DNA from: Luteimonas mephitis DSM 12574
GTDB lineage: Bacteria; Pseudomonadota; Gammaproteobacteria; Xanthomonadales; Xanthomonadaceae
Direction of reading: 5' to 3'
DNA length: 64,000 nt
NCBI RefSeq assembly: GCF_000422305.1
Contig: NZ_AULN01000017.1
Span: forward strand, 124,001 to 188,000
Shown: piece after piece, positions 1-64,000 of the stretch
Numbering within the stretch: the stretch's first letter is position 1
Layout: each line of letters starts with the position of its first letter
Notes under the pieces: model-generated
Told to the model about the DNA's origin: nothing
The model's database searches: none
Seen by the model: only the letters and a program-made list of their open reading frames with translations
Made by a program: the position numbers and the translations under genes

Positions 1-1484
<1,484 letters not shown>

Positions 1485-1512
1485 GCGGTGTCGCTCTTGT
1501 TCTTGAGCCGCC

Positions 1513-1548
1513 CCCTTCAAGGGGAGGGTTGGGTGGGGATGGGTTTCG
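1513..1548. repeat. Left arm of 36-bp inverted repeat flanking the DUF559 gene
   Basis: These 36 bases are the exact reverse complement of 1948-1983. The outer part is itself a near palindrome (CCCCTTcAAGGGG), so each arm can form a hairpin. The arm contains the stop codon and last codons of the DUF559 gene. It belongs to the same G-run/C-run family as the repeat inside the REP composite near 17 kb. Confidence 0.9.
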
Positions 1549-1906
1549 TACGGTCTCGCAGCGCAGCCAGGATCATTTCCCGTACTCCTTCCCGGTTCTC
1601 TAAGACATCGTGGTCCCAGAAGCGCAATACGGCAAAGCCTGCCTGTTCCAGCTGCCGCGTCTGCCAGCCATCGTACTTCGTCGACTCGGCATGCTGTCCT
1701 CCGTCCAGTTCGACTACGAGCTTTCGTTCGACGCAGGCGAAATCGAGCATGCAATCGCCGAAGGGGTGTTGTCTGCGGAACTTGGCGCCGTCGAGCTGCC
1801 TGCCTCGCAAATGTCGCCAAAGTTCGCGTTCGGAGTCGGTCGAATTGCGGCGCAGTGTACGTTGGCGTTGTTCGGTGTGGATTCGCTCGCTGGTTTGGCC
1901 TTCCAT
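1517..1906 (-). CDS. DUF559 (Vsr-like endonuclease fold) protein
   Basis: This 129-residue protein matches the DUF559 family, small proteins with a very-short-patch-repair-like PD-(D/E)XK endonuclease fold. Typical features are the SERELWRHLRGRQL helix, FRRQHPFGDCMLDFAC and KLVVELDGGQHAE (the ExDG/H catalytic strand), then FAVLRFWDHDVLEN near the C-terminus. It lies between liuC and liuD, whose products belong to one pathway. The gene is bracketed by a perfect 36-bp inverted repeat, and the 3' arm encodes the last residues (KPIPTQPSP). This suggests a cassette that arrived as a unit. Its biological role is unknown in the family; a nuclease or homing-like role is inference. Confidence 0.8.
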   Translation of the reverse strand: MEGQTSERIHTEQRQRTLRRNSTDSERELWRHLRGRQLDGAKFRRQHPFGDCMLDFACVERKLVVELDGGQHAESTKYDGWQTRQLEQAGFAVLRFWDHDVLENREGVREMILAALRDRTKPIPTQPSP

Positions 1907-1947
1907 GGCACTCGATCCCTTGTTGTAGTGATGCCTGTTCGTTGGGG

Positions 1948-1983
1948 AAACCCATCCCCACCCAACCCTCCCCTTGAAGGGGA
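1948..1983. repeat. Right arm of 36-bp inverted repeat flanking the DUF559 gene
   Basis: This is the perfect reverse complement of 1513-1548, about 40 bp upstream of the DUF559 start codon and about 20 bp from the 3' end of liuC. I could not recognise a clear target-site duplication outside the arms. Confidence 0.9.
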
Positions 1984-2003
1984 GGGCTTTGATCGGTTGT
2001 CCT

Positions 2004-2792
2004 TCAGGATTTCTCCGTCCACGCCGGCGCGCCTTTGTCGAGGAATGCGCGGAGGCCTTCCTGTCCTTCCGGTGAAACGCGCAGTCGTGCGATCAGGTCG
2101 GCGTTGGCCGCATCGACGGCATCGCGATCGCGCCGCCAGGCCACGTCGCGCACCAGCGATTTCGCCTGTGCCGAGGCCACCGGCCCGGCCCTGAGCAGCA
2201 GCGCGACCTGGCGGTCGACCGCGGCGTCCAGTGCATCCGCTGCGACGACCTCGTGCAGCAATCCGATCCTCTGCGCCTGCGCCGCATCGAAGACTTCCGC
2301 GGTGGCGAACCAGCGTCGCGCCTGGCGCACGCCGATCGCGGCGATCACGTAGGGCGAGATCACCGCCGGCAGCAGCCCGAGCCGGCTTTCGGTCAGGCCG
2401 AACTTCGCGCCCTCGGCGCCGATGGCGATGTCGCAGCAGGCCACCAGGCCGACGCCGCCACCGAAAGCGGCGCCGTGGACGCGGGCGATGGTGGGCTTGG
2501 GCAGCTCGTCCAGGACCCGCATCAGGCGGGCGAGGGCGAGGGCGTCTTCGCGGTTCTCCTGTTCGCCGGCCGCGGCCATGCCGCGCATCCAGTTGAGGTC
2601 GGCGCCGGCGGAGAACGAGGCGCCGGCGCCCTCAAGGACGACCACGCGCACGCTGTCGTCGCGCGCCAGTTGTTCCAGGGCATCGGTCAGGCCTGCGATC
2701 AGGGCGGCATCAAAGGCATTGTGCAGCTCGGGACGGTGCAGGCGGATGCGCGCCAGCGGGCCTTGGCGATGGGTCAGCAGGGCGTCGGTCAC
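2004..2792 (-). CDS. liuC: Methylglutaconyl-CoA hydratase (enoyl-CoA hydratase family)
   Basis: This 262-residue crotonase-family protein most likely hydrates 3-methylglutaconyl-CoA to HMG-CoA, the step after methylcrotonyl-CoA carboxylase in leucine degradation. The crotonase signatures are present: ASFSAGADLNWM around residue 60 (oxyanion hole and substrate loop), then RVHGAAFGGGVGLVACCDIAI near residue 105-125. FGLTESRLGLLPAVISPYV holds the position of the catalytic glutamate. ADLNWM is typical of the LiuC/AtuE branch rather than of beta-oxidation hydratases. It lies upstream of liuD on the same strand, separated by the DUF559 cassette. Substrate assignment comes from context. Confidence 0.88.
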   Translation of the reverse strand: MTDALLTHRQGPLARIRLHRPELHNAFDAALIAGLTDALEQLARDDSVRVVVLEGAGASFSAGADLNWMRGMAAAGEQENREDALALARLMRVLDELPKPTIARVHGAAFGGGVGLVACCDIAIGAEGAKFGLTESRLGLLPAVISPYVIAAIGVRQARRWFATAEVFDAAQAQRIGLLHEVVAADALDAAVDRQVALLLRAGPVASAQAKSLVRDVAWRRDRDAVDAANADLIARLRVSPEGQEGLRAFLDKGAPAWTEKS

Positions 2793-2863
2793 TCACGCGT
2801 GCTCCGGGGACGTGGACGGCCATCATAAGTGGCGCCGGGGCCGCGCATGGCAGCGCAGGATCT

Positions 2864-2883
2864 AAATGCGATTCATTCTCGTT
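2864..2883. promoter_or_regulatory. Putative Fur box upstream of the iron permease gene
   Basis: The 20 bp AAATGCGATTCATTCTCGTT is a good imperfect match to the Fur 19-mer (AATGAGAATGATTCTCATT type). It ends 39 bp before the start codon of the FTR1-type permease, where Fur with iron would block transcription. Recognised by eye; not tested with a matrix. Confidence 0.65.
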
Positions 2884-2922
2884 GCCTGTAGAATGCGCTG
2901 ATTCTCCTCCCGGGTAACGCCC

Positions 2923-4854
2923 ATGCGCGTGTTCCGCCTGTTTTCGCTGCTGATCCTGCTCGCCACGGCCGGCAGCGCCTTCGCCACCCCGCAGGTGCAG
3001 ACCCTGTGGCGATTGCTGGATTACATCGCCGTCGACTATCCGGGCGCTGTCAGCGACGGCGCGGTGATCAGCGACGTCGAGTACGGCGAGATGACCGAAT
3101 TCTCGGCGACCGTTCGCGAGGGGCTCGCGGGCCTGCCCGAGCATCCATCCAGGCAGGCGCTCGAAGCGCAGGCCGGCAGCCTGCAGGACGCGATCGCGAA
3201 CAAGGCGGCGCCGGCCGAAGTCGAGCGGCAGGCGCGGGCGCTGGCCGAGGCCCTGTTGAGCGCGTATCCGGTGCCGCGTGCGCCCGGCAGCGTGCCCGAC
3301 CTGGCACGTGCCGCGGCGCTGTACCAGGCCAACTGCGCGAGTTGCCATGGCGCGACTGGCGCCGGCGACGGCCCCGCCGGTGCCGGCCTGGATCCGCCGC
3401 CGATCGACTTCACCGATGCGACGCGCGCGCGCCAGCGCAGCGTGTTCGCGCTGCAGCAGGTGATCGACCAGGGGCTGGAAGGCACCTCGATGGTCAGCTA
3501 TGCGCATCTGCCGGAAGACCAGCGCTGGGCATTGGCGTTCTACGTCGGCCAGCTCGCATTCCCGGCCGAAGCCGCGGCGCGGGGCGAGGCGCTTTTGCGC
3601 GAACACCCCGAAGCGCGGGCGGTGGTGCCGGACCTCGCGGCGCTGGTGCATGCACTGCCTGCGGGCCTGGCCGGACTACCGCAGGACGCGGCGGACGACG
3701 TCACCGCCTACCTGCGCCGCGAGCCGAAGGCCGCCCTGGCCCTGGTCGAGGCAGAGCAGAAGGACGGGGCGCTGGTGCTGGCGCGCACGCGCCTGAGGGA
3801 AGGCGTCGAAGCCTACGCGGCCGGCGACGTCGCCGACGCCCGCGCCAAGGTGCTGTCGGCCTATCTCGATGGCGTGGAACCGATCGAACCGCTGCTTGGC
3901 ACCCGCAACGCGGACCTGCTGCGTGAGCTGGAAACCGCGATGGCAAGCGTTCGCGCGAGTATCAGCCAAGGCGCGGGCGCGACCGAGGTGCGGGCCAGCG
4001 CCGACGCGGCCGAGGCCCTGCTGGACCGCGCCGAGGCCACGCTTGAGGACAACGACAGCGCAGGCGCCACCACGGCCTTCGTCGGCGCGCTCACCATCCT
4101 GCTGCGCGAGGGCCTCGAGGCCCTGCTGATCGTCATCGCCATGGTGGCGTTCCTGCGCAAGGCAGGGCGCGTGGAGGCCATGCGTTACGTGCACGCCGGA
4201 TGGGTCGGTGCGCTGGTCGCCGGCGGCGCCACCTGGTTGGCCGCCACCTACCTGGTGGACATCAGCGGTGCCAGTCGCGAGCTCACCGAAGGCTTTGCCG
4301 CGCTGTTCGCGGCGGTGGTGCTGGTCTCGATCGGGATCTGGATGCACGGCAAGAGCAATGCCGACGCCTGGCAGCGCTACATCCGGGAAAAGCTGTCGCA
4401 TGCGCTCTCGCGCGGTTCGGCCTGGTTCCTGTTCCTGCTGGCCTTCGTCGTGGTGTATCGCGAAGCGTTCGAGACGGTGCTGTTCTATGCCGCGCTGTGG
4501 AGCCAAGGGCACCATGGCGCCATCATGGCCGGCGCGACGGCCGCGGTGGTCGCGCTCGCGGTGATCGCCTGGCTGATGCTGCGCTACAGCCGCAAGCTGC
4601 CGTTCGGGAAGTTCTTCGCGGCGAGCGCGGCGCTGGTCGCGGTGCTTGCGGTGGTGCTGGCGGGCAAGGGCGTCGCGGCGCTGCAGGAGGCCGGCTGGCT
4701 GCCGATGTCGATGTTCGACGGGCCGCGGCTGGACCTCCTCGGGATCCATCCGACCGTCCAGGGCGTCACCGCCCAGGTCGTGGTGCTGCTGGCGCTGCTG
4801 CTCGGGTTCGCCTGGAACGTCCGCAGCGCGCGAGCGGCCGCCGCCACGCGCTGA
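2923..4854 (+). CDS. FTR1-family high-affinity iron permease with N-terminal cytochrome c domain
   Basis: This 643-residue membrane protein combines a secreted cytochrome c module with an FTR1/EfeU-type iron permease. Residues 1-21 form a signal peptide ending SAFA. The heme motif CASCH is at 138-142 and a likely Met ligand at 190. After a helical periplasmic stretch (250-380), the permease begins with the REGLE iron-binding motif (395-399) and has a second one, YREAFE, at 512-517. About seven membrane helices follow to residue 635. The fusion suggests ferrous iron is oxidised or electrons are relayed at the entry of the channel (inference). A putative Fur box lies just upstream, fitting iron repression. 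It is transcribed against the surrounding leucine genes. Confidence 0.88.
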   Translation: MRVFRLFSLLILLATAGSAFATPQVQTLWRLLDYIAVDYPGAVSDGAVISDVEYGEMTEFSATVREGLAGLPEHPSRQALEAQAGSLQDAIANKAAPAEVERQARALAEALLSAYPVPRAPGSVPDLARAAALYQANCASCHGATGAGDGPAGAGLDPPPIDFTDATRARQRSVFALQQVIDQGLEGTSMVSYAHLPEDQRWALAFYVGQLAFPAEAAARGEALLREHPEARAVVPDLAALVHALPAGLAGLPQDAADDVTAYLRREPKAALALVEAEQKDGALVLARTRLREGVEAYAAGDVADARAKVLSAYLDGVEPIEPLLGTRNADLLRELETAMASVRASISQGAGATEVRASADAAEALLDRAEATLEDNDSAGATTAFVGALTILLREGLEALLIVIAMVAFLRKAGRVEAMRYVHAGWVGALVAGGATWLAATYLVDISGASRELTEGFAALFAAVVLVSIGIWMHGKSNADAWQRYIREKLSHALSRGSAWFLFLLAFVVVYREAFETVLFYAALWSQGHHGAIMAGATAAVVALAVIAWLMLRYSRKLPFGKFFAASAALVAVLAVVLAGKGVAALQEAGWLPMSMFDGPRLDLLGIHPTVQGVTAQVVVLLALLLGFAWNVRSARAAAATR

Positions 4855-4920
4855 GGAGCCAGCCGGCGGCAATGGTGGCTCGCGCGGTCGTGTCCGCGCA
4901 GTGCGGTCAGCACGAATGAA

Positions 4921-4942
4921 GAAGGCGCCCTCGGGCGCCTTC
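4921..4942. terminator. Bidirectional hairpin terminator between convergent genes
   Basis: A 10-bp perfect stem (GAAGGCGCCC / GGGCGCCTTC) with a 2-base loop lies between the 3' ends of the iron permease gene and the zinc-ribbon gene. It can serve both strands; the U-tract is weak. Confidence 0.7.
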
Positions 4943-4989
4943 GTTCTGCCTGCGGCCGGGCTGTTCCGGCGCGAGCCTCCTTTCCTTGC

Positions 4990-5361
4990 TCAGTGCTTCA
5001 TGCCGCGCTTCGGGGGGCGTCGCATGTCGTTGGTCGGCATCACTTCCACCGCCAGGCTGAAGGTGCGCTCCTCGCCCGGGTGCATCGCGCCGACGCCGAC
5101 CACCTGGTGGGCGATCTCGTTGCCTTCGTCATCGCGGATGGTCAGCACCACCGAGTACTCCCAGGCACCACCCTCGGAAGGATGGCGGATCTTGCCTTCG
5201 ACGTTGAGCGGGGTGATGGTCGTCGAGGCCCGCGCGTTCGGGGAATCGAAGCGCAGGTAATGCCGGCACGACGGACAGATGCTCGAGCTTTCGAGGATCG
5301 TCGTCTTGCAGTGCGGGCAGGTGCGCGTGGCACCTGCCGTGCCCGGACGGGCGTTGCTCAC
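4990..5361 (-). CDS. Zinc-ribbon protein of unknown function, coupled to bactofilin
   Basis: This 123-residue protein begins with a treble-clef/zinc-ribbon built from C15-P-H-C18 and C29-P-S-C32. A beta-rich domain follows (about residues 45-115) with SVVLTIRDDEGNEIAHQVVGVG, then a basic tail. I do not recognise a named function. Its start codon overlaps the end of the bactofilin gene by 4 bp (5358-5361), so the two are almost certainly one translationally coupled operon. A role linked to the bactofilin scaffold is therefore a fair inference. Confidence 0.75.
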   Translation of the reverse strand: MSNARPGTAGATRTCPHCKTTILESSSICPSCRHYLRFDSPNARASTTITPLNVEGKIRHPSEGGAWEYSVVLTIRDDEGNEIAHQVVGVGAMHPGEERTFSLAVEVMPTNDMRRPPKRGMKH

Positions 5362-5909
5362 GAGGCGAGGTCGCGTTCCGGCTTGCCGTCGGCCTTGCCG
5401 CCGTTCGACTTCGGTGCATCCTTGTCACCCCAGCCGCATTCGACGTGGCCGCGGATGCGCGAGCCGGCGGCGACGGTGAGCGAACCGGCCTTGATGTCGC
5501 CGGTGAGCGCGCCCGAATCGAGCAGCTCGACCCGCGAGGCGGATTCGATGTTGCCTTCCAGTTCGCCGGCCACGATGACCTTCTTGGCACGCACGCCGCC
5601 GCTGAGCTTGGCGCCCTTCTCGATGGTCAGGTCGCCCTGGACGTTGACGTCGCCCTTGAACTTGCCGGCGATGCGGACGTGGCCGGCGCCTTCGATCTTG
5701 CCTTCGATGGTCAGGTCGGCGGCGATCAGGGATTCCTTCGCCTCGGGCTGCGCGACGGCGCGCGGCGGCGCGGACTGGGTCGGATTGAAGTCGGCCACGG
5801 CGGGCGTCTCGCGGATCGGGGTCGGGGCCGCCTGCGGGCTGGGTGCGGCGTCGCTGGCGAACGACGGCACGTCTTTCTTGGCGGGGCTTTGCTGGTTGAA
5901 GATGGCCAT
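5358..5909 (-). CDS. Bactofilin (polymer-forming cytoskeletal protein)
   Basis: This 183-residue protein carries the bactofilin beta-helix in its middle (residues ~60-160), visible as repeated hydrophobic-glycine rungs: LTIEGKIEGAGHVRIAGKFKGDV, LTIEKGAKLSGGVRAKKVIVAG, then ELEGNIESA. The N- and C-termini are disordered, as in the family. Bactofilins self-assemble without nucleotide into filaments at the cytoplasmic membrane and help place cell-wall enzymes or fix cell shape. The downstream zinc-ribbon gene overlaps by 4 bp. The gene sits between leucine-catabolism genes on the same strand but has no obvious functional link to them. Confidence 0.92.
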   Translation of the reverse strand: MAIFNQQSPAKKDVPSFASDAAPSPQAAPTPIRETPAVADFNPTQSAPPRAVAQPEAKESLIAADLTIEGKIEGAGHVRIAGKFKGDVNVQGDLTIEKGAKLSGGVRAKKVIVAGELEGNIESASRVELLDSGALTGDIKAGSLTVAAGSRIRGHVECGWGDKDAPKSNGGKADGKPERDLAS

Positions 5910-6082
5910 GGAGCAACTTCCTCGGACAGGGCTGGAACGGCTTGGGGGAACCCCGAGACTAGCATGCAGCCGCCTTCACATGGCTGTGACGCGGCTCACC
6001 AAATCCATCTTCCGACAAGGGCTTGCAGCGCCAATGGGAGGTCTTGCGCGAACAACGCGACCGCCAGGCGTCGCCCCGCGGA

Positions 6083-7690
6083 TTACATCCGGAAGACCCC
6101 GAACCTGGCCGGCTCGACCGGCGCGTTGAGCGACGCCGAGATCCCCAGCCCCAGCACCCGGCGGGTGTCGGCGGGGTCGATGATGCCGTCATCCCACAGC
6201 CGCGCGCTGGCGTACCAGGGGCTGCCCTGCGACTCGTACTGCTCCAGGATCGGCGCCTTGAAGGCGGCCTCGTCCTCCGCCGGCCAACTGCCGCCGCGCG
6301 CCTCGATGCCGTCGCGCCGCACCGTGGCCAGCACCCCGGCCGCCTGCTCGCCGCCCATCACGCTGATCCGCGCGTTGGGCCACATCCACAGGAAGCGGGC
6401 GCCGTAGGCGCGGCCGCACATCGCGTAGTTGCCGGCGCCGAAGCTGCCGCCGATCACCACGGTGAACTTCGGCACGCTCGAACAGGCCACCGCGGTGACC
6501 ATCTTCGCCCCGTCCTTGGCGATGCCCGCGTTCTCGTACTTGCGCCCGACCATGAAGCCGGTGATGTTCTGCAGGAACACCAGCGGGATGCCGCGCTGGT
6601 TGCACAGCTCGATGAAGTGCGCGCCCTTGAGCGCGCTCTCGGAAAACAGGATGCCGTTGTTGGCGACGATGCCGACCGGGTAGCCGTGCAGGTGGGCGAA
6701 GCCGGTGACCAGGGTCTTGCCGTAGCGCGCCTTGAACTCGTCGAACTCGCTGCCGTCGACGATGCGCGCGATCACCTCGCGGATGTCGAACGGCCGGCGC
6801 GTGTCCTTCGGCACGATGCCGTAGAGCTCGCTTGCCGGGTACAGCGGCTCGCACGAGTCGCGCGTGGCCAGCGGCACCACCTTGCGGCGGTTGAGGTTAC
6901 CGACGAGGCTGCGCGCGATCTGCAGCGCATGACGATCGTCCTCGGCGAAGTGGTCGGCCACGCCGGATACGGAGGTGTGCACGTCGGCGCCGCCGAGCGC
7001 CTCGGCGTCGACGACCTCGCCGGTCGCGGCCTTCACCAGCGGCGGGCCGCCGAGGAAGATCGTGCCCTGTCCCTTGACGATGATGCTTTCGTCGCTCATC
7101 GCCGGCACGTAGGCGCCGCCGGCGGTGCAGCTGCCCATCACCACGGCCAGTTGGGGGATGTTCTGCGCGCTCATCCGCGCCTGGTTGTAGAAGATCCGGC
7201 CGAAGTGCTCCTTGTCCGGGAACACCTCGTCCTGCAGCGGCAGGAAGGCGCCACCGGAGTCGACCAGGTACACGCACGGCAGGTGGTTCTCTCGCGCGAT
7301 CTCCTGCGCGCGCAGGTGCTTCTTCACCGTCATCGGGAAGTAGGTGCCGCCCTTGACCGTGGCGTCGTTGGCGACCACCACGACCTCATGGCCCATCACC
7401 CGGCCGATGCCGCAGACCATGCCGGCGGCGGGCGCGGCGCCGTCGTACATGTCCTCGGCGGCGAGCGGCGCGATTTCGAGGAACGGCGAGCCGGGGTCGA
7501 GCAGGGCGGTGATGCGGTCGCGCACCGGCAGCTTGCCGCGCGCGACGTGCTTCTCATGGGCCTTGGCGCCACCACCTGCGGCCGCGCGCGCCAGGCGCCG
7601 GTCGAGTTCGCGCGACAATTCGTCGTGGTAGGCGACGTTCTCGGTGAACGACTGCGCGCGTATATCCAGGGCGGAGCGGAGGACGGGCAT
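6083..7690 (-). CDS. liuB: 3-methylcrotonyl-CoA carboxylase, carboxyltransferase beta subunit
   Basis: This 535-residue carboxyltransferase moves the carboxyl group from biotin to 3-methylcrotonyl-CoA and partners the subunit at the left edge. Length and sequence fit the AccD5/MccB family. Seen are [84 protein letters not shown] and [17 protein letters not shown]. The C-terminal half has [26 protein letters not shown], and [11 protein letters not shown] is strongly MCC-like. It ends GVFRM. It is separated from liuC and liuD by bactofilin, zinc-ribbon and iron-permease genes, unusual for this normally contiguous operon. Confidence 0.93.
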
Positions 7691-7772
7691 GGCGGACCGG
7701 TGCAGGACGGGGAAGGCAAAGGATAACCGCAGCCTCCACGCGCCGGCGTCCCGGGGGCCCCGGAAACACGAA

Positions 7773-7790
7773 GACCCGCCGAAGCGGGTC
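7773..7790 (-). terminator. Hairpin, likely terminator of the alanine-rich lipoprotein gene
   Basis: A 7-bp stem GACCCGC / GCGGGTC with a CGAA tetraloop lies just past the stop codon of the lipoprotein gene at 7817. The following T-rich stretch on the minus strand is short, so it is moderately convincing. Confidence 0.55.
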
Positions 7791-7816
7791 CCGTGTGGAC
7801 TACCTTGAAGCGTGGA

Positions 7817-8209
7817 TCAGTTCTTGGCTTCGTCGGCAGCGGCCTTGGCCTTGTCGGCGACATCCTGCGCGGCGCTCTTGGTGGCGTCGGCGGCATCGGA
7901 GACAGCCTGGCTGGTGGCGTCGGCAGCATCGCTGGCGGCAGCCTGCGTTGCATCGGCGGCATTGCTGGCGGCAGCCTGCGTCGCGTCGGCGGCTTCCGAA
8001 GCGGCCTCGCCGGTGGCGGCGGCAGCGGCGTCGGCGCCTTCGGCGATCGCGTCACCGGCGTCGGACGCGGCGGCAGCGGCGGAGTCGCCGGCCTGTTCCA
8101 TCGCTGCCTGTGCTTCGGCGGCCTGTTCCTGCGCGGTAGGGGTTTCGTTCTTGCAGGCGGACAGCGCCAGCACGCTGGCGGCCAGCAGGACAACAATACG
8201 GGTGTTCAT
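7817..8209 (-). CDS. Alanine-rich lipoprotein, coiled/low-complexity (paralogue of the next gene)
   Basis: This 130-residue protein starts with a type II signal peptide: MNTRIVVLLAASVLALSAC, lipobox LSAC with C19 as the lipidated residue. The mature part is about half alanine with Asp, Glu, Ser and Thr. A loose repeat AADATQAAASNAADATQAAA recurs every 11 residues, the pattern of LEA-like or tail-fibre-like amphipathic helices. It is an outer-envelope lipoprotein of unknown role; stress or envelope-spacing functions are speculation. The neighbour at 8345-8686 is a diverged tandem paralogue with a terminator between, so they may be transcribed separately. Confidence 0.8.
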   Translation of the reverse strand: MNTRIVVLLAASVLALSACKNETPTAQEQAAEAQAAMEQAGDSAAAAASDAGDAIAEGADAAAAATGEAASEAADATQAAASNAADATQAAASDAADATSQAVSDAADATKSAAQDVADKAKAAADEAKN

Positions 8210-8285
8210 GGGTGTGATGCTCCTAAAAGGTGTCTGTTTCCAGAATCGGAAGCGCGCCTTTGCGACGACGCTCCCCCCCCTGACG

Positions 8286-8315
8286 AAAAAAGTCGCTGGC
8301 GAACCAGCGACTTTT
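8286..8315. terminator. Strong hairpin terminator between the two lipoprotein genes
   Basis: A near-perfect 13-bp stem (AAAAAGTCGCTGG / CCAGCGACTTTTC) with a CGAA loop and flanking A and T runs. It lies immediately after the stop codon of the 8345-8686 gene on the minus strand and upstream of the 7817-8209 gene. Confidence 0.85.
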
Positions 8316-8344
8316 CCCTTGTTGCAACGTAGCGTGGAACCCGA

Positions 8345-8686
8345 TTACTGCTTGGCTTCTTCCGCGGCGTCCTTGGCCTGTTCCGCGGCATCGGCAGCGG
8401 CGTCGGCGGAGTCGGCAGCAGCGTCGGCAGCGGCATCGGTCGTCGAAGCAGCAGCGTCGGCAGCGGAATCGCTGGCGGCAGCGGCGGCATCGGCGGCGGT
8501 GTCGGCGGCGTCCTGCGCAACGTCGGCGGTCGCGTCACCGGCAGCGGTGGCTTCGTCGGCGGCGGTCTGCGCGGCGGCAGCAGCGTCGGCTGCGTCGGCG
8601 GCCGAGTCTTCGGCCTGCTTCTGGTTGCTGCAGGCGGCCAGGGCAAAACCCAGGGCCAGTGCGAGCAGCGCCTTGTTGATCGTCAT
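8345..8686 (-). CDS. Alanine-rich lipoprotein (tandem paralogue)
   Basis: This 113-residue protein has a lipoprotein signal MTINKALLALALGFALAAC, with the lipobox cysteine at 19. An alanine-dominated helix with D/E/S/T/K follows and ends EQAKDAAEEAKQ. Composition and layout match the gene at 7817-8209, suggesting a tandem duplication followed by divergence. The predicted product is a long amphipathic rod tethered to a membrane. No catalytic motif is visible. A strong terminator follows it. It sits between the acetyltransferase and liuB genes and breaks up the leucine-degradation cluster. Confidence 0.8.
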   Translation of the reverse strand: MTINKALLALALGFALAACSNQKQAEDSAADAADAAAAAQTAADEATAAGDATADVAQDAADTAADAAAAASDSAADAAASTTDAAADAAADSADAAADAAEQAKDAAEEAKQ

Positions 8687-8811
8687 GTCAATCTTCCTCG
8701 TCGTTTATATGGTTGGCAACGCGCGGCAGCGCGCCCACTAACATGATGACAAGCCCGTTTCGGCTGTCAAGCGTTTGCTTGCTTTTTTTTGTAAATAAGC
8801 CATTAAAACCT

Positions 8812-9987
8812 TCACGCCATCTCGACGGCAATTGCAGTTGCCTCGCCGCCGCCGATGCACAGCGAGGCGACGCCACGCTTGCCGCCACGGGCCTTGAGCG
8901 CGTTCAACAGCGTCACCACCAGGCGGGCTCCGCTGGCACCGATCGGGTGGCCAAGCGCACACGCGCCGCCGTGGACATTCAGCTTGTCGTGGGGAATGCC
9001 GAGGTCCTTCATCGGCGCCATGGCGACGCATGCGAACGCCTCGTTGACTTCGAACAGGTCGACGTCGCCGACCGCCCAGCCCGCCTTGTCGAGCACGTTT
9101 GAAATCGCTTTCACCGGCGCGGTGGTGAACCACTCCGGGGCCTGCGAGTGGGTGGCGTGGGCCACGATCCGCGCCAGCGGCTTGAGCCCGCGGCGGGCGG
9201 CTTCGTCCGCGGACATCAGCACGGTCGCGGCGGCGCCGTCGGAGATCGACGACGATGAGGCAGCCGTGAGCACGCCGTCCTTGCCGAACGACGGGCGCAG
9301 GGTCGGGATCTTGGCAGTGTCGATCCGGCCGGGCTGCTCGTCGGTGTCGACGACCACGTCGCCCTTGCGGGTCTTGACCGTCACCGGGACGATCTCGTCC
9401 TTGAAGCCCCCGTCGGCGATCGCCTGCTTGGCGCGATTGGCGCTTTCGGCCGAATAGGCGTCGACGTCCTCGCGGCCGAAGCCGTACTTGGCGCAGGCCG
9501 CGTCGCCGAACACGCCCATGGCCTTGCCATCGTAGGGGTTGGTCAGGCCGTCCCAGGCCATGTGGTCGAGCATCTCGGTGCTGCCGTACTTGATGCCGGT
9601 GCGCGAACCGTTGAGCAGGTGCGGCGCATTGGTCATCGACTCCATGCCGCCGGCGACCACGACGCTGGCCGAGCCGGCCTTGATCAGGTCATGGCCGAAC
9701 ATGATCGCCTTCATGCCCGAACCGCAGACCTTGTTGATGGTGGTGCAACCGGCGCCGTCCGGAATGCCGGCGGCGCGCGAGGCCTGTCGCGCCGGCGCCT
9801 GGCCGAGGCCGGCAGGCAGCACGCAGCCCATGATCACCTCGTCGACCTGGTCGGCGGCGAGGGCGGCATGAGCGAGCGCGCCCTCGATGGCGACGGCGCC
9901 GAGGGTCGGGGTGGGGACGCCGGTGAACTGGCCGAGGAAGGAACCGATGGCGGTGCGCTTGGCACCGACGATGACGATGTCGGACAT
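8812..9987 (-). CDS. Acetyl-CoA C-acetyltransferase (thiolase)
   Basis: This 391-residue biosynthetic-type thiolase interconverts two acetyl-CoA with acetoacetyl-CoA. Motifs: TINKVCGSGMKA with acylated Cys88, VVAGGMESMTNAPH, NVHGGACALGHPIGASG carrying the catalytic His, and SLCIGGGEATAIAVE carrying the second active-site Cys. Length equals that of PhaA/AtoB enzymes. In this context it would thiolyse the acetoacetyl-CoA formed at the end of leucine degradation. It could equally serve general acetyl-CoA or PHB metabolism, so I give no gene symbol. Confidence 0.92.
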   Translation of the reverse strand: MSDIVIVGAKRTAIGSFLGQFTGVPTPTLGAVAIEGALAHAALAADQVDEVIMGCVLPAGLGQAPARQASRAAGIPDGAGCTTINKVCGSGMKAIMFGHDLIKAGSASVVVAGGMESMTNAPHLLNGSRTGIKYGSTEMLDHMAWDGLTNPYDGKAMGVFGDAACAKYGFGREDVDAYSAESANRAKQAIADGGFKDEIVPVTVKTRKGDVVVDTDEQPGRIDTAKIPTLRPSFGKDGVLTAASSSSISDGAAATVLMSADEAARRGLKPLARIVAHATHSQAPEWFTTAPVKAISNVLDKAGWAVGDVDLFEVNEAFACVAMAPMKDLGIPHDKLNVHGGACALGHPIGASGARLVVTLLNALKARGGKRGVASLCIGGGEATAIAVEMA

Positions 9988-10231
9988 GGGACTCTCCGGA
10001 TGGCGGGCCGGCAGTGGGGGCCGGGGACCGCCCGATTATGGCGCTTTACGGCGCTCGATGCTGCAGCGCCGCAAACGGGCAGCCCGGAGACCCGGGGGGG
10101 CAGCGATGGCCGCGATTTCCGCTGATTCTGGCGTTCGTTCCTTCAGCAGCGGCGGAAGCCGCGAACTGTGCGGCATCGAGGAGGCATCGCGGCTTGCGCC
10201 GCTCCTGCCGGTGCAAGGACGGCGCGTTTCC

Positions 10232-11389
10232 TCAGCTGTTGCCTTCGAACAGCTCGCGCCCGATCAGCATGCGGCGGATTTCGTTGGTGCCGGCGCCGAT
10301 CGCGTAGAGCTTCGCGTCGCGGAGGATCCGCCCGGTCGGGTATTCGTTGATGTAGCCGTTGCCGCCCAGCGCCTGGATGCCTTCCAGCGCGACCTGCACG
10401 GCCGCTTCGGAAGCGTGCAGCAGGCAGCTTGCCGCGTCGATGCGCGACTTGTGCCCTGCGTCGTAGTCGCGCGCGACCTGGTAGGCGAACGCGCGCGACG
10501 ACTGCAGCGCGGTGTACATGTCGGCGATCTTGCCCTGCATCAGGCCGAACGTGCCGATCGCGCGGTCGAACTGCCTGCGCTCGCGCACGTAGGGCAGGGT
10601 TGCGTCGAGCGCGGCCTGCATCAGGCCCAGCGGGCCGCCACTGAGCACCAGGCGCTCGGTGTTGAGGCCGGACATCAGCACGCGCACGCCCTGGTGCACT
10701 TCGCCCAGCACGTTCCCGACGGGGATCGCGCAGTCCTCGAACACCAGTTCGCAGGTGTTGGAGCCGCGCATGCCGAGCTTGTCGAGCTTCTGCGCGGTGG
10801 AAAACCCCGGCATGCCCTTTTCGACTATGAAGGCGGTCATGCAGCGGCTGCCCGCGTCCTTGCCGGCGGTGCGCATGTAGACGACCAGCACGTCGGCCTC
10901 GGGGCCGTTGGTGATCCACATCTTGTTGCCGTTGGCGATCCACGCGTCGCCACGCAGTTCCGCGCGGCAGCTCATCGAGCCGACCACGTCGGAACCGGCG
11001 CCCGGCTCGCTCATCGCCAGCGCGCCCTTCCACTCCCCGCTGCACAGCTTCGGCAGGTACTTCGCGCGCTGGGCGGCGTTGCCGTTGGCGTACAGGTTGT
11101 TGACGCACAGGTTGGAATGCGCGCCGTAGCTCAGCCCCACCGAGCCCGACGCGCGCGAGATTTCCTCCATCGCCACCAGGTGGGCGAGGTAGCCCATTTC
11201 GCTGCCGCCGAATTCGCCCGGTACCGTCATTCCCAGCAGGCCCAGTTCGCCAAGCGCCGGCCACAGGTCCTGCGGGAAGGCGTTGTCGTGGTCGATGGCT
11301 TCGGCGCGCGGCGCGATCTGCGCCTCCGCGAAGCGGCGCACGGCGTCGCGCAGCGCGTCGATGTCTTCACCCAGCGGGAAAGGGCGCAT
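10232..11389 (-). CDS. liuA: Isovaleryl-CoA dehydrogenase
   Basis: This FAD-dependent acyl-CoA dehydrogenase oxidises isovaleryl-CoA to 3-methylcrotonyl-CoA in leucine catabolism. The chosen start [15 protein letters not shown] gives 385 residues, the family length, and has a CAGGAG ribosome site about 6 bases upstream. An upstream in-frame ATG at 11458 would add 23 uncharacteristic residues. Motifs: [52 protein letters not shown] and [35 protein letters not shown] in the C-terminal domain. [10 protein letters not shown] with Glu is characteristic of isovaleryl-CoA dehydrogenases. It lies 92 bp downstream of leucine dehydrogenase on the same strand. Confidence 0.93.
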
Positions 11390-11481
11390 GCATGCTCCTG
11401 TCTTGTTCCTGGCTTTTCTCGATCCTGCAAAAGACAACGGGGCACGCAGCCCCGTCATCCATTACCGCACTGCCGCGCAGT

Positions 11482-12585
11482 TTACGCGCCGCCGCGGATG
11501 CGGCCCTGGAAGCGCGGGGTAGTCCGGCCCAGCGGCAGCTTGAGCTTGCCCATCACCGCGATCCGCTCCTCGGCCATGCGGTCGGCGGCCTTGTAGGTCG
11601 GGATGCCGTCGCGATCGGAGATCTCGTAGATGCGCGCGAGGTTGTGGTAGATCGTGCGCATCATCCGCATCGCGCGCTCGCGGTTGTAGCCGGTGATCTC
11701 CAGCGCCACGTTCATCACGCCGCCGGCGTTGACCGCGTAGTCGGGCGCGTAGAGGATGCCGCGCTTCTCCAGCTCGTCGCCGATCGCATTGGTGGTCAGC
11801 TGGTTGTTGGCCGGGCCGCAGATGATCTTGAACTTGAACCGCGGCAGGGTCTGCTCGTTGAGCGTGCCGCCCAGCGCGCACGGCGAGTACACGTCGGCGT
11901 TGACGTCGTAGATCTCGTCGGTGCCGACGGCTTCGGCGCCGTATTCGCTGACGGCCTTGTCGACCAGGGTCTTGTTGATGTCGGTGACGAAGATCTTGGC
12001 GCCGCGTTCCTTGAGCAGCTTCACGTACTCCATGCCGACGTGGCCCAGGCCCTGCACGGCGTAGCTGTACTTGCCCAGTTCCTCGTCGCCGAACTTCTTG
12101 TTGAGCGTGGCCATCAGGCCCTGCAGGGCGCCGTAGGCGGTGAACGGCGACGGGTCGCCCGAGCCGCCGTGGACCTGGTGCACGCCGGTGACGTACTCGG
12201 TCTCGCGGTAGACCAGCTCCATGTCGTTGACGTCGATGCCGACGTCCTCGGCGGTGATGTAGCGGCCGCCCAGCGACTGCACGAACTGGCCGAACGCGCG
12301 GAACAGCGCCTCGGACTTGTCGGTCGAGGGGTCGCCGATGATCACGGCCTTGCCGCCGCCGATGTCCAGTCCGGCGACCGCGTTCTTGTAGGTCATGCCG
12401 CGCGACAGGCGGAGCACGTCGTTGAGCGCTTCGGCCTCGGACTTGTACGGCCACATGCGGGTGCCGCCCAGCGCCGGGCCGAGCACGGTGTTGTGGATCG
12501 CGATGATGGCCTTCAGGCCCGCGTCCTTGTTGTGGCAGAAGACGACCTGCTCATGGCCGAAAGTGTCCAGTTGTTCGAAGATCAT
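11482..12585 (-). CDS. Leucine dehydrogenase (Glu/Leu/Phe/Val dehydrogenase family)
   Basis: This enzyme oxidatively deaminates leucine and other branched-chain amino acids to 2-oxo acids with NAD. The start MIFEQLDTFGHEQVVF is chosen because a GGAG site lies 7 bases upstream; the ATG at 12603 adds six residues and is in a poorer position. The product is 367 residues, as in leucine dehydrogenases. Motifs: LGPALGGTRMWPY, the catalytic-lysine segment MTYKNAVAGLDIGGGKAVI, the Rossmann segment VQGLGHVGMEYV and GPANNQLT. It heads the liu-type series on the minus strand and would feed it with ketoisocaproate. Confidence 0.92.
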   Translation of the reverse strand: MIFEQLDTFGHEQVVFCHNKDAGLKAIIAIHNTVLGPALGGTRMWPYKSEAEALNDVLRLSRGMTYKNAVAGLDIGGGKAVIIGDPSTDKSEALFRAFGQFVQSLGGRYITAEDVGIDVNDMELVYRETEYVTGVHQVHGGSGDPSPFTAYGALQGLMATLNKKFGDEELGKYSYAVQGLGHVGMEYVKLLKERGAKIFVTDINKTLVDKAVSEYGAEAVGTDEIYDVNADVYSPCALGGTLNEQTLPRFKFKIICGPANNQLTTNAIGDELEKRGILYAPDYAVNAGGVMNVALEITGYNRERAMRMMRTIYHNLARIYEISDRDGIPTYKAADRMAEERIAVMGKLKLPLGRTTPRFQGRIRGGA

Positions 12586-12800
12586 CGACAAACTCCGTTG
12601 CATGGCGCCGATCCGCTCGCGCGGGACGCCGGCAATGTGTGGGTAGATTGGGTGGGCGCGGGCGGGCAGCGGCCGGATTGGCCGGAGCCGTCTTGGCGGC
12701 GCCGCATTTTACGCGTCCGGCGCGACAAAAGCCCGTCCGAGCCGGTATGGCGCCAGGAAACGCTGTTTGCCGTGAATCTGAATGCGGCTGCAAAAGTTCT

Positions 12801-12955
12801 GCAGGAGCGGGTTCAGCCGCGAGGATTTCGCTCCCTTCCCTGCCAGGGCGGGGGGGCGGGGAGGGGTGCCTTCAGCAGCACCGCGAACCGTGGGCACCCC
12901 TTCCCAATCTCCCTCTGCGTTCCAGGGGGAGAGGCCAAAGCCGAAGCTCGCGAAC
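12801..12955. repeat. REP-type composite repeat in a 420-bp gap upstream of leucine dehydrogenase
   Basis: The gap 12586-13005 holds no gene. It contains a diverged REP hairpin (AGGAGCGGGTTCAGCCGCGA, 12803-12822), then G-rich and C-rich blocks around CAGCAGCACCGCGAACCGTG. A weak opposing REP arm lies near 12943-12955. The inner block is shared, in inverse order, with the composite at 16942-17107. Confidence 0.7.
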
Positions 12956-13005
12956 ATGGGCCGCGCCTGCAAGGGCCTGCACGACGTCGCGGTACCGGCG
13001 GCAGG

Positions 13006-14565
13006 CTACAGCTGCGACTCGATCGGCAGCCAGCCGATCACCCGTGCCGTCGCGCGCTGCAGGAAGTTCGTCTGCGGTTCCTTGTGCAGCACCAGCGGCG
13101 GTTCGAGGCTCCGGTCGAGCCAGCACAGCGCGCCGTCCTTGTCGCGGCAGACCTGGTAGCTCAGCGCCGGGCCGGACAGGTGCCGGTACTCCTCGCGCAG
13201 CGCCGCGGCGATGTCGCGGTCCTTGAACAGCACGCCCATCTCGGTGTTGAGGTAGGCCGAGCGCGGATCGAGGTTGAACGACCCGATGAAGCCGTGCTCG
13301 CCGTCGATCACGAAGGCCTTGGTATGCAGGCTGGCGCCGCTGCTGCCGAACATGCCGTGGGTCTCGCTGCTGCCCTGCGCGCGCAGCTCGTAAAGCGCAA
13401 CGCCGCCGTCAAGCAGTTGCCCGCGATAGGCCGAGTACCCGGCGTGCACCGCGGGCACGTCGTTGGCGGCCAGCGAGTTGGTGATGACGCCCACCTTCAC
13501 GTGCCTGCGCCGGACGAGGTCCACCAGCTGCGCGGTGAAGCCGTCGCCGGGAACGAAGTACGGCGAGATCAGCAGTGCCTCGCGCCTGGCGTCGAAGACC
13601 TGCGCGGCCAGCTTGTTGACCAGCCAGCCGCTGCGGTCGTCCTGCTTCCATTTCAGCGGCGGATCGGAGGCCACCTCGATGTGGTCGCTCCAGTGCGGCG
13701 CGAGCTCGCCGCGGAAATAGCCGTTCACCGTCGACGAGGCGTTCATGCGCTGCAGGTAGGCCTTGGCCGAATCGCTTTTCGCCTCGGCCTGCACCCGCGC
13801 CACGGCCGCGTCGAGCTGCCGCCGCGAGCGATTGTTCAGCGCCGAGATCGGCACCGCCGCCTCGCTGTTCCAGAATCCGTCGAAGATCTTGCTGGCCTGC
13901 GCCACCTTCGGCCCGAACAGCACCACGTCCAGGTCACGGAAGTTGGTCGCGGTGGACGCGTCGAAATACTCCTGGCCGATGTTGCGCCCGCCGAGCACCG
14001 CGGCCCGGCCGTCGGCGATCCAGGCCTTGTTGTGCATCCGGTGGTTGACGCTGAAGAAGCGCTGCACCAGCTCCAGCACGCGCATCGCGCCGTCGCGGTT
14101 GCGGAACGGGTTGTAGACGCGGATCTCGATGTTGGGATGGGCGTCGAATGACAGCAGGCCGGTGTCGTCGCCCTTGGTGTTCATGTCGTCGAGCAGGATG
14201 CGCACGCGCACGCCGCGCTCGGCGGCCTGCCAGGCTTCGCGGGCGAGCAGGCGGCCGGTGGGATCGTTGTGCCAGATGTAGTACTGCAGGTCGAGGCTGC
14301 GCCCGGCCTTGCGCGCCGACAGCGCACGCGCGGCGAAGGCGTCGAGCCCGTCGGGCAGCAGGATGATCCCGGTCTTGCCGCCGTGCTTCGCCACGAGCGG
14401 CACGATCTCGCGGTCCAGCGCGGTCTGCGCCGGTTGCAGCGGCAGCGTCTCGCTGTGCGCGCCAACCGCGCGCGGGGTCAGGTAGTCGGCCAGCAGCCAG
14501 CCGCTGAGCAGCATCAGCACCAGCGCGAACAGCCCCCAGGCGAAGATGCGTTGGATTCGTGACAT
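13006..14565 (-). CDS. Phospholipase D-family (cardiolipin synthase-like) membrane-anchored protein
   Basis: This 519-residue protein has an N-terminal membrane helix (residues ~8-28) and two HKD catalytic motifs, HNKAWIADGRAAVLGGRN (about residue 175) and HTKAFVIDGEHGFIGSFN (about 418). Both keep His, Lys and Asp. These define a phospholipase-D/cardiolipin-synthase-type phosphatidyltransferase acting at the cytoplasmic membrane, probably on the periplasmic side. The sequence resembles the YmdC/ClsC-like subgroup. The exact substrate cannot be read from the sequence. It is divergent from the protease gene at 14819, with a REP pair in the shared spacer. Confidence 0.88.
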   Translation of the reverse strand: MSRIQRIFAWGLFALVLMLLSGWLLADYLTPRAVGAHSETLPLQPAQTALDREIVPLVAKHGGKTGIILLPDGLDAFAARALSARKAGRSLDLQYYIWHNDPTGRLLAREAWQAAERGVRVRILLDDMNTKGDDTGLLSFDAHPNIEIRVYNPFRNRDGAMRVLELVQRFFSVNHRMHNKAWIADGRAAVLGGRNIGQEYFDASTATNFRDLDVVLFGPKVAQASKIFDGFWNSEAAVPISALNNRSRRQLDAAVARVQAEAKSDSAKAYLQRMNASSTVNGYFRGELAPHWSDHIEVASDPPLKWKQDDRSGWLVNKLAAQVFDARREALLISPYFVPGDGFTAQLVDLVRRRHVKVGVITNSLAANDVPAVHAGYSAYRGQLLDGGVALYELRAQGSSETHGMFGSSGASLHTKAFVIDGEHGFIGSFNLDPRSAYLNTEMGVLFKDRDIAAALREEYRHLSGPALSYQVCRDKDGALCWLDRSLEPPLVLHKEPQTNFLQRATARVIGWLPIESQL

Positions 14566-14597
14566 CGAGCCGGATCCTTGGTGTGTTCCCGCGCATT

Positions 14598-14664
14598 GTA
14601 GGAGCGCCCCGCGGGCGCGATGGCTTTACCGGGCAGGCCCATCGCGCCCATGGGGCGCTCCTAC
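14598..14664. repeat. REP pair (second family) between divergent genes
   Basis: Two head-to-head copies of the repeat GTAGGAGCGCCCCGCGGGCG(CGATGG), one on each strand, form a long inverted repeat. A single further copy, with ATG in place of CGC, lies at 44357-44380. Each unit begins with GTAG followed by a palindrome, the usual REP format. Confidence 0.85.
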
Positions 14665-14818
14665 GACTGTTCCGGAGTATCGGGGGGCCATTGCCACCGG
14701 GCAAGCCGCTTTGCCGCGCCGGTCGCGGTTCCCGCGACCTGGGGCGTGCATGCTCGCTGCATCGCTTTGGTGTCCGCGCCGGCGCGGTGCCGGCGTTCCC
14801 GCTGTCGGAGGAAATCAA

Positions 14819-16924
14819 ATGGCCACGACGAAGACCAAGCCGGCACGGCCCGGCGCGAAGCAGCCGGAGTCGCTGCAGGGCAGGCGCCTGCTTGATGCCC
14901 GCCCCGACACCGCGGATTTCCGCGACCGCATGTTCGAACCCACCCTGGTCGACGTGCCCACCCACGTGCCGCTGTCGCGCTTCACCGCGCTCAAGGTGCC
15001 GGTGCTCGACCAGGGCGACGAGGGCGCCTGCACCGCATTCGGCCTGGCCTCGGTCGCCCACACCCTGCTGCGCACGCGCGGCTCGGGCGCCGACACCACC
15101 CGCGTCAGCACGCGCATGTTCTACGACATGGCGCGCCGCTACGACGAATGGCGCGGCGAGAGTTATTCCGGCTCCAGCTGCCGCGGCGCGATGAAGGGCT
15201 GGCACAAGCACGGCGTGTGTTCCGAAGCCGTCTGGCCGTACCGGCCGGGCAACGCGCTGGAGCCGTACACCGACGAGCGGGCGAAGGACGCCCTGCGCAA
15301 CCCGCTCGGCGCGTACTTCCGCGTCAACCACAAGGATCTCGTCGCGATGCACGCGGCGTTCGCCGAAGTTGGCGTGCTGTATGCGTCGAGCGCGGTGCAC
15401 GAAGGCTGGATCGCGCCGCCGTCGAGCGGAAGGATCGCGTGGGAACAGCAGCCGGCGATCGGCTACCACGCCTTCGCCATCGTCGCCTACGACGGCGAGG
15501 GATTCTGGTTCCAGAACTCCTGGGGCGCGAAGTGGGGCCGCCGCGGCATCGGCTGGATCAGCTACGACGAGTGGCTCGAGCGCGGCAGCGACGTCTGGGT
15601 CGCGCGGCTTGCGGTACCGGTGCAGCTGCTGCGCGCGCAGTCCGCCGCGGTGAGCAATTCGTCGATCGGCCGGCAGTCGGTCGGCTACTCGCAGGCCGAC
15701 CTGCGCCCGCACGTGATCAGCCTGGGCAACGACGGCCGCCTGCGCGACAGCGGTCGCTTCGGCACCACCGCCGACGACGTGCGCAACATCATCCGCAAGG
15801 ACATGCGCGAGGCCACGAAGGGCTGGAAGAAGAAGCGCATCCTGCTCTACGCCCACGGCGGCCTGGTGCCGGAGGACAGCGCGATCCAGCGCGTCGCCGA
15901 CTACCGCGAAACCATGCTCGCGCAGGAAATCTATCCGCTGTGCTTCATCTGGAAGACCGACTTCTGGACCACCCTGGGCAACATCCTCAAGGACGCGGCG
16001 CGCCCGCGCAGCGAGGGCCTGATCGAGAAAGCCAAGGACCTGCTGCTCGACCGCCTCGACGACACCCTCGAACCGCTCGCCCGCGCCATCGGCGGCAAGG
16101 CGCTGTGGGACGAGATGAAGGAGAACGCGCTGCTCGCCACCACCGCGGTCGCGCGCGACTTCGACGGCAGGCTGGTCGAGTGCGGCGGCGCGGCGCAGGT
16201 CGCGCGGCTGCTCAACGAGTGGGTGGGGCAGGATCCTTCGGTGGAACTGCACGTGGCCGGCCACAGCGCCGGTTCGATCCTGATGGCGCCGCTGGTGCAG
16301 CTGCTCACCTCCAGCGGACAGATCGTCGGCGGCCCCGCCAACGGCATGCTCGGCATGGGCGCGCAGCTGGCCAGCGTCAACCTGTGGGCGCCGGCGATCA
16401 GCATGGAGATGTTCCTGATGAGCTACGTGCCGGCGATCGAAGCGGGCAAGGTCGACCGCAGCTGCCTGTTCACCCTCACCGACAAGGCCGAGCAGGACGA
16501 CAGCTGCGCCGGCATCTACCACAAGTCGCTGCTGTACATGGTCGCGCACGCGTTCGAGAAGCAGGCGCGCAGCTGGATCGACCGGCGCCTGTCGCAGGGC
16601 ACGCCCATCGCCGGCATGGCCCGCTTCATCGCCGCAAAGACCGCGGCCGACCAGGCCTTTGGCTACGAGCGCGTGCACAAGCTGCTCAGGGCCGGACGCC
16701 TGGACTGGGTGCAGTCGCCCGCCGCCGGCGAGCCGGCCGGTTCGCCCAACGGCGCCGACGCCACCACCCACGGCGGCTTCGACGACGACCGCGCCACCCT
16801 GGACGCCACCGTCGCCCGCATCCTCGGCAAGGGCAGCAGCATCCCGGTGCGATTCGAGATCCACCGCTCCGAAGCCGGCCTGCGCGACCGCCGCAACGCC
16901 CTGCGCCGCGCGCTGGAAGCCTGA
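14819..16924 (+). CDS. Papain-like (C1) cysteine protease fused to a C-terminal alpha/beta-hydrolase domain
   Basis: The 701-residue protein starts at ATG 14819, chosen for the GGAGG site upstream. Residues ~45-260 form a C1A-type protease. C71 lies in QGDEGACTAFG, with Q65 as the oxyanion-hole residue; H217 is in IGYHAFAIVAY and N233 in FQNSWGAKWG. Residues ~335-640 look like a lipase/esterase: HGG at 346-348 (LLYAHGGLV) and nucleophile elbow GHSAG at 481-485. No signal peptide or pro-peptide is seen, so it is probably cytosolic or delivered by a non-Sec route. I do not know a characterised protein with this domain order. A serodestructive or self-activating role is speculation only. Confidence 0.85.
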   Translation: MATTKTKPARPGAKQPESLQGRRLLDARPDTADFRDRMFEPTLVDVPTHVPLSRFTALKVPVLDQGDEGACTAFGLASVAHTLLRTRGSGADTTRVSTRMFYDMARRYDEWRGESYSGSSCRGAMKGWHKHGVCSEAVWPYRPGNALEPYTDERAKDALRNPLGAYFRVNHKDLVAMHAAFAEVGVLYASSAVHEGWIAPPSSGRIAWEQQPAIGYHAFAIVAYDGEGFWFQNSWGAKWGRRGIGWISYDEWLERGSDVWVARLAVPVQLLRAQSAAVSNSSIGRQSVGYSQADLRPHVISLGNDGRLRDSGRFGTTADDVRNIIRKDMREATKGWKKKRILLYAHGGLVPEDSAIQRVADYRETMLAQEIYPLCFIWKTDFWTTLGNILKDAARPRSEGLIEKAKDLLLDRLDDTLEPLARAIGGKALWDEMKENALLATTAVARDFDGRLVECGGAAQVARLLNEWVGQDPSVELHVAGHSAGSILMAPLVQLLTSSGQIVGGPANGMLGMGAQLASVNLWAPAISMEMFLMSYVPAIEAGKVDRSCLFTLTDKAEQDDSCAGIYHKSLLYMVAHAFEKQARSWIDRRLSQGTPIAGMARFIAAKTAADQAFGYERVHKLLRAGRLDWVQSPAAGEPAGSPNGADATTHGGFDDDRATLDATVARILGKGSSIPVRFEIHRSEAGLRDRRNALRRALEA

Positions 16925-16941
16925 AGCCGGGGACCTTTGCA

Positions 16942-17107
16942 CGAGCGGCTTCAGCCGCGAGCTTTGCCTTGGCCCCTCCCCCTGCGATGGCAAGGGAGCT
17001 GGGAGGGGGTGCCCACGGCTCACGGTGCTGCTGAAGACACGCCTCCCCAACCCTCCCCTGCCTTCGCAGGGGAGGGGGCAAAAGCTCGCGGCTGAAGCCG
17101 CTCCTAC
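16942..17107. repeat. REP composite (two opposing GTAG-type REPs with inner G/C-run repeat)
   Basis: Outer arms are GAGCGGCTTCAGCCGCGAGC (16943-16962) and its reverse complement ending CTCCTAC (17084-17107). Between them lies AACCCTCCCCTGCC..GGGGAGGG, related to the inverted repeat around the DUF559 gene. The element fills most of the 270-bp spacer between the protease and icmF genes. Confidence 0.85.
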
Positions 17108-17194
17108 ACGGACGACACGCCACCAGCGCCGCCAGGAGGTGCGCACGGCCCCACGGTACAATCGCGCCATCCGTTTCTCTCGTTGGAGCGCGCC

Positions 17195-20100
17195 ATGAGC
17201 ACGCCAGCCGCCACCGCCGTCGAAGGCACCCATCTGTCCGCCCGGCCCGACGCCACGCCGCTGCGCTTCGTCACCGCCGCCAGCCTGTTCGACGGCCACG
17301 ACGCCGCGATCAACATCATGCGGCGCCTGATCCAGTCCCAGGGCGCCGAGGTCATCCACCTCGGCCACAACCGCTCGGTCGAGGACGTGGTCCGTGCCGC
17401 CCTGCAGGAAGACGCCGACGCCATCGCCCTGTCCAGCTACCAGGGCGGCCACGTCGAGTACATGAAGTACATGGTCGACATGCTCCGCGAGCGCGGCGCC
17501 GCCCACATCCGCGTGGTCGGCGGCGGCGGCGGCACCATCACCCCCGAGGAGATCCGCGAGCTCGAGGCCTACGGCGTCGAGCGCATCTACCACCCCAACG
17601 ACGGCATGAAGCTGGGCCTGGTGGAGATGATCGAGGACGTGATCGCGCGCGTGGGCAAGGCCCGCGACGCCCGCGCCGGCGAGGCCCGCGAGCCTGCCAC
17701 CACCCGCCCGGCGCTGGAGGACGAGATCGCCATCGGCCGCGTGCTCTCGGCGATCGAGGACGGGGCGTACTCCGAGTCCGAGCTGGCGCTGCTGCGCAAG
17801 CAGTGGGCCGCGGGCGCGGCCGGCCATGACGGCCCGACGCCGGTGATCGGCATCACCGGCACCGGCGGCGCCGGCAAGAGCTCGGTGACCGACGAACTGC
17901 TCAACCGCTTCCTCGCCAGCTTCCCGCAGATGCGCATGGCGGTGATCTCGGTCGACCCCACGCGCCGCCGCACCGGCGGCGCGCTGCTGGGCGACCGCAT
18001 CCGCATGAACTCGCTGCGGTCCCACCGCGTCTACATGCGCTCGATGGCCACCCGCCGCCAGAACGTGGCGACCAACGCCGTGCTCAAGGACTGCATCGCC
18101 TTCCTCAAGGGCCTGGGCTACGACCTGGTGATCGTGGAGACCGCCGGCATCGGCCAGTCGGACTCGGAGATCGTCGACCTGGTCGACTTCCCGATGTACG
18201 TCATGACCAGCGACTACGGCGCGGCCAGCCAGCTCGAGAAGATCGACATGATCGACTTCGCCGAGCTGATCGTGCTCAACAAGTACGACCGTCGCGGCGC
18301 CGAGGACGCGCTGCGCGACGTGCGCAAGCAGTGGAAGCGCAACCGCGTCGCCTTCAAGACCGCCGACGAAGACGTCCCCGTCTACCCGACGATCGCCAGC
18401 CAGTTCAACGATCCTGGCATCAGCTGGATGTTCGTCAACCTGTGCCGCCTGCTGCGCGAGAAGCTGCACCTCGGTCCGGACGCCCCCGACAACGCCCCCG
18501 TAGGAGCGGCTTCAGCCGCGAGCTCTTCGGCAGGCACCCACCAGGATCAAAAGCTCGCGGCTGAAGCCGCTCCTACACGAGCTGGGGGCATCAACTGGAT
18601 GCCCATGCTCGACACCACCCTCAAGGAGCCCCGCGCCACCGTCCTCATCCCCGGCGCCCGCGTCCGCTACCTCGCCGAAATCGCCGAACAGGGCAGGGCG
18701 ATCAACGCCTCCATCGAAAGGCAGGCCGAAGCCGCCGACCGCGCCCAGGCCTGCTGGCAGGCCCTGCAGGAACTCGAAGACCCCAGGCTGCCAAGACAGC
18801 TTGACCTCTACCACGCAAATCTCCTTCTCCCTCCGGGAGAAGGTGCCCGAAGGGCGGATGAGGGAAAGAACGACCAAGTCGCGACGAACGATCCGCACGA
18901 CGGAACGAACGTTCCCTCATCCGTCGCTTCGCGCCATTCCCGATCAGAAGCACTTCGAGGGCAGGCTCTTCTCCCGGAGGGAGAAGGAAAAGCCCCCGAC
19001 CGCTCGCTGCTCACCCTCCGCCAGCGCTACAACGACGCGCTCCAGTCCCTCGCCTCCGAGTCGCTGAAGCTTCTCCGCGACTGGCCCCAGCGCCTCAAGT
19101 CGATCACCGACGACACCACCGCCTACGAAGTCCGCGGCAAGCAGATCAAGGTCGAGAACTACCGCGAATCGCTCAGCCACCAGAAAGTCCCCAAGATCGC
19201 CGCGCCCACGTACAAGTCGTGGGGCGAACTGCTCACCTTCCTCGGCAAGGAAAACCTGCCCGGCAGCTATCCCTACACCGGCGGCGTCTACCCCTACCGC
19301 CGCACCGGCGAAGACCCGATCCGCATGTTCGCCGGCGAGGGCACGCCCGAGCGCACCAACCGCCGCTTCCATTACCTGTCCGTCGGCCAGCCCGCCGCGC
19401 GCCTGTCCACCGCATTCGACTCCGTCACCCTGTACGGCGAGGACCCTGCGCCGCGCCCGGACATCTACGGCAAGATCGGCAACTCCGGCGTCAACATCCC
19501 CACGCTGGACGACATGAAGAAGCTGTACTCCGGCTTCGACCTCTGCGCCCCCACCACCAGCGTGTCGATGACCATCAACGGCCCCGCGCCGATGATCCTG
19601 GCGATGTTCATGAACACCGCCGTCGACCAGCAGGTGGAGAAATACCTGAAGGAAGACGACGCCCGCTGGGCCGCCGCGCAGAAGAAGATCGACGCCTTCT
19701 TCGAAGGCCGCCAGCGCCCGCAGTACCACGGTGACCTCCCGCCCACCAACGACGGCCTCGGCCTGGGCCTGCTCGGCATCACCGGCAACCAGCTGGTCGA
19801 CGCCGACACCTACGCCCGCATCAAGGCGCAGACCCTCAAGACCGTGCGCGGCACCGTGCAGGCCGACATCCTCAAGGAAGACCAGGCCCAGAACACCTGC
19901 ATCTTCAGCACCGAGTTCGCGCTGCGGATGATGGGCGACATCCAGCAGTACTTCGTCGACCACGGCGTGCGCAACTTCTATTCGGTGTCGATCTCCGGGT
20001 ACCACATCGCCGAGGCCGGGGCGAACCCGATCAGCCAGCTCGCCTTCACCCTCAGCAACGGCTTCACCATCGTCGAGTACTACCTCGCGCGCGGGATGAA

Positions 20101-21019
20101 GATCGACGACTTCGCGCCCAACCTGTCGTTCTTCTTCTCCAACGGCATGGACCCCGAGTACACCGTCATCGGCCGCGTCGCCCGCCGCATCTGGGCCCGC
20201 GCCATGCGCGAGCGCTACGGCGCCAACGAACGCAGCCAGATGATGAAGTACCACATCCAGACCAGCGGCCGCTCCCTGCATGCGCAGGAGATCCAGTTCA
20301 ACGACATCCGCACCACGCTGCAGGCCCTGTACGCCCTGTTCGACAACTGCAACAGCCTGCACACCAACGCCTACGACGAAGCCATCACCACGCCCACCGA
20401 AGAAAGCGTGCGCCGCGCCGTGGCCATCCAGATGATCATCAACAAGGAGCTGGGGCTGAACTTCAACGAGAACCCCTGGCAGGGCAGCTTCGCCGTCGAG
20501 TACCTCACCGACATCGTCGAGGAAGCCGTCTACAAGGAGTTCGAAGCCATCAGCGAGCGCGGCGGCGTGCTCGGGGCGATGGACACCATGTACCAGCGCG
20601 GGAAGATCCAGGAAGAGTCGCTCTATTACGAGCACAAGAAGCACGACGGGTCGCTGCCGCTGGTGGGGGTCAATACCTTCCTGCCGAAGGAGCACGCCGG
20701 GGAGATCGCGACCGAGATCGAGCTGATCCGGAGCACGGAAGGGGAGAAGGGGCAGCAGATCGAGAACGTGCGGGGGTGGCAGGCCTCACGGAATCCGTTG
20801 GCGCCGCGGGGGGAAACCGATCATCACCATGTCATCGAGGACGATGCCGCCGCGGCGACCGAGCCGCATGATGGGCATGGGTTGGCTTACCTGCAGAACG
20901 CGGCGCGGGAGCGGAAGAATGTGTTTGCGGCGTTGATGGAGGCGGTTAAGACGCATTCGCTGGGGCAGATCAGCCATGCGTTGTATGACGTGGGTGGGGA
21001 GTATCGGAGAAACATGTGA
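17195..21019 (+). CDS. icmF: Fused isobutyryl-CoA mutase (IcmF), B12-dependent, with repeat-derived linker insertions
   Basis: This adenosylcobalamin-dependent mutase rearranges isobutyryl-CoA/n-butyryl-CoA or similar acyl-CoAs and carries its own G-protein chaperone. Domain order defines IcmF: a B12-binding domain (residues ~25-160, [13 protein letters not shown]), a MeaB-like GTPase (~205-430, P-loop [12 protein letters not shown]) and the mutase barrel (~640-1260, [31 protein letters not shown]). The start MSTPAATAV is preceded by GGAG at 6 bases. At 1274 residues it exceeds the usual ~1100. Residues ~435-464 and ~545-601 are translations of REP-like repeats inserted in frame in the linker between GTPase and mutase. 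The stop codon overlaps the start of the next gene. Confidence 0.93.
18500..18576. repeat. REP pair inserted inside the icmF coding sequence
   Basis: A GTAGGAGCGGCTTCAGCCGC unit and its reverse complement face each other across ~30 bp within an open frame. They are translated as an Ala/Ser/Glu-rich linker. The same family lies at 12801 and 16942. Confidence 0.9.
18823..18988. repeat. Second repeat family inserted inside icmF
   Basis: Arms CTTCTCCCTCCGGGAGAAGG (18824-18843) and CTTCTCCCGGAGGGAGAAGG (18968-18987) enclose GGCGGATGAGGGA and its reverse complement TCCCTCATCCGTC. This is the classic layout of a dispersed pseudomonad/xanthomonad palindrome. The reading frame stays open through all of it. 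Confidence 0.88.
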
Positions 21020-22761
21020 TGCGCCGAGCAGATCGGGAATGCGTCGGAAATCCGATTGCGCTGATGTTGTCCCGATTCCTTCAAAGCCAAGAGCAAAATA
21101 CGATTCTGATTCGCGGCCCGTGGGGAGTCGGCAAGACGTATGCAGTAACAGCGTTTGTCGACAGCTTCAACTTTGACCAATCCCCAAGTTTGGTAGCTCG
21201 TTCATACGTTTCTTTGTTCGGCAAGCAGACCATTTCTGCAGTTCAGCGCGAAATATTCTCGGCAGCGCAACAAGTTGGGCCTGACGATGGCATTCGAACA
21301 AGGCTTGGCTTGGCCGCACACAAGTTGATCCAGCTAGAGAAGTACGTAGCGCAATCGAAGCTTCAAAGAACGTGGAGATGGCTGGGTTCAAAGCTTGGTC
21401 AGGTTCAGGCTCCGTGGGTCGGTGAACTAGGTGCAATGATGAGCCAAGGAAATTATGGGCTTGTCGATGGATTTCTAGTCACCATTGACGATCTGGAGAG
21501 AAGATCAGCATCAGTATCTTTGAGGGATACTCTGGGGCTTGCCGACGAACTGGCTTCCCATCGAAATTGTAAGGTCATCGTCATCTGCAATGAAGACGCG
21601 TTAGACGAGCACGACCAGAGGGTTCTTGCCGAGTACAAAGAGAAGGTCTTTGATCTTGAGATTCTTTTTGCGCGAAGTCCGAAAGACATCGCAAGTATCG
21701 GCTTGCCAAATAAATGCTCGCATAGAGATGTTTCCGAAAGCATTCTTGAAAAACTTGGTATCTCAAACATCAGAGTTGCAAAGCGATACGCATTCCTGGT
21801 TGATCAAGTTTGGCCGGACCTGGAACGTGCCGATCCCAGAATATCGCAAGAAGTTCTTGGGCACATTGCGATCCTGACTTGGGCCCGCTATGACTCGACA
21901 GCAAAGATTCCTCAGGAGAGATTGGGTTATCTCGCATCTGAGTCGTCGTGGATGGCATCAGCTATGCGAGATCGGGAGGAAGAAAAGGCGGAATGGGAGA
22001 TCAACTGGGAGGCGGCGGCGGAGGCGTTAGAGTTTTCGCCTGAGGCATACGATGCAGCGTTAGTTGAGTACCTGCGCACCGGAATCTGGATTCCAGGTGC
22101 TATTTCGCTAGAGCTCAAGAGTAAGGGCGAGAATCTTCAGAAGCTGGAGGCTGCCGAGTCCATGAGGGCTGCTTGGCGCCTCTACTCCGACAGTTTCAAT
22201 CCGGATCACGCAGATTTCGTTGCGGCGCTTATCGGTGCAGTCGACAGGCACCTAATACAAATCTCGCCTAGAGATGTGGATAGCGCATTTCATGCGCTGG
22301 AGGATCTCGGTGTTGATTTCAGTGACCTTGCGCAAAGGTACGTTGCGGCTGCCCGAGAACAGATTGAGGCAGCGGCGCGAGAGGATTGGCCCTTTGAAGA
22401 TTTTAAGTCAAACGCACTTCGCCCCTTGATTCAGGCGGCGAGGAATGTCGACAAGGTGCTTCCTACCATCGATGCTGCGCTGGAACGTATTTCGATTGAT
22501 CGTTCTTGGTCAGAAGAGGACATTCTGGCCCTGGATGCATGCACTGAGGATGACCTGTTTGAGTGGATGAAGTCCGCGCCAGAGAATCTGCCTACCAAGA
22601 TTCGTAGAGGTTTGTTGTTTCTTGGTTCGCAGAAATCGGATGCTCGCTATCCGAATATTGGAGAGAAAGCGAAGAAGGCATTGGAGAGAATGGCGGGAAC
22701 GAGCGAGTTGAATCGAATTCGTATTGAGAACATGTTCAATATCAAGCTTGAAAGGGAGTGA
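21019..22761 (+). CDS. P-loop NTPase of KAP-like type, lower GC, coupled to icmF
   Basis: This ~580-residue protein has a Walker A motif GPWGVGKT near residue 33-40 and a Walker B strand FLVTIDDLERR (about 155), followed by the sensor-like KVIVICNEDAL. A helical C-terminal region follows. The pattern (short N-terminus, GPWGSGKT-like loop, DDLER) resembles KAP-type P-loop NTPases, several of which are linked to phage defence or mobile islands. Base composition is clearly lower in GC and codon use more relaxed than the neighbours, implying transfer. The start overlaps the icmF stop (TGATG); a GTG at 21016 is equally possible. Function is unknown. Confidence 0.75.
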   Translation: MRRADRECVGNPIALMLSRFLQSQEQNTILIRGPWGVGKTYAVTAFVDSFNFDQSPSLVARSYVSLFGKQTISAVQREIFSAAQQVGPDDGIRTRLGLAAHKLIQLEKYVAQSKLQRTWRWLGSKLGQVQAPWVGELGAMMSQGNYGLVDGFLVTIDDLERRSASVSLRDTLGLADELASHRNCKVIVICNEDALDEHDQRVLAEYKEKVFDLEILFARSPKDIASIGLPNKCSHRDVSESILEKLGISNIRVAKRYAFLVDQVWPDLERADPRISQEVLGHIAILTWARYDSTAKIPQERLGYLASESSWMASAMRDREEEKAEWEINWEAAAEALEFSPEAYDAALVEYLRTGIWIPGAISLELKSKGENLQKLEAAESMRAAWRLYSDSFNPDHADFVAALIGAVDRHLIQISPRDVDSAFHALEDLGVDFSDLAQRYVAAAREQIEAAAREDWPFEDFKSNALRPLIQAARNVDKVLPTIDAALERISIDRSWSEEDILALDACTEDDLFEWMKSAPENLPTKIRRGLLFLGSQKSDARYPNIGEKAKKALERMAGTSELNRIRIENMFNIKLERE

Positions 22762-22818
22762 GCAGAGGATATCTGGCCGCGAAGAACGGGGGTAAGAACG
22801 GTAAGAACGGGGTCAGGT

Positions 22819-23500
22819 TCACTTATCAGATGAAATGACTCTGCGCGGCCGATGCGCGGGCCGGGTGCCGGCGAAGCGTTGGGTCTTGGCTTCAACCATG
22901 GCGCGGAAGTCGTCGCGGCCCCAGGCGCGTTGCTGCTGCAGGTAGTGACGGACCTCGGCGAGCAGGTCGTCCGGGAGGGCCTCGTCCAGTAGGCAGCGGT
23001 ACGCGGCGGTGCGCTCGGCCTCCGTGGTGCCGAGGGCGCGCCACGCCGGATGGGGTGAAAGGCCCGAGTGCGGACGCCGCCCGAGGTTGGCGGCGCAGCT
23101 GGACCAGCGATACGCGGCAGGATCATCCGTCATGCGTGCCCGGACCGGATTGAGCTCGATGTAGCGGTAGCAGGCAAGAACGTAGCGTTCGCTATCCACG
23201 AGGCACGCCTTGTAGCGCCCCTCCCACAGAGTGCCGCTGCGCCCGTGCCTGGCATTGAACAGGCCGACGTACCGGCGCCCGAGTCGCTGCATCATCCGAC
23301 CGATGTCGCCGGTGGCCGCTGGCGTCGCCAGCAGGTGCACGTGGTTGTCCATCAGGACATAGGCATGGAGGCGCACGCCGCTGGCCGGGAGCAGTTCGCG
23401 CAACAGTTGCAGGTAGCGCAGCCGGTCGCCGTCATTGAGGAAGCAGGGCAGGCGGTTGTTGCCGCGCTGCACGATGTGCTGCGGGATCCCGGCCAAAGAA
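22819..23500 (-). pseudogene. RAYT transposase 1, start codon lost (5' end joined to another element)
   Basis: The readable frame encodes a REP-associated tyrosine transposase (Y1/HUH family) from SLAGIPQHIVQRGNN through the metal-binding HVHLL motif and YRYIELNPVRAR to a terminal ...ISSDK. The expected leader (MPRQPR-type) is missing. The sequence switches abruptly at ~23500 to the terminal repeat GGGGCCAGGTGTACTTAC and then to another RAYT. The frame stays open upstream to 23613 in sequence antisense or out of frame to RAYT 2, giving a chimeric ORF. The 3' end overlaps the terminal repeat GGGGTCAGGTTCACTTA (22809-22825), which supplies the stop codon. Confidence 0.8.
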
Positions 23501-23515
23501 CGGGGCCAGGTGTAC

Positions 23516-23980
23516 TTACTTCGCCTCGTTCGGCCTCTGGCGTGGGCGATGCGCAGGGCGGGCAGAAGCGAAGCGTCGGGTCTTTGCTTCGACCATGGCC
23601 TTGAAGGCATCACGGCCCAGTGCGCGTTGTTGTTGGAGATAAAGGCGAATCTCTGCCAATTGCTCCGGCGGCAGGGCTTCTTCGAGGATCCGGCGCCAAG
23701 CTTCCTGGCGTTCGGCCTGGTTGCCGCCGAGGCCTTGCCAGGCCGGATGTTCGCAGAGGCTGGAAGCGGGGCGTTGGCCCAAGTAGGCCGGGCAGCTGGA
23801 CCAGCGATAGGTTGCCGGATCGTCGGTCAAGCGGGCGCGGACGGGGTTGAGCTCGATGTAGCGATGGCAGCGCAACACGTAGTCCTCGCTGTCGACAAGG
23901 CAAGCCTTGTATCGGCCCTCCCACAGGCTTCCGGTGCGGCCATGCCGCGCATTGAACAGGCCTACATAGTTCGTTCCGAG
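23516..23980 (-). pseudogene. RAYT transposase 2, N-terminally truncated
   Basis: Only the C-terminal two-thirds remain, from YVGLFNARHGRTGSLWEGR through YIELNPVRARLTDDP to RPAHRPRQRPNEAK. The HUH-containing N-terminal part is gone. The break at ~23980 coincides with the start of the duplicated 5' segment of RAYT 3, so a later insertion or deletion removed it. The sequence is close to RAYT 1 and to fragments near 30.45-30.64 kb. Confidence 0.82.
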
Positions 23981-23981
23981 C

Positions 23982-24238
23982 AATCAAAGGGGACGGAGGT
24001 AATTAAGCGGCAGTTCCCTACGCGGACTTGAGTGGTTGCCCGAGGGTCAAGACGTTGGCAAGCGGGCAGGGTGTGGTACACCCGATCCGGAACTTGTCGA
24101 TGCCCCGCCGAAATCAAAGGGGACGGAGGTAATTAAGCGGCAGTTCCCTACGCGGACTTGAGTGGTTGCCCGAGGGTCAAGGCGTTGGCAAGCGGGCAGG
24201 GTGGGTACACCCGATCCGGAACTTGTCGATGCCCCGCC
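23982..24238. repeat. Tandem duplication of ~127 bp carrying the 5' end of RAYT 3
   Basis: 23982-24109 and 24112-24238 are nearly identical (one base change and a one-base indel). Each starts with GGGGACGGAGGTAATTAAG and ends with the RAYT start codon ATGCCCCGCC. Only the second copy continues into a gene. Confidence 0.92.
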
Positions 24239-24930
24239 AACCCCGCCTTGAGCTTCCCGGCGTGCCGATGCACGTCACCCAGCGCGGTGTGAATCGCTGC
24301 GCGATCTTCCTGGACGACACCGACCGCCATCACTACCGTCGCCTGCTGCGCGCAGCCTGTCATGCCTATGACGTCCGGGTGCACGCCTTCGTGCTCATGG
24401 ACAATCATGTGCATCTTCTGGTGTCGTCGTGTGTGGCGGGCGCGGTTTCGAACATGATGCGAGGCGCGGGCCAGGCGTATGTGCAAGCGTTCAACGCCCG
24501 GCATGGGCGATGTGGCACCTTGTGGCAGGGCCGATTCAAGTCGTGCCTGGTCGATAGCGAGCGGTATCTGCTCACCGTGCTGCGCTATATCGAGTTGAAC
24601 CCGGTGCGCGCGGCGATGGTGGCGTTGCCGGAGGACTACCGCTGGTCGAGCGTGCACACGCATCTGGGCATGGCGAACGATCCGCTTCTGACGCCGCATC
24701 CGGTCTACATGGGGCTGGGTGACGATCCGGACTCCCGTGCAGCCGTTTATCGATCCTGGCTGCGGAGCGCAATGGATGACGAGGCGCTGGCGAGCGTGAG
24801 GCGACATCTCGCGCAGGAGCGGGTTCTGGGCGACCTGCGGTTCCAGGCGATGGTGGAGAAGGCGCTCAATCGCCCGGTCATCTGCCGTCCGCGAGGACGT
24901 CCTGCGATCGCGAAGAACCAGATGGATTAA
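24229..24930 (+). CDS. RAYT 3: intact REP-associated tyrosine transposase
   Basis: This 233-residue Y1 transposase of the IS200/REP-associated class appears complete: MPRQPRLELPGVPMHVTQRG start, HUH metal site in MDNHVHLLV, GTLWQGRFKSCLVDSE, and the tyrosine segment LRYIELNPVRAAMV. It has a basic tail RPRGRPAIAKNQ. Such enzymes nick single-stranded DNA at REP hairpins. The left end GGGGACGGAGGTAATTAAG (23989 and 24119) and right end ATTAATTACCCCGTCCCC (24926-24943, overlapping the stop codon) form an imperfect inverted repeat, so the element is delimited. It is the only RAYT here with no visible defect. Confidence 0.88.
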   Translation: MPRQPRLELPGVPMHVTQRGVNRCAIFLDDTDRHHYRRLLRAACHAYDVRVHAFVLMDNHVHLLVSSCVAGAVSNMMRGAGQAYVQAFNARHGRCGTLWQGRFKSCLVDSERYLLTVLRYIELNPVRAAMVALPEDYRWSSVHTHLGMANDPLLTPHPVYMGLGDDPDSRAAVYRSWLRSAMDDEALASVRRHLAQERVLGDLRFQAMVEKALNRPVICRPRGRPAIAKNQMD

Positions 24931-24974
24931 TTACCCCGTCCCCGCTTGCGGTCCCCGTTTGCCCGCCTTTGCGC

Positions 24975-25676
24975 TCACACCACCGCACCGAACAGCTTGC
25001 CGATGCCGGCGGTCAATGCTAGCGCGAGCGCGCCCCAGAAGGTCACGCGCAGTGTCGCCTTCAGCACGTCCGCGCCACCCGCGCGAGCGCCGATCGCGCC
25101 GAGCAGGGCCAGGAACAGGAGGGAGGCGACGGACACGCCGAGCACCAGCGCCGGGCGCGGCACCAGCGTCACCATCGCCAACGGCATCGCGGCCCCCACG
25201 GCGAAGGTCGCGGCCGAGGTCATCGCTGCCTGGATGGGCCGCGCCTTGGTCACTTCGGAGATCCCGAGTTCGTCGCGAGCGTGGGCCTCCAGCGCATCCT
25301 TCGCCATCAGCTGGTCGGCGACCTGCAGCGCCAGGTCGGGGGCGACCCCGCGGGCGACGTAGATCTTCGCCAGTTCCTCCCGCTCGAACGCGGGCTGGGA
25401 GGCGAGCTCGGCCCGCTCGCGGGCGAGATCCGCCCGCTCGGTGTCGGACTGCGAGCTGACCGACACGTACTCGCCTGCCGCCATCGACATGGCGCCGGCG
25501 ACCAGGCCCGCCACGCCAGCCACGAGCACCTCGGAGGTGGCGGCCGAGGCCGCCGCCACGCCGACGATCAGGCTGGCGGTCGAAACGATGCCGTCGTTGG
25601 CGCCCAGCACGGCGGCACGCAGCCAGCCAATGCGCGACACCAGATGGGATTCGGGATGTGTGCGGATGCGCGACAT
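24975..25676 (-). CDS. VIT1/CCC1-family iron/manganese transporter
   Basis: This 233-residue membrane protein has the VIT family layout. Helix 1 begins GWLRAAVLGANDGIVSTASL, whose GANDGI(V)S motif is diagnostic. It is followed by AGMSMAAGEYVSVSSQ-like residues (GAMSMAAGEYVSVSS), a central charged helical domain (ERADLARERAEL) that binds metal in plant VIT1, and three more C-terminal helices. Homologues move Fe2+ or Mn2+ out of the cytosol. It lies between two RAYT elements, opposite in strand to RAYT 3, and has no operon partner. The direction and metal are inferred from the family. Confidence 0.9.
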   Translation of the reverse strand: MSRIRTHPESHLVSRIGWLRAAVLGANDGIVSTASLIVGVAAASAATSEVLVAGVAGLVAGAMSMAAGEYVSVSSQSDTERADLARERAELASQPAFEREELAKIYVARGVAPDLALQVADQLMAKDALEAHARDELGISEVTKARPIQAAMTSAATFAVGAAMPLAMVTLVPRPALVLGVSVASLLFLALLGAIGARAGGADVLKATLRVTFWGALALALTAGIGKLFGAVV

Positions 25677-25786
25677 GACGGTTCCTGGTCGGTTTCCGTG
25701 GCGATGTTACGCCCCGGTCGGTGTCGGGAAACAGCGGAAAGCTGCCAGGGACAATGGCCGATCCGCGCCCGCCCAGAACCAAAACA

Positions 25787-26616
25787 GGGGTCAGAGTGCA
25801 CTTTCTCCGACTCGGGTGAGCCACTAGCCCTCGTTGCGAGGCCTGCCGATCTTTCTCGGGCCGACCGTGCGGCTTAGCTGGGCTTCGATGGCTCGGCGGA
25901 ACCGGTCTGGTCCGTAGAGGTGCTGTCGTTGCAGGTGCAGGCGGATGGCGTCGGTTTCTTAAGGATCCACGGTCTCCATCACCAGTGTTCGCCATGCGCG
26001 GCGACGCGCGGCCTGATCATGTCCCAACTCAAGCCAGGCGCGGTGGGGATGCAAGAGCGGATCGTGGGCTGGCGAAGCGTTGCCGGTATGGCTTGACCAG
26101 CGGTAGTGGGCCGGGTCTGACACCATGCGGGCGCGCACCGGGTTGAGTTCGATGTAGCGCTGGCAGCGCAGGAAATATTGTTCGTCCGCCACCGGGCAAG
26201 CCTTGTAGCGGCCTTCCCACAACGTGCCGGTGCGGTGGTAGCGGTCGTTGACGTAACGCACGTAGCGCCGACCGAGCGCCTGCATCATCTTCCCAATCTG
26301 GCCCGCGGCCATTGGCGTCACCAGCAGATGGACATGGTTGGTCATCAGCATGTAGGCGTGCACGCTGCAGTGTTCACGACTGGCGATTTCCCGCAGGTCC
26401 TGCAGGTAGCGGATGTAGTCGATCGCGTTGAAGAAGCACGGGTTCCGGTCGTTGCCGCGTTGGACGATGTGTTGCGGAATTCCGGGCAGGTCGATGCGTG
26501 GTTGGCGGGGCATGGTCGCGTCCTTGCGATGGTGTTTCCATAGCATGGCCGCCACGCGTTGCCGACGCGACCAGGCAATGCCGTTGCGGATTGTAGGGAA
26601 AGTCCACTCTGACCCC
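25787..26616. mobile_element. RAYT 4 element delimited by terminal inverted repeats
   Basis: GGGGTCAGAGTGCACTTT (25787-25804) and AAAGTCCACTCTGACCCC (26599-26616) are inverted copies of each other with one mismatch. They bracket the RAYT 4 gene. The same 18-mer family recurs at the edges of other elements and fragments in this window. Confidence 0.85.
25824..26513 (-). pseudogene. RAYT 4: transposase interrupted by a single in-frame stop codon
   Basis: From ATG 26513 the frame reads MPRQPRIDLPGIPQHIVQRGND, HUH motif TNHVHLLV and RYIELNPVRARM, up to a TAA at 25959-25961 after ...METVDP (184 residues). The same frame then continues without further stops through ETDAIRLHLQRQHLYG and GPRKIGRPRNEG to TAG at 25824. 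This exactly matches the expected C-terminus of the family. A single base change (GAA to TAA would fit) therefore turned a ~229-residue gene into a pseudogene or a shortened protein. The catalytic part is upstream of the stop, so some activity is conceivable. Confidence 0.85.
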
Positions 26617-26648
26617 GGTTTCTGCCCGCGGATTTCCATTGACAACTG

Positions 26649-26689
26649 GTTTCCTGGGAAACTAACATCATTCATGTTTCCATGGAAAC
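26649..26689. promoter_or_regulatory. Two palindromic operators for the adjacent MarR regulator
   Basis: GTTTCCTGGGAAAC (26649-26662) and GTTTCCATGGAAAC (26676-26689, perfect palindrome) lie with centres 27 bp apart. The second contains the proposed start codon of the MarR gene, so repressor binding would block initiation. A related TTCCTGGAAAC occurs at 27188-27198, just before the DUF1398 gene. Confidence 0.75.
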
Positions 26690-27161
26690 CAGAATGCGCA
26701 AATCCCAAGAACCCGCTCCCAGCCAGCTCGACGATCATTTCGGCTACTGGCTGCGCTTCGTTTCCAACCACGTCTCCCGCCGCTTCCAGCAGTTGCTGGC
26801 AGCCGAGGGGACTTCGGTGGCGGAGTGGGTCGCCTTGCGCGTGCTGTTCGAGCAAGTCGAGACCAGCCATGCAGATCTGATCCAGCGTCTCGGGACGACC
26901 AAGGGGGCCGCTTCCAAGATCGTCAGTCGTCTGGAGGAAGGGGGATTGGCGAAGCGACGGACCGTCGGGAACGCCCAGCGCGGGCAAGTGCTCAGCCTCA
27001 CGCGCAAGGGGAAGGCGCTGGTGCCGCGCCTGGCCACATTGGCCGACCAGAACGACGCGCATTTCTTCGGGCATCTGTCGGTGACGCAACGCAAGGCGCT
27101 CCGCGACATCTTGAAGACCCTGGTCACGCTTCATCAGCTCCGGGAAGTTCCCGTGACCTGA
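26682..27161 (+). CDS. MarR-family transcriptional regulator
   Basis: This 159-residue winged-helix regulator has YWLRFVSNHVSRRFQQLLA as the dimerisation helix, HADLIQRLGTTKGAASKIVSRLEEGGLAKR as the DNA-binding helix-turn-helix and GQVLSLTRKGKALVPRLATLA as the wing and C-terminal helix. The first ATG (26682) lies inside a perfect palindrome; a second in-frame ATG at 26694 would clear most of it. The two upstream palindromes and a third copy before the next gene suggest autoregulation and control of the DUF1398 gene 41 bp downstream. The ligand is unknown. Confidence 0.88.
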   Translation: METRMRKSQEPAPSQLDDHFGYWLRFVSNHVSRRFQQLLAAEGTSVAEWVALRVLFEQVETSHADLIQRLGTTKGAASKIVSRLEEGGLAKRRTVGNAQRGQVLSLTRKGKALVPRLATLADQNDAHFFGHLSVTQRKALRDILKTLVTLHQLREVPVT

Positions 27162-27202
27162 GTATCCCCTGTGTCTTTCCTTCTTCCTTCCTGGAAACAC
27201 CA

Positions 27203-27598
27203 ATGAACGAATCCACTCAATCGATCATCCGCGAAACGGCAAGGGCTTCTGCAGAAGGTCGCATCCATTTCGGTCAAGTCATCGCCCAGCTCGTGTCTGC
27301 GGGCGTCGAGTCCTACTCGGCCGATTTCCGCGCCCACCGCACTGCCTACTACCTGCCGGACGGGCAGATACTGGACGTTCCGCTGGACATGCCGAAGGTC
27401 GCCATCGCCAACGACTTCGACGCACAGGCGCTGCAGGCCGCGATCCGCGGCGCGCAGCGAGGCGAGGTGATGTACCCGGAGTTCAAGCGCTTGAGCTGCG
27501 CGGCGGGCTGCGTCGGCTATATGGTCTGGATCGCGGGACGGCACGTCACCTACTTCGGTCGCCGTGGCGAAACCCACATCGAGAAGTTTCCCGACTGA
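27203..27598 (+). CDS. DUF1398-family protein, likely under the upstream MarR regulator
   Basis: This 131-residue protein matches DUF1398 (YbcV-like). It has an N-terminal helix, then ARASAEGRIHFGQVIAQLVSAGVESYSADFR, TAYYLPDGQ and FKRLSCAAGCVGYMVWIAGRHVTYFGRRGETHIEKFP. The biochemical role of the family is not established; E. coli YbcV is a structural-genomics protein. The gene follows the MarR regulator by 41 bp on the same strand. A palindrome of the same type as the MarR operators is just upstream of it, so the pair is probably an operon or a regulator-target pair. Confidence 0.85.
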   Translation: MNESTQSIIRETARASAEGRIHFGQVIAQLVSAGVESYSADFRAHRTAYYLPDGQILDVPLDMPKVAIANDFDAQALQAAIRGAQRGEVMYPEFKRLSCAAGCVGYMVWIAGRHVTYFGRRGETHIEKFPD

Positions 27599-27710
27599 GC
27601 TTCGTGGAAAAGAGCGTCAGGACAACGCCTGGCTCGGATGCGCGGGGCGGGCGAAACGAAGCGCCGGATCGTTGGGTCGACCATGCAGGAGCGAGGCCGG
27701 ATTCACAACC

Positions 27711-28004
27711 GTGCCGTCTGGTGCACCCGGTGCCCCTCCCGCCGACGAACCTGCCTGGCCGCAAGCCGTCCGCAATGCGCTGAAGGGACCGGCACAGGAA
27801 GCGCGTATCGACAAGGCGCTTTCGGACGCGGGGATCGAGGGAAACCGGAGCTCATGCTACGAGGTGCGGGAGGGCGCGGACCTGTCGTGCCCGGATGGCA
27901 ACCTGTACCGCACACGGCATACGGTCGACCACGGCGACGGAACGTCCGACACTTGGTACACGGACTGGAGTTGCTACCGACCCGATTATTCGAGGTGCAA
28001 CTGA
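27711..28004 (+). CDS. Small cysteine-containing hypothetical protein (doubtful)
   Basis: A frame with possible GTG start at 27711 encodes about 97 residues. The C-terminal half is gene-like: CYEVREGADLSCPDGNLYR, then HGDGTSDTWYTDWSCYRPDYSRCN, with five cysteines suggesting an exported, disulfide-bonded protein. No signal peptide is attached and there is no good ribosome site. The 110 bp before it resemble the degenerate 3' ends of RAYT elements, so the true 5' end may have been replaced by an insertion. I do not recognise a family. Confidence 0.35.
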   Translation: MPSGAPGAPPADEPAWPQAVRNALKGPAQEARIDKALSDAGIEGNRSSCYEVREGADLSCPDGNLYRTRHTVDHGDGTSDTWYTDWSCYRPDYSRCN

Positions 28005-28124
28005 CGCGGCGATCCGCGGCGGCGCCACAGCCCAACGATAACAGCGTCAGGCCCTGGTCGGATGACGTGGCCTTTTCGCTGGCGACCCTGTGCCCGCCAG
28101 CGCGACGCGGCGGTTCGCCTCCGG

Positions 28125-28580
28125 TCAGGCGTCCGCTGGGGGCTCCAGTTCCAGGGCGTCGGCGAACCTGCGCATGAGCGTTACGAAGACATCGAGCTCG
28201 TCCCGGCTCCAGTCCTTGAACACGCCCTGCGCCATCTTTTCGCGCGCAACGTCGATGCGGTTGGTCATCGCCTTTCCCTTCGCGGAAATGACGGCTTCGC
28301 GCACGCGGCGATCGAGCGCGCCCTCGCGGCGCTTCACCAGCCCGAGGCTTTCGAGCCTGGCCACCTGACGGCTGACGGTGGTGTGATCGCGCCCTGACCG
28401 TTCGGCCAGTTCCACCACGCCGATCGGGCCCAGCCGCTCGATGCTGACCAGGATGGAAAACAGCGCACGATCCAGGCGAATGCCGGCGGCCTTGATCATC
28501 CTGTCGTCGTTCCGCGGGCGATTCATCGTGCTGACGATGCTGATCAGCGCCCCGTGCAACTCCTTCATGCGTTCGGACAT
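28125..28580 (-). CDS. MarR-family regulator divergent from a FAD monooxygenase
   Basis: This 151-residue regulator starts at MSERMKELHG. The recognisable core is DRALFSILVSIERLGPIGVVELAERSG, then the recognition helix HTTVSRQVARLESLGLVKRR and the wing DRRVREAVISAKGKAM. The length and layout fit MarR. It is divergent from the monooxygenase at 28658, with a 77-bp spacer holding two TGCA..TGCA palindromes. It most likely represses that gene and itself, with relief by a small aromatic or other substrate of the enzyme (inference). Confidence 0.88.
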   Translation of the reverse strand: MSERMKELHGALISIVSTMNRPRNDDRMIKAAGIRLDRALFSILVSIERLGPIGVVELAERSGRDHTTVSRQVARLESLGLVKRREGALDRRVREAVISAKGKAMTNRIDVAREKMAQGVFKDWSRDELDVFVTLMRRFADALELEPPADA

Positions 28581-28581
28581 G

Positions 28582-28643
28582 TGTGCATCTTGCACATTCT
28601 TTTTCGCCGGCATACCATGCTTCCCATTGCGTGCATGTTGCAC
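28582..28643. promoter_or_regulatory. Divergent promoter region with two TGCA-type operators
   Basis: TGTGCATCTTGCACA (28582-28596) abuts the MarR start codon. GTGCATGTTGCAC (28631-28643) lies 14 bp before the monooxygenase start. Both are odd-centred palindromes of the same motif, one for each gene. Confidence 0.75.
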
Positions 28644-28657
28644 ATATTGGAGCAAGC

Positions 28658-30151
28658 ATGGCCCGTCATACAACCATCGACGTGCTGGTCTGCGGGGCCG
28701 GCGCGGCCGGCCTCACCGTCGCCATCGAGCTCGCCCGCCGCGGCGTTTCGTTCCGGCTGATCGAGAAGCTGGAAACGCCATTCCCGGGTTCGCGCGGCAA
28801 GGGCATCCAGCCGCGGACGCAGGAGGTCTTCGAGGACCTGGGGATCCTGGATCGGGTGATGGCGGCCGGCGGGCTCTATCCGCCGCAGCGCGTCTACCGC
28901 GAAGACGGCAGCCATGTCGACTCTGACATGGCCGGTCGGATCGAGCCGACCCCGGCCGAGCCCTACCACCTGCCGCTGATGCTTCCGCAGTTCCTCACCG
29001 AACGCATCCTGCGCGAGCGCCTGGGCGAGCTTGGCCACCGGGTGGCGTTCGGTTGCGAGTTGCTGGACTTCGAGCAGGATTTGGATGGCGTCACCGCGTG
29101 CGTTGCGGGACCGGCGGGCGAAGAGACCGTGTCGGCGCGATACCTGGTCGGCGCGGACGGGGGACGCAGCAGCATCCGGAAAGCACTTGGCGTCGACTTT
29201 CCCGGCAAGACGCTGGGCGTGCGCGCCATCGTGGCGGATGTCGAGCTTGCGGGGCTGGACCGCGATGCATGGCACCAGTTCAACCAGGGCGACATGGCGC
29301 GCATGCTCGCGATCTGCCCGCTCGCCGGCACCTCTCTGTTCCAGATCCAGGCCCCGGTGGCGCTGGAGGCACCGACGGATCTGTCGGTCGAGGGGTTGAC
29401 TGCCCTGGCCGCCGCGCGCACAGGCCGCACCGACATCCTCGTGCGCTCGGTGTCGTGGGCGTCGGATTACCGGATGAACGCGAGGTTGGCCGATCGCTAT
29501 CGCGTGGGCAGGGTGTTCCTGGCCGGCGATGCCGCGCATGCGCACCCGCCCACCGGCGGACAAGGACTGAACACCAGCGTGCAGGATGCCTACAACCTGG
29601 GCTGGAAGCTCGCCGCCGCCCTGAAGGGAACCGGTGAACATCTTCTCGACAGTTACGAGGCCGAGCGCCGGCCGGTGGCCGAGGCCGTGTTGGGCCTTTC
29701 GACCCGGCTGCTCGACGCGCAGCAGCAGGGCGGGATGCGTCGCGGGCGCGAGGTGCACCAGCTCGACACCGGCTACCCGGACTCACCGCTCGCCCGGGAA
29801 CTGCGCGCGCGCACCGGCGGCATCCGGGCGGGGGATCGTGCACCCGATGCGCCGTTCCAAGGGGCGGCGGGCCAGCCGTCGCGGCTGTTCCAGCTGTTCC
29901 GGGGCCCGCACTGGGTGCTGCTCGCGCAGGAAGCCAGTCTTCCGGAGTTCAAGCCGCGGGCAGGGTTGCATGTTCACCATGTTGGGCCGAAGGGCGATGT
30001 CGTTGACGTCGCGGGACACATCCAGGCCGCATATGGTCTGGCGCGTGGCGAATGCGTGCTGGTCCGCCCGGATGGCTATGTGGGCGCTACCTTCGATGCC
30101 GAGCAAGCCGCGAAGCTGGGCGCCTATCTGGACAGCGTGGGCCTGCAGTGA
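28658..30151 (+). CDS. FAD-dependent aromatic-ring monooxygenase (PheA/TfdB-type)
   Basis: This 497-residue flavoprotein hydroxylase has the N-terminal dinucleotide motif VLVCGAGAAGLTVAIELARRG (GxGxxG at about 12-17), the DG-like motif YLVGADGGRSSIRKALG (about 165) and the FAD-ribose motif VGRVFLAGDAAHAHPPTGGQGLNTSVQDAYNLGWKLA (about 285-320). A C-terminal thioredoxin-like domain ends the protein. This is the class A monooxygenase family acting on phenolic compounds or polyketides. The start ATG has GGAG six bases upstream and is preceded by a MarR-type operator. The substrate is unknown. Its 3' side runs directly into transposon debris. Confidence 0.88.
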   Translation: MARHTTIDVLVCGAGAAGLTVAIELARRGVSFRLIEKLETPFPGSRGKGIQPRTQEVFEDLGILDRVMAAGGLYPPQRVYREDGSHVDSDMAGRIEPTPAEPYHLPLMLPQFLTERILRERLGELGHRVAFGCELLDFEQDLDGVTACVAGPAGEETVSARYLVGADGGRSSIRKALGVDFPGKTLGVRAIVADVELAGLDRDAWHQFNQGDMARMLAICPLAGTSLFQIQAPVALEAPTDLSVEGLTALAAARTGRTDILVRSVSWASDYRMNARLADRYRVGRVFLAGDAAHAHPPTGGQGLNTSVQDAYNLGWKLAAALKGTGEHLLDSYEAERRPVAEAVLGLSTRLLDAQQQGGMRRGREVHQLDTGYPDSPLARELRARTGGIRAGDRAPDAPFQGAAGQPSRLFQLFRGPHWVLLAQEASLPEFKPRAGLHVHHVGPKGDVVDVAGHIQAAYGLARGECVLVRPDGYVGATFDAEQAAKLGAYLDSVGLQ

Positions 30152-30164
30152 ACGGCGTGGACCC

Positions 30165-30845
30165 AAGAAGGGGCCAAGAAGGCGCCAAGAAGGGGCCAGG
30201 TGTAGTTATTTCCTGGTTCGGCTTGTCGGGCTGCGATTACAGGGTCAGAGTCAAACTAGGGAGCCAGGTTCACTTATTTGGGCGAGACCTTGCATGGGCA
30301 TACGGCTGATGCCGACGAAGAGGCGTGGATGGCGCACGATGGGCATGGGTTGGATCAGGAATGGAGCAGGTGTAGTAACTTCTGAGAACGTGCGGATTAC
30401 TTCGCCTCGCTCGGCCTCACAACGGGGCCAGGTGTCCTTACTTCGCTTCGGTCAGCCTTTGGCGGCGGCGATGCGTAGGGCGGGCGGAGGCGAAGCGTCG
30501 GGTCTTTGCTTCGGATGGAACCTGGTCAGGTCTACTGGCGTGGGCGATGCGCAGGCTGGGGGAAGCGGAAGCGTCAGGTCTTTGCTTCGACCATGGCCTT
30601 GAAGGCAACGTGGCCCAGTGCGCGTTGTTGTTGGAAAACAGGGAATACAGGGGTCAGAGTCGACTTTCCTGACGATCGCCTCGGCTTCCGCAGACTTTCG
30701 CGGCCTGCCGATCCGGGGGAGCGGGGCATGGGGGCATCCGTGCACTGGAGTCATATCGAGCGTGGCACGGCAGCGGATGCTCATGAAATCGGGGATTTGC
30801 CACATTGCGCCTGGGCAAAGCCCACTCCGACCCCTGCTCTCCGGC
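30165..30845. repeat. Debris field of RAYT-element fragments (no gene)
   Basis: This stretch holds no credible gene. It contains partial terminal repeats (GGGGCCAGGTGTAGTTATTT near 30193, GCCAGGTTCACTTATTTGGG near 30262, GGGGCCAGGTGTCCTTACTT at 30424). Two stacked fragments of a RAYT 3' end similar to RAYT 2 lie at 30441-30515 and 30537-30640. A ~190-bp remnant runs from GGGGTCAGAGTCGACTTTCC (30653) to AAAGCCCACTCCGACCCC (~30819-30836) and still encodes a RAYT-like GRPRKSAEAEAIV tail. Confidence 0.8.
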
Positions 30846-31000
30846 CTTCTACCCCACGAAAGAAGCGTCCCACTGGTGGATTCACGCTCGGTTTACACAT
30901 TCCGCCGTCAACTGCGAGCGGCCAACGTCATCCGCGCACGCGCCATGACGCCGGCAACAAGCCGCTACATCCCCGTTTCCCCCGACGAAGGAGCAGTGCA

Positions 31001-31264
31001 ATGTCCCTGACCAAACCACTTCGGACGATCGCGCTCGGCGCGACGATCGTCGCCACCCTGGGCCTTGGTGCCTGTGCGACCTACGACGACGACTTCGCGC
31101 GGGTCAACTCGCGCCTCGACCAGCTCGACACGAAGGTGCAGGGCGCGGCCCAGAGCGCGGAATCCGCCAATCAGTCCGCGCAGCAAGCCAACCAGCGGCT
31201 GGATCAACTGGAAGGCCGTGTGCAGCAGCTCGAAACGGCGCCCGGCAGAAAGCCGCGCGGTTAG
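31001..31264 (+). CDS. Lpp/OprI-type alanine-zipper lipoprotein
   Basis: This 87-residue lipoprotein has a signal peptide ending in the lipobox LGAC at about residue 25 and a mature part of pure heptad repeats: FARVNSRLDQLDTKVQGAAQ, then SANQSAQQANQRLDQLEGRVQQLE. It would form a trimeric coiled coil in the periplasm like murein lipoprotein Lpp or OprI. It ends RKPRG, without the terminal lysine used by E. coli Lpp for attachment to peptidoglycan, although two basic residues lie close to the end. A GAAGGAG ribosome site precedes the start. The L,D-transpeptidase gene begins within 5 bp of its stop. Confidence 0.82.
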   Translation: MSLTKPLRTIALGATIVATLGLGACATYDDDFARVNSRLDQLDTKVQGAAQSAESANQSAQQANQRLDQLEGRVQQLETAPGRKPRG

Positions 31265-31268
31265 TCGC

Positions 31269-31961
31269 TTGCACGCAAACCCTGCGATCCGGGCCGTCCT
31301 TGGGGCGCTGGCGCTGGCGTTCACGAGCTTTGGCGTGGCCAGCGCCACGGAGGCCGCTGCGCCGGCCTCCGCCGTCGACCAGCTTCCGCAAGACCAGGAG
31401 GTTTCCCGCACGGTGATCGAGCTTGCGGGTTGGGTGGTCGCCGCCAAGGACAGCCAGGGCTATCCATTCGCGGTCATCGACAAGGCGGCCGCACAGATCC
31501 TGGTGTTCGGCGGCGACGGCCGGCTTCGCGGCGCGGCCCCCGCGCTGATTGGCTCGGCGGTCGGCGATCATTCCGCGCCCGGCATCGCCGGGCTCGCGCT
31601 GCGCGAGATTCCGGGCCGCGATCGCACGACGCCGGCCGGTCGCTTCGTGGGCGGTTTCGGCCCGTCGGTCGACGCCGGGCGCGTGCTGTGGGTGGACTAC
31701 GATTCCGCTGTCTCCCTCCACCCGACCGCGACCGGGGTCCCGGCCGAGCGACGCGTCCAGCGACTGGCATCCCCATCGCCCGACGACAACCGCATCACCC
31801 ACGGTTGCATCAACGTCTCCCCCGAGTTCTACGAGCAGGTCGTCAGTCCGACGTTCGAGCGGGGCGGGGTGTTCTACATCCTGCCGGACAAGGCGCCGAT
31901 GGCCGAGACCTTCCCGGATTTCGCGCAACATGGCGCGACTGCGCAACGCAAGGGTGGGTAG
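31269..31961 (+). CDS. L,D-transpeptidase-like (YkuD) exported protein, non-ATG start
   Basis: About 230 residues: a signal peptide (HANPAIRAVLGALALAF..GVASA) followed by a YkuD-type catalytic domain. The core motif is RITHGCINVSPEFYEQV, matching the family HGC(I/V)(R/N) with catalytic Cys. Such enzymes cross-link peptidoglycan or attach lipoproteins to it. No ATG precedes the signal peptide in frame. The TTG at 31269, four bases after the lipoprotein stop, is the best start; a longer frame begins at 31065 but overlaps the lipoprotein gene. The order alanine-zipper lipoprotein then transpeptidase suggests enzyme and substrate. Confidence 0.78.
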   Translation: MHANPAIRAVLGALALAFTSFGVASATEAAAPASAVDQLPQDQEVSRTVIELAGWVVAAKDSQGYPFAVIDKAAAQILVFGGDGRLRGAAPALIGSAVGDHSAPGIAGLALREIPGRDRTTPAGRFVGGFGPSVDAGRVLWVDYDSAVSLHPTATGVPAERRVQRLASPSPDDNRITHGCINVSPEFYEQVVSPTFERGGVFYILPDKAPMAETFPDFAQHGATAQRKGG

Positions 31962-31983
31962 GGCGCGATTAACAGAGTTAATT

Positions 31984-32172
31984 AACGGGGTAGGGTTCAC
32001 TTACCCCGCGGGATCCGGTCTTCTCCGCGGGCGATGGGCCGGCCGCGCGGAGGCGAAGCGCTTGGTCTTTGCGGCCATGGCCGCGCGGCGAGCGAGGCAG
32101 TCAGTGCGCGCCCCGGCAGCGCATCGGGCTTTGCCATCGAACAATGTCAGGAAGTGAACCTCAGCCCGTTAC
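31984..32172. repeat. Miniature RAYT-derived element 1 (MITE-like)
   Basis: A ~189-bp segment with ends AACGGGGTAGGGTTCACTTA and (reverse) a GTAACGGG..GGTTCACTTCC-type end. It lacks any transposase frame. Its right part, ATCGGGCTTTGCCATCGAAC followed by AATGTCAG, is shared with the second copy at 32679-32842. Confidence 0.82.
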
Positions 32173-32244
32173 CCGGTATGCGTCCCCGGTGCGGCGGGAA
32201 CACAACCCCCTTCCGACGCACAACGTCCAGATTCGTGCCGCGTC

Positions 32245-32670
32245 TCAGTCTGAGGTGAGCGGAAGTTCCTGCCAGACCACGGTTGTGTCCGGGATGGCGC
32301 CGAGGACGGCTCCTGAGAACCACTGGATTCCGTAGTCGAGGGACTCTGCCACGTCCTGACCCCCGGACCCGAACAGCAGCACCAACTGGCCAGCGTCCAC
32401 CTGCACTCGCTGACAGAACCAGCCGCCGTGCACAAACCTGTCCTCATCATCAGGACCATGCAGGTACTCGGTCCACGCGTCAAAGCGGCCTTTGAGCTGG
32501 TCCATCGCGGAAGTCGACACCGTGGCCAGCACCGTCGCCTGTTTGGTGAGCCCGCGGTTGTTTTCCGTCGACCAAACCCAGTCCATGTTCATCTGGTAGC
32601 GACGCGGATCACCCTCGGCGAGCTCGGGAAGAGTGTGGGGCGTGGGCCTAACCCTGTTGTTCATGCTCAT
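32245..32670 (-). CDS. Hypothetical protein between two miniature elements
   Basis: This 141-residue soluble protein (YQMNMDWVWSTENNRGLTKQ, FDAWTEYLHGPDDEDRFVHGGWFC, QLVLLFGSGGQDVAESLDYG) has no motif I can name. The hydrophobic pattern indicates a folded alpha/beta protein rather than random sequence. Composition is a little lower in GC than average. It is bracketed by two related miniature RAYT-derived elements, the right one only 9 bp upstream of its start codon, so its promoter may lie inside that element. It may be passenger DNA. Confidence 0.6.
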   Translation of the reverse strand: MSMNNRVRPTPHTLPELAEGDPRRYQMNMDWVWSTENNRGLTKQATVLATVSTSAMDQLKGRFDAWTEYLHGPDDEDRFVHGGWFCQRVQVDAGQLVLLFGSGGQDVAESLDYGIQWFSGAVLGAIPDTTVVWQELPLTSD

Positions 32671-32678
32671 GCAAGAAG

Positions 32679-32842
32679 AACGGGGTCAGGTTCACTTACC
32701 CGTTGCCGGGCACGTCGAGATGGGGAGGCGGGCCATGTTCGTGAGCATGGCCGCGACGCCTGCGCGGCGCATTCGGTGCAATGGCCGCTGCGTATCGGGC
32801 TTTGCCGTCGAACAATGTCAGAAAGTGAGCCTGGCCCCGTTA
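32679..32842. repeat. Miniature RAYT-derived element 2 (MITE-like)
   Basis: Starts AACGGGGTCAGGTTCACTTA (32679-32698) and ends with the inverted form AAGTGAGCCTGGCCCCGTTA (32823-32842). It shares ATCGGGCTTTGCC(A/G)TCGAAC then AATGTCAG with element 1. There is no coding frame between the ends. Confidence 0.85.
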
Positions 32843-32873
32843 CTGATCGCCTCCAATGAACCGCCTTTCCGGC

Positions 32874-33821
32874 TCAGCCGGCAGACGCTTCCTCGTCTTC
32901 ATCGGGCCCGCGCCACCACGCCTCTCCATCCTCACGCCGCGGCACTTCGGCTTCGCGCGTTTCGATGCCTTCGACGTAGCGATCCCGGCCGGATGCAGCC
33001 CAGTCGCTCAGCAACTTTTCCACGGACTTCCGGCTCTGGGCCGCGATGCCCAGGTTACGGTCGGCTTGCCAGTCGCCCTCGTCGTCACTGTCGTGCTGGT
33101 GCGGGGCGCCATAACTGCAGCGCAGGCAGTAGTAGCGCACGCTTTCGGTCCAGTCTTCCGCGTAGCCGATGCCGGGTGCGGTGGCGTCCAGTAGTGGTTG
33201 CAGGCCCTCGCTGCTACCGCAACTGACAAACACAATGAATGTCTTGAAGTCCGATGGAGCGAGCCGGACCAGCTCATTGAACACCGACACCTGTCGCTCA
33301 CCATCCAGGCGGGAGCCGGTGGCCGCGCCGTCGTGCAGCACGATGTCGCCGAAGCGGTGGCCGCTTTCCGGCAGCGGAACATTGAGTAGCCGCGCGCGGA
33401 CCGGGTCGATGCGACGCATGAACACGGTTTCGCCGCCATGCCAGGGGTTGAGGCGCACCACGGCGACGCCGTAGTCGCCCTCGATGGATCCATCGCCTTC
33501 GGGAACACGAACGCCGCAGGCGGACCAGAGCCTTCGCACCTGCGGCCAGTCACCGAGCGCCGTGGCGGCGATGGCTGCGTTCCAGTGCTCGGCCTCGCCC
33601 ATCTGGTCGGATAGTTCGATGGCGCGCAGGTTGTGCCGGAGCGAGACTGGCCAGTCCAGCATGTACTTGTGCGCCAGCCCGCGCATGTAGTGGTAGTAGC
33701 GATTGTCGGGATCGCGCTGGAGCAGGGCATCGAAGTCACGAGATGCTTCCGTCAATGCTCCTCGATCCATGGCGGCGTAGGCGCGTTCGTGCAGCGCCTT
33801 GAATTCGTCCTCGTCGGTCAT
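32874..33821 (-). CDS. TPR-containing protein of unknown function
   Basis: The start MTDEDEFKALHERAYAAMDR gives 315 residues. Residues 5-100 form two or three TPR-like helical pairs (ASRDFDALLQRDPDNRYYHYMRGLAHK; MGEAEHWNAAIAATALGDWPQV). Then comes a beta-rich domain (GSIEGDYGVAVVRLNPWHGGETVFMRRID ... RFGDIVLHDG) and an acidic tail (GPDEDEEASAG). C and H clusters (YYCLRCSYGAPHQHDSDDEG) could bind a metal. I know similar uncharacterised proteins only as TPR hypothetical proteins. An ATG at 33887 would add 22 low-quality residues. No signal peptide is seen. Confidence 0.75.
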   Translation of the reverse strand: MTDEDEFKALHERAYAAMDRGALTEASRDFDALLQRDPDNRYYHYMRGLAHKYMLDWPVSLRHNLRAIELSDQMGEAEHWNAAIAATALGDWPQVRRLWSACGVRVPEGDGSIEGDYGVAVVRLNPWHGGETVFMRRIDPVRARLLNVPLPESGHRFGDIVLHDGAATGSRLDGERQVSVFNELVRLAPSDFKTFIVFVSCGSSEGLQPLLDATAPGIGYAEDWTESVRYYCLRCSYGAPHQHDSDDEGDWQADRNLGIAAQSRKSVEKLLSDWAASGRDRYVEGIETREAEVPRREDGEAWWRGPDEDEEASAG

Positions 33822-33834
33822 GCGTCGATGTTTC

Positions 33835-34068
33835 TCAGCTGGACAGCCCGGGAGGGGTGTTGCGGAAGCGGCGGCGGAAGACGGCATGGCTTCCGAGGAT
33901 GACGATGGTCTGCAATACGGCCAGTGGCACCAGGAACAGATGCGTGGCGGTCCACAACAGACACAGGACCGTGGCGATATTGAGTGCAGTCTTTCCGAAG
34001 CGACTGGCGACGTACAGGACCAGCACGAAGAAGAGCTGGTACAGGAGAACGGGAATCGTCAGGATCAC
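33835..34068 (-). CDS. Small two-helix membrane protein coupled to the NERD gene
   Basis: Starting from GTG 34068, this is a 77-residue protein with two hydrophobic helices (ILTIPVLLYQLFFVLVLYVA; TALNIATVLCLLWTATHLFLVPLAVLQTIVILG) and a basic tail FRRRFRN. The GTG overlaps the TGA of the upstream NERD gene (GTGA), so the two are translationally coupled. It may anchor the NERD-domain protein at the membrane (inference). An ATG at 34128 would run through sequence overlapping the NERD gene. Function unknown. Confidence 0.6.
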   Translation of the reverse strand: MILTIPVLLYQLFFVLVLYVASRFGKTALNIATVLCLLWTATHLFLVPLAVLQTIVILGSHAVFRRRFRNTPPGLSS

Positions 34069-35108
34069 GGGGTGACTCCGCTGGGGGCATTGCGATGGAA
34101 AAGCTCGCTGCTGCCGCAGTCCGCGCATTCGCGATAGAAGCGGTCACGATCCTTGCGCAGCCGGGGCTGGTGGCCAGGTCGGCAGTTGAAGCGGATGGCC
34201 GTGTTCTTGCCGCAGCCGTCGCACTTGAAGTAGTAGCCGAATTTTCCGTAAAGGATTGATCCGGCGCGGCCGGAACACTCTTTGCATGCCGGGCCTGTGG
34301 GGGACGGCGCAGGATCGGGAGCGGGTACGGTAAAGGTGGGTTCGATGCGCGTTGGCCGCCCGCGCGCAGCGGTGGCTGCCCCCGGGTAAGGCGCCGGTTT
34401 CATGGCCGGCGCCCCGGCTTTCGGCTGATGGCGCGCAGCCAACTGCCGTGCGACGAACTCGACTGTTTCACCCGAGACGATCTTGGCTGCTGTTCGCAGC
34501 ATGCCGATCAGGACATTCTCGCTGTCGATATCGCGCCAGATCGCTTTCTTGAGCTGGTCCGCCTTCACGACCCGGGAAGCATCGAATCGCCTTGGCCGGT
34601 AGATCTTCGCTTCGGGACCGACCAGGACGAACGACTGGAACGCGGGTGGAATGCGGACGCCAAGCCGGGTCGGGAGTTCGATTTGCGCCATCACGTCCTT
34701 GATGACCTGGATGTGGCGCTCGTTCTGCTCAAGAGGGGAGGCCATGCCCTCGTAGGTCTTCTGGTAGTTGTTCCAGCGCAGGAACTCGCCGTCTTCGGTG
34801 ATCTTGATGCCGGCGTGGAAGTGCTTGGTTTCCAGCACGTACACGTCCATCCAGCGGTTGATCAGGAGGTGGTCGATCTGGGCGGTGCGGTTGCCGTGTT
34901 CGAGCCTCAGGTCGTGGATCACGGCCCAGTTGGGTGAGGCGGCGTAGTCGAAGTCGATCATATATGCCGAATCCCGCTCGCCCCTGAGGCCCGCTTTGCG
35001 GATGCGCAGTTCCTTGGTTGCCCGCTTCGCATCGGGACCATTGCCCCCCGCGCGCTGTTCGAGCAATTGCAGCTCGGTGCCCTGGTCGTCCGCGGCCTTG
35101 ATGAGCAT
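34065..35108 (-). CDS. NERD (nuclease-related) domain protein with C-terminal zinc ribbons
   Basis: The ATG at 35108, with GGGAGG just upstream, gives 347 residues. The NERD domain (~40-165) shows QIDHLLINRWMDVYVLETKHF, with the ID...ExK core that NERD shares with restriction-type nucleases. A proline-rich linker follows (about 230-275). Then two CxxC-pair zinc ribbons (CKECSGRAGSILYGKFGYYF..CDGCGKN and the C-terminal CADCGSSELF) complete the protein. This zinc-ribbon arrangement resembles topoisomerase I-like C4 fingers. A DNA-processing role is inferred. It forms a two-gene operon with the small membrane protein downstream. Confidence 0.85.
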   Translation of the reverse strand: MLIKAADDQGTELQLLEQRAGGNGPDAKRATKELRIRKAGLRGERDSAYMIDFDYAASPNWAVIHDLRLEHGNRTAQIDHLLINRWMDVYVLETKHFHAGIKITEDGEFLRWNNYQKTYEGMASPLEQNERHIQVIKDVMAQIELPTRLGVRIPPAFQSFVLVGPEAKIYRPRRFDASRVVKADQLKKAIWRDIDSENVLIGMLRTAAKIVSGETVEFVARQLAARHQPKAGAPAMKPAPYPGAATAARGRPTRIEPTFTVPAPDPAPSPTGPACKECSGRAGSILYGKFGYYFKCDGCGKNTAIRFNCRPGHQPRLRKDRDRFYRECADCGSSELFHRNAPSGVTP

Positions 35109-35320
35109 CGCTTTCCTCCCCCTTTCCCCGCTTCTGCCCGGGGAGGATAGCCGTTTGCATCTGCTGCAACGGCGGGCATCAGGAAAATTCCTACAAGCAC
35201 GTCCGGAAGTCCTGACACGACAGCGCGGACTCTCCCGATACCTCCGGCCGTGCTTCCCACCGCATAGTGCAATCCGTCCGCGGCAATTCCGCCGCGGCAT
35301 CCACGCAGAAGGAGTTGCAC

Positions 35321-35803
35321 ATGTCGCAAAACATGGTGTCGCTGACGGTCAGCGAAGAACAGGCGAGCTCGGCCATGGCCGGGATCGCGCAGGTCGGCCA
35401 GGCGCTGCCTGGCCTGGTGTCGCTCACGCCCGACGACCGCAAGGGGCTGCTGTACATGGGGCCGCGGTCGCAGGTGTTCTGCGAGCAGGTGGTCCGGGTG
35501 CTGGCGCAGAACCCCCAGATCGTCCCGCCGCGGATGGACCTGGCCGAGGCGGAGGCCGACATGGCCGCGCTCAACCAGCTGCGGCCGATCCAGGACCAGC
35601 TGCGCCAGCTGCTGTCGCGCGTGGACGACACGGTCACGGCGCTGGGCAGCGACCTGATGGACTTTTCGCTGGAGGGCTACGGGCAGCTCAAGCTGTCCGG
35701 CGCGGCGGAAGGACTGGAGGAGTTGCGCCGCGAGATCGGCGGCCGTTTCTCCCGCCGCCGCCGCAAGGCCGCCACGCCGGAGTCCGCGCCGGAGGCCGCA
35801 TAG
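35321..35803 (+). CDS. Hypothetical soluble helical protein
   Basis: This 160-residue protein starts at ATG 35321 with AAGGAG seven bases upstream. It is mostly helical (SLTVSEEQASSAMAGIAQVGQALPG, LAEAEADMAALNQLRPIQDQLRQLLSRVDDTVTALGSDLMDF) and ends in a basic, disordered tail FSRRRRKAATPESAPEAA. The heptad-like patterns suggest a helical bundle. I do not recognise a family. A strong intrinsic terminator follows 30 bp after the stop, so it is a self-contained transcription unit, probably well expressed. Confidence 0.72.
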   Translation: MSQNMVSLTVSEEQASSAMAGIAQVGQALPGLVSLTPDDRKGLLYMGPRSQVFCEQVVRVLAQNPQIVPPRMDLAEAEADMAALNQLRPIQDQLRQLLSRVDDTVTALGSDLMDFSLEGYGQLKLSGAAEGLEELRREIGGRFSRRRRKAATPESAPEAA

Positions 35804-35829
35804 CCGCGGCGTCCGCCACGGTGCACCAC

Positions 35830-35858
35830 GAAGCCGCCCGCGAGGGCGGCTTCTTTTT
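35830..35858 (+). terminator. Strong intrinsic terminator
   Basis: A 10-bp GC-rich stem GAAGCCGCCC / GGGCGGCTTC with loop GCGA, followed by TTTTT, ends the 35321-35803 gene. Confidence 0.9.
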
Positions 35859-35886
35859 GGGCTGGCGCCGGGCGAGGCGCGGCGGG

Positions 35887-36162
35887 GATGGGGTCCGCGG
35901 CCCCATCGATGGAGTCCCGGAGGTCAACGATCGGGTTCCAGAGGTCAACGATGGGGTCGCGAAGGCCATCGATGGGGTCGCGAAGGCCATCGATGGGGTT
36001 CCGGACCCCATCACATGGGGTTCCGGACCCCATCACATGGGGTTCCGGAGGTGATCGATGGGGTCGCGAAGGCCATCGATGGGGTTCCGGACCCCATCAC
36101 ATGGGGTTCCGGAGGCGAACGATGGGGTCGCGGAGTCCAACGATGGGGTTCCAGGCCCCATC
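35887..36162. repeat. 13-unit tandem repeat (21-22 bp) with palindromic units
   Basis: Thirteen degenerate head-to-tail units begin GATGGGGT or ACATGGGGT. Several are self-complementary hairpins such as GATGGGGTTCCGGACCCCAT(C); others replace the right half by GAGGTCAAC or GAAGGCCATC. Unit length of 21 bp keeps frames open on both strands, but start signals are lacking and it is most likely non-coding. It lies between a terminator and the 3' end of the VOC gene. Confidence 0.9.
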
Positions 36163-36189
36163 GTCCTGTTCCCGGTTCCATGGCGGGGA

Positions 36190-36567
36190 TTACATGCCGT
36201 GGACATGCAGGATGTTGCCGTCGGGATCCTTGAACCAGATGGCCGCGAAGCCTTCGCTCCTGTGCACGCCGTGGTCGATGTCCATGCCCAGTTCGGGGTA
36301 CTCCTCCAGGGCCAGGCCCTTCGCCCGCAGGTCTTCGGCGATGGCCTCGACGTCTTCCCCGCCGCTCCAGGCCACGGCGTTGCCCGTTCCCGGCCGCACG
36401 CCCTCGGACCGGTAGACCACGAGCCGCGTGTCGCCGGTCCGGTATTCCAGCACGCCTTCCATGCCGTCGTCGCCTAGTTCGAGGCCCAGCGTGTTGCCGT
36501 AGAACTCCCGTGCACGCCCGACGTCGCTGACCGCGACGATGGCGCTCGAAGTCTTGTCCTTCAACAT
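36190..36567 (-). CDS. VOC-family (glyoxalase/bleomycin-resistance fold) protein
   Basis: This 125-residue protein has the two beta-alpha-beta-beta-beta modules of the VOC superfamily: AIVAVSDVGRAREFYGNTLGLELG at the start and AIWFKDPDGNILHVHG at the end. The DPDGN(I/L)xxLxxx pattern is typical. Metal-ligand positions (a His or Gln near the start and Glu near the end) are not all obvious, since the usual E is replaced in NILHVHGM. Substrate unknown. The gene stands alone, with the tandem repeat just after its stop codon. Confidence 0.85.
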   Translation of the reverse strand: MLKDKTSSAIVAVSDVGRAREFYGNTLGLELGDDGMEGVLEYRTGDTRLVVYRSEGVRPGTGNAVAWSGGEDVEAIAEDLRAKGLALEEYPELGMDIDHGVHRSEGFAAIWFKDPDGNILHVHGM

Positions 36568-36876
36568 GGGTCCTCCGTATCACCAATGCGCCACACGCCC
36601 GGTGGCGGCAGGTGCGACGACCCTGCGTGGATTGGCGTTGCAAGCATGTCAAGCCGGCGTTAACGCGATGGCTGGCGCCCGGAGGCGGCTGACGGCCCCG
36701 GAAGGCAACGACGAGTACCGGGAACACGGCGTTGCCGGCGGCTATCTGCCGGTGCGATGGGCGTCGGCCGCGTTCGATGCGCACCTCGTGGGGCGGGACT
36801 CGTCGTGGCATGGGAACACGTCGCCGAACCGGGCCCGGATCTGCGCCGCGTGCCAGCCGGACTGCCTCGCACGCGC

Positions 36877-36903
36877 GCCGGCAATCGAAGCCGGCACTTT
36901 TTT
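36877..36903 (+). terminator. Orphan intrinsic terminator in a 500-bp gap
   Basis: GCCGGC AATCGAA GCCGGC followed by A and a run of seven T lies on the plus strand with no recognisable protein gene upstream. The gap 36568-37071 contains no other feature I can support. The terminator could end a small RNA or a decayed gene. Confidence 0.7.
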
Positions 36904-37071
36904 TGTTTTCGGGTGGCCGATGCTGAATCGCACCTTCGTTGGCTACGCCAGCGGCGGCGCCCTCAGGGCGTGCGATCGCACTGGAAGCCTGTGTGAGGGG
37001 GGGACAGACCACCAGCCGGTCTTGCCGCGGCGCGCACCTCGCGTGCGCTTTCTCTCATCCTGATCAGGAGA

Positions 37072-38358
37072 ATGTCCGTGAAGACGATTGATGGGCTTGC
37101 CGGGAATGTCCCGGCCTATCGAGTCCTGGAGCAGGCGGCAGGAAAGCGGCCGGCAGCAGGCAGGGGCGGAGCGCGCGTAGGTTGGCGATCCCGCCACCGA
37201 TCACTCGCATTGGCGCTGGCGTTGGCCGCGGCGGCGGCCGTGCCCGGCCTGGCCGCGGCGCAGTCGCAGTGCACACCGGTGCTCGACGGCCTCAAGACGC
37301 CGGTCGGCAGCCTGTTGAGTCACCAGGGCAACCTGCTGGTGGCCGAATCCGGGGATGGCAGCGCCGGCTCCGGGCGCATCTCCGTCGTGGACCGGCACGG
37401 CAAGCGCCGCACCCTGATCGATGGCCTGCCGTCCGCACCGTCGGACGTGGGCACGCCCTCCGGCCCTTCCGGCCTCTACCTCGACGGCGTGACGCTGTTC
37501 GTGGCGATCGGGACCGGCGACACCGGCATCCTGGGCCCGCGGCCCGGCACCACGGTGCCCAATCCGAACGGCGCGTCGTCGCCGATCTTCAGTTCCGTGC
37601 TCGCCCTGACCTACAGCGGCGCGGCGGAGCGCAAGACCACGGGCTTCACGATGACGCCGGCCCAGCAGGCGTCGCTGGCGAAGGGTCGGGTGGTGGTGCT
37701 GCACGACGGGCACGGGCACCTGATGCTCGCGCGCATGGTGACCAACTTCCCCGAGTACGTCCCGTCGCCGATCCCCGGGGTGCCGGACAACATCAGCCTC
37801 TCCAATCCGTTCGGCATCGTCGGCCGGGGCGCGTCGCTCTACGTCACCGATGGCGGCCGGAACCTGGCGTGGAGGGTCGGCCGCTGGACCGGTTCCCGCT
37901 CCGAGTTCGTGCAGTTCCCCAACGTTCCCAACCCGCTGTTCCCGCAGGTGGGCGGCCCGATGATCCAAGCCGTGCCGACCGGGATCAACGTGTCGAAGAA
38001 CGGCAAGCTGCTGGTCTCTCTGATCCGCGGCGCGCCGTTCCCGACCGGCGTGTCGAGCATCGAGCAGATCGATCCGGTGACCGCGAAGGACGTGCCGCTG
38101 ATCTCCGGCCTCACCACGGCAATCGACACCGCGCCCATGCGGGGTGCGCACGGACCGCTGCTGGTGCTGGAGATGGCGGCCAGCGGACCGTTCTTCAGCG
38201 GGCCGGGCACGGTGCTGCGGTTCGATGCTCCTGACGTTGCGCCGCAACCGGTTGCGGACTGCCTGGTCCGGCCCACGTCGATGACGCTCGACGAGTCCGG
38301 ACGCTCGCTCTACGTCACCGAGGAAGAGGGCAGCCTGATCCGTATTGCCTATCCGTGA
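37072..38358 (+). CDS. ScyD/ScyE-like exported beta-propeller protein
   Basis: This 428-residue protein has an extended N-terminus and an internal signal-like hydrophobic segment (SLALALALAAAAAVPGLAAAQS, residues ~44-66, signal-peptidase site AAAQ). Repeated blades follow (GSLLSHQGNLLVAESGDG, NPFGIVGRGASLYVTDGG, RPTSMTLDESGRSLYVTEE) with the NHL/SMP-30-like propeller look of the ScyD/ScyE family. GTG 37078 has better spacing (8) to the AGGAG than ATG 37072 (1-2), so translation may begin two codons later. Probably a periplasmic or extracellular protein; no enzymatic function can be assigned. A strong terminator follows. Confidence 0.75.
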   Translation: MSVKTIDGLAGNVPAYRVLEQAAGKRPAAGRGGARVGWRSRHRSLALALALAAAAAVPGLAAAQSQCTPVLDGLKTPVGSLLSHQGNLLVAESGDGSAGSGRISVVDRHGKRRTLIDGLPSAPSDVGTPSGPSGLYLDGVTLFVAIGTGDTGILGPRPGTTVPNPNGASSPIFSSVLALTYSGAAERKTTGFTMTPAQQASLAKGRVVVLHDGHGHLMLARMVTNFPEYVPSPIPGVPDNISLSNPFGIVGRGASLYVTDGGRNLAWRVGRWTGSRSEFVQFPNVPNPLFPQVGGPMIQAVPTGINVSKNGKLLVSLIRGAPFPTGVSSIEQIDPVTAKDVPLISGLTTAIDTAPMRGAHGPLLVLEMAASGPFFSGPGTVLRFDAPDVAPQPVADCLVRPTSMTLDESGRSLYVTEEEGSLIRIAYP

Positions 38359-38447
38359 CTTGCCCGGCGCGCAGGACGGCTTCCTGCGCCATCACCGCCG
38401 CTTGCCAGGCCTGGCAGGCGGCGGATCGGGCCTCCACGAGGATCCTC

Positions 38448-38490
38448 GCGCCGCGGCTGCCGCATTCATGCAGCCTGCGGCGCTTTTTTT
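38448..38490 (+). terminator. Intrinsic terminator after the propeller gene
   Basis: A long imperfect stem GCGCCGCGGCTGC / GCAGCCTGCGGCGC followed by seven T residues. The rest of the 345-bp gap 38359-38704 shows no gene; ATG 38705 of the next gene has its own ribosome site. Confidence 0.88.
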
Positions 38491-38704
38491 CGCGCCACCG
38501 TGGGCGCACCGCAGGGCATTCGCGGCCGCTGCGGCCGCGTGCGCGCGGCGCTGGTCGCGCTGCGTCGAAGCGCGGGCACGACGCGCCGTTTCCATTCGTA
38601 AATGCGGGCGTAACGCCGTGGCCAGGTCTCGGGTTCACCCCAGCTTTCAACGCGTCCGATGGTGGCTACCTTGGAAATTGGCATTCCCCCACGGAAGCAC
38701 CGCG

Positions 38705-40471
38705 ATGACCATCACCCTCCAGAGCCCCGCGAACATCCTGCCGGCCAACCATGGCCTCGAGAATCGGGGAGGAAGCGCAACCGAGGTTGCCGCCCCGCAG
38801 TCACCTTCCGCAGACGCCCCGGCGACCTTTGATGACGGCTTGAGGCTCGATGAAGACTCTCGCGCGGTGTTCAACGCCGGAAATTATGCGATGGGTGACA
38901 CGGGTGCTTCCGGTCAAGATGCTGCGGCGTCGCTGATCCACGAGCAGCGCTGGGGTTCCGGCGACCAGGCGGTACAGGCCCAGTACTTCAAGGACCAGAT
39001 CGAAGCCCACAAGAACGATGCGCAATGGTTGAACGAATACTTCTCCGCGCTTGGGGATGACAGGGTCGCCGACCTGATGCGGCTGTCGATCACCCAAACC
39101 GCCAACCCCGAATCCGTGGGGGCCTTGGGAGGCAGCGGAAGCGACGATGCCGTTGCCTACTACGACGAAACCGTCGGCGATCTTCGAACGGCCCTGGATA
39201 CCCTCGCGGAGGGCGGCTACCTGAACCAGGCCGACATGGACGCCCTGTACAAGGACATGGACCTGGACACGAGCGACAAGAACATGTTCGGGCCGACCCT
39301 CGTGACCGATCTTTTTGCCAGGAGCTCCGCGGACGTCCAGGAGATGTTCTTCAACTCGGCCCTTGCCGAGGGCAACGACAACTCCGCTGCGATTGCTTCG
39401 CACGTCCTGGCGCGGATGCCCGTCTCCGACCAGGTGCGGATCCTGAGTGCCATGAGCCAGGGCGAACTCGACAGCTTCGTCGAAAAGGCCATGAAGGGGC
39501 AGTTCGACGGCATGGACATTCGCGCGTATTACGGCGAGGGCGATACGCATTCCACCGTGACCATCGGCGGCATCACCGAGATCCTCGGCAATGCCAACGA
39601 CGTCACCGTCTACTACCACGCCCGGACCGTCGTCCCGGATTACCCGCCGCAGCTGCAGAAGGCGCTGTTCGATGCGACCGCAAGCGCCCTCACGAACGAA
39701 GACGTGTTCGACAAGTTCAAGGATGACATGCAGTTCAAGGACGAGCTGGGTACGTTGACGCTCAAGGAACACGACGATTTCCTTGACCGGGCGCTGGATG
39801 CGGACGGCGGCGCCAGTGGCGAGGATCTCGGCAGCACGACTCGTGACGAGTATTCGAAGATCCTGGAGATGACCCTGTTCACGCCGCCGCTTGCCGACAG
39901 TGCCGACAGCCTGGCGAGGCACATCGACGACCGGTACAAGTCGATCGGTGACGACCTCGAGAACATGGGCGATGCCGCGTTCGAGACGAAGTACGGCCGG
40001 AATCGCGCGGCCATGGCCGCCGCTTTCGGTCAGATGACCGGCGTGTTCTTCAAGACGCTCGATGATGGCCTGACGCGCGTCAAGGGCGACGCCGCCAAGG
40101 CCGCCGAAATCATGGATCCGCTGTTCAAGCTCGTTGATTTCGGAGTCGGCAAGGGCTTGGACAAGGCCGGCCCGATCGGAGCCATCGTTTCGAAGGCCCT
40201 TGACCTGACGGGTGCTTCTGATGCCGTGAAAGACGGGATCAAGGAAAAGATCGAGAGTGGGAAGATAAAGGAAGCGATCGAGGACATGAAGGATCATGGC
40301 GTCGACCTGACGAAGCTGGGCGAGGAGCTCTACGAAAACATGAGTGACAACGTGCTGCCGAACAGGACGGATCCCAACGGCACCTACCAGGGCCAGCATG
40401 GAGATGTCTCCATCAAGGATGCCTGGCAGAACGGCTACGACTTTGTCGAGGGAGCTCCGACGACGAGTTGA
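38705..40471 (+). CDS. Large acidic protein of unknown function
   Basis: This 588-residue protein (MTITLQSPANILPANHG start, GGAAG upstream) is rich in Asp and Glu. It has no signal peptide and no membrane helix except a glycine-rich amphipathic segment near 480-515 (FGVGKGLDKAGPIGAIVSKALDLTGA) that might insert in a membrane. The N-terminal 50 residues are Pro/Ala/Ser-rich and disordered. The rest is helical with repeated DxxD-like loops (DMDALYKDMDLDTSDKN). The style recalls secreted toxin-like effectors, but it lacks the glutamine-rich XVIPCD tail of xanthomonad type IV effectors, and no partner secretion or immunity gene is adjacent. Function unknown. Confidence 0.75.
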   Translation: MTITLQSPANILPANHGLENRGGSATEVAAPQSPSADAPATFDDGLRLDEDSRAVFNAGNYAMGDTGASGQDAAASLIHEQRWGSGDQAVQAQYFKDQIEAHKNDAQWLNEYFSALGDDRVADLMRLSITQTANPESVGALGGSGSDDAVAYYDETVGDLRTALDTLAEGGYLNQADMDALYKDMDLDTSDKNMFGPTLVTDLFARSSADVQEMFFNSALAEGNDNSAAIASHVLARMPVSDQVRILSAMSQGELDSFVEKAMKGQFDGMDIRAYYGEGDTHSTVTIGGITEILGNANDVTVYYHARTVVPDYPPQLQKALFDATASALTNEDVFDKFKDDMQFKDELGTLTLKEHDDFLDRALDADGGASGEDLGSTTRDEYSKILEMTLFTPPLADSADSLARHIDDRYKSIGDDLENMGDAAFETKYGRNRAAMAAAFGQMTGVFFKTLDDGLTRVKGDAAKAAEIMDPLFKLVDFGVGKGLDKAGPIGAIVSKALDLTGASDAVKDGIKEKIESGKIKEAIEDMKDHGVDLTKLGEELYENMSDNVLPNRTDPNGTYQGQHGDVSIKDAWQNGYDFVEGAPTTS

Positions 40472-40728
40472 ATGATGCCCGGCAGGAAACCGAATAGCCG
40501 GTAAAGGCGATCGATCCCGGCTGCGGACCGGGATCCCGCCTGTTCGTTCCGGCTGGCGTGCAACGGCGTGGACGGGCGTGACGCGATGGTCTTCACCACG
40601 GTCAGGGGCTCAGGGGTTCGCCGCCGCTTTCTTCGAAGGACTGCAGGTCGTGGCTCGGCAATCGCCCTGCGTGCCCGCGACCTGTTCCGCCCGGCCGCGC
40701 AGCGTTGCCGCACTCGGCCGGTTGCAGC

Positions 40729-41169
40729 CTAGGCCGGCTTCCCGTCGCCTGCGGGCACCGTGTTCACCATCCACGGCACGCCGAATTTGTCGACCAGCGC
40801 GCCGTATCCGGGCGACCAGAAGGTTTCCGCGAACGGCATCACCTGCCTGCCGCCGTCCGACAGCTGCTCGAACCAGCGCCTGGCCTCGGCGACGTCATCG
40901 GTGTGCAGGGTGACGTCGAAGCCGTTCTTGGGCTTGTCGACGTTGGGGGCCCAGGCAACATCCATGTCGGCGCCCATCAGCGCCTGGTCGCCGACGTCGA
41001 GCCAGCAGTGCATCAGCCAGGTCTTGTACTTGTCGTCGGTGATCGGCATGTCCGGCGGCGCGTCGCCGTAGGGGATGGCGGCGGTGACGGTGCCGCCCAG
41101 GACCCTGGCGTAGAACTCGAACGCTTCCTTGCACTGTCCCTGGAAGCTCAGGCTGGTGACGATCTTCAT
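40729..41169 (-). CDS. PhnB/YjdN-like VOC protein
   Basis: This 146-residue VOC-fold protein (start MKIVTSLSFQGQCKEAFEFY) has AFEFYARVLGGTVTAAIPYG, then WLMHCWLDVGDQALMGADM and the C-terminal FWSPGYGALVDKFGVPWMVNTVP. FGVxWMxN is the signature of the PhnB/YjdN (3-demethylubiquinone methyltransferase-like) group. These are generally small single-domain proteins of unknown substrate. The gene is isolated; the 540-bp gap upstream contains a decayed methyltransferase fragment. Confidence 0.88.
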   Translation of the reverse strand: MKIVTSLSFQGQCKEAFEFYARVLGGTVTAAIPYGDAPPDMPITDDKYKTWLMHCWLDVGDQALMGADMDVAWAPNVDKPKNGFDVTLHTDDVAEARRWFEQLSDGGRQVMPFAETFWSPGYGALVDKFGVPWMVNTVPAGDGKPA

Positions 41170-41527
41170 GGGATTCTCCAGTGGTCCGTAGCTGGGTGGA
41201 GGGAGTGGACGGTCTACGCCGCCGCGCGTTAGCCGGGTGTCGATGGATCGGGGCGCGGAATCGACGCCAGGCACGGTCGCCTGCTTTCCCGGTTCGACGA
41301 ACGACGGGCGCGCGGATCGACACCGTCGCTGCGGCAAAGGCAGGCCGGAACGGGTGAATGCACAATCAACACGTGAATGCGCCAACCGGCCGGGCAGACC
41401 GGTGTGCCGCCCGTGTTCGCGGGCGCGCGCAGCGCCGTTCGAAGCCGAGCTGCCCGACCGGCGGTGGCCGTGTTTCCGATTGCGCCGCGTTGGCATCGAC
41501 GCGCATCGCCTACCCGATGGGCTGGCC

Positions 41528-41660
41528 ATGACGGGCGCGGACGGGGTCTTTGCCGGTTCGATTCCGGAGCCCTGCGACACGCACCTCGTGCCGCTCATCT
41601 TCGAGCCTTGCGCGGCGGACCTGGTGGGGCGGATCGGGTCGAACGGATCGGGTCGAACGA
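41528..41660 (+). pseudogene. Fragment of a SAM-dependent methyltransferase gene
   Basis: A short open stretch reads GVFAGSIPEPCDTHLVPLIF followed by EPCAADLVGRI. This is the start of the class I methyltransferase family usually reading FAGSIPE.YD..LVPLIFEPYA.DLA.R. The following sequence breaks down in a duplicated CGGATCGGGTCGAAC. The gap 41170-41711 holds nothing else I recognise. Confidence 0.6.
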
Positions 41661-41711
41661 TGTCACGCGGCGCCTGCAAATCACGGCCGCATGGCGCTCG
41701 GGATGCGGCGG

Positions 41712-42575
41712 CTACTCGGTATCGTCGCGCGCCTGCGCGGCGGCGCGCTGCCGGCGCAGCGCATCGAGCTGTGCAAGCTGTCGCTCCGAGGGGTCGAGCA
41801 CGTCGAGGTGCAGCATGTTCACGCCGGTTCTCCCGTGGAACCTGGCGACGAACAGGCCGTCGAAGCGCGCGAACGTCCCGTACTCGCCGGCGCGGTACTG
41901 GGGGTTGTCGAGATGCCGCCATCGCGGCAGGAAGATTTCGTGGACGACGGCCCAGCCGGGAACGTCCGCTTCCAGCAGCACGCCTTCGAGGAACATGCGG
42001 GCGCCGCCCCAGCCGTCGCCCGCGAACCCGTCGCGGCGGGTGTCCGCGTCGCCGGTATCGATGGCCAGGGTGCCGGCAAAGCCATCGTCGCGGTCGTCGC
42101 TGATGTCGCCCGCATCGCCGTCGTCGCGCGCCTGCGTCCTCGGGCAGCCGCAGGCGGCGCATGCCTGTTGGATCCGCACGCCGACGTAGACCACCCGGTC
42201 CTGGTGTTCCTCCACGAACGCCACGAAATCGGCGAGTGCCTGGCGTTCCGGCGCGGACAGGCGGAAGGGGTCCGGTGCATCCGCTTCGCCGCAGCTGAGG
42301 GTCAGGTCGAATGCGGGCAGCGCGTTCGCGGCATTGAGGCCGCAGGCGTTGCCGGCGCCGCCGCGCTTGCCTCCCGCACGTGACGCTTGCAGCGCCGTCA
42401 GGCCTGGCTGTCCCGCATGCGCGGCGGGCATGGCCGTGCAGGCGCCAGCATCATCGAACGCTGCGGCATCGCGGGCGAGGGAACCGGCCTCTGCGCGGCA
42501 TGCGCCGGCACAGGCGGCCAGCACGAGCGGGGCGATCAGCAGCGCATGGCGCCACGGCAGGATTCTGGTCGACAT
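41712..42575 (-). CDS. Hypothetical lipoprotein
   Basis: About 287 residues. The ATG at 42575 has a GGAG seven bases upstream; the in-frame ATG at 42581 is too close to it. The N-terminus MSTRILPWRHALLIAPLVLAACA is a lipoprotein signal with lipobox LAAC. The mature protein contains a cysteine-rich stretch (QQACAACGCP), an Asp-rich loop (RDDGDAGDISDDRDDGF) and a beta-rich end (VVHEIFLPRWRHLDNPQYRAGEYG; FARFDGLFVARFHGRTGVNMLHLDVLDP). No family recognised. It is divergent from the CoA-transferase gene at 42812. Confidence 0.7.
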   Translation of the reverse strand: MSTRILPWRHALLIAPLVLAACAGACRAEAGSLARDAAAFDDAGACTAMPAAHAGQPGLTALQASRAGGKRGGAGNACGLNAANALPAFDLTLSCGEADAPDPFRLSAPERQALADFVAFVEEHQDRVVYVGVRIQQACAACGCPRTQARDDGDAGDISDDRDDGFAGTLAIDTGDADTRRDGFAGDGWGGARMFLEGVLLEADVPGWAVVHEIFLPRWRHLDNPQYRAGEYGTFARFDGLFVARFHGRTGVNMLHLDVLDPSERQLAQLDALRRQRAAAQARDDTE

Positions 42576-42811
42576 GATCATGCTCCCTGGCTACGTTCGT
42601 CGAAGCGTTGCCGGCTGCAGGTGCGGCGCATCCCGTCTCCCCCGGCACGGATTGGAACGGCCCCCTTTGTCACGGGCGCGGCGCGCAGCCGTGCGCGATC
42701 ATAGCCCAGCGGCCTGGCGCCACGGCTGCGGCGGTGGCAGGCGCGCGCGCCTTGACTTTCCTTGCCGCCGCTTCGTTCCATGGCGAACAGGATCTGTTGC
42801 GGAGAATTGCG

Positions 42812-44326
42812 ATGAGCGACCGAGTTGCCCACCCCGGCCTTGCGGCCAGGCGGATGGATGCCGACGCGGCGGCGGCCCTGGTGCGGCCGGGCATGACCGT
42901 GGGCATGAGCGGCTTCACCGGCGCCGGCTATCCAAAGGGCGTGCCGCTGGAGTTGGCCGCGCGGATCACCGCCGCCCACGAGCGCGGCGATGCCTTCCGG
43001 CTGCGCGTGCTGACCGGCGCTTCCACAGCGCCGGAGCTGGACGGCGCCCTGGCCCGCGCCGGCGGGATCGACTTCCGGCTGCCGTACCAGTCCGATCCCG
43101 AGCTGCGCGAGCGCATCAACCGCGGCGAGATCGAATACATGGACATCCACCTGGGCCACGTCGCGCAGTACGCGTGGTCCGGGTTCCTCGGCAAGCTCGA
43201 CATGGCCATCATCGAGGCCACCGCGATCCTGCCCGACGGCCGGCTGTTGCCATCCACCTCGGTGGGCAACAACAAGACCTGGCTCGACCTGGCCGACCAG
43301 GTGATCGTCGAGGTCAACCATCGCCAGCCGATGGGCCTGGACGGGATGCACGACATCTACTACGGCACCGCGCTGCCGCCGCACCGCAGGCCGATCCCGC
43401 TGCAGAAACCGGGCGACCGCATTGGCGAACCCTACCTGCGCGTGGACCCGGCGAAGGTCGTCGCGGTCGTGCACACCGACGCGCCTGACCGCATCGGCCG
43501 GTTCAGCCCGCCGGACGAAGTGTCCCGGCGGATCGCCGGGCACCTGGTGGAGTTCTTCCGCCACGAGATCAAGGCCGGCCGCCTGTCCGAGCGGCTGCTG
43601 CCGCTGCAGTCGGGCGTGGGCAACATCGCCAACGCGGTGCTGGCGGGGCTGCGCGAAGGCGGCTTCCACGGGCTCACCGCGTTCACCGAGGTGATCCAGG
43701 ACGGCATGCTCGACCTGCTCGGCGACGGCACCATCGACATGGCCTCTGCCACCTCGTTTTCGCTCAGCCCGGAAGGCGTCGAGGAGTTCGTCCGCCACAT
43801 CGACCGCTACCGCGAGCGCATCGTGCTGCGTCCGCAGGAGATGTCCAACCACGGCGAGCTGATCCGGCGCCTGGGCGTCATCGCCATGAATGGCATGGTC
43901 GAGGCTGATCTGTACGGCAACGTCAATTCCACCCACGTCGCCGGCAGCCGCATCATCAACGGCATCGGTGGCAGCGGCGACTTCGCCCGCAACGGCTTCC
44001 TGTCGTGCTTCGTCACGCCGAGCACGGCGAAGGGCGGCGCGATCTCGGCCATCGTGCCGATGGTCAGCCACGTCGACCACACCGAGCACGACGTCGCGGT
44101 GGTGGTGACCGAGCAGGGCCTGGCCGACCTGCGCGGGCTGTCGCCCAAGCAGCGCGCCCGCGCGATCATCGCCAACTGCGCGCATCCCGATTACCGGCCG
44201 CTGCTGCAGGACTACTTCGACCGCGCCTGCCGCGACAGCCACGGCAAGCACACACCGCACCTGCTCCCCGAAGCGCTGGCCTGGCACCAGCGGTTCCTGG
44301 ACACCGGCAGCATGCGCGGCGGCTGA
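42812..44326 (+). CDS. Acetyl-CoA hydrolase/transferase (succinyl-CoA:acetate CoA-transferase type)
   Basis: This 504-residue class I CoA-transferase starts at ATG 42812 with GGAG upstream. Motifs: VGMSGFTGAGYPKGVPLEL at the N-terminus, PLQSGVGNIANAVLAGL (CoA-binding GxGNxAxA) and GLTAFTEVIQDGMLDLL with the likely catalytic glutamate. The C-terminal segment reads STAKGGAISAIVPMVSHVDHTEHDV, followed by VVVTEQGLADLRGLSP. The family interconverts acetate plus succinyl-CoA with acetyl-CoA plus succinate, or hydrolyses acetyl-CoA. Length and motifs match the Ach1/AarC/Cat1 group. Substrate preference among succinyl-, propionyl- and acetyl-CoA cannot be read. Confidence 0.9.
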   Translation: MSDRVAHPGLAARRMDADAAAALVRPGMTVGMSGFTGAGYPKGVPLELAARITAAHERGDAFRLRVLTGASTAPELDGALARAGGIDFRLPYQSDPELRERINRGEIEYMDIHLGHVAQYAWSGFLGKLDMAIIEATAILPDGRLLPSTSVGNNKTWLDLADQVIVEVNHRQPMGLDGMHDIYYGTALPPHRRPIPLQKPGDRIGEPYLRVDPAKVVAVVHTDAPDRIGRFSPPDEVSRRIAGHLVEFFRHEIKAGRLSERLLPLQSGVGNIANAVLAGLREGGFHGLTAFTEVIQDGMLDLLGDGTIDMASATSFSLSPEGVEEFVRHIDRYRERIVLRPQEMSNHGELIRRLGVIAMNGMVEADLYGNVNSTHVAGSRIINGIGGSGDFARNGFLSCFVTPSTAKGGAISAIVPMVSHVDHTEHDVAVVVTEQGLADLRGLSPKQRARAIIANCAHPDYRPLLQDYFDRACRDSHGKHTPHLLPEALAWHQRFLDTGSMRGG

Positions 44327-44355
44327 GCCGAGGCTTCCGCCCCGCCAATCCCCGC

Positions 44356-44586
44356 AGGAGCGCCCCATGGGCGCGATCGTGTTTCGCCGCGCACGCTGCA
44401 GCATTCCCGGCGCGCGACGTTGCGCGGGTCCTTGCAGGTAGCGGCTGTGATCCGACTCGGTGAAGAAGCGGGGCTGGCGAGCCATGATCGCGCGCTTTTG
44501 ATGACGGGCACCCCGTGTGCAACGGGCAGGGCGCCGAAGCGAGCAGGAAGCAGCGCGCTGGCGCAGGGAAAGTCCACCCTGGCCCC
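44356..44586. repeat. REP unit and relic of a RAYT element
   Basis: The 340-bp gap 44327-44668 has a single REP (AGGAGCGCCCCATGGGCGCG, 44359-44378). On the minus strand at ~44427-44485 a relic MARQPRFFTESDHSRYLQ reads as a RAYT N-terminus with an internal deletion. The terminal repeat AAAGTCCACCCTGGCCCC lies at 44569-44586. Confidence 0.72.
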
Positions 44587-44668
44587 GGATCTCGAATTGC
44601 TCCCGCCGCCGTTCTTGCCCCACTATTGACGTTCCCAGGGCTTTCGACCGTCCAGGGAGGCAAAGCCC

Positions 44669-46021
44669 ATGATCTCCGGGAGAACCCTCGAAAGCTGGTG
44701 CGCCAGCCATCCGTTGATCCGCGAGCTGGTCGCGCTGCAGGAAACCACCTGGTTCAATCCCGCCGTGGCGCCGGTTGCGGAATCACTCGGTGACGTGGGG
44801 CTGACGGCGGCGGACGTCGCCGATGCCAGTGCGCGTTTGACGCGCTTTGCTTCCTGGATCAGGCGTGCGTTTCCGGAGACGGAGGGCAGCGGCGGCATCA
44901 TCGAGTCGGACGTCCGGCCCTTGCCGACGCTGCATGCCTTGCTGGGCGAGCGCTACGGCCTGGCCCTGGGCGGATCGCTATGGCTCAAGCGGGACAGCCA
45001 TCTGCCGATCTCCGGGTCGATCAAGGCGCGCGGCGGCATTTACGAAGTGCTCAAGCACGCCGAGGATCTGGCGCTGGCGGGAAAGTTGCTGGCGCTCGAC
45101 GACGACTACGCGGTGCTGGACAGCGACCAGGCCCGGGCCTTCTTCGGCCAGTACAGCATGGCGGTCGGCTCGACCGGCAACCTTGGCTTGTCCATCGGCA
45201 TCATGGGTGCCGCGCTGGGTTTCCGGGTGACGGTGCACATGTCCGCGGATGCGCGGCAATGGAAGAAGGACATGTTGCGCTCGCGGGGCGTGACGGTCAT
45301 CGAATACGCCTCCGATTACGGCGTGGCGATCGCCGAAGGCCGCAAGCAGGCGGAGCGCGATCCCGCCTGCCATTTCGTTGACGATGAAAACTCGGTCAAC
45401 CTGTTCCTGGGCTACGCGGTCGCCGCCGAACGGTTGCAGGAGCAGCTGGCGCAAGCCGGTGTTGCCGTCGATGCGCAGCATCCACTTTTCGTCTATCTGC
45501 CCTGCGGCATCGGCGGCGCGCCCGGTGGCGTGGCCTTCGGCCTGAAGCTGGTCTACGGCGACGCAGTCCACTGCATCTTCGCCGAACCCACGCATTCGCC
45601 GTGCATGTTGCTGGGCGTTCATACCGGGCTGCACGACGCGGTATGCGTGCAGGACTTCGGCATCGACAACGTGACGGCTGCCGATGGCCTGGCGGTCGGA
45701 CGGGCATCGGGCTTCGTCGGAAAGGCGATGCAGCGCCTGGTGGACGGCTACTACACCGTCAGCGACGAGGAGATGTATCGTTTGCTTGCGCTGATGGAGC
45801 GCAGCGAAGGCGTGCGCCTGGAACCGTCCGCGCTCGCAGGCGTGCCGGGCATCGCCAGGGTCCAGGGCGACCAGCACGGCTACCTGGCGCGTGCCGGCCT
45901 CGACAGCCGGGCCATGGCGCAGGCCACCCATCTGGTCTGGGCAACCGGTGGCAGCATGGTGCCGGCGGACGAGATGCAGGCCTACCTGGACAAGGGGCGC
46001 AGCTTGCTTGCGAAGGATTGA
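44669..46021 (+). CDS. dsdA: D-serine ammonia-lyase (D-serine dehydratase)
   Basis: This 450-residue PLP enzyme converts D-serine to pyruvate and ammonia. It follows the DsdA sequence closely: [46 protein letters not shown] with PLP-lysine K119, [24 protein letters not shown] (the glycine loop holding the phosphate), [16 protein letters not shown] and a C-terminal [16 protein letters not shown]. Fold-type II and length are as in E. coli (about 442). No adjacent D-serine transporter or LysR-type dsdC is seen, so regulation differs from enterobacteria. The upstream spacer is transposon relic. Confidence 0.95.
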
Positions 46022-46158
46022 GAAGACGCGCTCGCGAGGCGGGATCTGGCGTCGATCCGCGGCGGGCGGATGGACTTCGCGCCCATGTCGATGTCGGGGA
46101 CGCTGGTTCGTCATCCATGCACAAGGCCATGCCGGCCTCGATGACGAGGGAGAAGATC

Positions 46159-46590
46159 ATGCGCGTGATGGTGTTCGTGAAGGCAACCGAAGACAGCGAG
46201 CGGGGCCTGCCGCCCACTGCCGAGATGACCGCGATGTTCGAGGCGATGGGGAAGTTCAACGAGGAGCTGGTGAAGGCCGGGGTGATGATCGACGGCGACG
46301 GGCTCAAGCCCTCGTCCGCAGGCAAGCGGATCGCCTTCGACGGCGCGGGCAGGACGGTAATCGACGGCCCCTTCGCCGAGGCGCGCGAACTGGTTGCGGG
46401 TTACTGGGTGTGGGAAGTCAAGAACATGGACGAGGCGGTAGCGTGGGCGAAGCGCTGTCCCAACCCGATGCCGGGCCCGAGCGAACTGGAGATCCGCCCC
46501 TTCTATGAAATGGCGGATTTCGGCGACGCGGTGACGCCGGAGATCGCCGAGCGCGAGCAGCGGCTGCGCGACCGGCTCGGCGGTGGATGA
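46159..46590 (+). CDS. YciI-like (DGPF domain) protein
   Basis: The start MRVMVFVKATEDSERG is chosen because of a GGGAG site 7-8 bases upstream; an in-frame ATG at 46141 overlaps that site. The 143-residue product has the YciI-related ferredoxin-like fold with the signature TVIDGPFAEARELVAGYWVWEVKNMDEAVAWAKRCP. Such proteins occur beside ECF sigma factors in other bacteria, but none is visible here. Enzymatic function unknown. Confidence 0.88.
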   Translation: MRVMVFVKATEDSERGLPPTAEMTAMFEAMGKFNEELVKAGVMIDGDGLKPSSAGKRIAFDGAGRTVIDGPFAEARELVAGYWVWEVKNMDEAVAWAKRCPNPMPGPSELEIRPFYEMADFGDAVTPEIAEREQRLRDRLGGG

Positions 46591-46695
46591 AACCGGGCAA
46601 CGGCAGCAGGCAGGTTCGCCTGTCGCGCGGGATCCATCCCCGGTGCGTGCGGTGATGCCGGTAGCGGACGGCGCGGAACGCCTGCCGGAGCGGGT

Positions 46696-47259
46696 CTAGC
46701 CTGCTCCCGTACGCACCTCGATCCCCAGCGCCGGCGCAATCGCGCGCATGGCCTCGTCGTCGCGGCCCAGGGTGATCCAGCCGGCAGTGGTGTCGGTGCC
46801 GGTCTCCCACAGCCACAGCGTGTAGCCGTGGGTGCGCAGTGCGTCATGGGCGATGCGCACGAGCGCGACGGTGTCGGCATCGGCCAGGAATTCGTCGTCG
46901 GTCGGATCCTCCACGCCCCAGTCGATGTCGAGGTTCCAGCGCGACACCAGTTCGGTGATGCTCTCCACGAAGGCGGCCGCGTCGTCGTCCTGCACCTGGA
47001 AACCCGACTTCCAGTCGATGATGTCCTTGAGCAGCCACGCCGGCTCGATCTCGTCCTCACCTGCGTCCGCGGTCGCGTCCTGGTACTGGCCGAACTGCTG
47101 CAGCGCGGTCTCCTCGTCGCCCGGATTGACCAGCAGCAACAGCTGCCACACCAGCTGCTCGGTGCCGGCGTCCTCGTCGATCCCGTCCTCGGCGCCAAGG
47201 CCGTCGGCGAAATTGGCGAAGTTGTCGTCGGCGTCGTACTCGGTGTCGGGTGCGTGCAT
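46696..47259 (-). CDS. Hypothetical acidic protein (DUF6630-like)
   Basis: The start MHAPDTEYDADDNFANFADG gives 187 residues, strongly acidic. Recognisable blocks are QLLLLVNPGDEETALQQFGQ, AWLLKDIIDWKSGFQVQDDDAAAFVESI, WNLDIDWGVEDPTDDEFL and YTLWLWETGTDTTAGWITLGRDDEAM. This resembles the family called DUF6630, though I state that from memory. No catalytic motif is known. It is divergent from the MFS gene. Confidence 0.7.
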   Translation of the reverse strand: MHAPDTEYDADDNFANFADGLGAEDGIDEDAGTEQLVWQLLLLVNPGDEETALQQFGQYQDATADAGEDEIEPAWLLKDIIDWKSGFQVQDDDAAAFVESITELVSRWNLDIDWGVEDPTDDEFLADADTVALVRIAHDALRTHGYTLWLWETGTDTTAGWITLGRDDEAMRAIAPALGIEVRTGAG

Positions 47260-47411
47260 GTGCGGGGCAGGGGCGGGGCTGGGCGCCAAGGATAGACCCT
47301 GCGCGGCGAGTCCACGCGTGCAGCGAGTGCGTTCGCGGCTGCCGCGTTAGCATGGCCGCTCCGGTCGCCTCGGCGGCAACGTTTGGCGAGGCGCGGCACC
47401 TCTTGAGCAGC

Positions 47412-48704
47412 ATGTTCCACTCACTCAGGAGCCATAACTACCGGCTGTGGGCCGGGGGCGCGCTGGTGTCCAACGTGGGCACGTGGATGCAGCGCATCGG
47501 GCAGGACTGGCTGGTGCTGACCGTGCTCACCGACCACAGCGCCACGGCGGTGGGCACGGTGATGGCGCTGCAGTTCGGGCCGCCGCTGCTGCTGTTGCCG
47601 CTGACCGGGTTTGCCGCCGACCACCTGGATCGCCGCAAGCTGCTGCTGTTCACCCAGGCCGCCGCCGGATTGCTGGCGCTGGGCCTTGGCTTGCTGACGC
47701 TGACCGGCGCGGTGCAGCTTTGGCACGTCTACGGGTTTGCCTCGTTGCTCGGCTGCGTGACCGCGTTCGACGCGCCGGCGCGGCAGGCGTTCGTGTCGGA
47801 CCTGGTCGACGATGACGACCTGGCCAATGCGGTGGCGCTGAACTCGGCCTCCTTCAACGCCGCGCGGATGGTCGGCCCGGCGGTGGCGGGCGCGCTGATC
47901 GCGGCGATCGGCGAGGGCTGGCTGTTCGTGGTCAACGCCGGTTCCTATGGCGCGGTGCTGGTCTCGCTGTGGTTCCTGCGGGTGCACGAGCTGCATGTCG
48001 AGGCCCGGCCGGAACGCACGCGCGGCAGCCTGTTGGCCGGGTTCCGCTACGTGTGGCAGCGGCCGGACCTGGTCGCGGTGCTGGTGATGCTCGCGCTGCT
48101 GGGAACGTTCGGCTTCAACTTCGCCATCTTCATTTCCACCATGTCGGTCACCGTGTTCCACGGTGACGCCAGCCAGTACGGCCTGCTGACCTCGTCGATG
48201 GCAGCCGGCACCATGAGCGGGGCGCTGCTTTCGGCCCGCCGCCCGGCGCCGGGCATGGTGCTGATGGCAGTGTCGGCGGCGTGCTTCGGCATCAGCGTGG
48301 CGGTGGCCGCGGTGATGCCCGGCCCGATCCTGTTCGCGGTCGTGCTGTTCTTCGTCGGCCTGGCGGCGCTGACCTTCATGACTGCCAGCAACTCGATGAT
48401 GCAGCTCACCACCGAGCGCACGATGCGCGGGCGGGTGCTGGCGCTGCGCATCGCCGTGGTCATGGGCGGTACGCCGCTTGGCGCGCCATTGGTGGGCTGG
48501 GTGGTCGACCGGTTCGGCGCACGCTTGGCGCTGGGCATCGGCGCGCTGTCCGGGATTGCTGCCGCCGCGGTGGCGGTCGCCTATCTGGTCAGGCATCGCG
48601 AGCTGCGCCTGTCGCGGGATGCCGGGCGTCTGCGCCTGCTCATCGAGGCTGCGCCGGCCGACGGGACGGATGTGCGCGTGGCGGCAGGGGAGCGCGTGAC
48701 GTGA
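47412..48704 (+). CDS. MFS exporter (EntS/MFS_3-like)
   Basis: The preferred start MFHSLRSHNYRLWAGGALVSN gives 430 residues and matches the usual N-terminus of this group; an ATG at 47352 would add 20 residues. About 11-12 membrane helices are visible. The MFS loop motif between helices 2 and 3 is GFAADHLDRRKLLL, and FDAPARQAFVSDLV is the MFS_3/EntS hallmark. Members export siderophores or drugs by proton antiport. Substrate unknown; no siderophore genes are nearby. Confidence 0.9.
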   Translation: MFHSLRSHNYRLWAGGALVSNVGTWMQRIGQDWLVLTVLTDHSATAVGTVMALQFGPPLLLLPLTGFAADHLDRRKLLLFTQAAAGLLALGLGLLTLTGAVQLWHVYGFASLLGCVTAFDAPARQAFVSDLVDDDDLANAVALNSASFNAARMVGPAVAGALIAAIGEGWLFVVNAGSYGAVLVSLWFLRVHELHVEARPERTRGSLLAGFRYVWQRPDLVAVLVMLALLGTFGFNFAIFISTMSVTVFHGDASQYGLLTSSMAAGTMSGALLSARRPAPGMVLMAVSAACFGISVAVAAVMPGPILFAVVLFFVGLAALTFMTASNSMMQLTTERTMRGRVLALRIAVVMGGTPLGAPLVGWVVDRFGARLALGIGALSGIAAAAVAVAYLVRHRELRLSRDAGRLRLLIEAAPADGTDVRVAAGERVT

Positions 48705-48823
48705 CGGGTGATCGGGCGGCTGGACCGTGCCGTGGATCGTTCTCGACACGCATGGGCGACATGACGGGCGCATTCGTCCGGCGCCGGTAGACTTGCAACC
48801 CCTCCAGGCCGCATGACCCAGCG

Positions 48824-49294
48824 ATGATCAACAACGATGTCCTGCGCAGCGTCCGCTACATGCTCGACCTGGGCGACGGCAAGGTGGTCGAGATCGCTCG
48901 CTTGGCGGATCCCGCGTTCGCCGTCGACAAGGACCAGGTGCGAGCCTTCCTGCTGAAGGAAGACGACCCCGGTTACCTGGCCTGCAGCGATGGCGTGCTT
49001 GCGCATTTCCTCGACGGGTTGATCATCCATCGTCGCGGCATGGACGAAGGCGTGCCGCCGCGGCCGGTGGAGAAGCGCATCAGCAACAACGTGGTGCTGA
49101 AGAAGCTGCGGGTGGCGTTCGAGCTCAAGGACGTGGACATGCACCAGGTGTTCGCGGATGCGGGGTTCCCCGTGTCCAAGCCGGAGCTGTCGGCATTGTT
49201 CCGCCAGCCCGGGCACAAGAACTTCCGCCCGTGCGGCGACCAGCTGCTGCGCAACTTCCTCAAGGGGCTGACGCTGCGCGTGCGCGGCGCCTAG
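48824..49294 (+). CDS. DUF1456-family protein (YehS-like)
   Basis: This 156-residue protein consists of two repeats of a ~70-residue unit: MINNDVLRSVRYMLDLGDGKVVEIARLAD...DGVLAHFLDGLIIHRRG and RISNNVVLKKLRVAFELKDVDMHQVFADAGF...DQLLRNFLKGLTLRVRG. This is the DUF1456/YehS pattern. Function is unknown in all members. It follows the MFS gene by 119 bp and converges with the pseudouridine synthase gene, whose stop codon lies 27 bp beyond. Confidence 0.92.
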   Translation: MINNDVLRSVRYMLDLGDGKVVEIARLADPAFAVDKDQVRAFLLKEDDPGYLACSDGVLAHFLDGLIIHRRGMDEGVPPRPVEKRISNNVVLKKLRVAFELKDVDMHQVFADAGFPVSKPELSALFRQPGHKNFRPCGDQLLRNFLKGLTLRVRGA

Positions 49295-49321
49295 GCCGGG
49301 CGTGCGCCGGTCGCGTGCGCC

Positions 49322-50044
49322 TCAGAAGCGTTCGCCAGCGGGTAGGTAGCGCCACATCCCGACGGGCATCCTGGCCAGCGGCACCCTGCCGATGCGGATG
49401 CGCCGGATCGCCACCACGTCCAGGCCGACCTGCGCGCACATGTCGCGCAGTTGCCCGCTTCGCACGCCCTTGATCGCGAAGCGCAGGCGGATCTCGTTCT
49501 GCCAGCTGACCTTGCACGGCGGCAACTCGCGGCCGCCGTAATGCAGGCCGTGGTTGAGCTTGCGCAGGCCATAGGGCGCAATCTCGCCGCTGACCTCGAC
49601 CACGAATTCCTGTTCGATCTCATCGCGGTCTTCGGTCAGCCGGCGCCACACGCGACCGTCCTGGGTCAGCACCATCAGGCCGCTGGCATCGGCATCGAGC
49701 GGTACCAGCGGGGTCAGGCGATGGAAGTGGCGCTCGAGCAGGCGCACGCCCGAAGGATCGTCGGGCCAGTGCGTCCCGGGCTGCACCAGTCCCGCCGCGG
49801 CCTTGCGGCCGGTGATCGCATCAAAGCCAACGGGCTTGTGCAGCAGCACCGTGGCCGGTTCGACGGCTTCGAGCTGCGCGGCGGGATCCAGCGCGACGAC
49901 CTCGGCGGACACCGGGCGCGCCGGATCTTCGACCACGCATCCATCGACCGACACCCAGCCGCCCTTGATGTACTGCTCGGCCTCGACGCGCGAGCACCGG
50001 GCCAGGTCGGCAACACGTTTCGCCAGTCGAACCGGATCAGGCAT
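49322..50044 (-). CDS. rRNA pseudouridine synthase, RsuA/RluF family
   Basis: This 240-residue protein has an N-terminal S4 RNA-binding domain (LAKRVADLARCSRVEAEQYIKGGWVSVDG) and a synthase domain. The catalytic aspartate is D117 in LVPLDADASGLMVLTQDG, a variant of the usual GRLDxxTSGLLLLT. The end GLDVVAIRRIRIGRVPLARMPVGMWRYL is typical of the RluF/RsuA group. It isomerises uridine in ribosomal RNA. The exact position cannot be deduced; RluF-like 23S rRNA modification is most likely. It lies 81 bp downstream of the TrmY gene on the same strand, so two pseudouridine-related enzymes are neighbours. Confidence 0.88.
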   Translation of the reverse strand: MPDPVRLAKRVADLARCSRVEAEQYIKGGWVSVDGCVVEDPARPVSAEVVALDPAAQLEAVEPATVLLHKPVGFDAITGRKAAAGLVQPGTHWPDDPSGVRLLERHFHRLTPLVPLDADASGLMVLTQDGRVWRRLTEDRDEIEQEFVVEVSGEIAPYGLRKLNHGLHYGGRELPPCKVSWQNEIRLRFAIKGVRSGQLRDMCAQVGLDVVAIRRIRIGRVPLARMPVGMWRYLPAGERF

Positions 50045-50125
50045 GGATCGGCGCCGCGGGAACCAGATTGCGCATTGTACCGGGCAGGGACGCTGCCGCC
50101 CGCTGCAACGAGGTCGACGTGGGTG

Positions 50126-50719
50126 TTACCGCTGGTCGAGTTCGTGATGGATCAGCACTACGCATTGCGATGCAAACAGCATCCTGGATCCCAGCGTGAT
50201 CTTCTTCGCGCCCAGGCGCTCGAGGCTGTGGAACGTCTTCTTCGGCATCGGGATGTGGTCGGTCAGCAGGAAGCAGGGGTTGCCGTCGAACACCTGCTCG
50301 CGCATCGGCGTGCCTTTCGGGTCCATCACGAACAGCTGGTGATCCCCCGCCAGTTCCTGCACCAGTCGCTCGAAGCTCACCGTGCGCACGGTGACGCCTG
50401 GTTCCACCGCTCGCGACTCGTCCTTGCCCATTCCCCGCGATGCATCCAGCGCCTTGGCGATCTTGCCCAGCAGCGTGCGCTCGTCGAAGCCGCCGATATC
50501 GTGCATGGCGTTGGCGTCGAAGCGGATCGTGCGGGAGAAATCCCGCGTGCTTTCCAGGACCAGGTAGATCACGACATCCGCGCGGTGCGACTGGGCCACG
50601 AACACCGCATTCATCAGCGCATGCGCGAGGATTTCGGGATGCGCCTCCTTGCCGACGGATGCCAGCAGCGCCTCGCTGTCCGTGGGCGCTGCGCGCGCCC
50701 TGAGTACGAAGGTTCTCAT
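50126..50719 (-). CDS. trmY: TrmY-like tRNA (pseudouridine-54 N1) methyltransferase
   Basis: This 197-residue SPOUT-class protein resembles archaeal TrmY, which methylates N1 of pseudouridine 54 in tRNA. It shows MRTFVLRARAAPTDSEALLASVG, HALMNAVFVAQSHRADVVIYLVLE and FVMDPKGTPMREQVFDGNPCFLLTDHIPMPKKTFHSLERLGAKKITLG. The C-terminal knot with GxN-FxLxDH is the diagnostic SAM-binding element. TrmY/COG1901 proteins are scattered in gammaproteobacteria, where the target is not well established. The neighbouring pseudouridine synthase could provide its substrate, but RluF-type enzymes act on rRNA, so this is speculative. Confidence 0.85.
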   Translation of the reverse strand: MRTFVLRARAAPTDSEALLASVGKEAHPEILAHALMNAVFVAQSHRADVVIYLVLESTRDFSRTIRFDANAMHDIGGFDERTLLGKIAKALDASRGMGKDESRAVEPGVTVRTVSFERLVQELAGDHQLFVMDPKGTPMREQVFDGNPCFLLTDHIPMPKKTFHSLERLGAKKITLGSRMLFASQCVVLIHHELDQR

Positions 50720-51140
50720 GCGTGTTCCGGGAAAAGATGCCAGTGGAAATCGTGATGCCGGTGCGGGCTTCGGTGGTGGAGACTATGCACCATGCGCCTG
50801 CCGCTGGAAGCACCGCGGGGTGCGAGCCAGGGATCGGATGCGATCGGTCCGGTGGTCGACCAGGTCGATTGCGCCAACCCCTCTGATTGCCGCTTGTGAT
50901 CGCAGCCCTGATCGGAATCCTGCTGCGAAAGCCTCCGATCGATGCAGCTCCGCACTTGCCGGGCGAGATTTTTTCCTAGTCGTGCCGCGTGGGACAGGCT
51001 CGAGCGGAGACTAGAATCGTCGTGCGGGAATTCCGCATGGCGATGGCACCGGAAAGAAGCCTCACGCTCTTCGCATCGCCCCGGGCATCCGCGCAGCCGC
51101 GGGCTGCGACGCGATCCATCGATTCGAGACAGGGGACAAC
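50720..51140. other. 420-bp divergent intergenic region
   Basis: No gene or repeat is recognisable between the divergent trmY-like gene and the outer-membrane barrel gene. It must hold both promoters; I cannot identify convincing -35/-10 boxes by eye. Confidence 0.5.
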
Positions 51141-51899
51141 ATGAACAAGACCATCCCGGGGGCCGCCATGGCCGTCGTCATCGCGGGCGCGCTGCTGGCG
51201 TCTGCAAGCGCCCACGCGCAGAGCAAGCCGATCCAGGGTTGGCAGCCAGGGCAGCACGAGGAGCCGGATCCCGCCAAGCGCGTGCCGCAGGCGCCGCAGC
51301 AGGCGCCGCAGCAGGCGCCGGCCAGCCAGCAGGCACAGCCGGCACCAAGGCCGCCATCGGTTGTCGTACGGGAGCAGCCGTACGCCGCGGCGCAGCCCGA
51401 GCCGGCGCAGCGCGAAGAAGATCGCGGTGGCTTTTTCGTGGGCGTGCAGGGCGGCAAGGGCTGGGTGTATGAAGACGTCGACCAGTCCGCGCTCGCGGTC
51501 AATGCCGGCTATCGCTGGCAGGCGGGGCCGGTGTCACTGATCGGCATCGAGGTGGCGAGTGGTCGGCTGGACAGCACCCGGGAAGGCCCGTGGCGCTACG
51601 GCAAGGTCGAGTACGACAGCATCGGTGCAAACGCGCGCTTCAACTTCGGCCGCAACAGCCCGGTGTACGGACTGGTCCGCGCCGGCTACTGGACAGCCGA
51701 TGACAGCGAATCGGGCATGGACGTGGATGGTGGCTACTTCGGCGTCGGCCTCGGCGTCGATGTCAATCGCCACTTCAACCTGAGCCTGGTCTACACCAAC
51801 TACGTGTACTTCGAGGATTACTACTGGGAAGGCAACGACTTCCACTACGACATCAATCGCGCCGACACGCTGATGCTTGGTGCCGAAGTGCGGTTCTGA
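51141..51899 (+). CDS. Outer-membrane beta-barrel protein with Pro/Gln-rich linker
   Basis: This 252-residue protein has a signal peptide cleaved after ASAHA (residue ~26). A Gln/Pro/Ala-rich disordered segment (~37-88, repeats of QAPQ) follows. The C-terminal ~150 residues have alternating hydrophobic strands and aromatic girdles: GGFFVGVQGGKGWVYEDV, then GIEVASGRLDSTREGPWRY, PVYGLVRAGYW and LGAEVRF, with the terminal phenylalanine used by the Bam machinery. It is an eight-strand OmpA/OmpX-like porin-type barrel of unknown function. A GGGGA site precedes the start. It lies 300 bp upstream of the borosin genes, on the same strand; that spacer (51900-52199) contains no other recognisable feature. 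Confidence 0.8.
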   Translation: MNKTIPGAAMAVVIAGALLASASAHAQSKPIQGWQPGQHEEPDPAKRVPQAPQQAPQQAPASQQAQPAPRPPSVVVREQPYAAAQPEPAQREEDRGGFFVGVQGGKGWVYEDVDQSALAVNAGYRWQAGPVSLIGIEVASGRLDSTREGPWRYGKVEYDSIGANARFNFGRNSPVYGLVRAGYWTADDSESGMDVDGGYFGVGLGVDVNRHFNLSLVYTNYVYFEDYYWEGNDFHYDINRADTLMLGAEVRF

Positions 51900-52199
51900 C
51901 CGGCATGGCAGGCGCTGGCATGCCGACCCCATGCCATGCGCCGGCCCCGCGTCGTTCCCGTTCAGGTCGGTGATCCGTTCCTCGCCGCATGTCGCCGGGC
52001 ATGGGCGCGGTCGCGGGCTTGTCCAGATGAGCTGCGTGCAACGGAAGCGGATATTCCTGTGGTAGTGTCCCACTGCCCCGAGGGCCGGTGGAGGGCTTGC
52101 ACGCCGCCCGGGGCAACTGCCGCATGAAAGCTGCGTCGCCGCCGGATCGCGGGCGCGCGATGACCGATGCCTGATGATGGGTTCCCAGGGGGAAATGAC

Positions 52200-52418
52200 A
52201 TGTCGAAACTGCTCGATCTGATGAGGAAGCTTGGCAGCGATGCCGCGCTGGCGGAGGAGTACGGGAAGGATCCGGAGGCGGTCTTGCGTCGTGCCGGCGT
52301 GACCGACGAGGAGCGCAGGGCGATGCTGGAGAGTGATTACGCGGCGGTCGGGAAACTCACCGGGCTCGCGGAAGGGCAGTACGCCACCAACCACACCATC
52401 AAGGCGTACGACAAGTAG
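52200..52418 (+). CDS. Putative borosin RiPP precursor peptide (SonA-like)
   Basis: This 72-residue protein starts at ATG 52200 behind an AGGGGGA site. From memory of Shewanella SonA, it aligns over its whole length: MSxLxDL, LGSDAALAEEY, KDPEAVLRRAGVTDEE, then a short D..AVGKLTG helix (residues 1-55, the borosin-binding domain). A C-terminal tail GLAEGQYATNHTIKAYDK follows, which would be the core that receives backbone N-methyl groups. The fused methyltransferase gene starts 29 bp downstream. The split arrangement (precursor separate from enzyme) is the SonA/SonM type. Core positions and any follower cleavage are unproved. An in-frame ATG at 52167 is less likely. Confidence 0.82.
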   Translation: MSKLLDLMRKLGSDAALAEEYGKDPEAVLRRAGVTDEERRAMLESDYAAVGKLTGLAEGQYATNHTIKAYDK

Positions 52419-52447
52419 CGCCGGCCTCCGTCGCCAGGTACCTGCGC

Positions 52448-54982
52448 ATGTTCCGGCTGGTCGCGATCGCGTTGCTGTGGCTCGCGTTCGCCTGCGCTCC
52501 CGCGTTCGCGGTCGATTCGTCGCCTGCGAACGCGGCGCTGGAGGCGAAGGTCCAGGAGATCGAGCAGCTCGCGGTCACCGAGCACTGGAGCAAGTCGGAT
52601 GCCGCGATTGCCGCGCTGGCGCAGCAACGCAGTGCGCTGACGCCGCTGCAGCGGCAGCGCATCGAGTTCATCAGCCTGCGCAATCGCGCCCTTGCCGGCG
52701 ACCAGCCAGCGGCGCTGAAGGGCCTGGCCGAGCTGTTGAAGCAGGACATGCCGGTGCCTCTGCGCGTGCGCATCTACGCCACGGCCACCGGCGTCGCCGC
52801 CAACCTCGAGGATTGGCCGCTGGCGTTCGCGTGGCTCAACGAGGGCCTGAAGTACCTGCACGACAGCCCCGCGGAATCGGCCAGGCTGCTCGGGGCCGCC
52901 AGCTACCTGCACACGCTGGTCGGAGAAACCGGGCGCGCACGGGAGCTGGCGCTGCAGGCGCTGCACATCGTCGAAACCGGGGACGATCCGCGCGCGCTGT
53001 GCCTGGCGCTGAGCGACGTGGCGCTGGCCGAGGATCACGCCAGCCATTTCCGCGAGGCGGAGAAATGGCGCCACCGCCAGATCGAAGCCTGCGTCCGCGC
53101 CGGGGATCCGGTCTTCGTCGCCAACGGCAAGTACGGCGTGGGCAAGATGGCTGCGGCCCAGGGGCACCACGCCGAAGCGCTGAAGTGGGGGCGCGAGGCG
53201 CTCGCCGAGTTCGAGGCGGTGGGCTATGCGGTCGGTGCGCACAGCGCGAAGCTCGTGATCGCCGAAAGCCTGATTGCCTCGAACCGGCAGCTCGACCAGG
53301 CCCAGGCGATGCTGGTCGACACGCTCCGGTACTACAAGGAGCAGAAGTCCGACCTGGCCGTCGCCGAGACCGAGCGGTTGCTTGCCAGGCTCGCCGAAAA
53401 GCGCGGCGACATCGCTGCGGCGCTGCTGCACACCAAGCGGGCGATGGAAGTGTCCGGAGCCGTCGAGGTCGTCGCGCGCGAGCGTCGACTGGCTTACCTG
53501 CAGGTGCAGTTCGACACGAAGTTGAAGGAACAGCAGATCGCGTTGCTGGAGTCGGAGAAGCAGGTCGCCGCCCTGCAGGTCACCGCGAACAAGCGCCGGC
53601 AATGGCTGCTGGCCATCGGCATGGCCGGGTTGCTGGTCACCGCCATCCTGCTGCTGGTGCTGCTGCGGCGATCGTTCCGCCAGCGCCGCCGCTACCGCTG
53701 GCTGTCCGAGCACGACAGCCTGACCCGCCTGCTCAACTACCAGCAGGTGCGCAAGCTTGGCGAGCAGGCATTCGCGCGCGCGCGCGGTACCGGGCGGCCG
53801 TTCACCGCGATCGTCGCCGACATCGATCTGTTCAAGCAGGTCAACGACCGCCATGGCCACGCGGCCGGCGACGAGGCATTGCGCAGCCTTGCCGGCTGGA
53901 TCAGCGAAACGGTGGGCGCGAGCGGCGTCGCCGGGCGCAGCGGTGGCGACGAGTTCACGATCCTGCTCGAAGCCGATGCGGCGGAAGCCGAGGCGATGCT
54001 GCAGCGCCTGCGCGGCCGGATCGAGCCGATCACGGTGTTCGGGCAGACCTTCCGGTTCAACATCAGCTCCGGGGTCTGCCAGGCCAACGGGCACGCCGAC
54101 ACGCTGGAGCAGCTGATCCACGAGGCCGACCAGGCCCTGTACCGGGCCAAGAGCGAAGGGCGCGACCGCATCGTCCGCGCCGGCGACGCGCCCGCCGAAC
54201 CGGCGCCGGCCGCCGGACTGGTGGTCGTCGGCAGCGGCATCCAGTTCGGCCGCCATGCCAGCGAGCGCTGCCTGTCGGAGATCCGCGAGGCCGAGGTGGT
54301 GTTCTGCCTGGCCGACGCGTTTGCGCTGGCGATGATCCACGACTTCCGGCCCGACGTGATCAACCTCGGCGTGCATTACGCGCCGGGCAAGGACCGGCGC
54401 CAGACCTATCGCGAGATCGACGAGGCGATCATGGCGCAGGTCCGCGCTGGCAAGCGGGTCTGCGCGGTGTTCTACGGCCATCCGGGCGTGTTTGCCGACG
54501 TGCCGCACGCGGTGGTGCGCAAGGCGCGCGCGGAAGGCATCCCGGCGCGCATGGAACCGGGTATTTCCGCCGAGGCGTGCCTGTATGCCGACCTGGGCAT
54601 CGATCCGGGCCATCGCGGCGTGCAGTCGATGGAGGCGACCCATTTCATGGTCTACGACCGCCAGCCCGACCCCGCCGGCCTGGTGCTGCTGTGGCAGGTG
54701 GCGCTGTCCGGCGACCTGGCCTGCAGCCGCCTGCACGCCGAGCGCGAAGGGCTGCAGGCGCTGGTCGACAAGCTGCTGCGCTGGTACCCGCCCGACCACG
54801 AGGTCATCCTCTACGAGGCCGCGCGGCTGCCGATCGAAACCCCGCGCGCGGAGCGTCTCGCGCTGCGCGACCTGCCCTCGGCGCACTACGAGGAATACAC
54901 CACCCTCGTGATCCCGGCGTTGGGCGAACTGCGCGACGATCCGGATTGCGCGCGCGAAGCGGCGAGTCCCGGGAAGGCCTGA
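52448..54982 (+). CDS. TPR-GGDEF sensor fused to a borosin alpha-N-methyltransferase
   Basis: This 844-residue protein has a signal peptide (1-21), a periplasmic TPR-rich helical region (~30-350), a coiled coil (355-384), a membrane helix (386-407) and a cytosolic GGDEF domain (~421-577). RSGGDEF is at 497-503, intact for diguanylate cyclase; HDSLTRLLN is present and the RxxD inhibitory site is absent. The borosin methyltransferase follows (~590-830): VVGSGIQF SAM loop, Y644, R650, Y654 and Y676 at spacings matching Y66, R72, Y76 and Y98 of OphMA. Block identity to SonM is strong (VFYGHPGVFADVPHAV, MEPGISAEACLYADLGIDPG, PDHEVILYEAARLPIETPRAE). It probably N-methylates the peptide encoded upstream; coupling to c-di-GMP or a periplasmic signal is inferred. 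Confidence 0.9.
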   Translation: MFRLVAIALLWLAFACAPAFAVDSSPANAALEAKVQEIEQLAVTEHWSKSDAAIAALAQQRSALTPLQRQRIEFISLRNRALAGDQPAALKGLAELLKQDMPVPLRVRIYATATGVAANLEDWPLAFAWLNEGLKYLHDSPAESARLLGAASYLHTLVGETGRARELALQALHIVETGDDPRALCLALSDVALAEDHASHFREAEKWRHRQIEACVRAGDPVFVANGKYGVGKMAAAQGHHAEALKWGREALAEFEAVGYAVGAHSAKLVIAESLIASNRQLDQAQAMLVDTLRYYKEQKSDLAVAETERLLARLAEKRGDIAAALLHTKRAMEVSGAVEVVARERRLAYLQVQFDTKLKEQQIALLESEKQVAALQVTANKRRQWLLAIGMAGLLVTAILLLVLLRRSFRQRRRYRWLSEHDSLTRLLNYQQVRKLGEQAFARARGTGRPFTAIVADIDLFKQVNDRHGHAAGDEALRSLAGWISETVGASGVAGRSGGDEFTILLEADAAEAEAMLQRLRGRIEPITVFGQTFRFNISSGVCQANGHADTLEQLIHEADQALYRAKSEGRDRIVRAGDAPAEPAPAAGLVVVGSGIQFGRHASERCLSEIREAEVVFCLADAFALAMIHDFRPDVINLGVHYAPGKDRRQTYREIDEAIMAQVRAGKRVCAVFYGHPGVFADVPHAVVRKARAEGIPARMEPGISAEACLYADLGIDPGHRGVQSMEATHFMVYDRQPDPAGLVLLWQVALSGDLACSRLHAEREGLQALVDKLLRWYPPDHEVILYEAARLPIETPRAERLALRDLPSAHYEEYTTLVIPALGELRDDPDCAREAASPGKA

Positions 54983-55282
54983 ACAATCCTGCTTCCGCCG
55001 CCGTTCCCGTGAAGGCGGGGGCCGCGAACGCGGCCTCGAGTCCCGTACGCCGGGGCTGCGCTCCCCGACACAGGATGCGGGATGACCGATCCGCGCCGGC
55101 AACTGGATGCGTCGTTCCTGCGCGGATTCGACGGCGAAAACCCCGGCTGGCAGGGCAGGGTGGGGATCGCGCCGTGCTTCGACTGACGCGATCCCGCGCA
55201 AGGTGAACGCCGCGCGTGTCGTCACAATGCGAGAATGCCGTCCCGACCGGCGCCTGCCGCCGTGTTGTTCCCCTAGGATTCC
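54983..55282. other. 300-bp spacer after the borosin gene, with a tiny open frame
   Basis: Contains a repeat-like CCGTTCCCGTGAAGGCGGGG (54999-55018). A 34-codon frame starting MTDPRRQLDASFLRGFDG lies at 55082-55186 with no convincing ribosome site. I see no hallmark of a second precursor, so it is left unnamed. Confidence 0.4.
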
Positions 55283-56143
55283 ATGAAAGCTCCCGCCGCC
55301 CTGCAGGCGCTCATCGACGATGGCGTCATCGACGAGGTCATGCGCCCCCTCAAGAGCGGCAAGGAAGCGGCCGTGTACGTGGTGCGCGGCGGCGGCGAGG
55401 TGCGCTGCGCGAAGGTCTACAAGGACATGGCGCAGCGCAGCTTCCAGCAGCGCGTGCAGTACCAGGAAGGCCGCAAGGTGCGCGGCAGCCGCGAAGCGCG
55501 CGCGATGGGCAAGGCCACGCGCTACGGCCGCAGGCAGCAGGAAGAGGCCTGGAAGAACACCGAAGTAGACGCGCTGTACAAGCTGCGCGACGCGGGCGTG
55601 CGCGTGCCCGAGCCGCACGGTTTCTTCCACGGCGTGCTGGTGATGGAGATGGTGACGGATGCGGAGGGATTCGCCGCGCCGCGGCTGGGCGAGTACGAGC
55701 CAACGCAGGAGCAGGCGCGCGCCTTCCACGCGGTGCTGGTGCGACAGGTGGTGCGGATGCTGTGCTGCGGGCTGATCCACGGCGACCTGTCGCCGTACAA
55801 CGTGCTGGTCGATGCCGAAGGCCCGGTGCTGATCGATTTCCCGCAGGTGGTCAGCGCCGCCGGCAACAATGCCGCGCGGCAGATGCTGCTGCGCGACGTC
55901 AACAACCTCACCGCATACCTGGGGCGCTGGGCGCCGGAGCTGCTCGACACCTGGTACGGCGAGGAGATGTGGGCGCTGTTCGAGGCCGGCGCGCTGCAGG
56001 CCGACACGCCGCTCACCGGTACCTTCGAGCACGACGAGCGCCTTGCCGACATCGGCAGCGTGCGCGAGGCGATCGAGGAAGCGCGCCAGGAAGCGCTGAT
56101 CCGCCAGCAGGGACGCGAGGCGGCGGAGGCCGATCACACGTAA
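55283..56143 (+). CDS. RIO-type serine protein kinase
   Basis: This 286-residue atypical kinase of the RIO1 fold resembles Pseudomonas PA4780. Elements: the P-loop-like SGKEAAVYVV, ATP-lysine K44 in RCAKVYKDM, catalytic HGDLSPYNVLVD (H166, D168, N173) and metal-binding DFPQ (D185) where ordinary kinases have DFG. The family autophosphorylates and phosphorylates proteins on serine; in bacteria the targets are scarcely known and often thought to be stress-linked. It stands 300 bp downstream of the borosin gene on the same strand and could be its neighbour by chance. Confidence 0.9.
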   Translation: MKAPAALQALIDDGVIDEVMRPLKSGKEAAVYVVRGGGEVRCAKVYKDMAQRSFQQRVQYQEGRKVRGSREARAMGKATRYGRRQQEEAWKNTEVDALYKLRDAGVRVPEPHGFFHGVLVMEMVTDAEGFAAPRLGEYEPTQEQARAFHAVLVRQVVRMLCCGLIHGDLSPYNVLVDAEGPVLIDFPQVVSAAGNNAARQMLLRDVNNLTAYLGRWAPELLDTWYGEEMWALFEAGALQADTPLTGTFEHDERLADIGSVREAIEEARQEALIRQQGREAAEADHT

Positions 56144-56184
56144 GGCGGCGCCGCCAGGCGCTGGCCGGCGAACCAGCCTGGCGG

Positions 56185-56487
56185 TCAGCGACCCTGCCGG
56201 GCCACAGGCGCGGCGGACACTTCGTCGCCGGTGCCGCCCCGGGCGGGCCGGACCGGATTCCCGTCGCCATCCACCACCAGCCGGACGCGCCGGCCTTCGT
56301 GATAGAAGCTTGCGCGATACAGGCCCGCGTCTTCGCCGGTGCCGAGTTCGCAAAGCACCGTGATCTTCCGCTGTTCCATCAGCTGCCTGAAGTCGGCAAG
56401 CGCGAGTCCGAGGCCGTGAGCCACGAGCGCGCCGTCGATCTCGACGGCGCGCGACGGGTTCAGATCGATGGCGATGGGCTTGCCCAC
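56185..56487 (-). CDS. Small hypothetical protein (DUF6522-like)
   Basis: This 100-residue protein begins MGKPIAIDLNPSRAVEIDG. Blocks are ALVAHGLGLALADFRQLMEQRKITVLCELGTGEDAGLYRASFYHEGRRVRLVVDGDGNP. This matches the pattern of DUF6522 as I remember it, a family often found near copper or respiratory genes. The end of the gene (GGTGDEVSAAPVARQGR) is disordered. Twenty-two bases separate its start from the stop of the azurin gene, so they may be cotranscribed. Function unknown. Confidence 0.7.
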   Translation of the reverse strand: MGKPIAIDLNPSRAVEIDGALVAHGLGLALADFRQLMEQRKITVLCELGTGEDAGLYRASFYHEGRRVRLVVDGDGNPVRPARGGTGDEVSAAPVARQGR

Positions 56488-56509
56488 GCCCGGCGGCCGC
56501 GGTTGCCGC

Positions 56510-57130
56510 TTACTCGACGGCGATCGTGCCCTTCATCAGCGCGGAGTGGCCGGGGAAGCTGCAGAAGAACTCGTACGGACCGCCATCCTTGATCTTGCTG
56601 ACGGCGAAGCTGACCGAAGTGGTCTCGCCGCCGCCGATCAGGCTGGTGTGCGCGATGACGCGCGGGTCGTCCGCCTTGACGTAGGCGGCGGCTGCGCCGG
56701 CACCCATGCCCTCGGCCGCGACCGCCTGCATGTCGGCGGCCTTGGTGATCACGACGTTGTGGCCCATCGCGGCCACCGGCATCGTCCCGGTGTGCTTCAG
56801 GGTGATCTTGAACTCGGTGCACGAAGCGGGGACGACGATCGACCCGACGTTGAACTGCATCGCGTCGGTGCCTTCGATCTCGGTGGCGCAGTCGGCGACG
56901 ACGGCAGCGGGCTTGTCGCTGCCCAACGCGGTCGCGGCGGGTGCCGGGGCGGCCGCGTCGACGGCTGCCGGCGCTTCGGCAGGCGCGGCGGTATCGGCCG
57001 GCGCGGTCTCGACGGCTTCGGTTGGCGCGGTGGCCGCAGCCGTGGTGTCGGGGGTGGCTGGCGACTTGTCGCCACAGGCCGCGAGGGCGAGCGTGCAGGC
57101 GGCGGCGAGGAGGGCGATGCGGGTATTCAT
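56510..57130 (-). CDS. Lipid-anchored azurin (type I copper protein)
   Basis: This 206-residue protein starts at ATG 57130 with lipoprotein signal MNTRIALLAAACTLALAACG (lipobox LAAC, C19). An Ala/Pro/Thr-rich linker follows to about residue 75, then an azurin domain: CATEIEGTDAMQFNVGSIVVPASC, the first copper ligand His in MPVAAMGHNVVITKAADM, and the C-terminal ligands Cys, His and Met in FFCSFPGHSALMKGTI. Azurins shuttle electrons in the periplasm. The lipobox plus linker makes a membrane-tethered Laz-like version. The following DUF6522-like gene is 22 bp downstream. Confidence 0.93.
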   Translation of the reverse strand: MNTRIALLAAACTLALAACGDKSPATPDTTAAATAPTEAVETAPADTAAPAEAPAAVDAAAPAPAATALGSDKPAAVVADCATEIEGTDAMQFNVGSIVVPASCTEFKITLKHTGTMPVAAMGHNVVITKAADMQAVAAEGMGAGAAAAYVKADDPRVIAHTSLIGGGETTSVSFAVSKIKDGGPYEFFCSFPGHSALMKGTIAVE

Positions 57131-57311
57131 GGTGGGAGCTCCTTGTGGAAATTCGCCGCGCATTATTCTCCATCGAACCGGAGGTTGTCGTGAAATCCGC
57201 GGCCATGGCGGGTGAAAGACGCGGCCGCTTGACCGGCGTCAAGAGAACGGCGGGAGGCGCCTTGCATCATGGCCCGGCCGGCGGATGCCGATATTCCAGA
57301 AGGAAACCGCA

Positions 57312-57551
57312 ATGCAGTTCGAATTGTCCACGCGTGATCTCGACGCGACCCTGCTCGCCGCCGCCCTGCGCCCGCTCGACCCCGACGCACGCATCGCGCT
57401 GGACGCCGCGCGCGGCCGCCTGGAAGTGATTTCGACCGCCACCGCCGCGCAGGTGCAGGGCGCGCTGCAGGAACTGGGCTGCGTGGCCAGCCCGCTGGAA
57501 CAGGAGGTGCACATCAGCGGCGGCAGCACCTGCTGCGGGCATTGCGCCTAG
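57312..57551 (+). CDS. Small hypothetical protein with C-terminal CCGHC motif
   Basis: This 79-residue protein (MQFELSTRDLDATLLAAALR) has a beta-alpha-beta-type fold suggested by LDPDARIALDAARGRLEVIS, then AAQVQGALQELGC. It ends with SGGSTCCGHCA. This resembles heavy-metal-associated (HMA) small proteins in size, with the metal-binding cysteines at the C-terminus instead of the usual MxCxxC loop. It may bind copper or another soft metal, plausible beside azurin on the opposite strand, but this is inference. The lipoate genes follow 73 bp downstream. Confidence 0.65.
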   Translation: MQFELSTRDLDATLLAAALRPLDPDARIALDAARGRLEVISTATAAQVQGALQELGCVASPLEQEVHISGGSTCCGHCA

Positions 57552-57624
57552 GAAGGAGCAGCGACCCCGCTTGTATGATCGACCTTGCCGCCGCGGCAAC
57601 GGCCACGGCGCCCGGACTGCGTGG

Positions 57625-57957
57625 ATGGACACAGTGAACGACACCGTGCACGGCGAGTACAAGGTTCCCGGCGGCAAGCTGGTGGTGGTGGACCTGGCCG
57701 TCGTCGACGGCCGGATGACGGCCGTGCAGGTCAGCGGGGATTTCTTCCTGGAACCGGCCAGCGCGCTGGACAGCATCGATGCGGCGATCGAGGGCCTGCC
57801 CGTCGAGACCGGCGAAGCCGCGCTCGCCGCCGCGGTGACCGCCGCGCTGGGGCCGGCGCCGCAGCTGTTCGGCATCACGCCCGAGGGCGTTGCGATCGCC
57901 GTGCGCCGCGCGCTGGGCGTGGCGGACGCCGTCGACGATGCAGGCGGTGCGGCTTGA
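57625..57957 (+). CDS. Lipoate-protein ligase accessory domain (LplB-like, Lip_prot_lig_C)
   Basis: This 110-residue protein starts at ATG 57625 (MDTVNDTVHGEYKVPGGKLV). The block VDLAVVDGRMTAVQVSGDFFLEPASALDSIDAAIEGLPVET is the C-terminal domain normally fused to LplA, here a separate polypeptide as in the Thermoplasma LplA/LplB pair. Such a partner is needed for adenylation of lipoate. It overlaps the next gene by four bases (TTGA), so the two are coupled and most likely form the functional ligase. Confidence 0.82.
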   Translation: MDTVNDTVHGEYKVPGGKLVVVDLAVVDGRMTAVQVSGDFFLEPASALDSIDAAIEGLPVETGEAALAAAVTAALGPAPQLFGITPEGVAIAVRRALGVADAVDDAGGAA

Positions 57958-58733
57958 GCCGCAGCGGTTGGCACGACCACGCCTGGCATCTGGTCCATGC
58001 CGGCCCGCAGGCGCCCGCGCTGCACATGGCGCTGGACGACGTGATGCTCGACGACGTATCCGCCGGGCGGCGTCCGCCCACGCTGCGGATCTGGGAATGG
58101 GCGGCATCCGCAGTGGTGATGGGCCGCTTCCAGTCCCTGCGCAACGAAGTGGACATGCAGGCCGCGCAGCGCCACGGCATCGAGGTGGTGCGCCGGATCA
58201 GCGGCGGCGGCGCGATGTTCATCGAGCCGGGCAACACCATCACGTATTCGATCGTCGCGCCGGTGACGCTGGTGGACGGCATGACGTTCGAACAGGCGTA
58301 TGCGTTCATGGACCAGTGGGTGATCGAAGCGCTGGCCACGCTCGGCATCAAGGCTTGGTACCAGCCACTGAACGACATCACGTCCAGCGTCGGCAAGATC
58401 GCGGGCGCCGCCCAGGCCAGGCGCGGTGGCGCGATGCTGCACCACGTCACCATGGCCTACGACATCGATGCGGTGCGGATGCTTGAAGTGCTGCGCGTGG
58501 GCCGCGAGAAGCTGTCCGACAAGGGCACAACCAGCGCCCAGAAGCGCGTCGACCCGCTGCGCCGCCAGACCGGGCTGCCGCGCGACGTGGTGATCGAACG
58601 CATGATCGAGATCTTCCGCAGCCGCCATGGCGGGCTGGTCTCCGATCGCTTGCGCGCAGACGAACTGGCGCGCGCACAGGCGCTGGCGCGCGACAGGTTC
58701 GGCACGCCCGAATGGACCGCCCTGCTGCCGTAG
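57954..58733 (+). CDS. lplA: Lipoate-protein ligase A, catalytic subunit (TTG start)
   Basis: About 259 residues. No ATG is available at the right place; TTG 57954 overlaps the stop of the accessory gene. The biotin/lipoate A/B fold is clear: LRIWEWAASAVVMGRFQSLRNEVD, VVRRISGGGAMFIEPGNTITYSIV (the RRxSGGG lipoyl-AMP loop), and the catalytic lysine in ITSSVGKIAGAAQARRGGAMLHH. The enzyme salvages free lipoate onto the E2 subunits of 2-oxoacid dehydrogenases and glycine cleavage protein. The small C-terminal domain is supplied by the upstream gene. Confidence 0.88.
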   Translation: MSRSGWHDHAWHLVHAGPQAPALHMALDDVMLDDVSAGRRPPTLRIWEWAASAVVMGRFQSLRNEVDMQAAQRHGIEVVRRISGGGAMFIEPGNTITYSIVAPVTLVDGMTFEQAYAFMDQWVIEALATLGIKAWYQPLNDITSSVGKIAGAAQARRGGAMLHHVTMAYDIDAVRMLEVLRVGREKLSDKGTTSAQKRVDPLRRQTGLPRDVVIERMIEIFRSRHGGLVSDRLRADELARAQALARDRFGTPEWTALLP

Positions 58734-58947
58734 GCCGGCGGGCAGAACGGCCTCGCGCGGGACGCTTCCATCGGCCATTGCAGGTTGCCGTTCGCCGTTT
58801 CCGCACCAGCGCGCTTGCAGCAGGCGAATGCATGGTCGTCGATGGACGTTGCACCGCATGCGCCGCCATCGTCGCTGTGCCGCGACCCCATGATCGAACG
58901 CGCTGCCTGCGCTGTGATTGCGCGTGTGCGATCTGCGCGACGCCCGC

Positions 58948-60648
58948 CTAGGCTGGCGTGGACCGCAGCAGTGCCACGAACTCGTCGGCGGTCATCGGCC
59001 GGGCAATCCCGAAGCCCTGGCCCGCGTCGCAGCCGGCGTCGGCCAGCCAGCGCTGGGTGGCTTCGTCCTCGATGCCTTCGGCGGCGACGGTGGCGCCCAG
59101 TTCGTGGGCAAGCCCGATCGTCGCGGTGACGATGGCCTGGTCGGAGTGCGAGGTGAGCAGCGTGGCCACGAATGAACGGTCGATCTTCAACTCGTCCGGG
59201 GCGAGGCGGCGCAGGTTGAGCAGCGACGAGTGCCCGGCGCCGAAGTCGTCGACGGAGATCCGGATGTCATGCGCGCGCAGGCGCGGCAGCGCGGCGGCGA
59301 CCAGCTCGGGTTCGCGCATGACGTCGGTCTCGGTGATCTCCAGCATCAGCGCGGCGCCGTCCTGACCGGCGGCATCGATGATGGCGTCGACCAGCCGCAC
59401 GTCCGCCAGGTCGTTGGCGGAGACGTTCACCGACAGGTGCAACGGCGGTTCGGATGGCGGCCAGTGCCTGCGCTGCGCAAGGCCGCAGCGCAGCAGGTGC
59501 AGGTTCATCGCGGCGGCGACGTGCGCCTGTTCGGCCATCGGCACGAACGCATCGGGCTCGATCGGCCCGCGCTGCGGGTGGTTCCAGCGCACCAGCAGTT
59601 CGGCGCCTCGCCAGCGGCCGCTGCGCAGGTCTATCTGCGGCTGGAGCATGAAGCCGAGGCGGCCAGCCTCGATGGCGTCGCGCAGGTCGGCCATCAGCGC
59701 GGGATCGTTGGCGTCGTTGACAGCTGCGATGCTGCCGGCGCGGGACTGCCTGCGCCACGCGTAACCGGCAGGGCCGAGCAGGAGCAGCGCTGCCAGCCCG
59801 GCCGCGTACAGCAGCCACGGGCGCGGACGGCGCGGGTCGAGGTTGCCGATCCATTCGACGTACAGGTCGTTCTGCACGCCCGAGGCGCGCAGGCGTTCAA
59901 GGGACGAGTCGATCCGCGCCACCAGGTCGGACCGGCCGCGCTGCACCGCGAACACGTACTTGCGTTCCAGCAGCGGCGGACTCAGTGCGATCACGTCGTC
60001 GAGGTCGTGCTGGTGGATTGCGTAGTAGCCGATGCCGGTGGGGGCGAGGGCGTAGTCGGCCTCGCCGCGCGCCACCGCGACCAGCGCGCCGGATTCGGTA
60101 TCCAGTTCCAGCAGGGCGATGCCATGGCCGGCCAGTGCATGCATGGCCTCGGCGGCCAGTCCGGCGCGCTGCACGGCCACGCGCACGCCGGGCAGCTTGG
60201 CCAGCGCGTCGAGCGACTCCAGTTTTGCCTGTCCACGCCGGCCGAACAATGCGTGATGGCGGATCAGGATCGGCTGGGTGAACAGGAAACGGCGCTCGCG
60301 TTCGGCCGACCAGAACATCGGCACGATGTCGAGTTCGCCGCGTGACAGGCGTTCGAGCGCGGTGTCCCACTGGCCGAGTTCGAAACGCGGCTGGAGGCCG
60401 ATGTCGCCGGCCACCGCACGCGCCAGCGCGACATCGAAGCCGTCGGCGCGACCGCTCTGGTCGATGAACTGGTAGGGCGGGTAGCTCGCATCGCCGCCCA
60501 TCCTCAGCGTGTCGCGCCCGCCTTCGCCGGCGATGGCGGGCATGGCCAGCGCCAGCAACGCGAACACCAGCGACGCGGGCCACCATCGCAGGCAGTAGTA
60601 CGCGGCCACGCCGCGATGATGATCAAGCACCGTCCCCAATGCTTTCAT
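58948..60648 (-). CDS. Periplasmic solute-binding domain fused to an EAL domain
   Basis: This 566-residue membrane sensor has a signal or uncleaved helix (~23-41), an SBP_bac_3 amino-acid-binding-type domain (~45-270, TLRMGGDASYPPYQFIDQSGRADGFDVAL), a membrane helix (~276-297) and a cytosolic EAL domain (~320-560). The signature is ELL not EAL (GAELLVRWNHP), but later catalytic positions remain: SVNVSAND, MLEITETDV, SVDDFGAGHSSL, LKIDRSF and VAAEGIED. It could degrade cyclic-di-GMP in response to a small ligand, probably an amino acid; the ELL change may weaken activity. It is the second c-di-GMP protein in the window, besides the GGDEF-borosin fusion. Confidence 0.9.
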   Translation of the reverse strand: MKALGTVLDHHRGVAAYYCLRWWPASLVFALLALAMPAIAGEGGRDTLRMGGDASYPPYQFIDQSGRADGFDVALARAVAGDIGLQPRFELGQWDTALERLSRGELDIVPMFWSAERERRFLFTQPILIRHHALFGRRGQAKLESLDALAKLPGVRVAVQRAGLAAEAMHALAGHGIALLELDTESGALVAVARGEADYALAPTGIGYYAIHQHDLDDVIALSPPLLERKYVFAVQRGRSDLVARIDSSLERLRASGVQNDLYVEWIGNLDPRRPRPWLLYAAGLAALLLLGPAGYAWRRQSRAGSIAAVNDANDPALMADLRDAIEAGRLGFMLQPQIDLRSGRWRGAELLVRWNHPQRGPIEPDAFVPMAEQAHVAAAMNLHLLRCGLAQRRHWPPSEPPLHLSVNVSANDLADVRLVDAIIDAAGQDGAALMLEITETDVMREPELVAAALPRLRAHDIRISVDDFGAGHSSLLNLRRLAPDELKIDRSFVATLLTSHSDQAIVTATIGLAHELGATVAAEGIEDEATQRWLADAGCDAGQGFGIARPMTADEFVALLRSTPA

Positions 60649-60913
60649 TGCCTGTCATCCGGTTGGACGAACCCGCCATCTTTAGCATGTTGGTGCCATG
60701 GATGCCTGCGCCGCGCGCGAACCGGATGGTTCGCCGCGCTTGCACCTGCCGCCGGCGGGCATGACTCCAGCCGCGGACTCGTTGCCGGTATCGCGTGGAT
60801 CGCCGCGGCGATGCAGAGCGGAAGCAAGCGGCTGCAATTCCTTCCATGCCAGGCGCATCCCCCGTCCGCCGGCCAGCGTTGGCCGGCGGACAGTCGATGC
60901 GTGTTGTTGCGTT

Positions 60914-62218
60914 TCACCAGTGCGGTAGCGGCCTCAACTGGGTGTGGTAGACCCACTTGCCGACCTTGCGGCTCTGCACCACGCCTGCTTCGCAGCCGAA
61001 GCGGAAATGGATGCCGGCGTAGACGCGTGCGTCGACCGAGTCCGATTCGGCATCGGACAGGCGCGTGTAGCTGCGGGTGATGCCGCCGGCCGTCAGCGTG
61101 TACGGCAGGTGGTTGGTGCCGAAGTACGAGCGCATCACCTGCGCGCCGGCGCCCATCGTCGTAGGCAGGCCGCAGGGATAGTCCGGGTATGGCGGGGTGG
61201 TGAGGTAGCTGGTCCAGGCGGGATCGGGCCGGGTCCGCGGGTTGCCGTCGTCGCTCCAGTGGATCGCGGTGTACGGGCGCCAGAAGGTGTAGGTGTACTT
61301 GGCGTGGAAGGTGGTGATCAGCGCATCGGTGACCGCCATGTTGACCAGCGCGAACAGGCGCGCGTGCTGCCAGCGATCGAGCGACTTGCCGGCGACGACC
61401 GCGCGCGCGATCGCGTTGAGGTTGGCGCCACCGGCGGGGAAATAGCGGGCCACGCGGCTTTCCTCGGAGTCGGGCGCGGCGTTGCGCACCGCGAACGACC
61501 CGACCGCCTTGACCTCGTTGTATTCGTCGGCGTACGCACGGCTCTTGAGCCTGAGCTCCGGTGCGCGCGGGGCCATGAACTGGCGCCGGCTGATGACCGC
61601 GAACGGCACGAGGTTGGCCCAGCCGGCGAACTGCGGGTATGGCGCTGGCGGCGGAGGCGTCGGCGGCGTGGGCTGGTAGATGCCGGGGCCCGGCGCAAGG
61701 GTGTACGGCAGGTGTGGGGTTGCCGAACCGTCGCCCTGGCGCTCCTGAAGGATCGCCGCGGCCGACGCCGCACCGGCTGCGATGCCCTGGTCGATGCAGC
61801 CCGGGGCGGCGACCGGGCATCCCGGCAGCGCGGCGATGGCGGCGGCGTAATGGGCGTTGATCGTGGCCGCCTGGCTGGGCATCGTGGCGCGCAGCACGTC
61901 GGCCGCGGCGCGCGCGACGGCGGCATCCGGCGAGGCATTCGGGTTCACCGGGCCGACGACGCTGTAGGTGCGGTAGCGCCGGTCGATGCTGTTCAGGGCG
62001 TCATGCACGGCGATCTGGGTCATGGCCAGCACGCGGAACTGCTGCGGGGGCCCGCCGGCACTGCCGATGACCTCGTCGGCGAAGGCGCTCCAGTCGGTCA
62101 CCGAATCGGCGAAGGCCGGCAGCGGCAGCGACAGCAACAGGGCGCAGGCCAGTGGCCAGCGACGGGGGAGGTCATGGAGGGCGGCACGGCGGCCCTTCGC
62201 TTGTGGAGATGCGTTCAT
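60914..62218 (-). CDS. Vanadium-haloperoxidase/PAP2-like secreted protein
   Basis: This 434-residue protein has a Sec signal (cleavage after LPAFA, ~37). The helical phosphatase/haloperoxidase fold is recognisable from AMTQIAVHDALNSIDRRYRTY and TFWRPYTAIHWSDDG. GIHFRFGCEAGVVQSRKVGKWV is the histidine-containing C-terminal element. The usual SGH motif is replaced by DYPCGLPTTMGAG, so the acid-base histidine is missing there, which casts doubt on catalysis. A proline-rich insert (PTPPTPPPPAPYP) lies at ~188-200. Halogenation, phosphatase activity or neither cannot be decided. A 265-bp spacer with no feature follows. Confidence 0.82.
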   Translation of the reverse strand: MNASPQAKGRRAALHDLPRRWPLACALLLSLPLPAFADSVTDWSAFADEVIGSAGGPPQQFRVLAMTQIAVHDALNSIDRRYRTYSVVGPVNPNASPDAAVARAAADVLRATMPSQAATINAHYAAAIAALPGCPVAAPGCIDQGIAAGAASAAAILQERQGDGSATPHLPYTLAPGPGIYQPTPPTPPPPAPYPQFAGWANLVPFAVISRRQFMAPRAPELRLKSRAYADEYNEVKAVGSFAVRNAAPDSEESRVARYFPAGGANLNAIARAVVAGKSLDRWQHARLFALVNMAVTDALITTFHAKYTYTFWRPYTAIHWSDDGNPRTRPDPAWTSYLTTPPYPDYPCGLPTTMGAGAQVMRSYFGTNHLPYTLTAGGITRSYTRLSDAESDSVDARVYAGIHFRFGCEAGVVQSRKVGKWVYHTQLRPLPHW

Positions 62219-62365
62219 GGGAGTGTCCGGGAGCAGGGGGAAGCGCGAGCCGGGGCTCGCGGCCTTGTCAGGCTTTCATCCAACGCCCCGGTGCGGACCC
62301 GCCGGACAGGCGCCGGGCACGGCATCCGGGGTTTGCCGACGGACGGTCGTTTCGTGTCGTGGCGG

Positions 62366-63505
62366 TCAGCGCGACACGTCGTAGCGGTGCTGCTCCATGA
62401 TCCCGAGCACTTCGTCGACCGGGAGCGCGGCGGCCTCATGCCCGTCGCGGCCGACCATGGCCTCGGCGTGGAACAGCGAATTGAGGATGGCCTCTTCCGT
62501 CGCCTCGATGGCGGCCATGAACAGCGGCGACATCGCGTCGTTGCGCAGCACCGTGGCCTGGCGCAGTGGGCTGTCCGATTCGTGCACGATGCGCACCGAA
62601 TCGTTGGCCGAAAACGCGATCACGTAATCGCCGCTGCCGTTGGATGCGATGCCGCCGGTGCGCGCCAGTCCCAGCATCGCGCGCTTTGCCAGGCGCTCGA
62701 GGTTGCGCGCATCCAGCGGCGCGTCGGTGGCGACCACGATCATGCACGAGCCGTCCGGCGAGTCATTGAGTTCGTCGCTCAGGTAATGCTTGCGCAGCGC
62801 CTTGCCGACCTGCACGCCGTCGACGCTCAGTACGCCGCCGAAGTTGGTCTGCACCAGCACGCCCACGACATGGCCGCCGAGGTTTTCGGGCAGCTTGCGC
62901 GATGAAGTGCCGATGCCGCCCTTGAAACCGAATGCCATCGTCCCGGTACCGGCGCCGACGTTGCCTTGCGCGACCTTGCCGCCGGCGGCCGACGCGATGG
63001 CATCGAGCACGTCGCGCCTCGTGACGTGGCGGCCGCGGATGTCGTTCAAGTAGCCATCGTTGGTCTCGCCGACGACGGGATTGACCGAACCCACGCCGTC
63101 GTTGCCGGGCAGGGCGAGGGTGAATCCGATCAGCGCGTCCGCCGCGACCGGGACGCCGAGGGTGTTGGTCAGGACGATCGGCGTTTCGATGTTGCCCAGC
63201 TCGGCGACCTGCGTCGTCCCGACCAGCTTGCCGAAGCCGTTGCCCACGTAGACCGCGGCCGGCACCTTGTCCTGGAAGATGTTGCCGGCGTGCGGGAGGA
63301 TCGCGGTGACGCCGGTGCGGATGTCGTTGCCGCTGACCAGCGTCTTCTGGCCGACCTTGACGCCCGGCACGTCGGTGATCGCATTCAACGGACCGGGCTG
63401 CAGCACGCCGGGGGCGATGCCGTACTCGCGCAGGTTCTTCTGCCGCGCATCCGCGGACGACCAGCACAGCAGCGCAAAGGCGACGACAAGCAGGCGAAGG
63501 GGCAT
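62366..63505 (-). CDS. DmpA/BapA-type aminopeptidase (P1 family), secreted
   Basis: This 379-residue protein has a signal peptide (MPLRLLVVAFALLCWSSADA). It aligns with self-processing N-terminal-nucleophile peptidases of family P1: LREYGIAPGVLQPGPLNAITDVPGVKVG, TGVTAILPHAGNIFQDKVPAAV, TNTLGVPVAADALIG and DGYLNDIRGRHV. The autocleavage site should be G252-S253 in NDSPDGSCMIVVATDAPLDARNL, close to DmpA's G249-S250. After cleavage Ser253 becomes the N-terminal nucleophile. The family includes D-aminopeptidases and beta-aminopeptidases. Substrate not predictable. It is divergent from a GntR gene. Confidence 0.9.
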   Translation of the reverse strand: MPLRLLVVAFALLCWSSADARQKNLREYGIAPGVLQPGPLNAITDVPGVKVGQKTLVSGNDIRTGVTAILPHAGNIFQDKVPAAVYVGNGFGKLVGTTQVAELGNIETPIVLTNTLGVPVAADALIGFTLALPGNDGVGSVNPVVGETNDGYLNDIRGRHVTRRDVLDAIASAAGGKVAQGNVGAGTGTMAFGFKGGIGTSSRKLPENLGGHVVGVLVQTNFGGVLSVDGVQVGKALRKHYLSDELNDSPDGSCMIVVATDAPLDARNLERLAKRAMLGLARTGGIASNGSGDYVIAFSANDSVRIVHESDSPLRQATVLRNDAMSPLFMAAIEATEEAILNSLFHAEAMVGRDGHEAAALPVDEVLGIMEQHRYDVSR

Positions 63506-63670
63506 GGCGGGTTGTCCGTGGGTGGCGTGCGTCGGTCGACCATAGCCGAGGCAACGCGGCGGCGGGGAAGCGCCTTCGCGACGCGGAGGGCCCGCAGCGC
63601 GAAGAAGCAAAGGGCGGCGGGGCGCGCGCATGGTCGATTCTCCCGGTTCGAAGTGCTTGACAAACATCAA

Positions 63671-63692
63671 GTGTATTGTTGTAGTAATACAC
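63671..63692. promoter_or_regulatory. Palindromic operator overlapping the GntR promoter
   Basis: GTGTATT-GTTGTAGT-AATACAC is a 7-bp perfect inverted repeat with an 8-bp spacer, abutting the GntR start codon. YtrA-type GntR regulators typically bind TGTA/TACA half-sites like this, so autorepression is likely. Confidence 0.72.
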
Positions 63693-64000
63693 ATGGACGC
63701 AACCCTGCTGCACATCCAGCCCGCGGCGCCGCAGCCGATCTACCGGCAGATCGCCGAGCAGATCCGCCGCCTGGTGGCCGGCGGGCAACTGGCGGTCGGC
63801 GACACCCTGCCGTCGGTGCGCGACGTGGCGGCCGCCCACGCGATCAACCCGATGACCGTCTCCAAGGCCTACAGCCAGCTGGAAGCCGAGGGCGTGCTGG
63901 AGCGGCAGCGCGGCAAAGGCATGGCGGTGGCCGCGCAGCCCGCGGGCCGCGACACCCCGGCCCAGCGCTGGACCCTCATCGAACCGAGCCTGGACGCGGT
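63693..64000 (+). CDS. GntR-family regulator, YtrA type (partial, runs off the right edge)
   Basis: The first 103 residues contain a complete GntR winged helix: QPIYRQIAEQIRRLVAGGQLAVGDTLPSVRDVAAAHAINPMTVSKAYSQLEAEGVLERQRGKGMAV. The short linker after ~80 residues indicates the YtrA subfamily, which usually controls an adjacent ABC transporter. Its palindromic operator touches the ATG. The remainder lies outside the window. Confidence 0.9.
   Translation, partial: MDATLLHIQPAAPQPIYRQIAEQIRRLVAGGQLAVGDTLPSVRDVAAAHAINPMTVSKAYSQLEAEGVLERQRGKGMAVAAQPAGRDTPAQRWTLIEPSLDA

Follow-up and report, generated by a model that had tools for sequence, protein, structure and literature searches.

The closest described relative of the system reported here is SonM/SonA from Shewanella oneidensis (PDB 7LTC), which is classed as a type IV split borosin. 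According to the excerpted text of PMC8429565, its precursor is likewise a separate protein with a leader and a C-terminal core. OphMA and other fungal borosins have a homologous methylase fold, but in the same excerpts their core lies within the methylase chain, whereas the core of the present system is on a separate precursor. The excerpts also state that no split-borosin pathway has yet been linked to a final natural product. The Figure 1 legend of PMC11395268 (2024) defines GGDEF as a domain in a drawing of borosin types. Apart from this legend, full-text searches of the accessible literature found no passage that connects borosins with cyclic di-GMP or with TPR receptors; PMC12487129 concerns a different subject.

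The window, a 64,000-nucleotide stretch of the Luteimonas mephitis DSM 12574 genome, contains a precursor gene followed by a gene in which the methylase is fused to a TPR-GGDEF protein (Table 1). The open frames were re-read and agree with the first-pass annotation, which had described a 72-residue peptide, a gap of 29 bp (precursor stop to fusion ATG) and an 844-residue protein. The longest open frame of the precursor is 83 residues, with a start at 52167. In contrast to the fused arrangement, SonM/SonA consists of three separate genes in the order methylase, precursor, TPR-GGDEF protein. In the locus whose methylase shows no difference from SonM across 243 residues, the SonA stop is followed without any gap by the start of a 596-residue TPR-GGDEF frame.

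Table 1. Positions of the borosin locus and its parts in the window.
Feature	Position	Strand	Basis
SonA-like split-borosin precursor, 72 residues	52200..52418	+	ATG 52200, stop 52418
Precursor leader / borosin-binding domain, residues 1-57	52200..52370	+	alignment to SonA 1-57
Presumed precursor core, residues 60-72 (QYATNHTIKAYDK)	52377..52415	+	analogy with SonA L63/I65
TPR-GGDEF-borosin N-methyltransferase fusion, 844 residues	52448..54982	+	ATG 52448, stop 54982
Fusion signal peptide-like N-terminus, residues 1-21	52448..52510	+	by eye from sequence; model helix 2-21
Fusion TPR domain, residues 22-345, presumed periplasmic; Cys185 and Cys215	52511..53482	+	structure model, fold matches
Single transmembrane segment, residues about 386-408	53603..53671	+	hydrophobic WLLAIGMAGLLVTAILLLVLL by eye; within model helix 322-421
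GGDEF diguanylate cyclase domain, residues 418-576	53699..54175	+	PF00990; SGGDEF motif at 53939-53956
Borosin alpha-N-methyltransferase domain, residues 586-830	54203..54937	+	SonM match, catalytic residues, Foldseek

The C-terminal domain of the fusion has a Pfam match to TP_methylase (PF00590, residues 591-792, E 2.8e-19). This match would also fit a fusion of a cyclase with a methylase of the corrin or porphyrin type, with the small upstream frame being incidental. However, SonM itself matches PF00590 (E 7.8e-21), so the match is no argument for a corrin methylase. The top PDB match of the domain is SonM (E about 4e-71), followed by fungal OphMA types (about 1e-38 to 1e-34), and the best tetrapyrrole methylase in the search reaches only 2e-4; the closest solved relatives are thus borosins, with an E-value lead of over 60 orders of magnitude. 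NCBIfam tetrapyrrole methylase models score far under their cut-offs (e.g. TIGR01469, 16.8 vs 185 bits), and on these scores the domain is not a curated cobalamin or siroheme methylase. SonM (7ltc) is also the top Foldseek match of the domain, and the two enzymes have the same catalytic residues. SonM Y58, R67, R68, Y71, Y93 and F99 correspond to Y644, R650, R651, Y654, Y676 and F682 in the window, and these six residues are invariant in all 21 fused proteins, including the Y654/Y676 pair that had been singled out earlier. SonM I234 is not conserved and is replaced by Y817. These matches, the retained catalytic residues and the conserved SonA-like precursor upstream contradict a corrin or porphyrin methylase, which is very improbable.

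The best PDB match of the precursor is SonA (phmmer, E 1.6e-8); its leader also has a weak match to PF07746 (LigA) that is below the cut-off. In 20 of the 21 fused loci the gene immediately upstream is the precursor, and the one exception is interrupted by the start of the contig, which argues against a chance pairing. The dN of the precursor is lower than its dS against 6/6 relatives (e.g. dN 0.025, dS 0.408). In the presumed core of the 21 fused precursors, Y70 and I or V67 are always present, while A62 is found in 20 and N64 in 19. The C-terminus of the window precursor (ATNHTIKAYDK) differs from that of SonA (SYLVISHGNGD). No signal peptide is seen in the precursor when the sequence is read by eye. 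The locus has the separate precursor, the SonA-like leader with a C-terminal core, and the adjoining methylase gene expected of a split borosin, and alpha-N-methylation of the core is predicted. Based on sequence comparison, the identity of the methylase and its precursor as a borosin pair is almost certain. Neither of the outcomes that the first-pass annotation had named as contrary to such a pair was seen: the peptide is not missing upstream of homologous fusions, and the closest solved relatives of the C-terminal domain are borosins and not corrin or porphyrin methylases.

The GGDEF domain (PF00990, residues 421-574, E 1.3e-34) has an intact GG[D/E]EF motif in 21/21 fused proteins, and synthesis of cyclic di-GMP is predicted. 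No RxxD inhibitory site was seen just 5' of the motif. Pfam finds a single TPR match in the window fusion, with an E-value of 8e-4 that is below its cut-off. The AlphaFold2 model of the full fusion (mean pLDDT 90, pTM 0.53) consists of a helical TPR stack, a long helix (322-421) spanning the membrane segment, the GGDEF domain and the methylase, in that order. A Foldseek search with the whole model finds SonM, but at an rmsd near 15, and the model is not relied on for exactly where the two methylase halves sit. The earlier description of a methyltransferase fused to a TPR region, one membrane helix and an intact GGDEF domain is borne out by Pfam, the model and the helix read by eye. Residues 22-371 modelled separately give a mean pLDDT of 94.8 and a pTM of 0.91. 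The top Foldseek match of this TPR model is a Rap protein with pheromone (4gyo, E 1e-7), and LGN, APPBP2 and MalT are also among the matches. In a second comparison, Rap and NprR chains have VIA Z values of 19-25, but the five highest-ranked hits are to APPBP2 and APC/C. Rap and NprR are thus among the best matches for a TPR peptide-binding fold, but eukaryotic TPR proteins score equal or higher. The Cys185/Cys215 pair is present in 45/45 aligned proteins, and cysteines within 3 columns of both sites occur in 92/92 of the linked, unfused cyclases that have sufficient TPR sequence. The pair was rejected as a mark of borosin-linked cyclases, since 17/22 of the remaining GGDEF proteins in these regions have such cysteines too.

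A gene of this sensor type is fused with the methyltransferase or adjoins it in 136 of 140 loci, a non-random sample of regions fetched around methylases in which some genomes contribute two. The SonM/SonA locus is one of these, and the observation goes further than the GGDEF borosin already named in the legend of PMC11395268. The partner is a GGDEF protein in 117 loci (20 fused and 97 with a GGDEF gene adjoining the methylase or precursor), a histidine kinase in 11, and a TPR-only protein with a signal peptide in 8. No output domain was found in the TPR-only partners. A GGDEF domain is therefore not always present, and kinases and TPR-only proteins can take its place; among unfused GGDEF frames, 5/93 are without the GG[D/E]EF motif. 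Pfam detects TPRs in 9/11 scanned GGDEF partners (L342, L348, L355, L258, L238, L243, L244, L297 and L311, several below cut-off; misses L071 and L275), in 10/11 kinase partners (the miss, L251, is cut) and in 8/8 TPR-only partners (L345 and L350 below cut-off). The same parts stay grouped in all of the sampled Gammaproteobacteria with such a partner. In the partners that were scanned, a TPR domain preceded by a signal peptide is mostly the element that persists, with an output domain that varies. A sensor-type partner is absent in L072, L073, L315 and L269, the last of which ends at a contig end. In L072 the sensor is replaced by an ABC exporter with a C39 peptidase, and L315 is a distant methylase with a different architecture. 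The cyclase of L250 is split. A GNAT acetyltransferase-like gene lies 5' of the methylase in 31/52 loci of the methylase-first group, whose members mostly have acidic tails, and a general lack of further tailoring genes was therefore not upheld.

The loci were drawn in five sets. Set A (L038-L097) contains 18/21 fused loci and 42/73 unfused methylase rows of the family survey. Sets B (L238-L257) and E (L342-L361) have 20 regions each, picked from one listing; set E was chosen after the first non-GGDEF partners appeared, mostly within those families. Set C (L258-L277) has 19 regions from one listing and one from another, and set D (L297-L316) has 18 from one listing, with L315 and L316 from another.

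The fusion is found in 21 of 297 genomes of the same family and is not unique. The earlier claim of a new architecture was overstated, given these genomes and the GGDEF named in the Figure 1 legend of PMC11395268. Both trees place its origin at a single point, the methylase tree with 1 change and an SH-aLRT of 90 and the cyclase tree with an SH-aLRT of 99. The clade nearest the fusion mostly has the order precursor, TPR-GGDEF, methylase, and the cyclase and methylase frames overlap by 4 bp in 7/20 upstream-cyclase loci. The fusion probably arose from neighbours in this order. Two members of the genus are without the methylase domain; their precursor is lost or gutted, and the TPR-GGDEF part is retained. 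L. terricola keeps the core and the cyclase despite the loss of the corresponding methylase domain, suggesting that methylation by that domain may be dispensable or that the unit is decaying. G1449 is in the same state and has a separate unfused methylase.

The sensor, methylase and precursor very likely form one functional unit. The wider gene order suggests that the peptide may act on the sensor, rather than the membrane-localised or signal-dependent product offered in the first-pass annotation, which is one of several readings. The main reading is a split-borosin peptide-signalling unit with receptor and maturase in a single protein (probability roughly 0.45). The leader would dock on the methylase, which would then methylate the backbone of the C-terminal core. 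The methylated peptide, cleaved or intact, would reach the periplasm by a presumed export step. The TPR domain may then bind it in the manner of Rap-type TPRs and their pheromones; the change could be relayed to the GGDEF dimer through helix 322-421, which is continuous, and alter cyclic di-GMP. The fusion would hold methylase and receptor at a 1:1 ratio, and a methylase that forms homodimers would fit the GGDEF dimer. Across the systems, a periplasmic TPR receptor would drive a cyclic di-GMP or phosphorelay output.

That the peptide is the ligand of the TPR domain is possible, at slightly less than even odds. Neither an exporter nor a peptidase was noticed at the locus in the window, and the precursor lacks a signal peptide; both count against this reading, in which a cytoplasmic product has to meet a periplasmic TPR domain. 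TPR domains also bind many things, and APPBP2 and APC/C rank above Rap. The unfused GGDEF frames without the motif, and the retention of core and cyclase in L. terricola, weigh on the same side. Covariation of core and TPR, controlled for leader, methylase and GGDEF, is 0.27 and 0.53 in two clades, 0.07 in the fused clade and -0.05 in the fused plus nearest clade (L095, whose fusion is broken into two frames, was excluded). The leader also covaries with the TPR (0.16 to 0.48), so rate effects may contribute. This covariation was suggestive at first, mixed once controls were applied and gone in the fused clade, and it was dropped as support.

The lack of a signal peptide could instead indicate coupling in the cytoplasm, where occupancy of the methylase by precursor or SAM would shape the GGDEF dimer, cyclic di-GMP would report the methylation state and the TPR would sense something else. 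The methylase adjoins GGDEF in the fused chain, SonM is homodimeric in the excerpts of PMC8429565, and the 7/20 frame overlaps suggest matched amounts of cyclase and methylase. However, the TPR-only and kinase partners (8 and 11 loci) mean that a specific methylase-GGDEF contact is not a constant feature, and such coupling is unlikely. It is also unlikely, to a similar degree, that the sensor controls or localises an ordinary bioactive borosin, with a cyclase that regulates and does not receive. The operon-like order with short gaps fits such regulated biosynthesis, as does the exporter without a sensor in L072, and the GNAT-like gene could be an extra tailoring enzyme; but that gene is found in 0/20 fused, 0/19 precursor-first and 0/18 Shewanella-type loci, and two lineages retain TPR-GGDEF after losing the methylase domain together with the precursor or its middle. 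The methylase and precursor might also have an unrelated role, the sensor being a convenient operon neighbour that was fused later. Other TPR-GGDEF genes do occur apart or in tandem. Against this, the 136/140 loci with a sensor-type partner cover several families and differing gene orders. With about 16 GGDEF hits in the 3.4 Mb genome, the density-based estimate for a random gene having GGDEF within 2 kb downstream on the same strand is about 0.5%. Passive linkage is therefore improbable.

RRNPP receptors are cytoplasmic and come from Gram-positive bacteria or their phages. The class is defined by a cytoplasmic TPR with a DNA-binding or Rap phosphatase part and by a precursor exported via a signal peptide. 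The TPR model of the window is predicted to resemble Rap-CSF (4GYO), Rap F (4I9C) and NprR (4GPK) over about 300-316 residues. Unlike these, the window receptor has a signal peptide, a membrane helix and GGDEF, and its precursor is without a signal peptide, so it falls outside the RRNPP class by definition. The candidate ligand would also be backbone-methylated, and the output in relatives is GGDEF or kinase. A tentative generalization, somewhat less probable than the peptide-signalling unit itself, is that, in Gram-negatives, backbone N-methylated ribosomal peptides are ligands of a family of Rap-like TPR receptors that lie in the periplasm and can exchange their outputs, which would be cyclic di-GMP, a phosphorelay or a free TPR binding protein. 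SonM/SonA would be one such system, and the window would hold receptor and maturase in one protein. If true, backbone N-methylation would make ligand peptides protease-resistant. The recurrence of a TPR sensor as partner, with outputs that can be swapped, suggests a testable role for split borosins, including SonA in the tractable S. oneidensis MR-1, and connects N-methylation of peptide backbones with two-component signalling and with cyclic di-GMP.

Five neighbours of the pair in the window (OMP, RIO kinase, pseudouridine synthase-like, copper-binding and a 197-residue frame) have no match at 1e-5 in 20 fused regions, and conserved neighbours beyond the precursor and fusion were rejected. 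The same genome also has a second, unfused system near G000:C6:205849.

The 844-aa protein carries, from its N- to its C-terminus, a signal peptide-like stretch, a TPR domain, a single membrane segment, a GGDEF domain (PF00990, E 1.3e-34) and a methylase domain, and its gene follows that of the 72-aa precursor, confirming the pair described in the first-pass annotation. Among solved structures, the closest relative of the C-terminal domain is SonM, the split borosin methylase of Shewanella oneidensis (E about 4e-71), with fungal OphMA-type enzymes second; that of the precursor is SonA (E 1.6e-8). The Pfam label TP_methylase denotes a superfamily, which SonM matches as well. SonM residues Y58, R67, R68, Y71, Y93 and F99 correspond to Y644, R650, R651, Y654, Y676 and F682, all unchanged across 21/21 fused proteins. 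The GG[D/E]EF motif is also complete in all 21; inspection of the window protein showed no RxxD inhibitory site immediately upstream of it. Cys185 and Cys215 are kept in 45/45 aligned TPR domains, and a pair of this type occurs in most neighbouring TPR-GGDEF paralogues; it is perhaps a disulfide.

Coordinates of the features discussed
Feature	Location	Strand	Description
Precursor	window 52200-52418	+	72 aa, SonA-like
Fused protein	window 52448-54982	+	844 aa
Second system (L071)	G000:C6:205849-208866		unfused, window's genome
L. terricola locus	L110:4859-6842		methylase absent
Tandem units	L105 4388-10465		Dokdonella MAG, precursor + fusion twice
Additional methylase-like frame	L100 7705-8484		259 aa, adjoins a fused unit
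Distant borosin-like methylase	L315:3443-6964		N-terminal in 1174-aa protein, membrane-like segment near C-terminus
C39 peptidase ABC transporter	L072 7037-9181		adjoins methylase in place of sensor gene
Amidohydrolase-like frame (Pfam)	L342:6439-8016		526 aa, downstream of methylase
GNAT-like gene	L002:667-1467

The fused architecture is conserved. The family was surveyed in 297 genomes. At E <= 1e-60 a match is present in 90, and 21 of these have the fusion as judged by matched ranges, two of them (G049 and G290) cut or split. The remaining 69 match through an unfused methylase, or in G154 through neighbouring genes. A SonA-like precursor lies directly upstream of 20/21 fusions, the other beginning at a contig end. 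The genus is represented by 52 genomes: the fusion occurs in 20, the TPR-GGDEF part alone in 2 and an unfused methylase alone in 10, with no match at this threshold in the remaining 20. Named carriers include species of Luteimonas and Pseudoxanthomonas as well as several MAGs, one of them a Dokdonella; remoter fusions (49-50%) occur in two genomes from another family of the same order.

The fusion is of single origin. A tree built by a quick method from 121 methylase domains explains all 21 fused proteins by one change (SH-aLRT 90), and the cyclases of the fusions likewise cluster in a single group (support 99). The nearest rows to the fused methylases are mostly methylases preceded by a precursor and TPR-GGDEF. 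Where a cyclase is immediately upstream of the methylase, the two genes overlap by 4 bp in 7/20 loci. Precursor C-termini fall into three classes that track the methylase/cyclase clades. They are ...TIKAYD-like where the locus is fused or precursor-first and SonA-like where it is of the Shewanella type; in most remaining loci they consist of a hydrophobic stretch and then an acidic tail.

The unfused systems recurrently have a sensor partner. The second system of the window's genome, about 18 kb past the window, has the order methylase, 97-aa SonA-like precursor with an acidic tail and 613-aa GGDEF protein, an order found repeatedly in other loci. The GGDEF protein is 27% related to window protein residues 4-586; despite having no TPR match, it is related to the N-terminal 400 residues (7e-13). 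To count as a partner, a frame had to lie on the same strand and either start no more than 1.8 kb downstream of the methylase or end at most about 0.4 kb ahead of it. A GGDEF gene adjoins methylase and precursor in 40/42 unfused regions of the 60 in L038-L097, and is present in 13/20 (L238-L257), 17/20 (L258-L277, plus 2 fused), 19/20 (L297-L316) and 8/20 (L342-L361). Among 140 chosen, not random, loci, 136 have a sensor-type partner: 20 fused, 97 GGDEF, 11 kinase and 8 TPR only. A Pfam TPR match at E <= 0.01 was found in 9/11 GGDEF partners scanned, with none in L071 and L275. Where GGDEF is absent, the neighbour is of the same sensor type with few exceptions. By Pfam, L252, L253, L254, L255, L257 and L357-L361 have TPR with HisKA/HATPase, some of them also carrying receiver and Hpt domains, and L251 has a cut kinase in which TPR was not detected. 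TPR-only partners with a signal-peptide-like start occur in L246, L343, L345, L346, L350, L352, L354 and L356, the matches of L345 and L350 falling below Pfam's cut-off. The four loci without a sensor-type partner are L269 (contig end), L073, L315 and L072.

SonM and SonA, described in PMC8429565, have such a partner too. In L297, taken from its sequence to be S. oneidensis, SonM is identical over 243 residues, SonA agrees over the 57 compared, and a 596-aa TPR-GGDEF frame begins at the base right after the SonA stop. A text search of the main text of PMC8429565 gave no occurrence of GGDEF. The figure legend on borosin types in PMC11395268 names GGDEF, and PMC11285071 mentions Imani et al.'s types IV-X; therefore, the window fusion probably belongs to a published type. 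The suggestion of a new architecture thus stands as to a real, conserved architecture of single origin and is reduced as to its being wholly new. The literature searches turned up no account of a TPR sensor as a recurrent partner whose output changes, though one may still be published.

Natural losses touch on what the sensor does. In Luteimonas terricola about residues 590-803 (the methylase) are absent in frame and TPR-GGDEF is kept; the precursor has lost the leader middle in frame and retains the core ATNHTIRAYD. G1449, probably the same species, has the same deletion state and a separate unfused methylase elsewhere. G1444 (L330) is without the methylase domain and retains the TPR-GGDEF part; its precursor is not detectable. 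In these two cases only, methylase and precursor decay jointly and the sensor stays, which is consistent with a peptide input to a sensor that is itself of value.

We propose that the N-methylated peptide is an input to the TPR sensor, with output through c-di-GMP or a phosphorelay, at a probability of about 0.45. AlphaFold2 gave a mean pLDDT of 90 and pTM of 0.53 for the whole protein, and 94.8 and 0.91 for residues 22-371 alone. Foldseek matches this TPR model best to 4gyo, a Rap protein in complex with its pheromone, and also to LGN with partners and to pheromone-bound phage Rap; VIA-align ranks APPBP2 and APC/C first (Z 27-30), Rap next (about 25), then MalT and NprR. The predicted fold is compatible with a peptide-binding TPR, and these matches are no proof. 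After full control, core/TPR covariation persists in the acidic-tail (0.27) and Shewanella (0.53) sets and is lost in the fused set (0.07) and fused plus nearest (-0.05); the leader also covaries with the TPR (0.16 to 0.48). The window's locus has no evident export route, and five neighbouring genes of the window, searched for in the surroundings of the other fusions, gave no match there.

Other genes accompany some loci. The transporter of L072 is a possible export route. Frames in L344, L347 and L351 resemble the 526-aa frame of L342, judged from length and start. Of the methylase-first, mostly acidic-tail loci, 31/52 have a GNAT acetyltransferase-like gene upstream of the methylase; carriers include L002, L251, L348, L353, L355 and L072. 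All fused (20), precursor-first (19) and Shewanella-type (18) loci lack this gene at that position. It is possible that this gene provides an extra tailoring step in the methylase-first clade.
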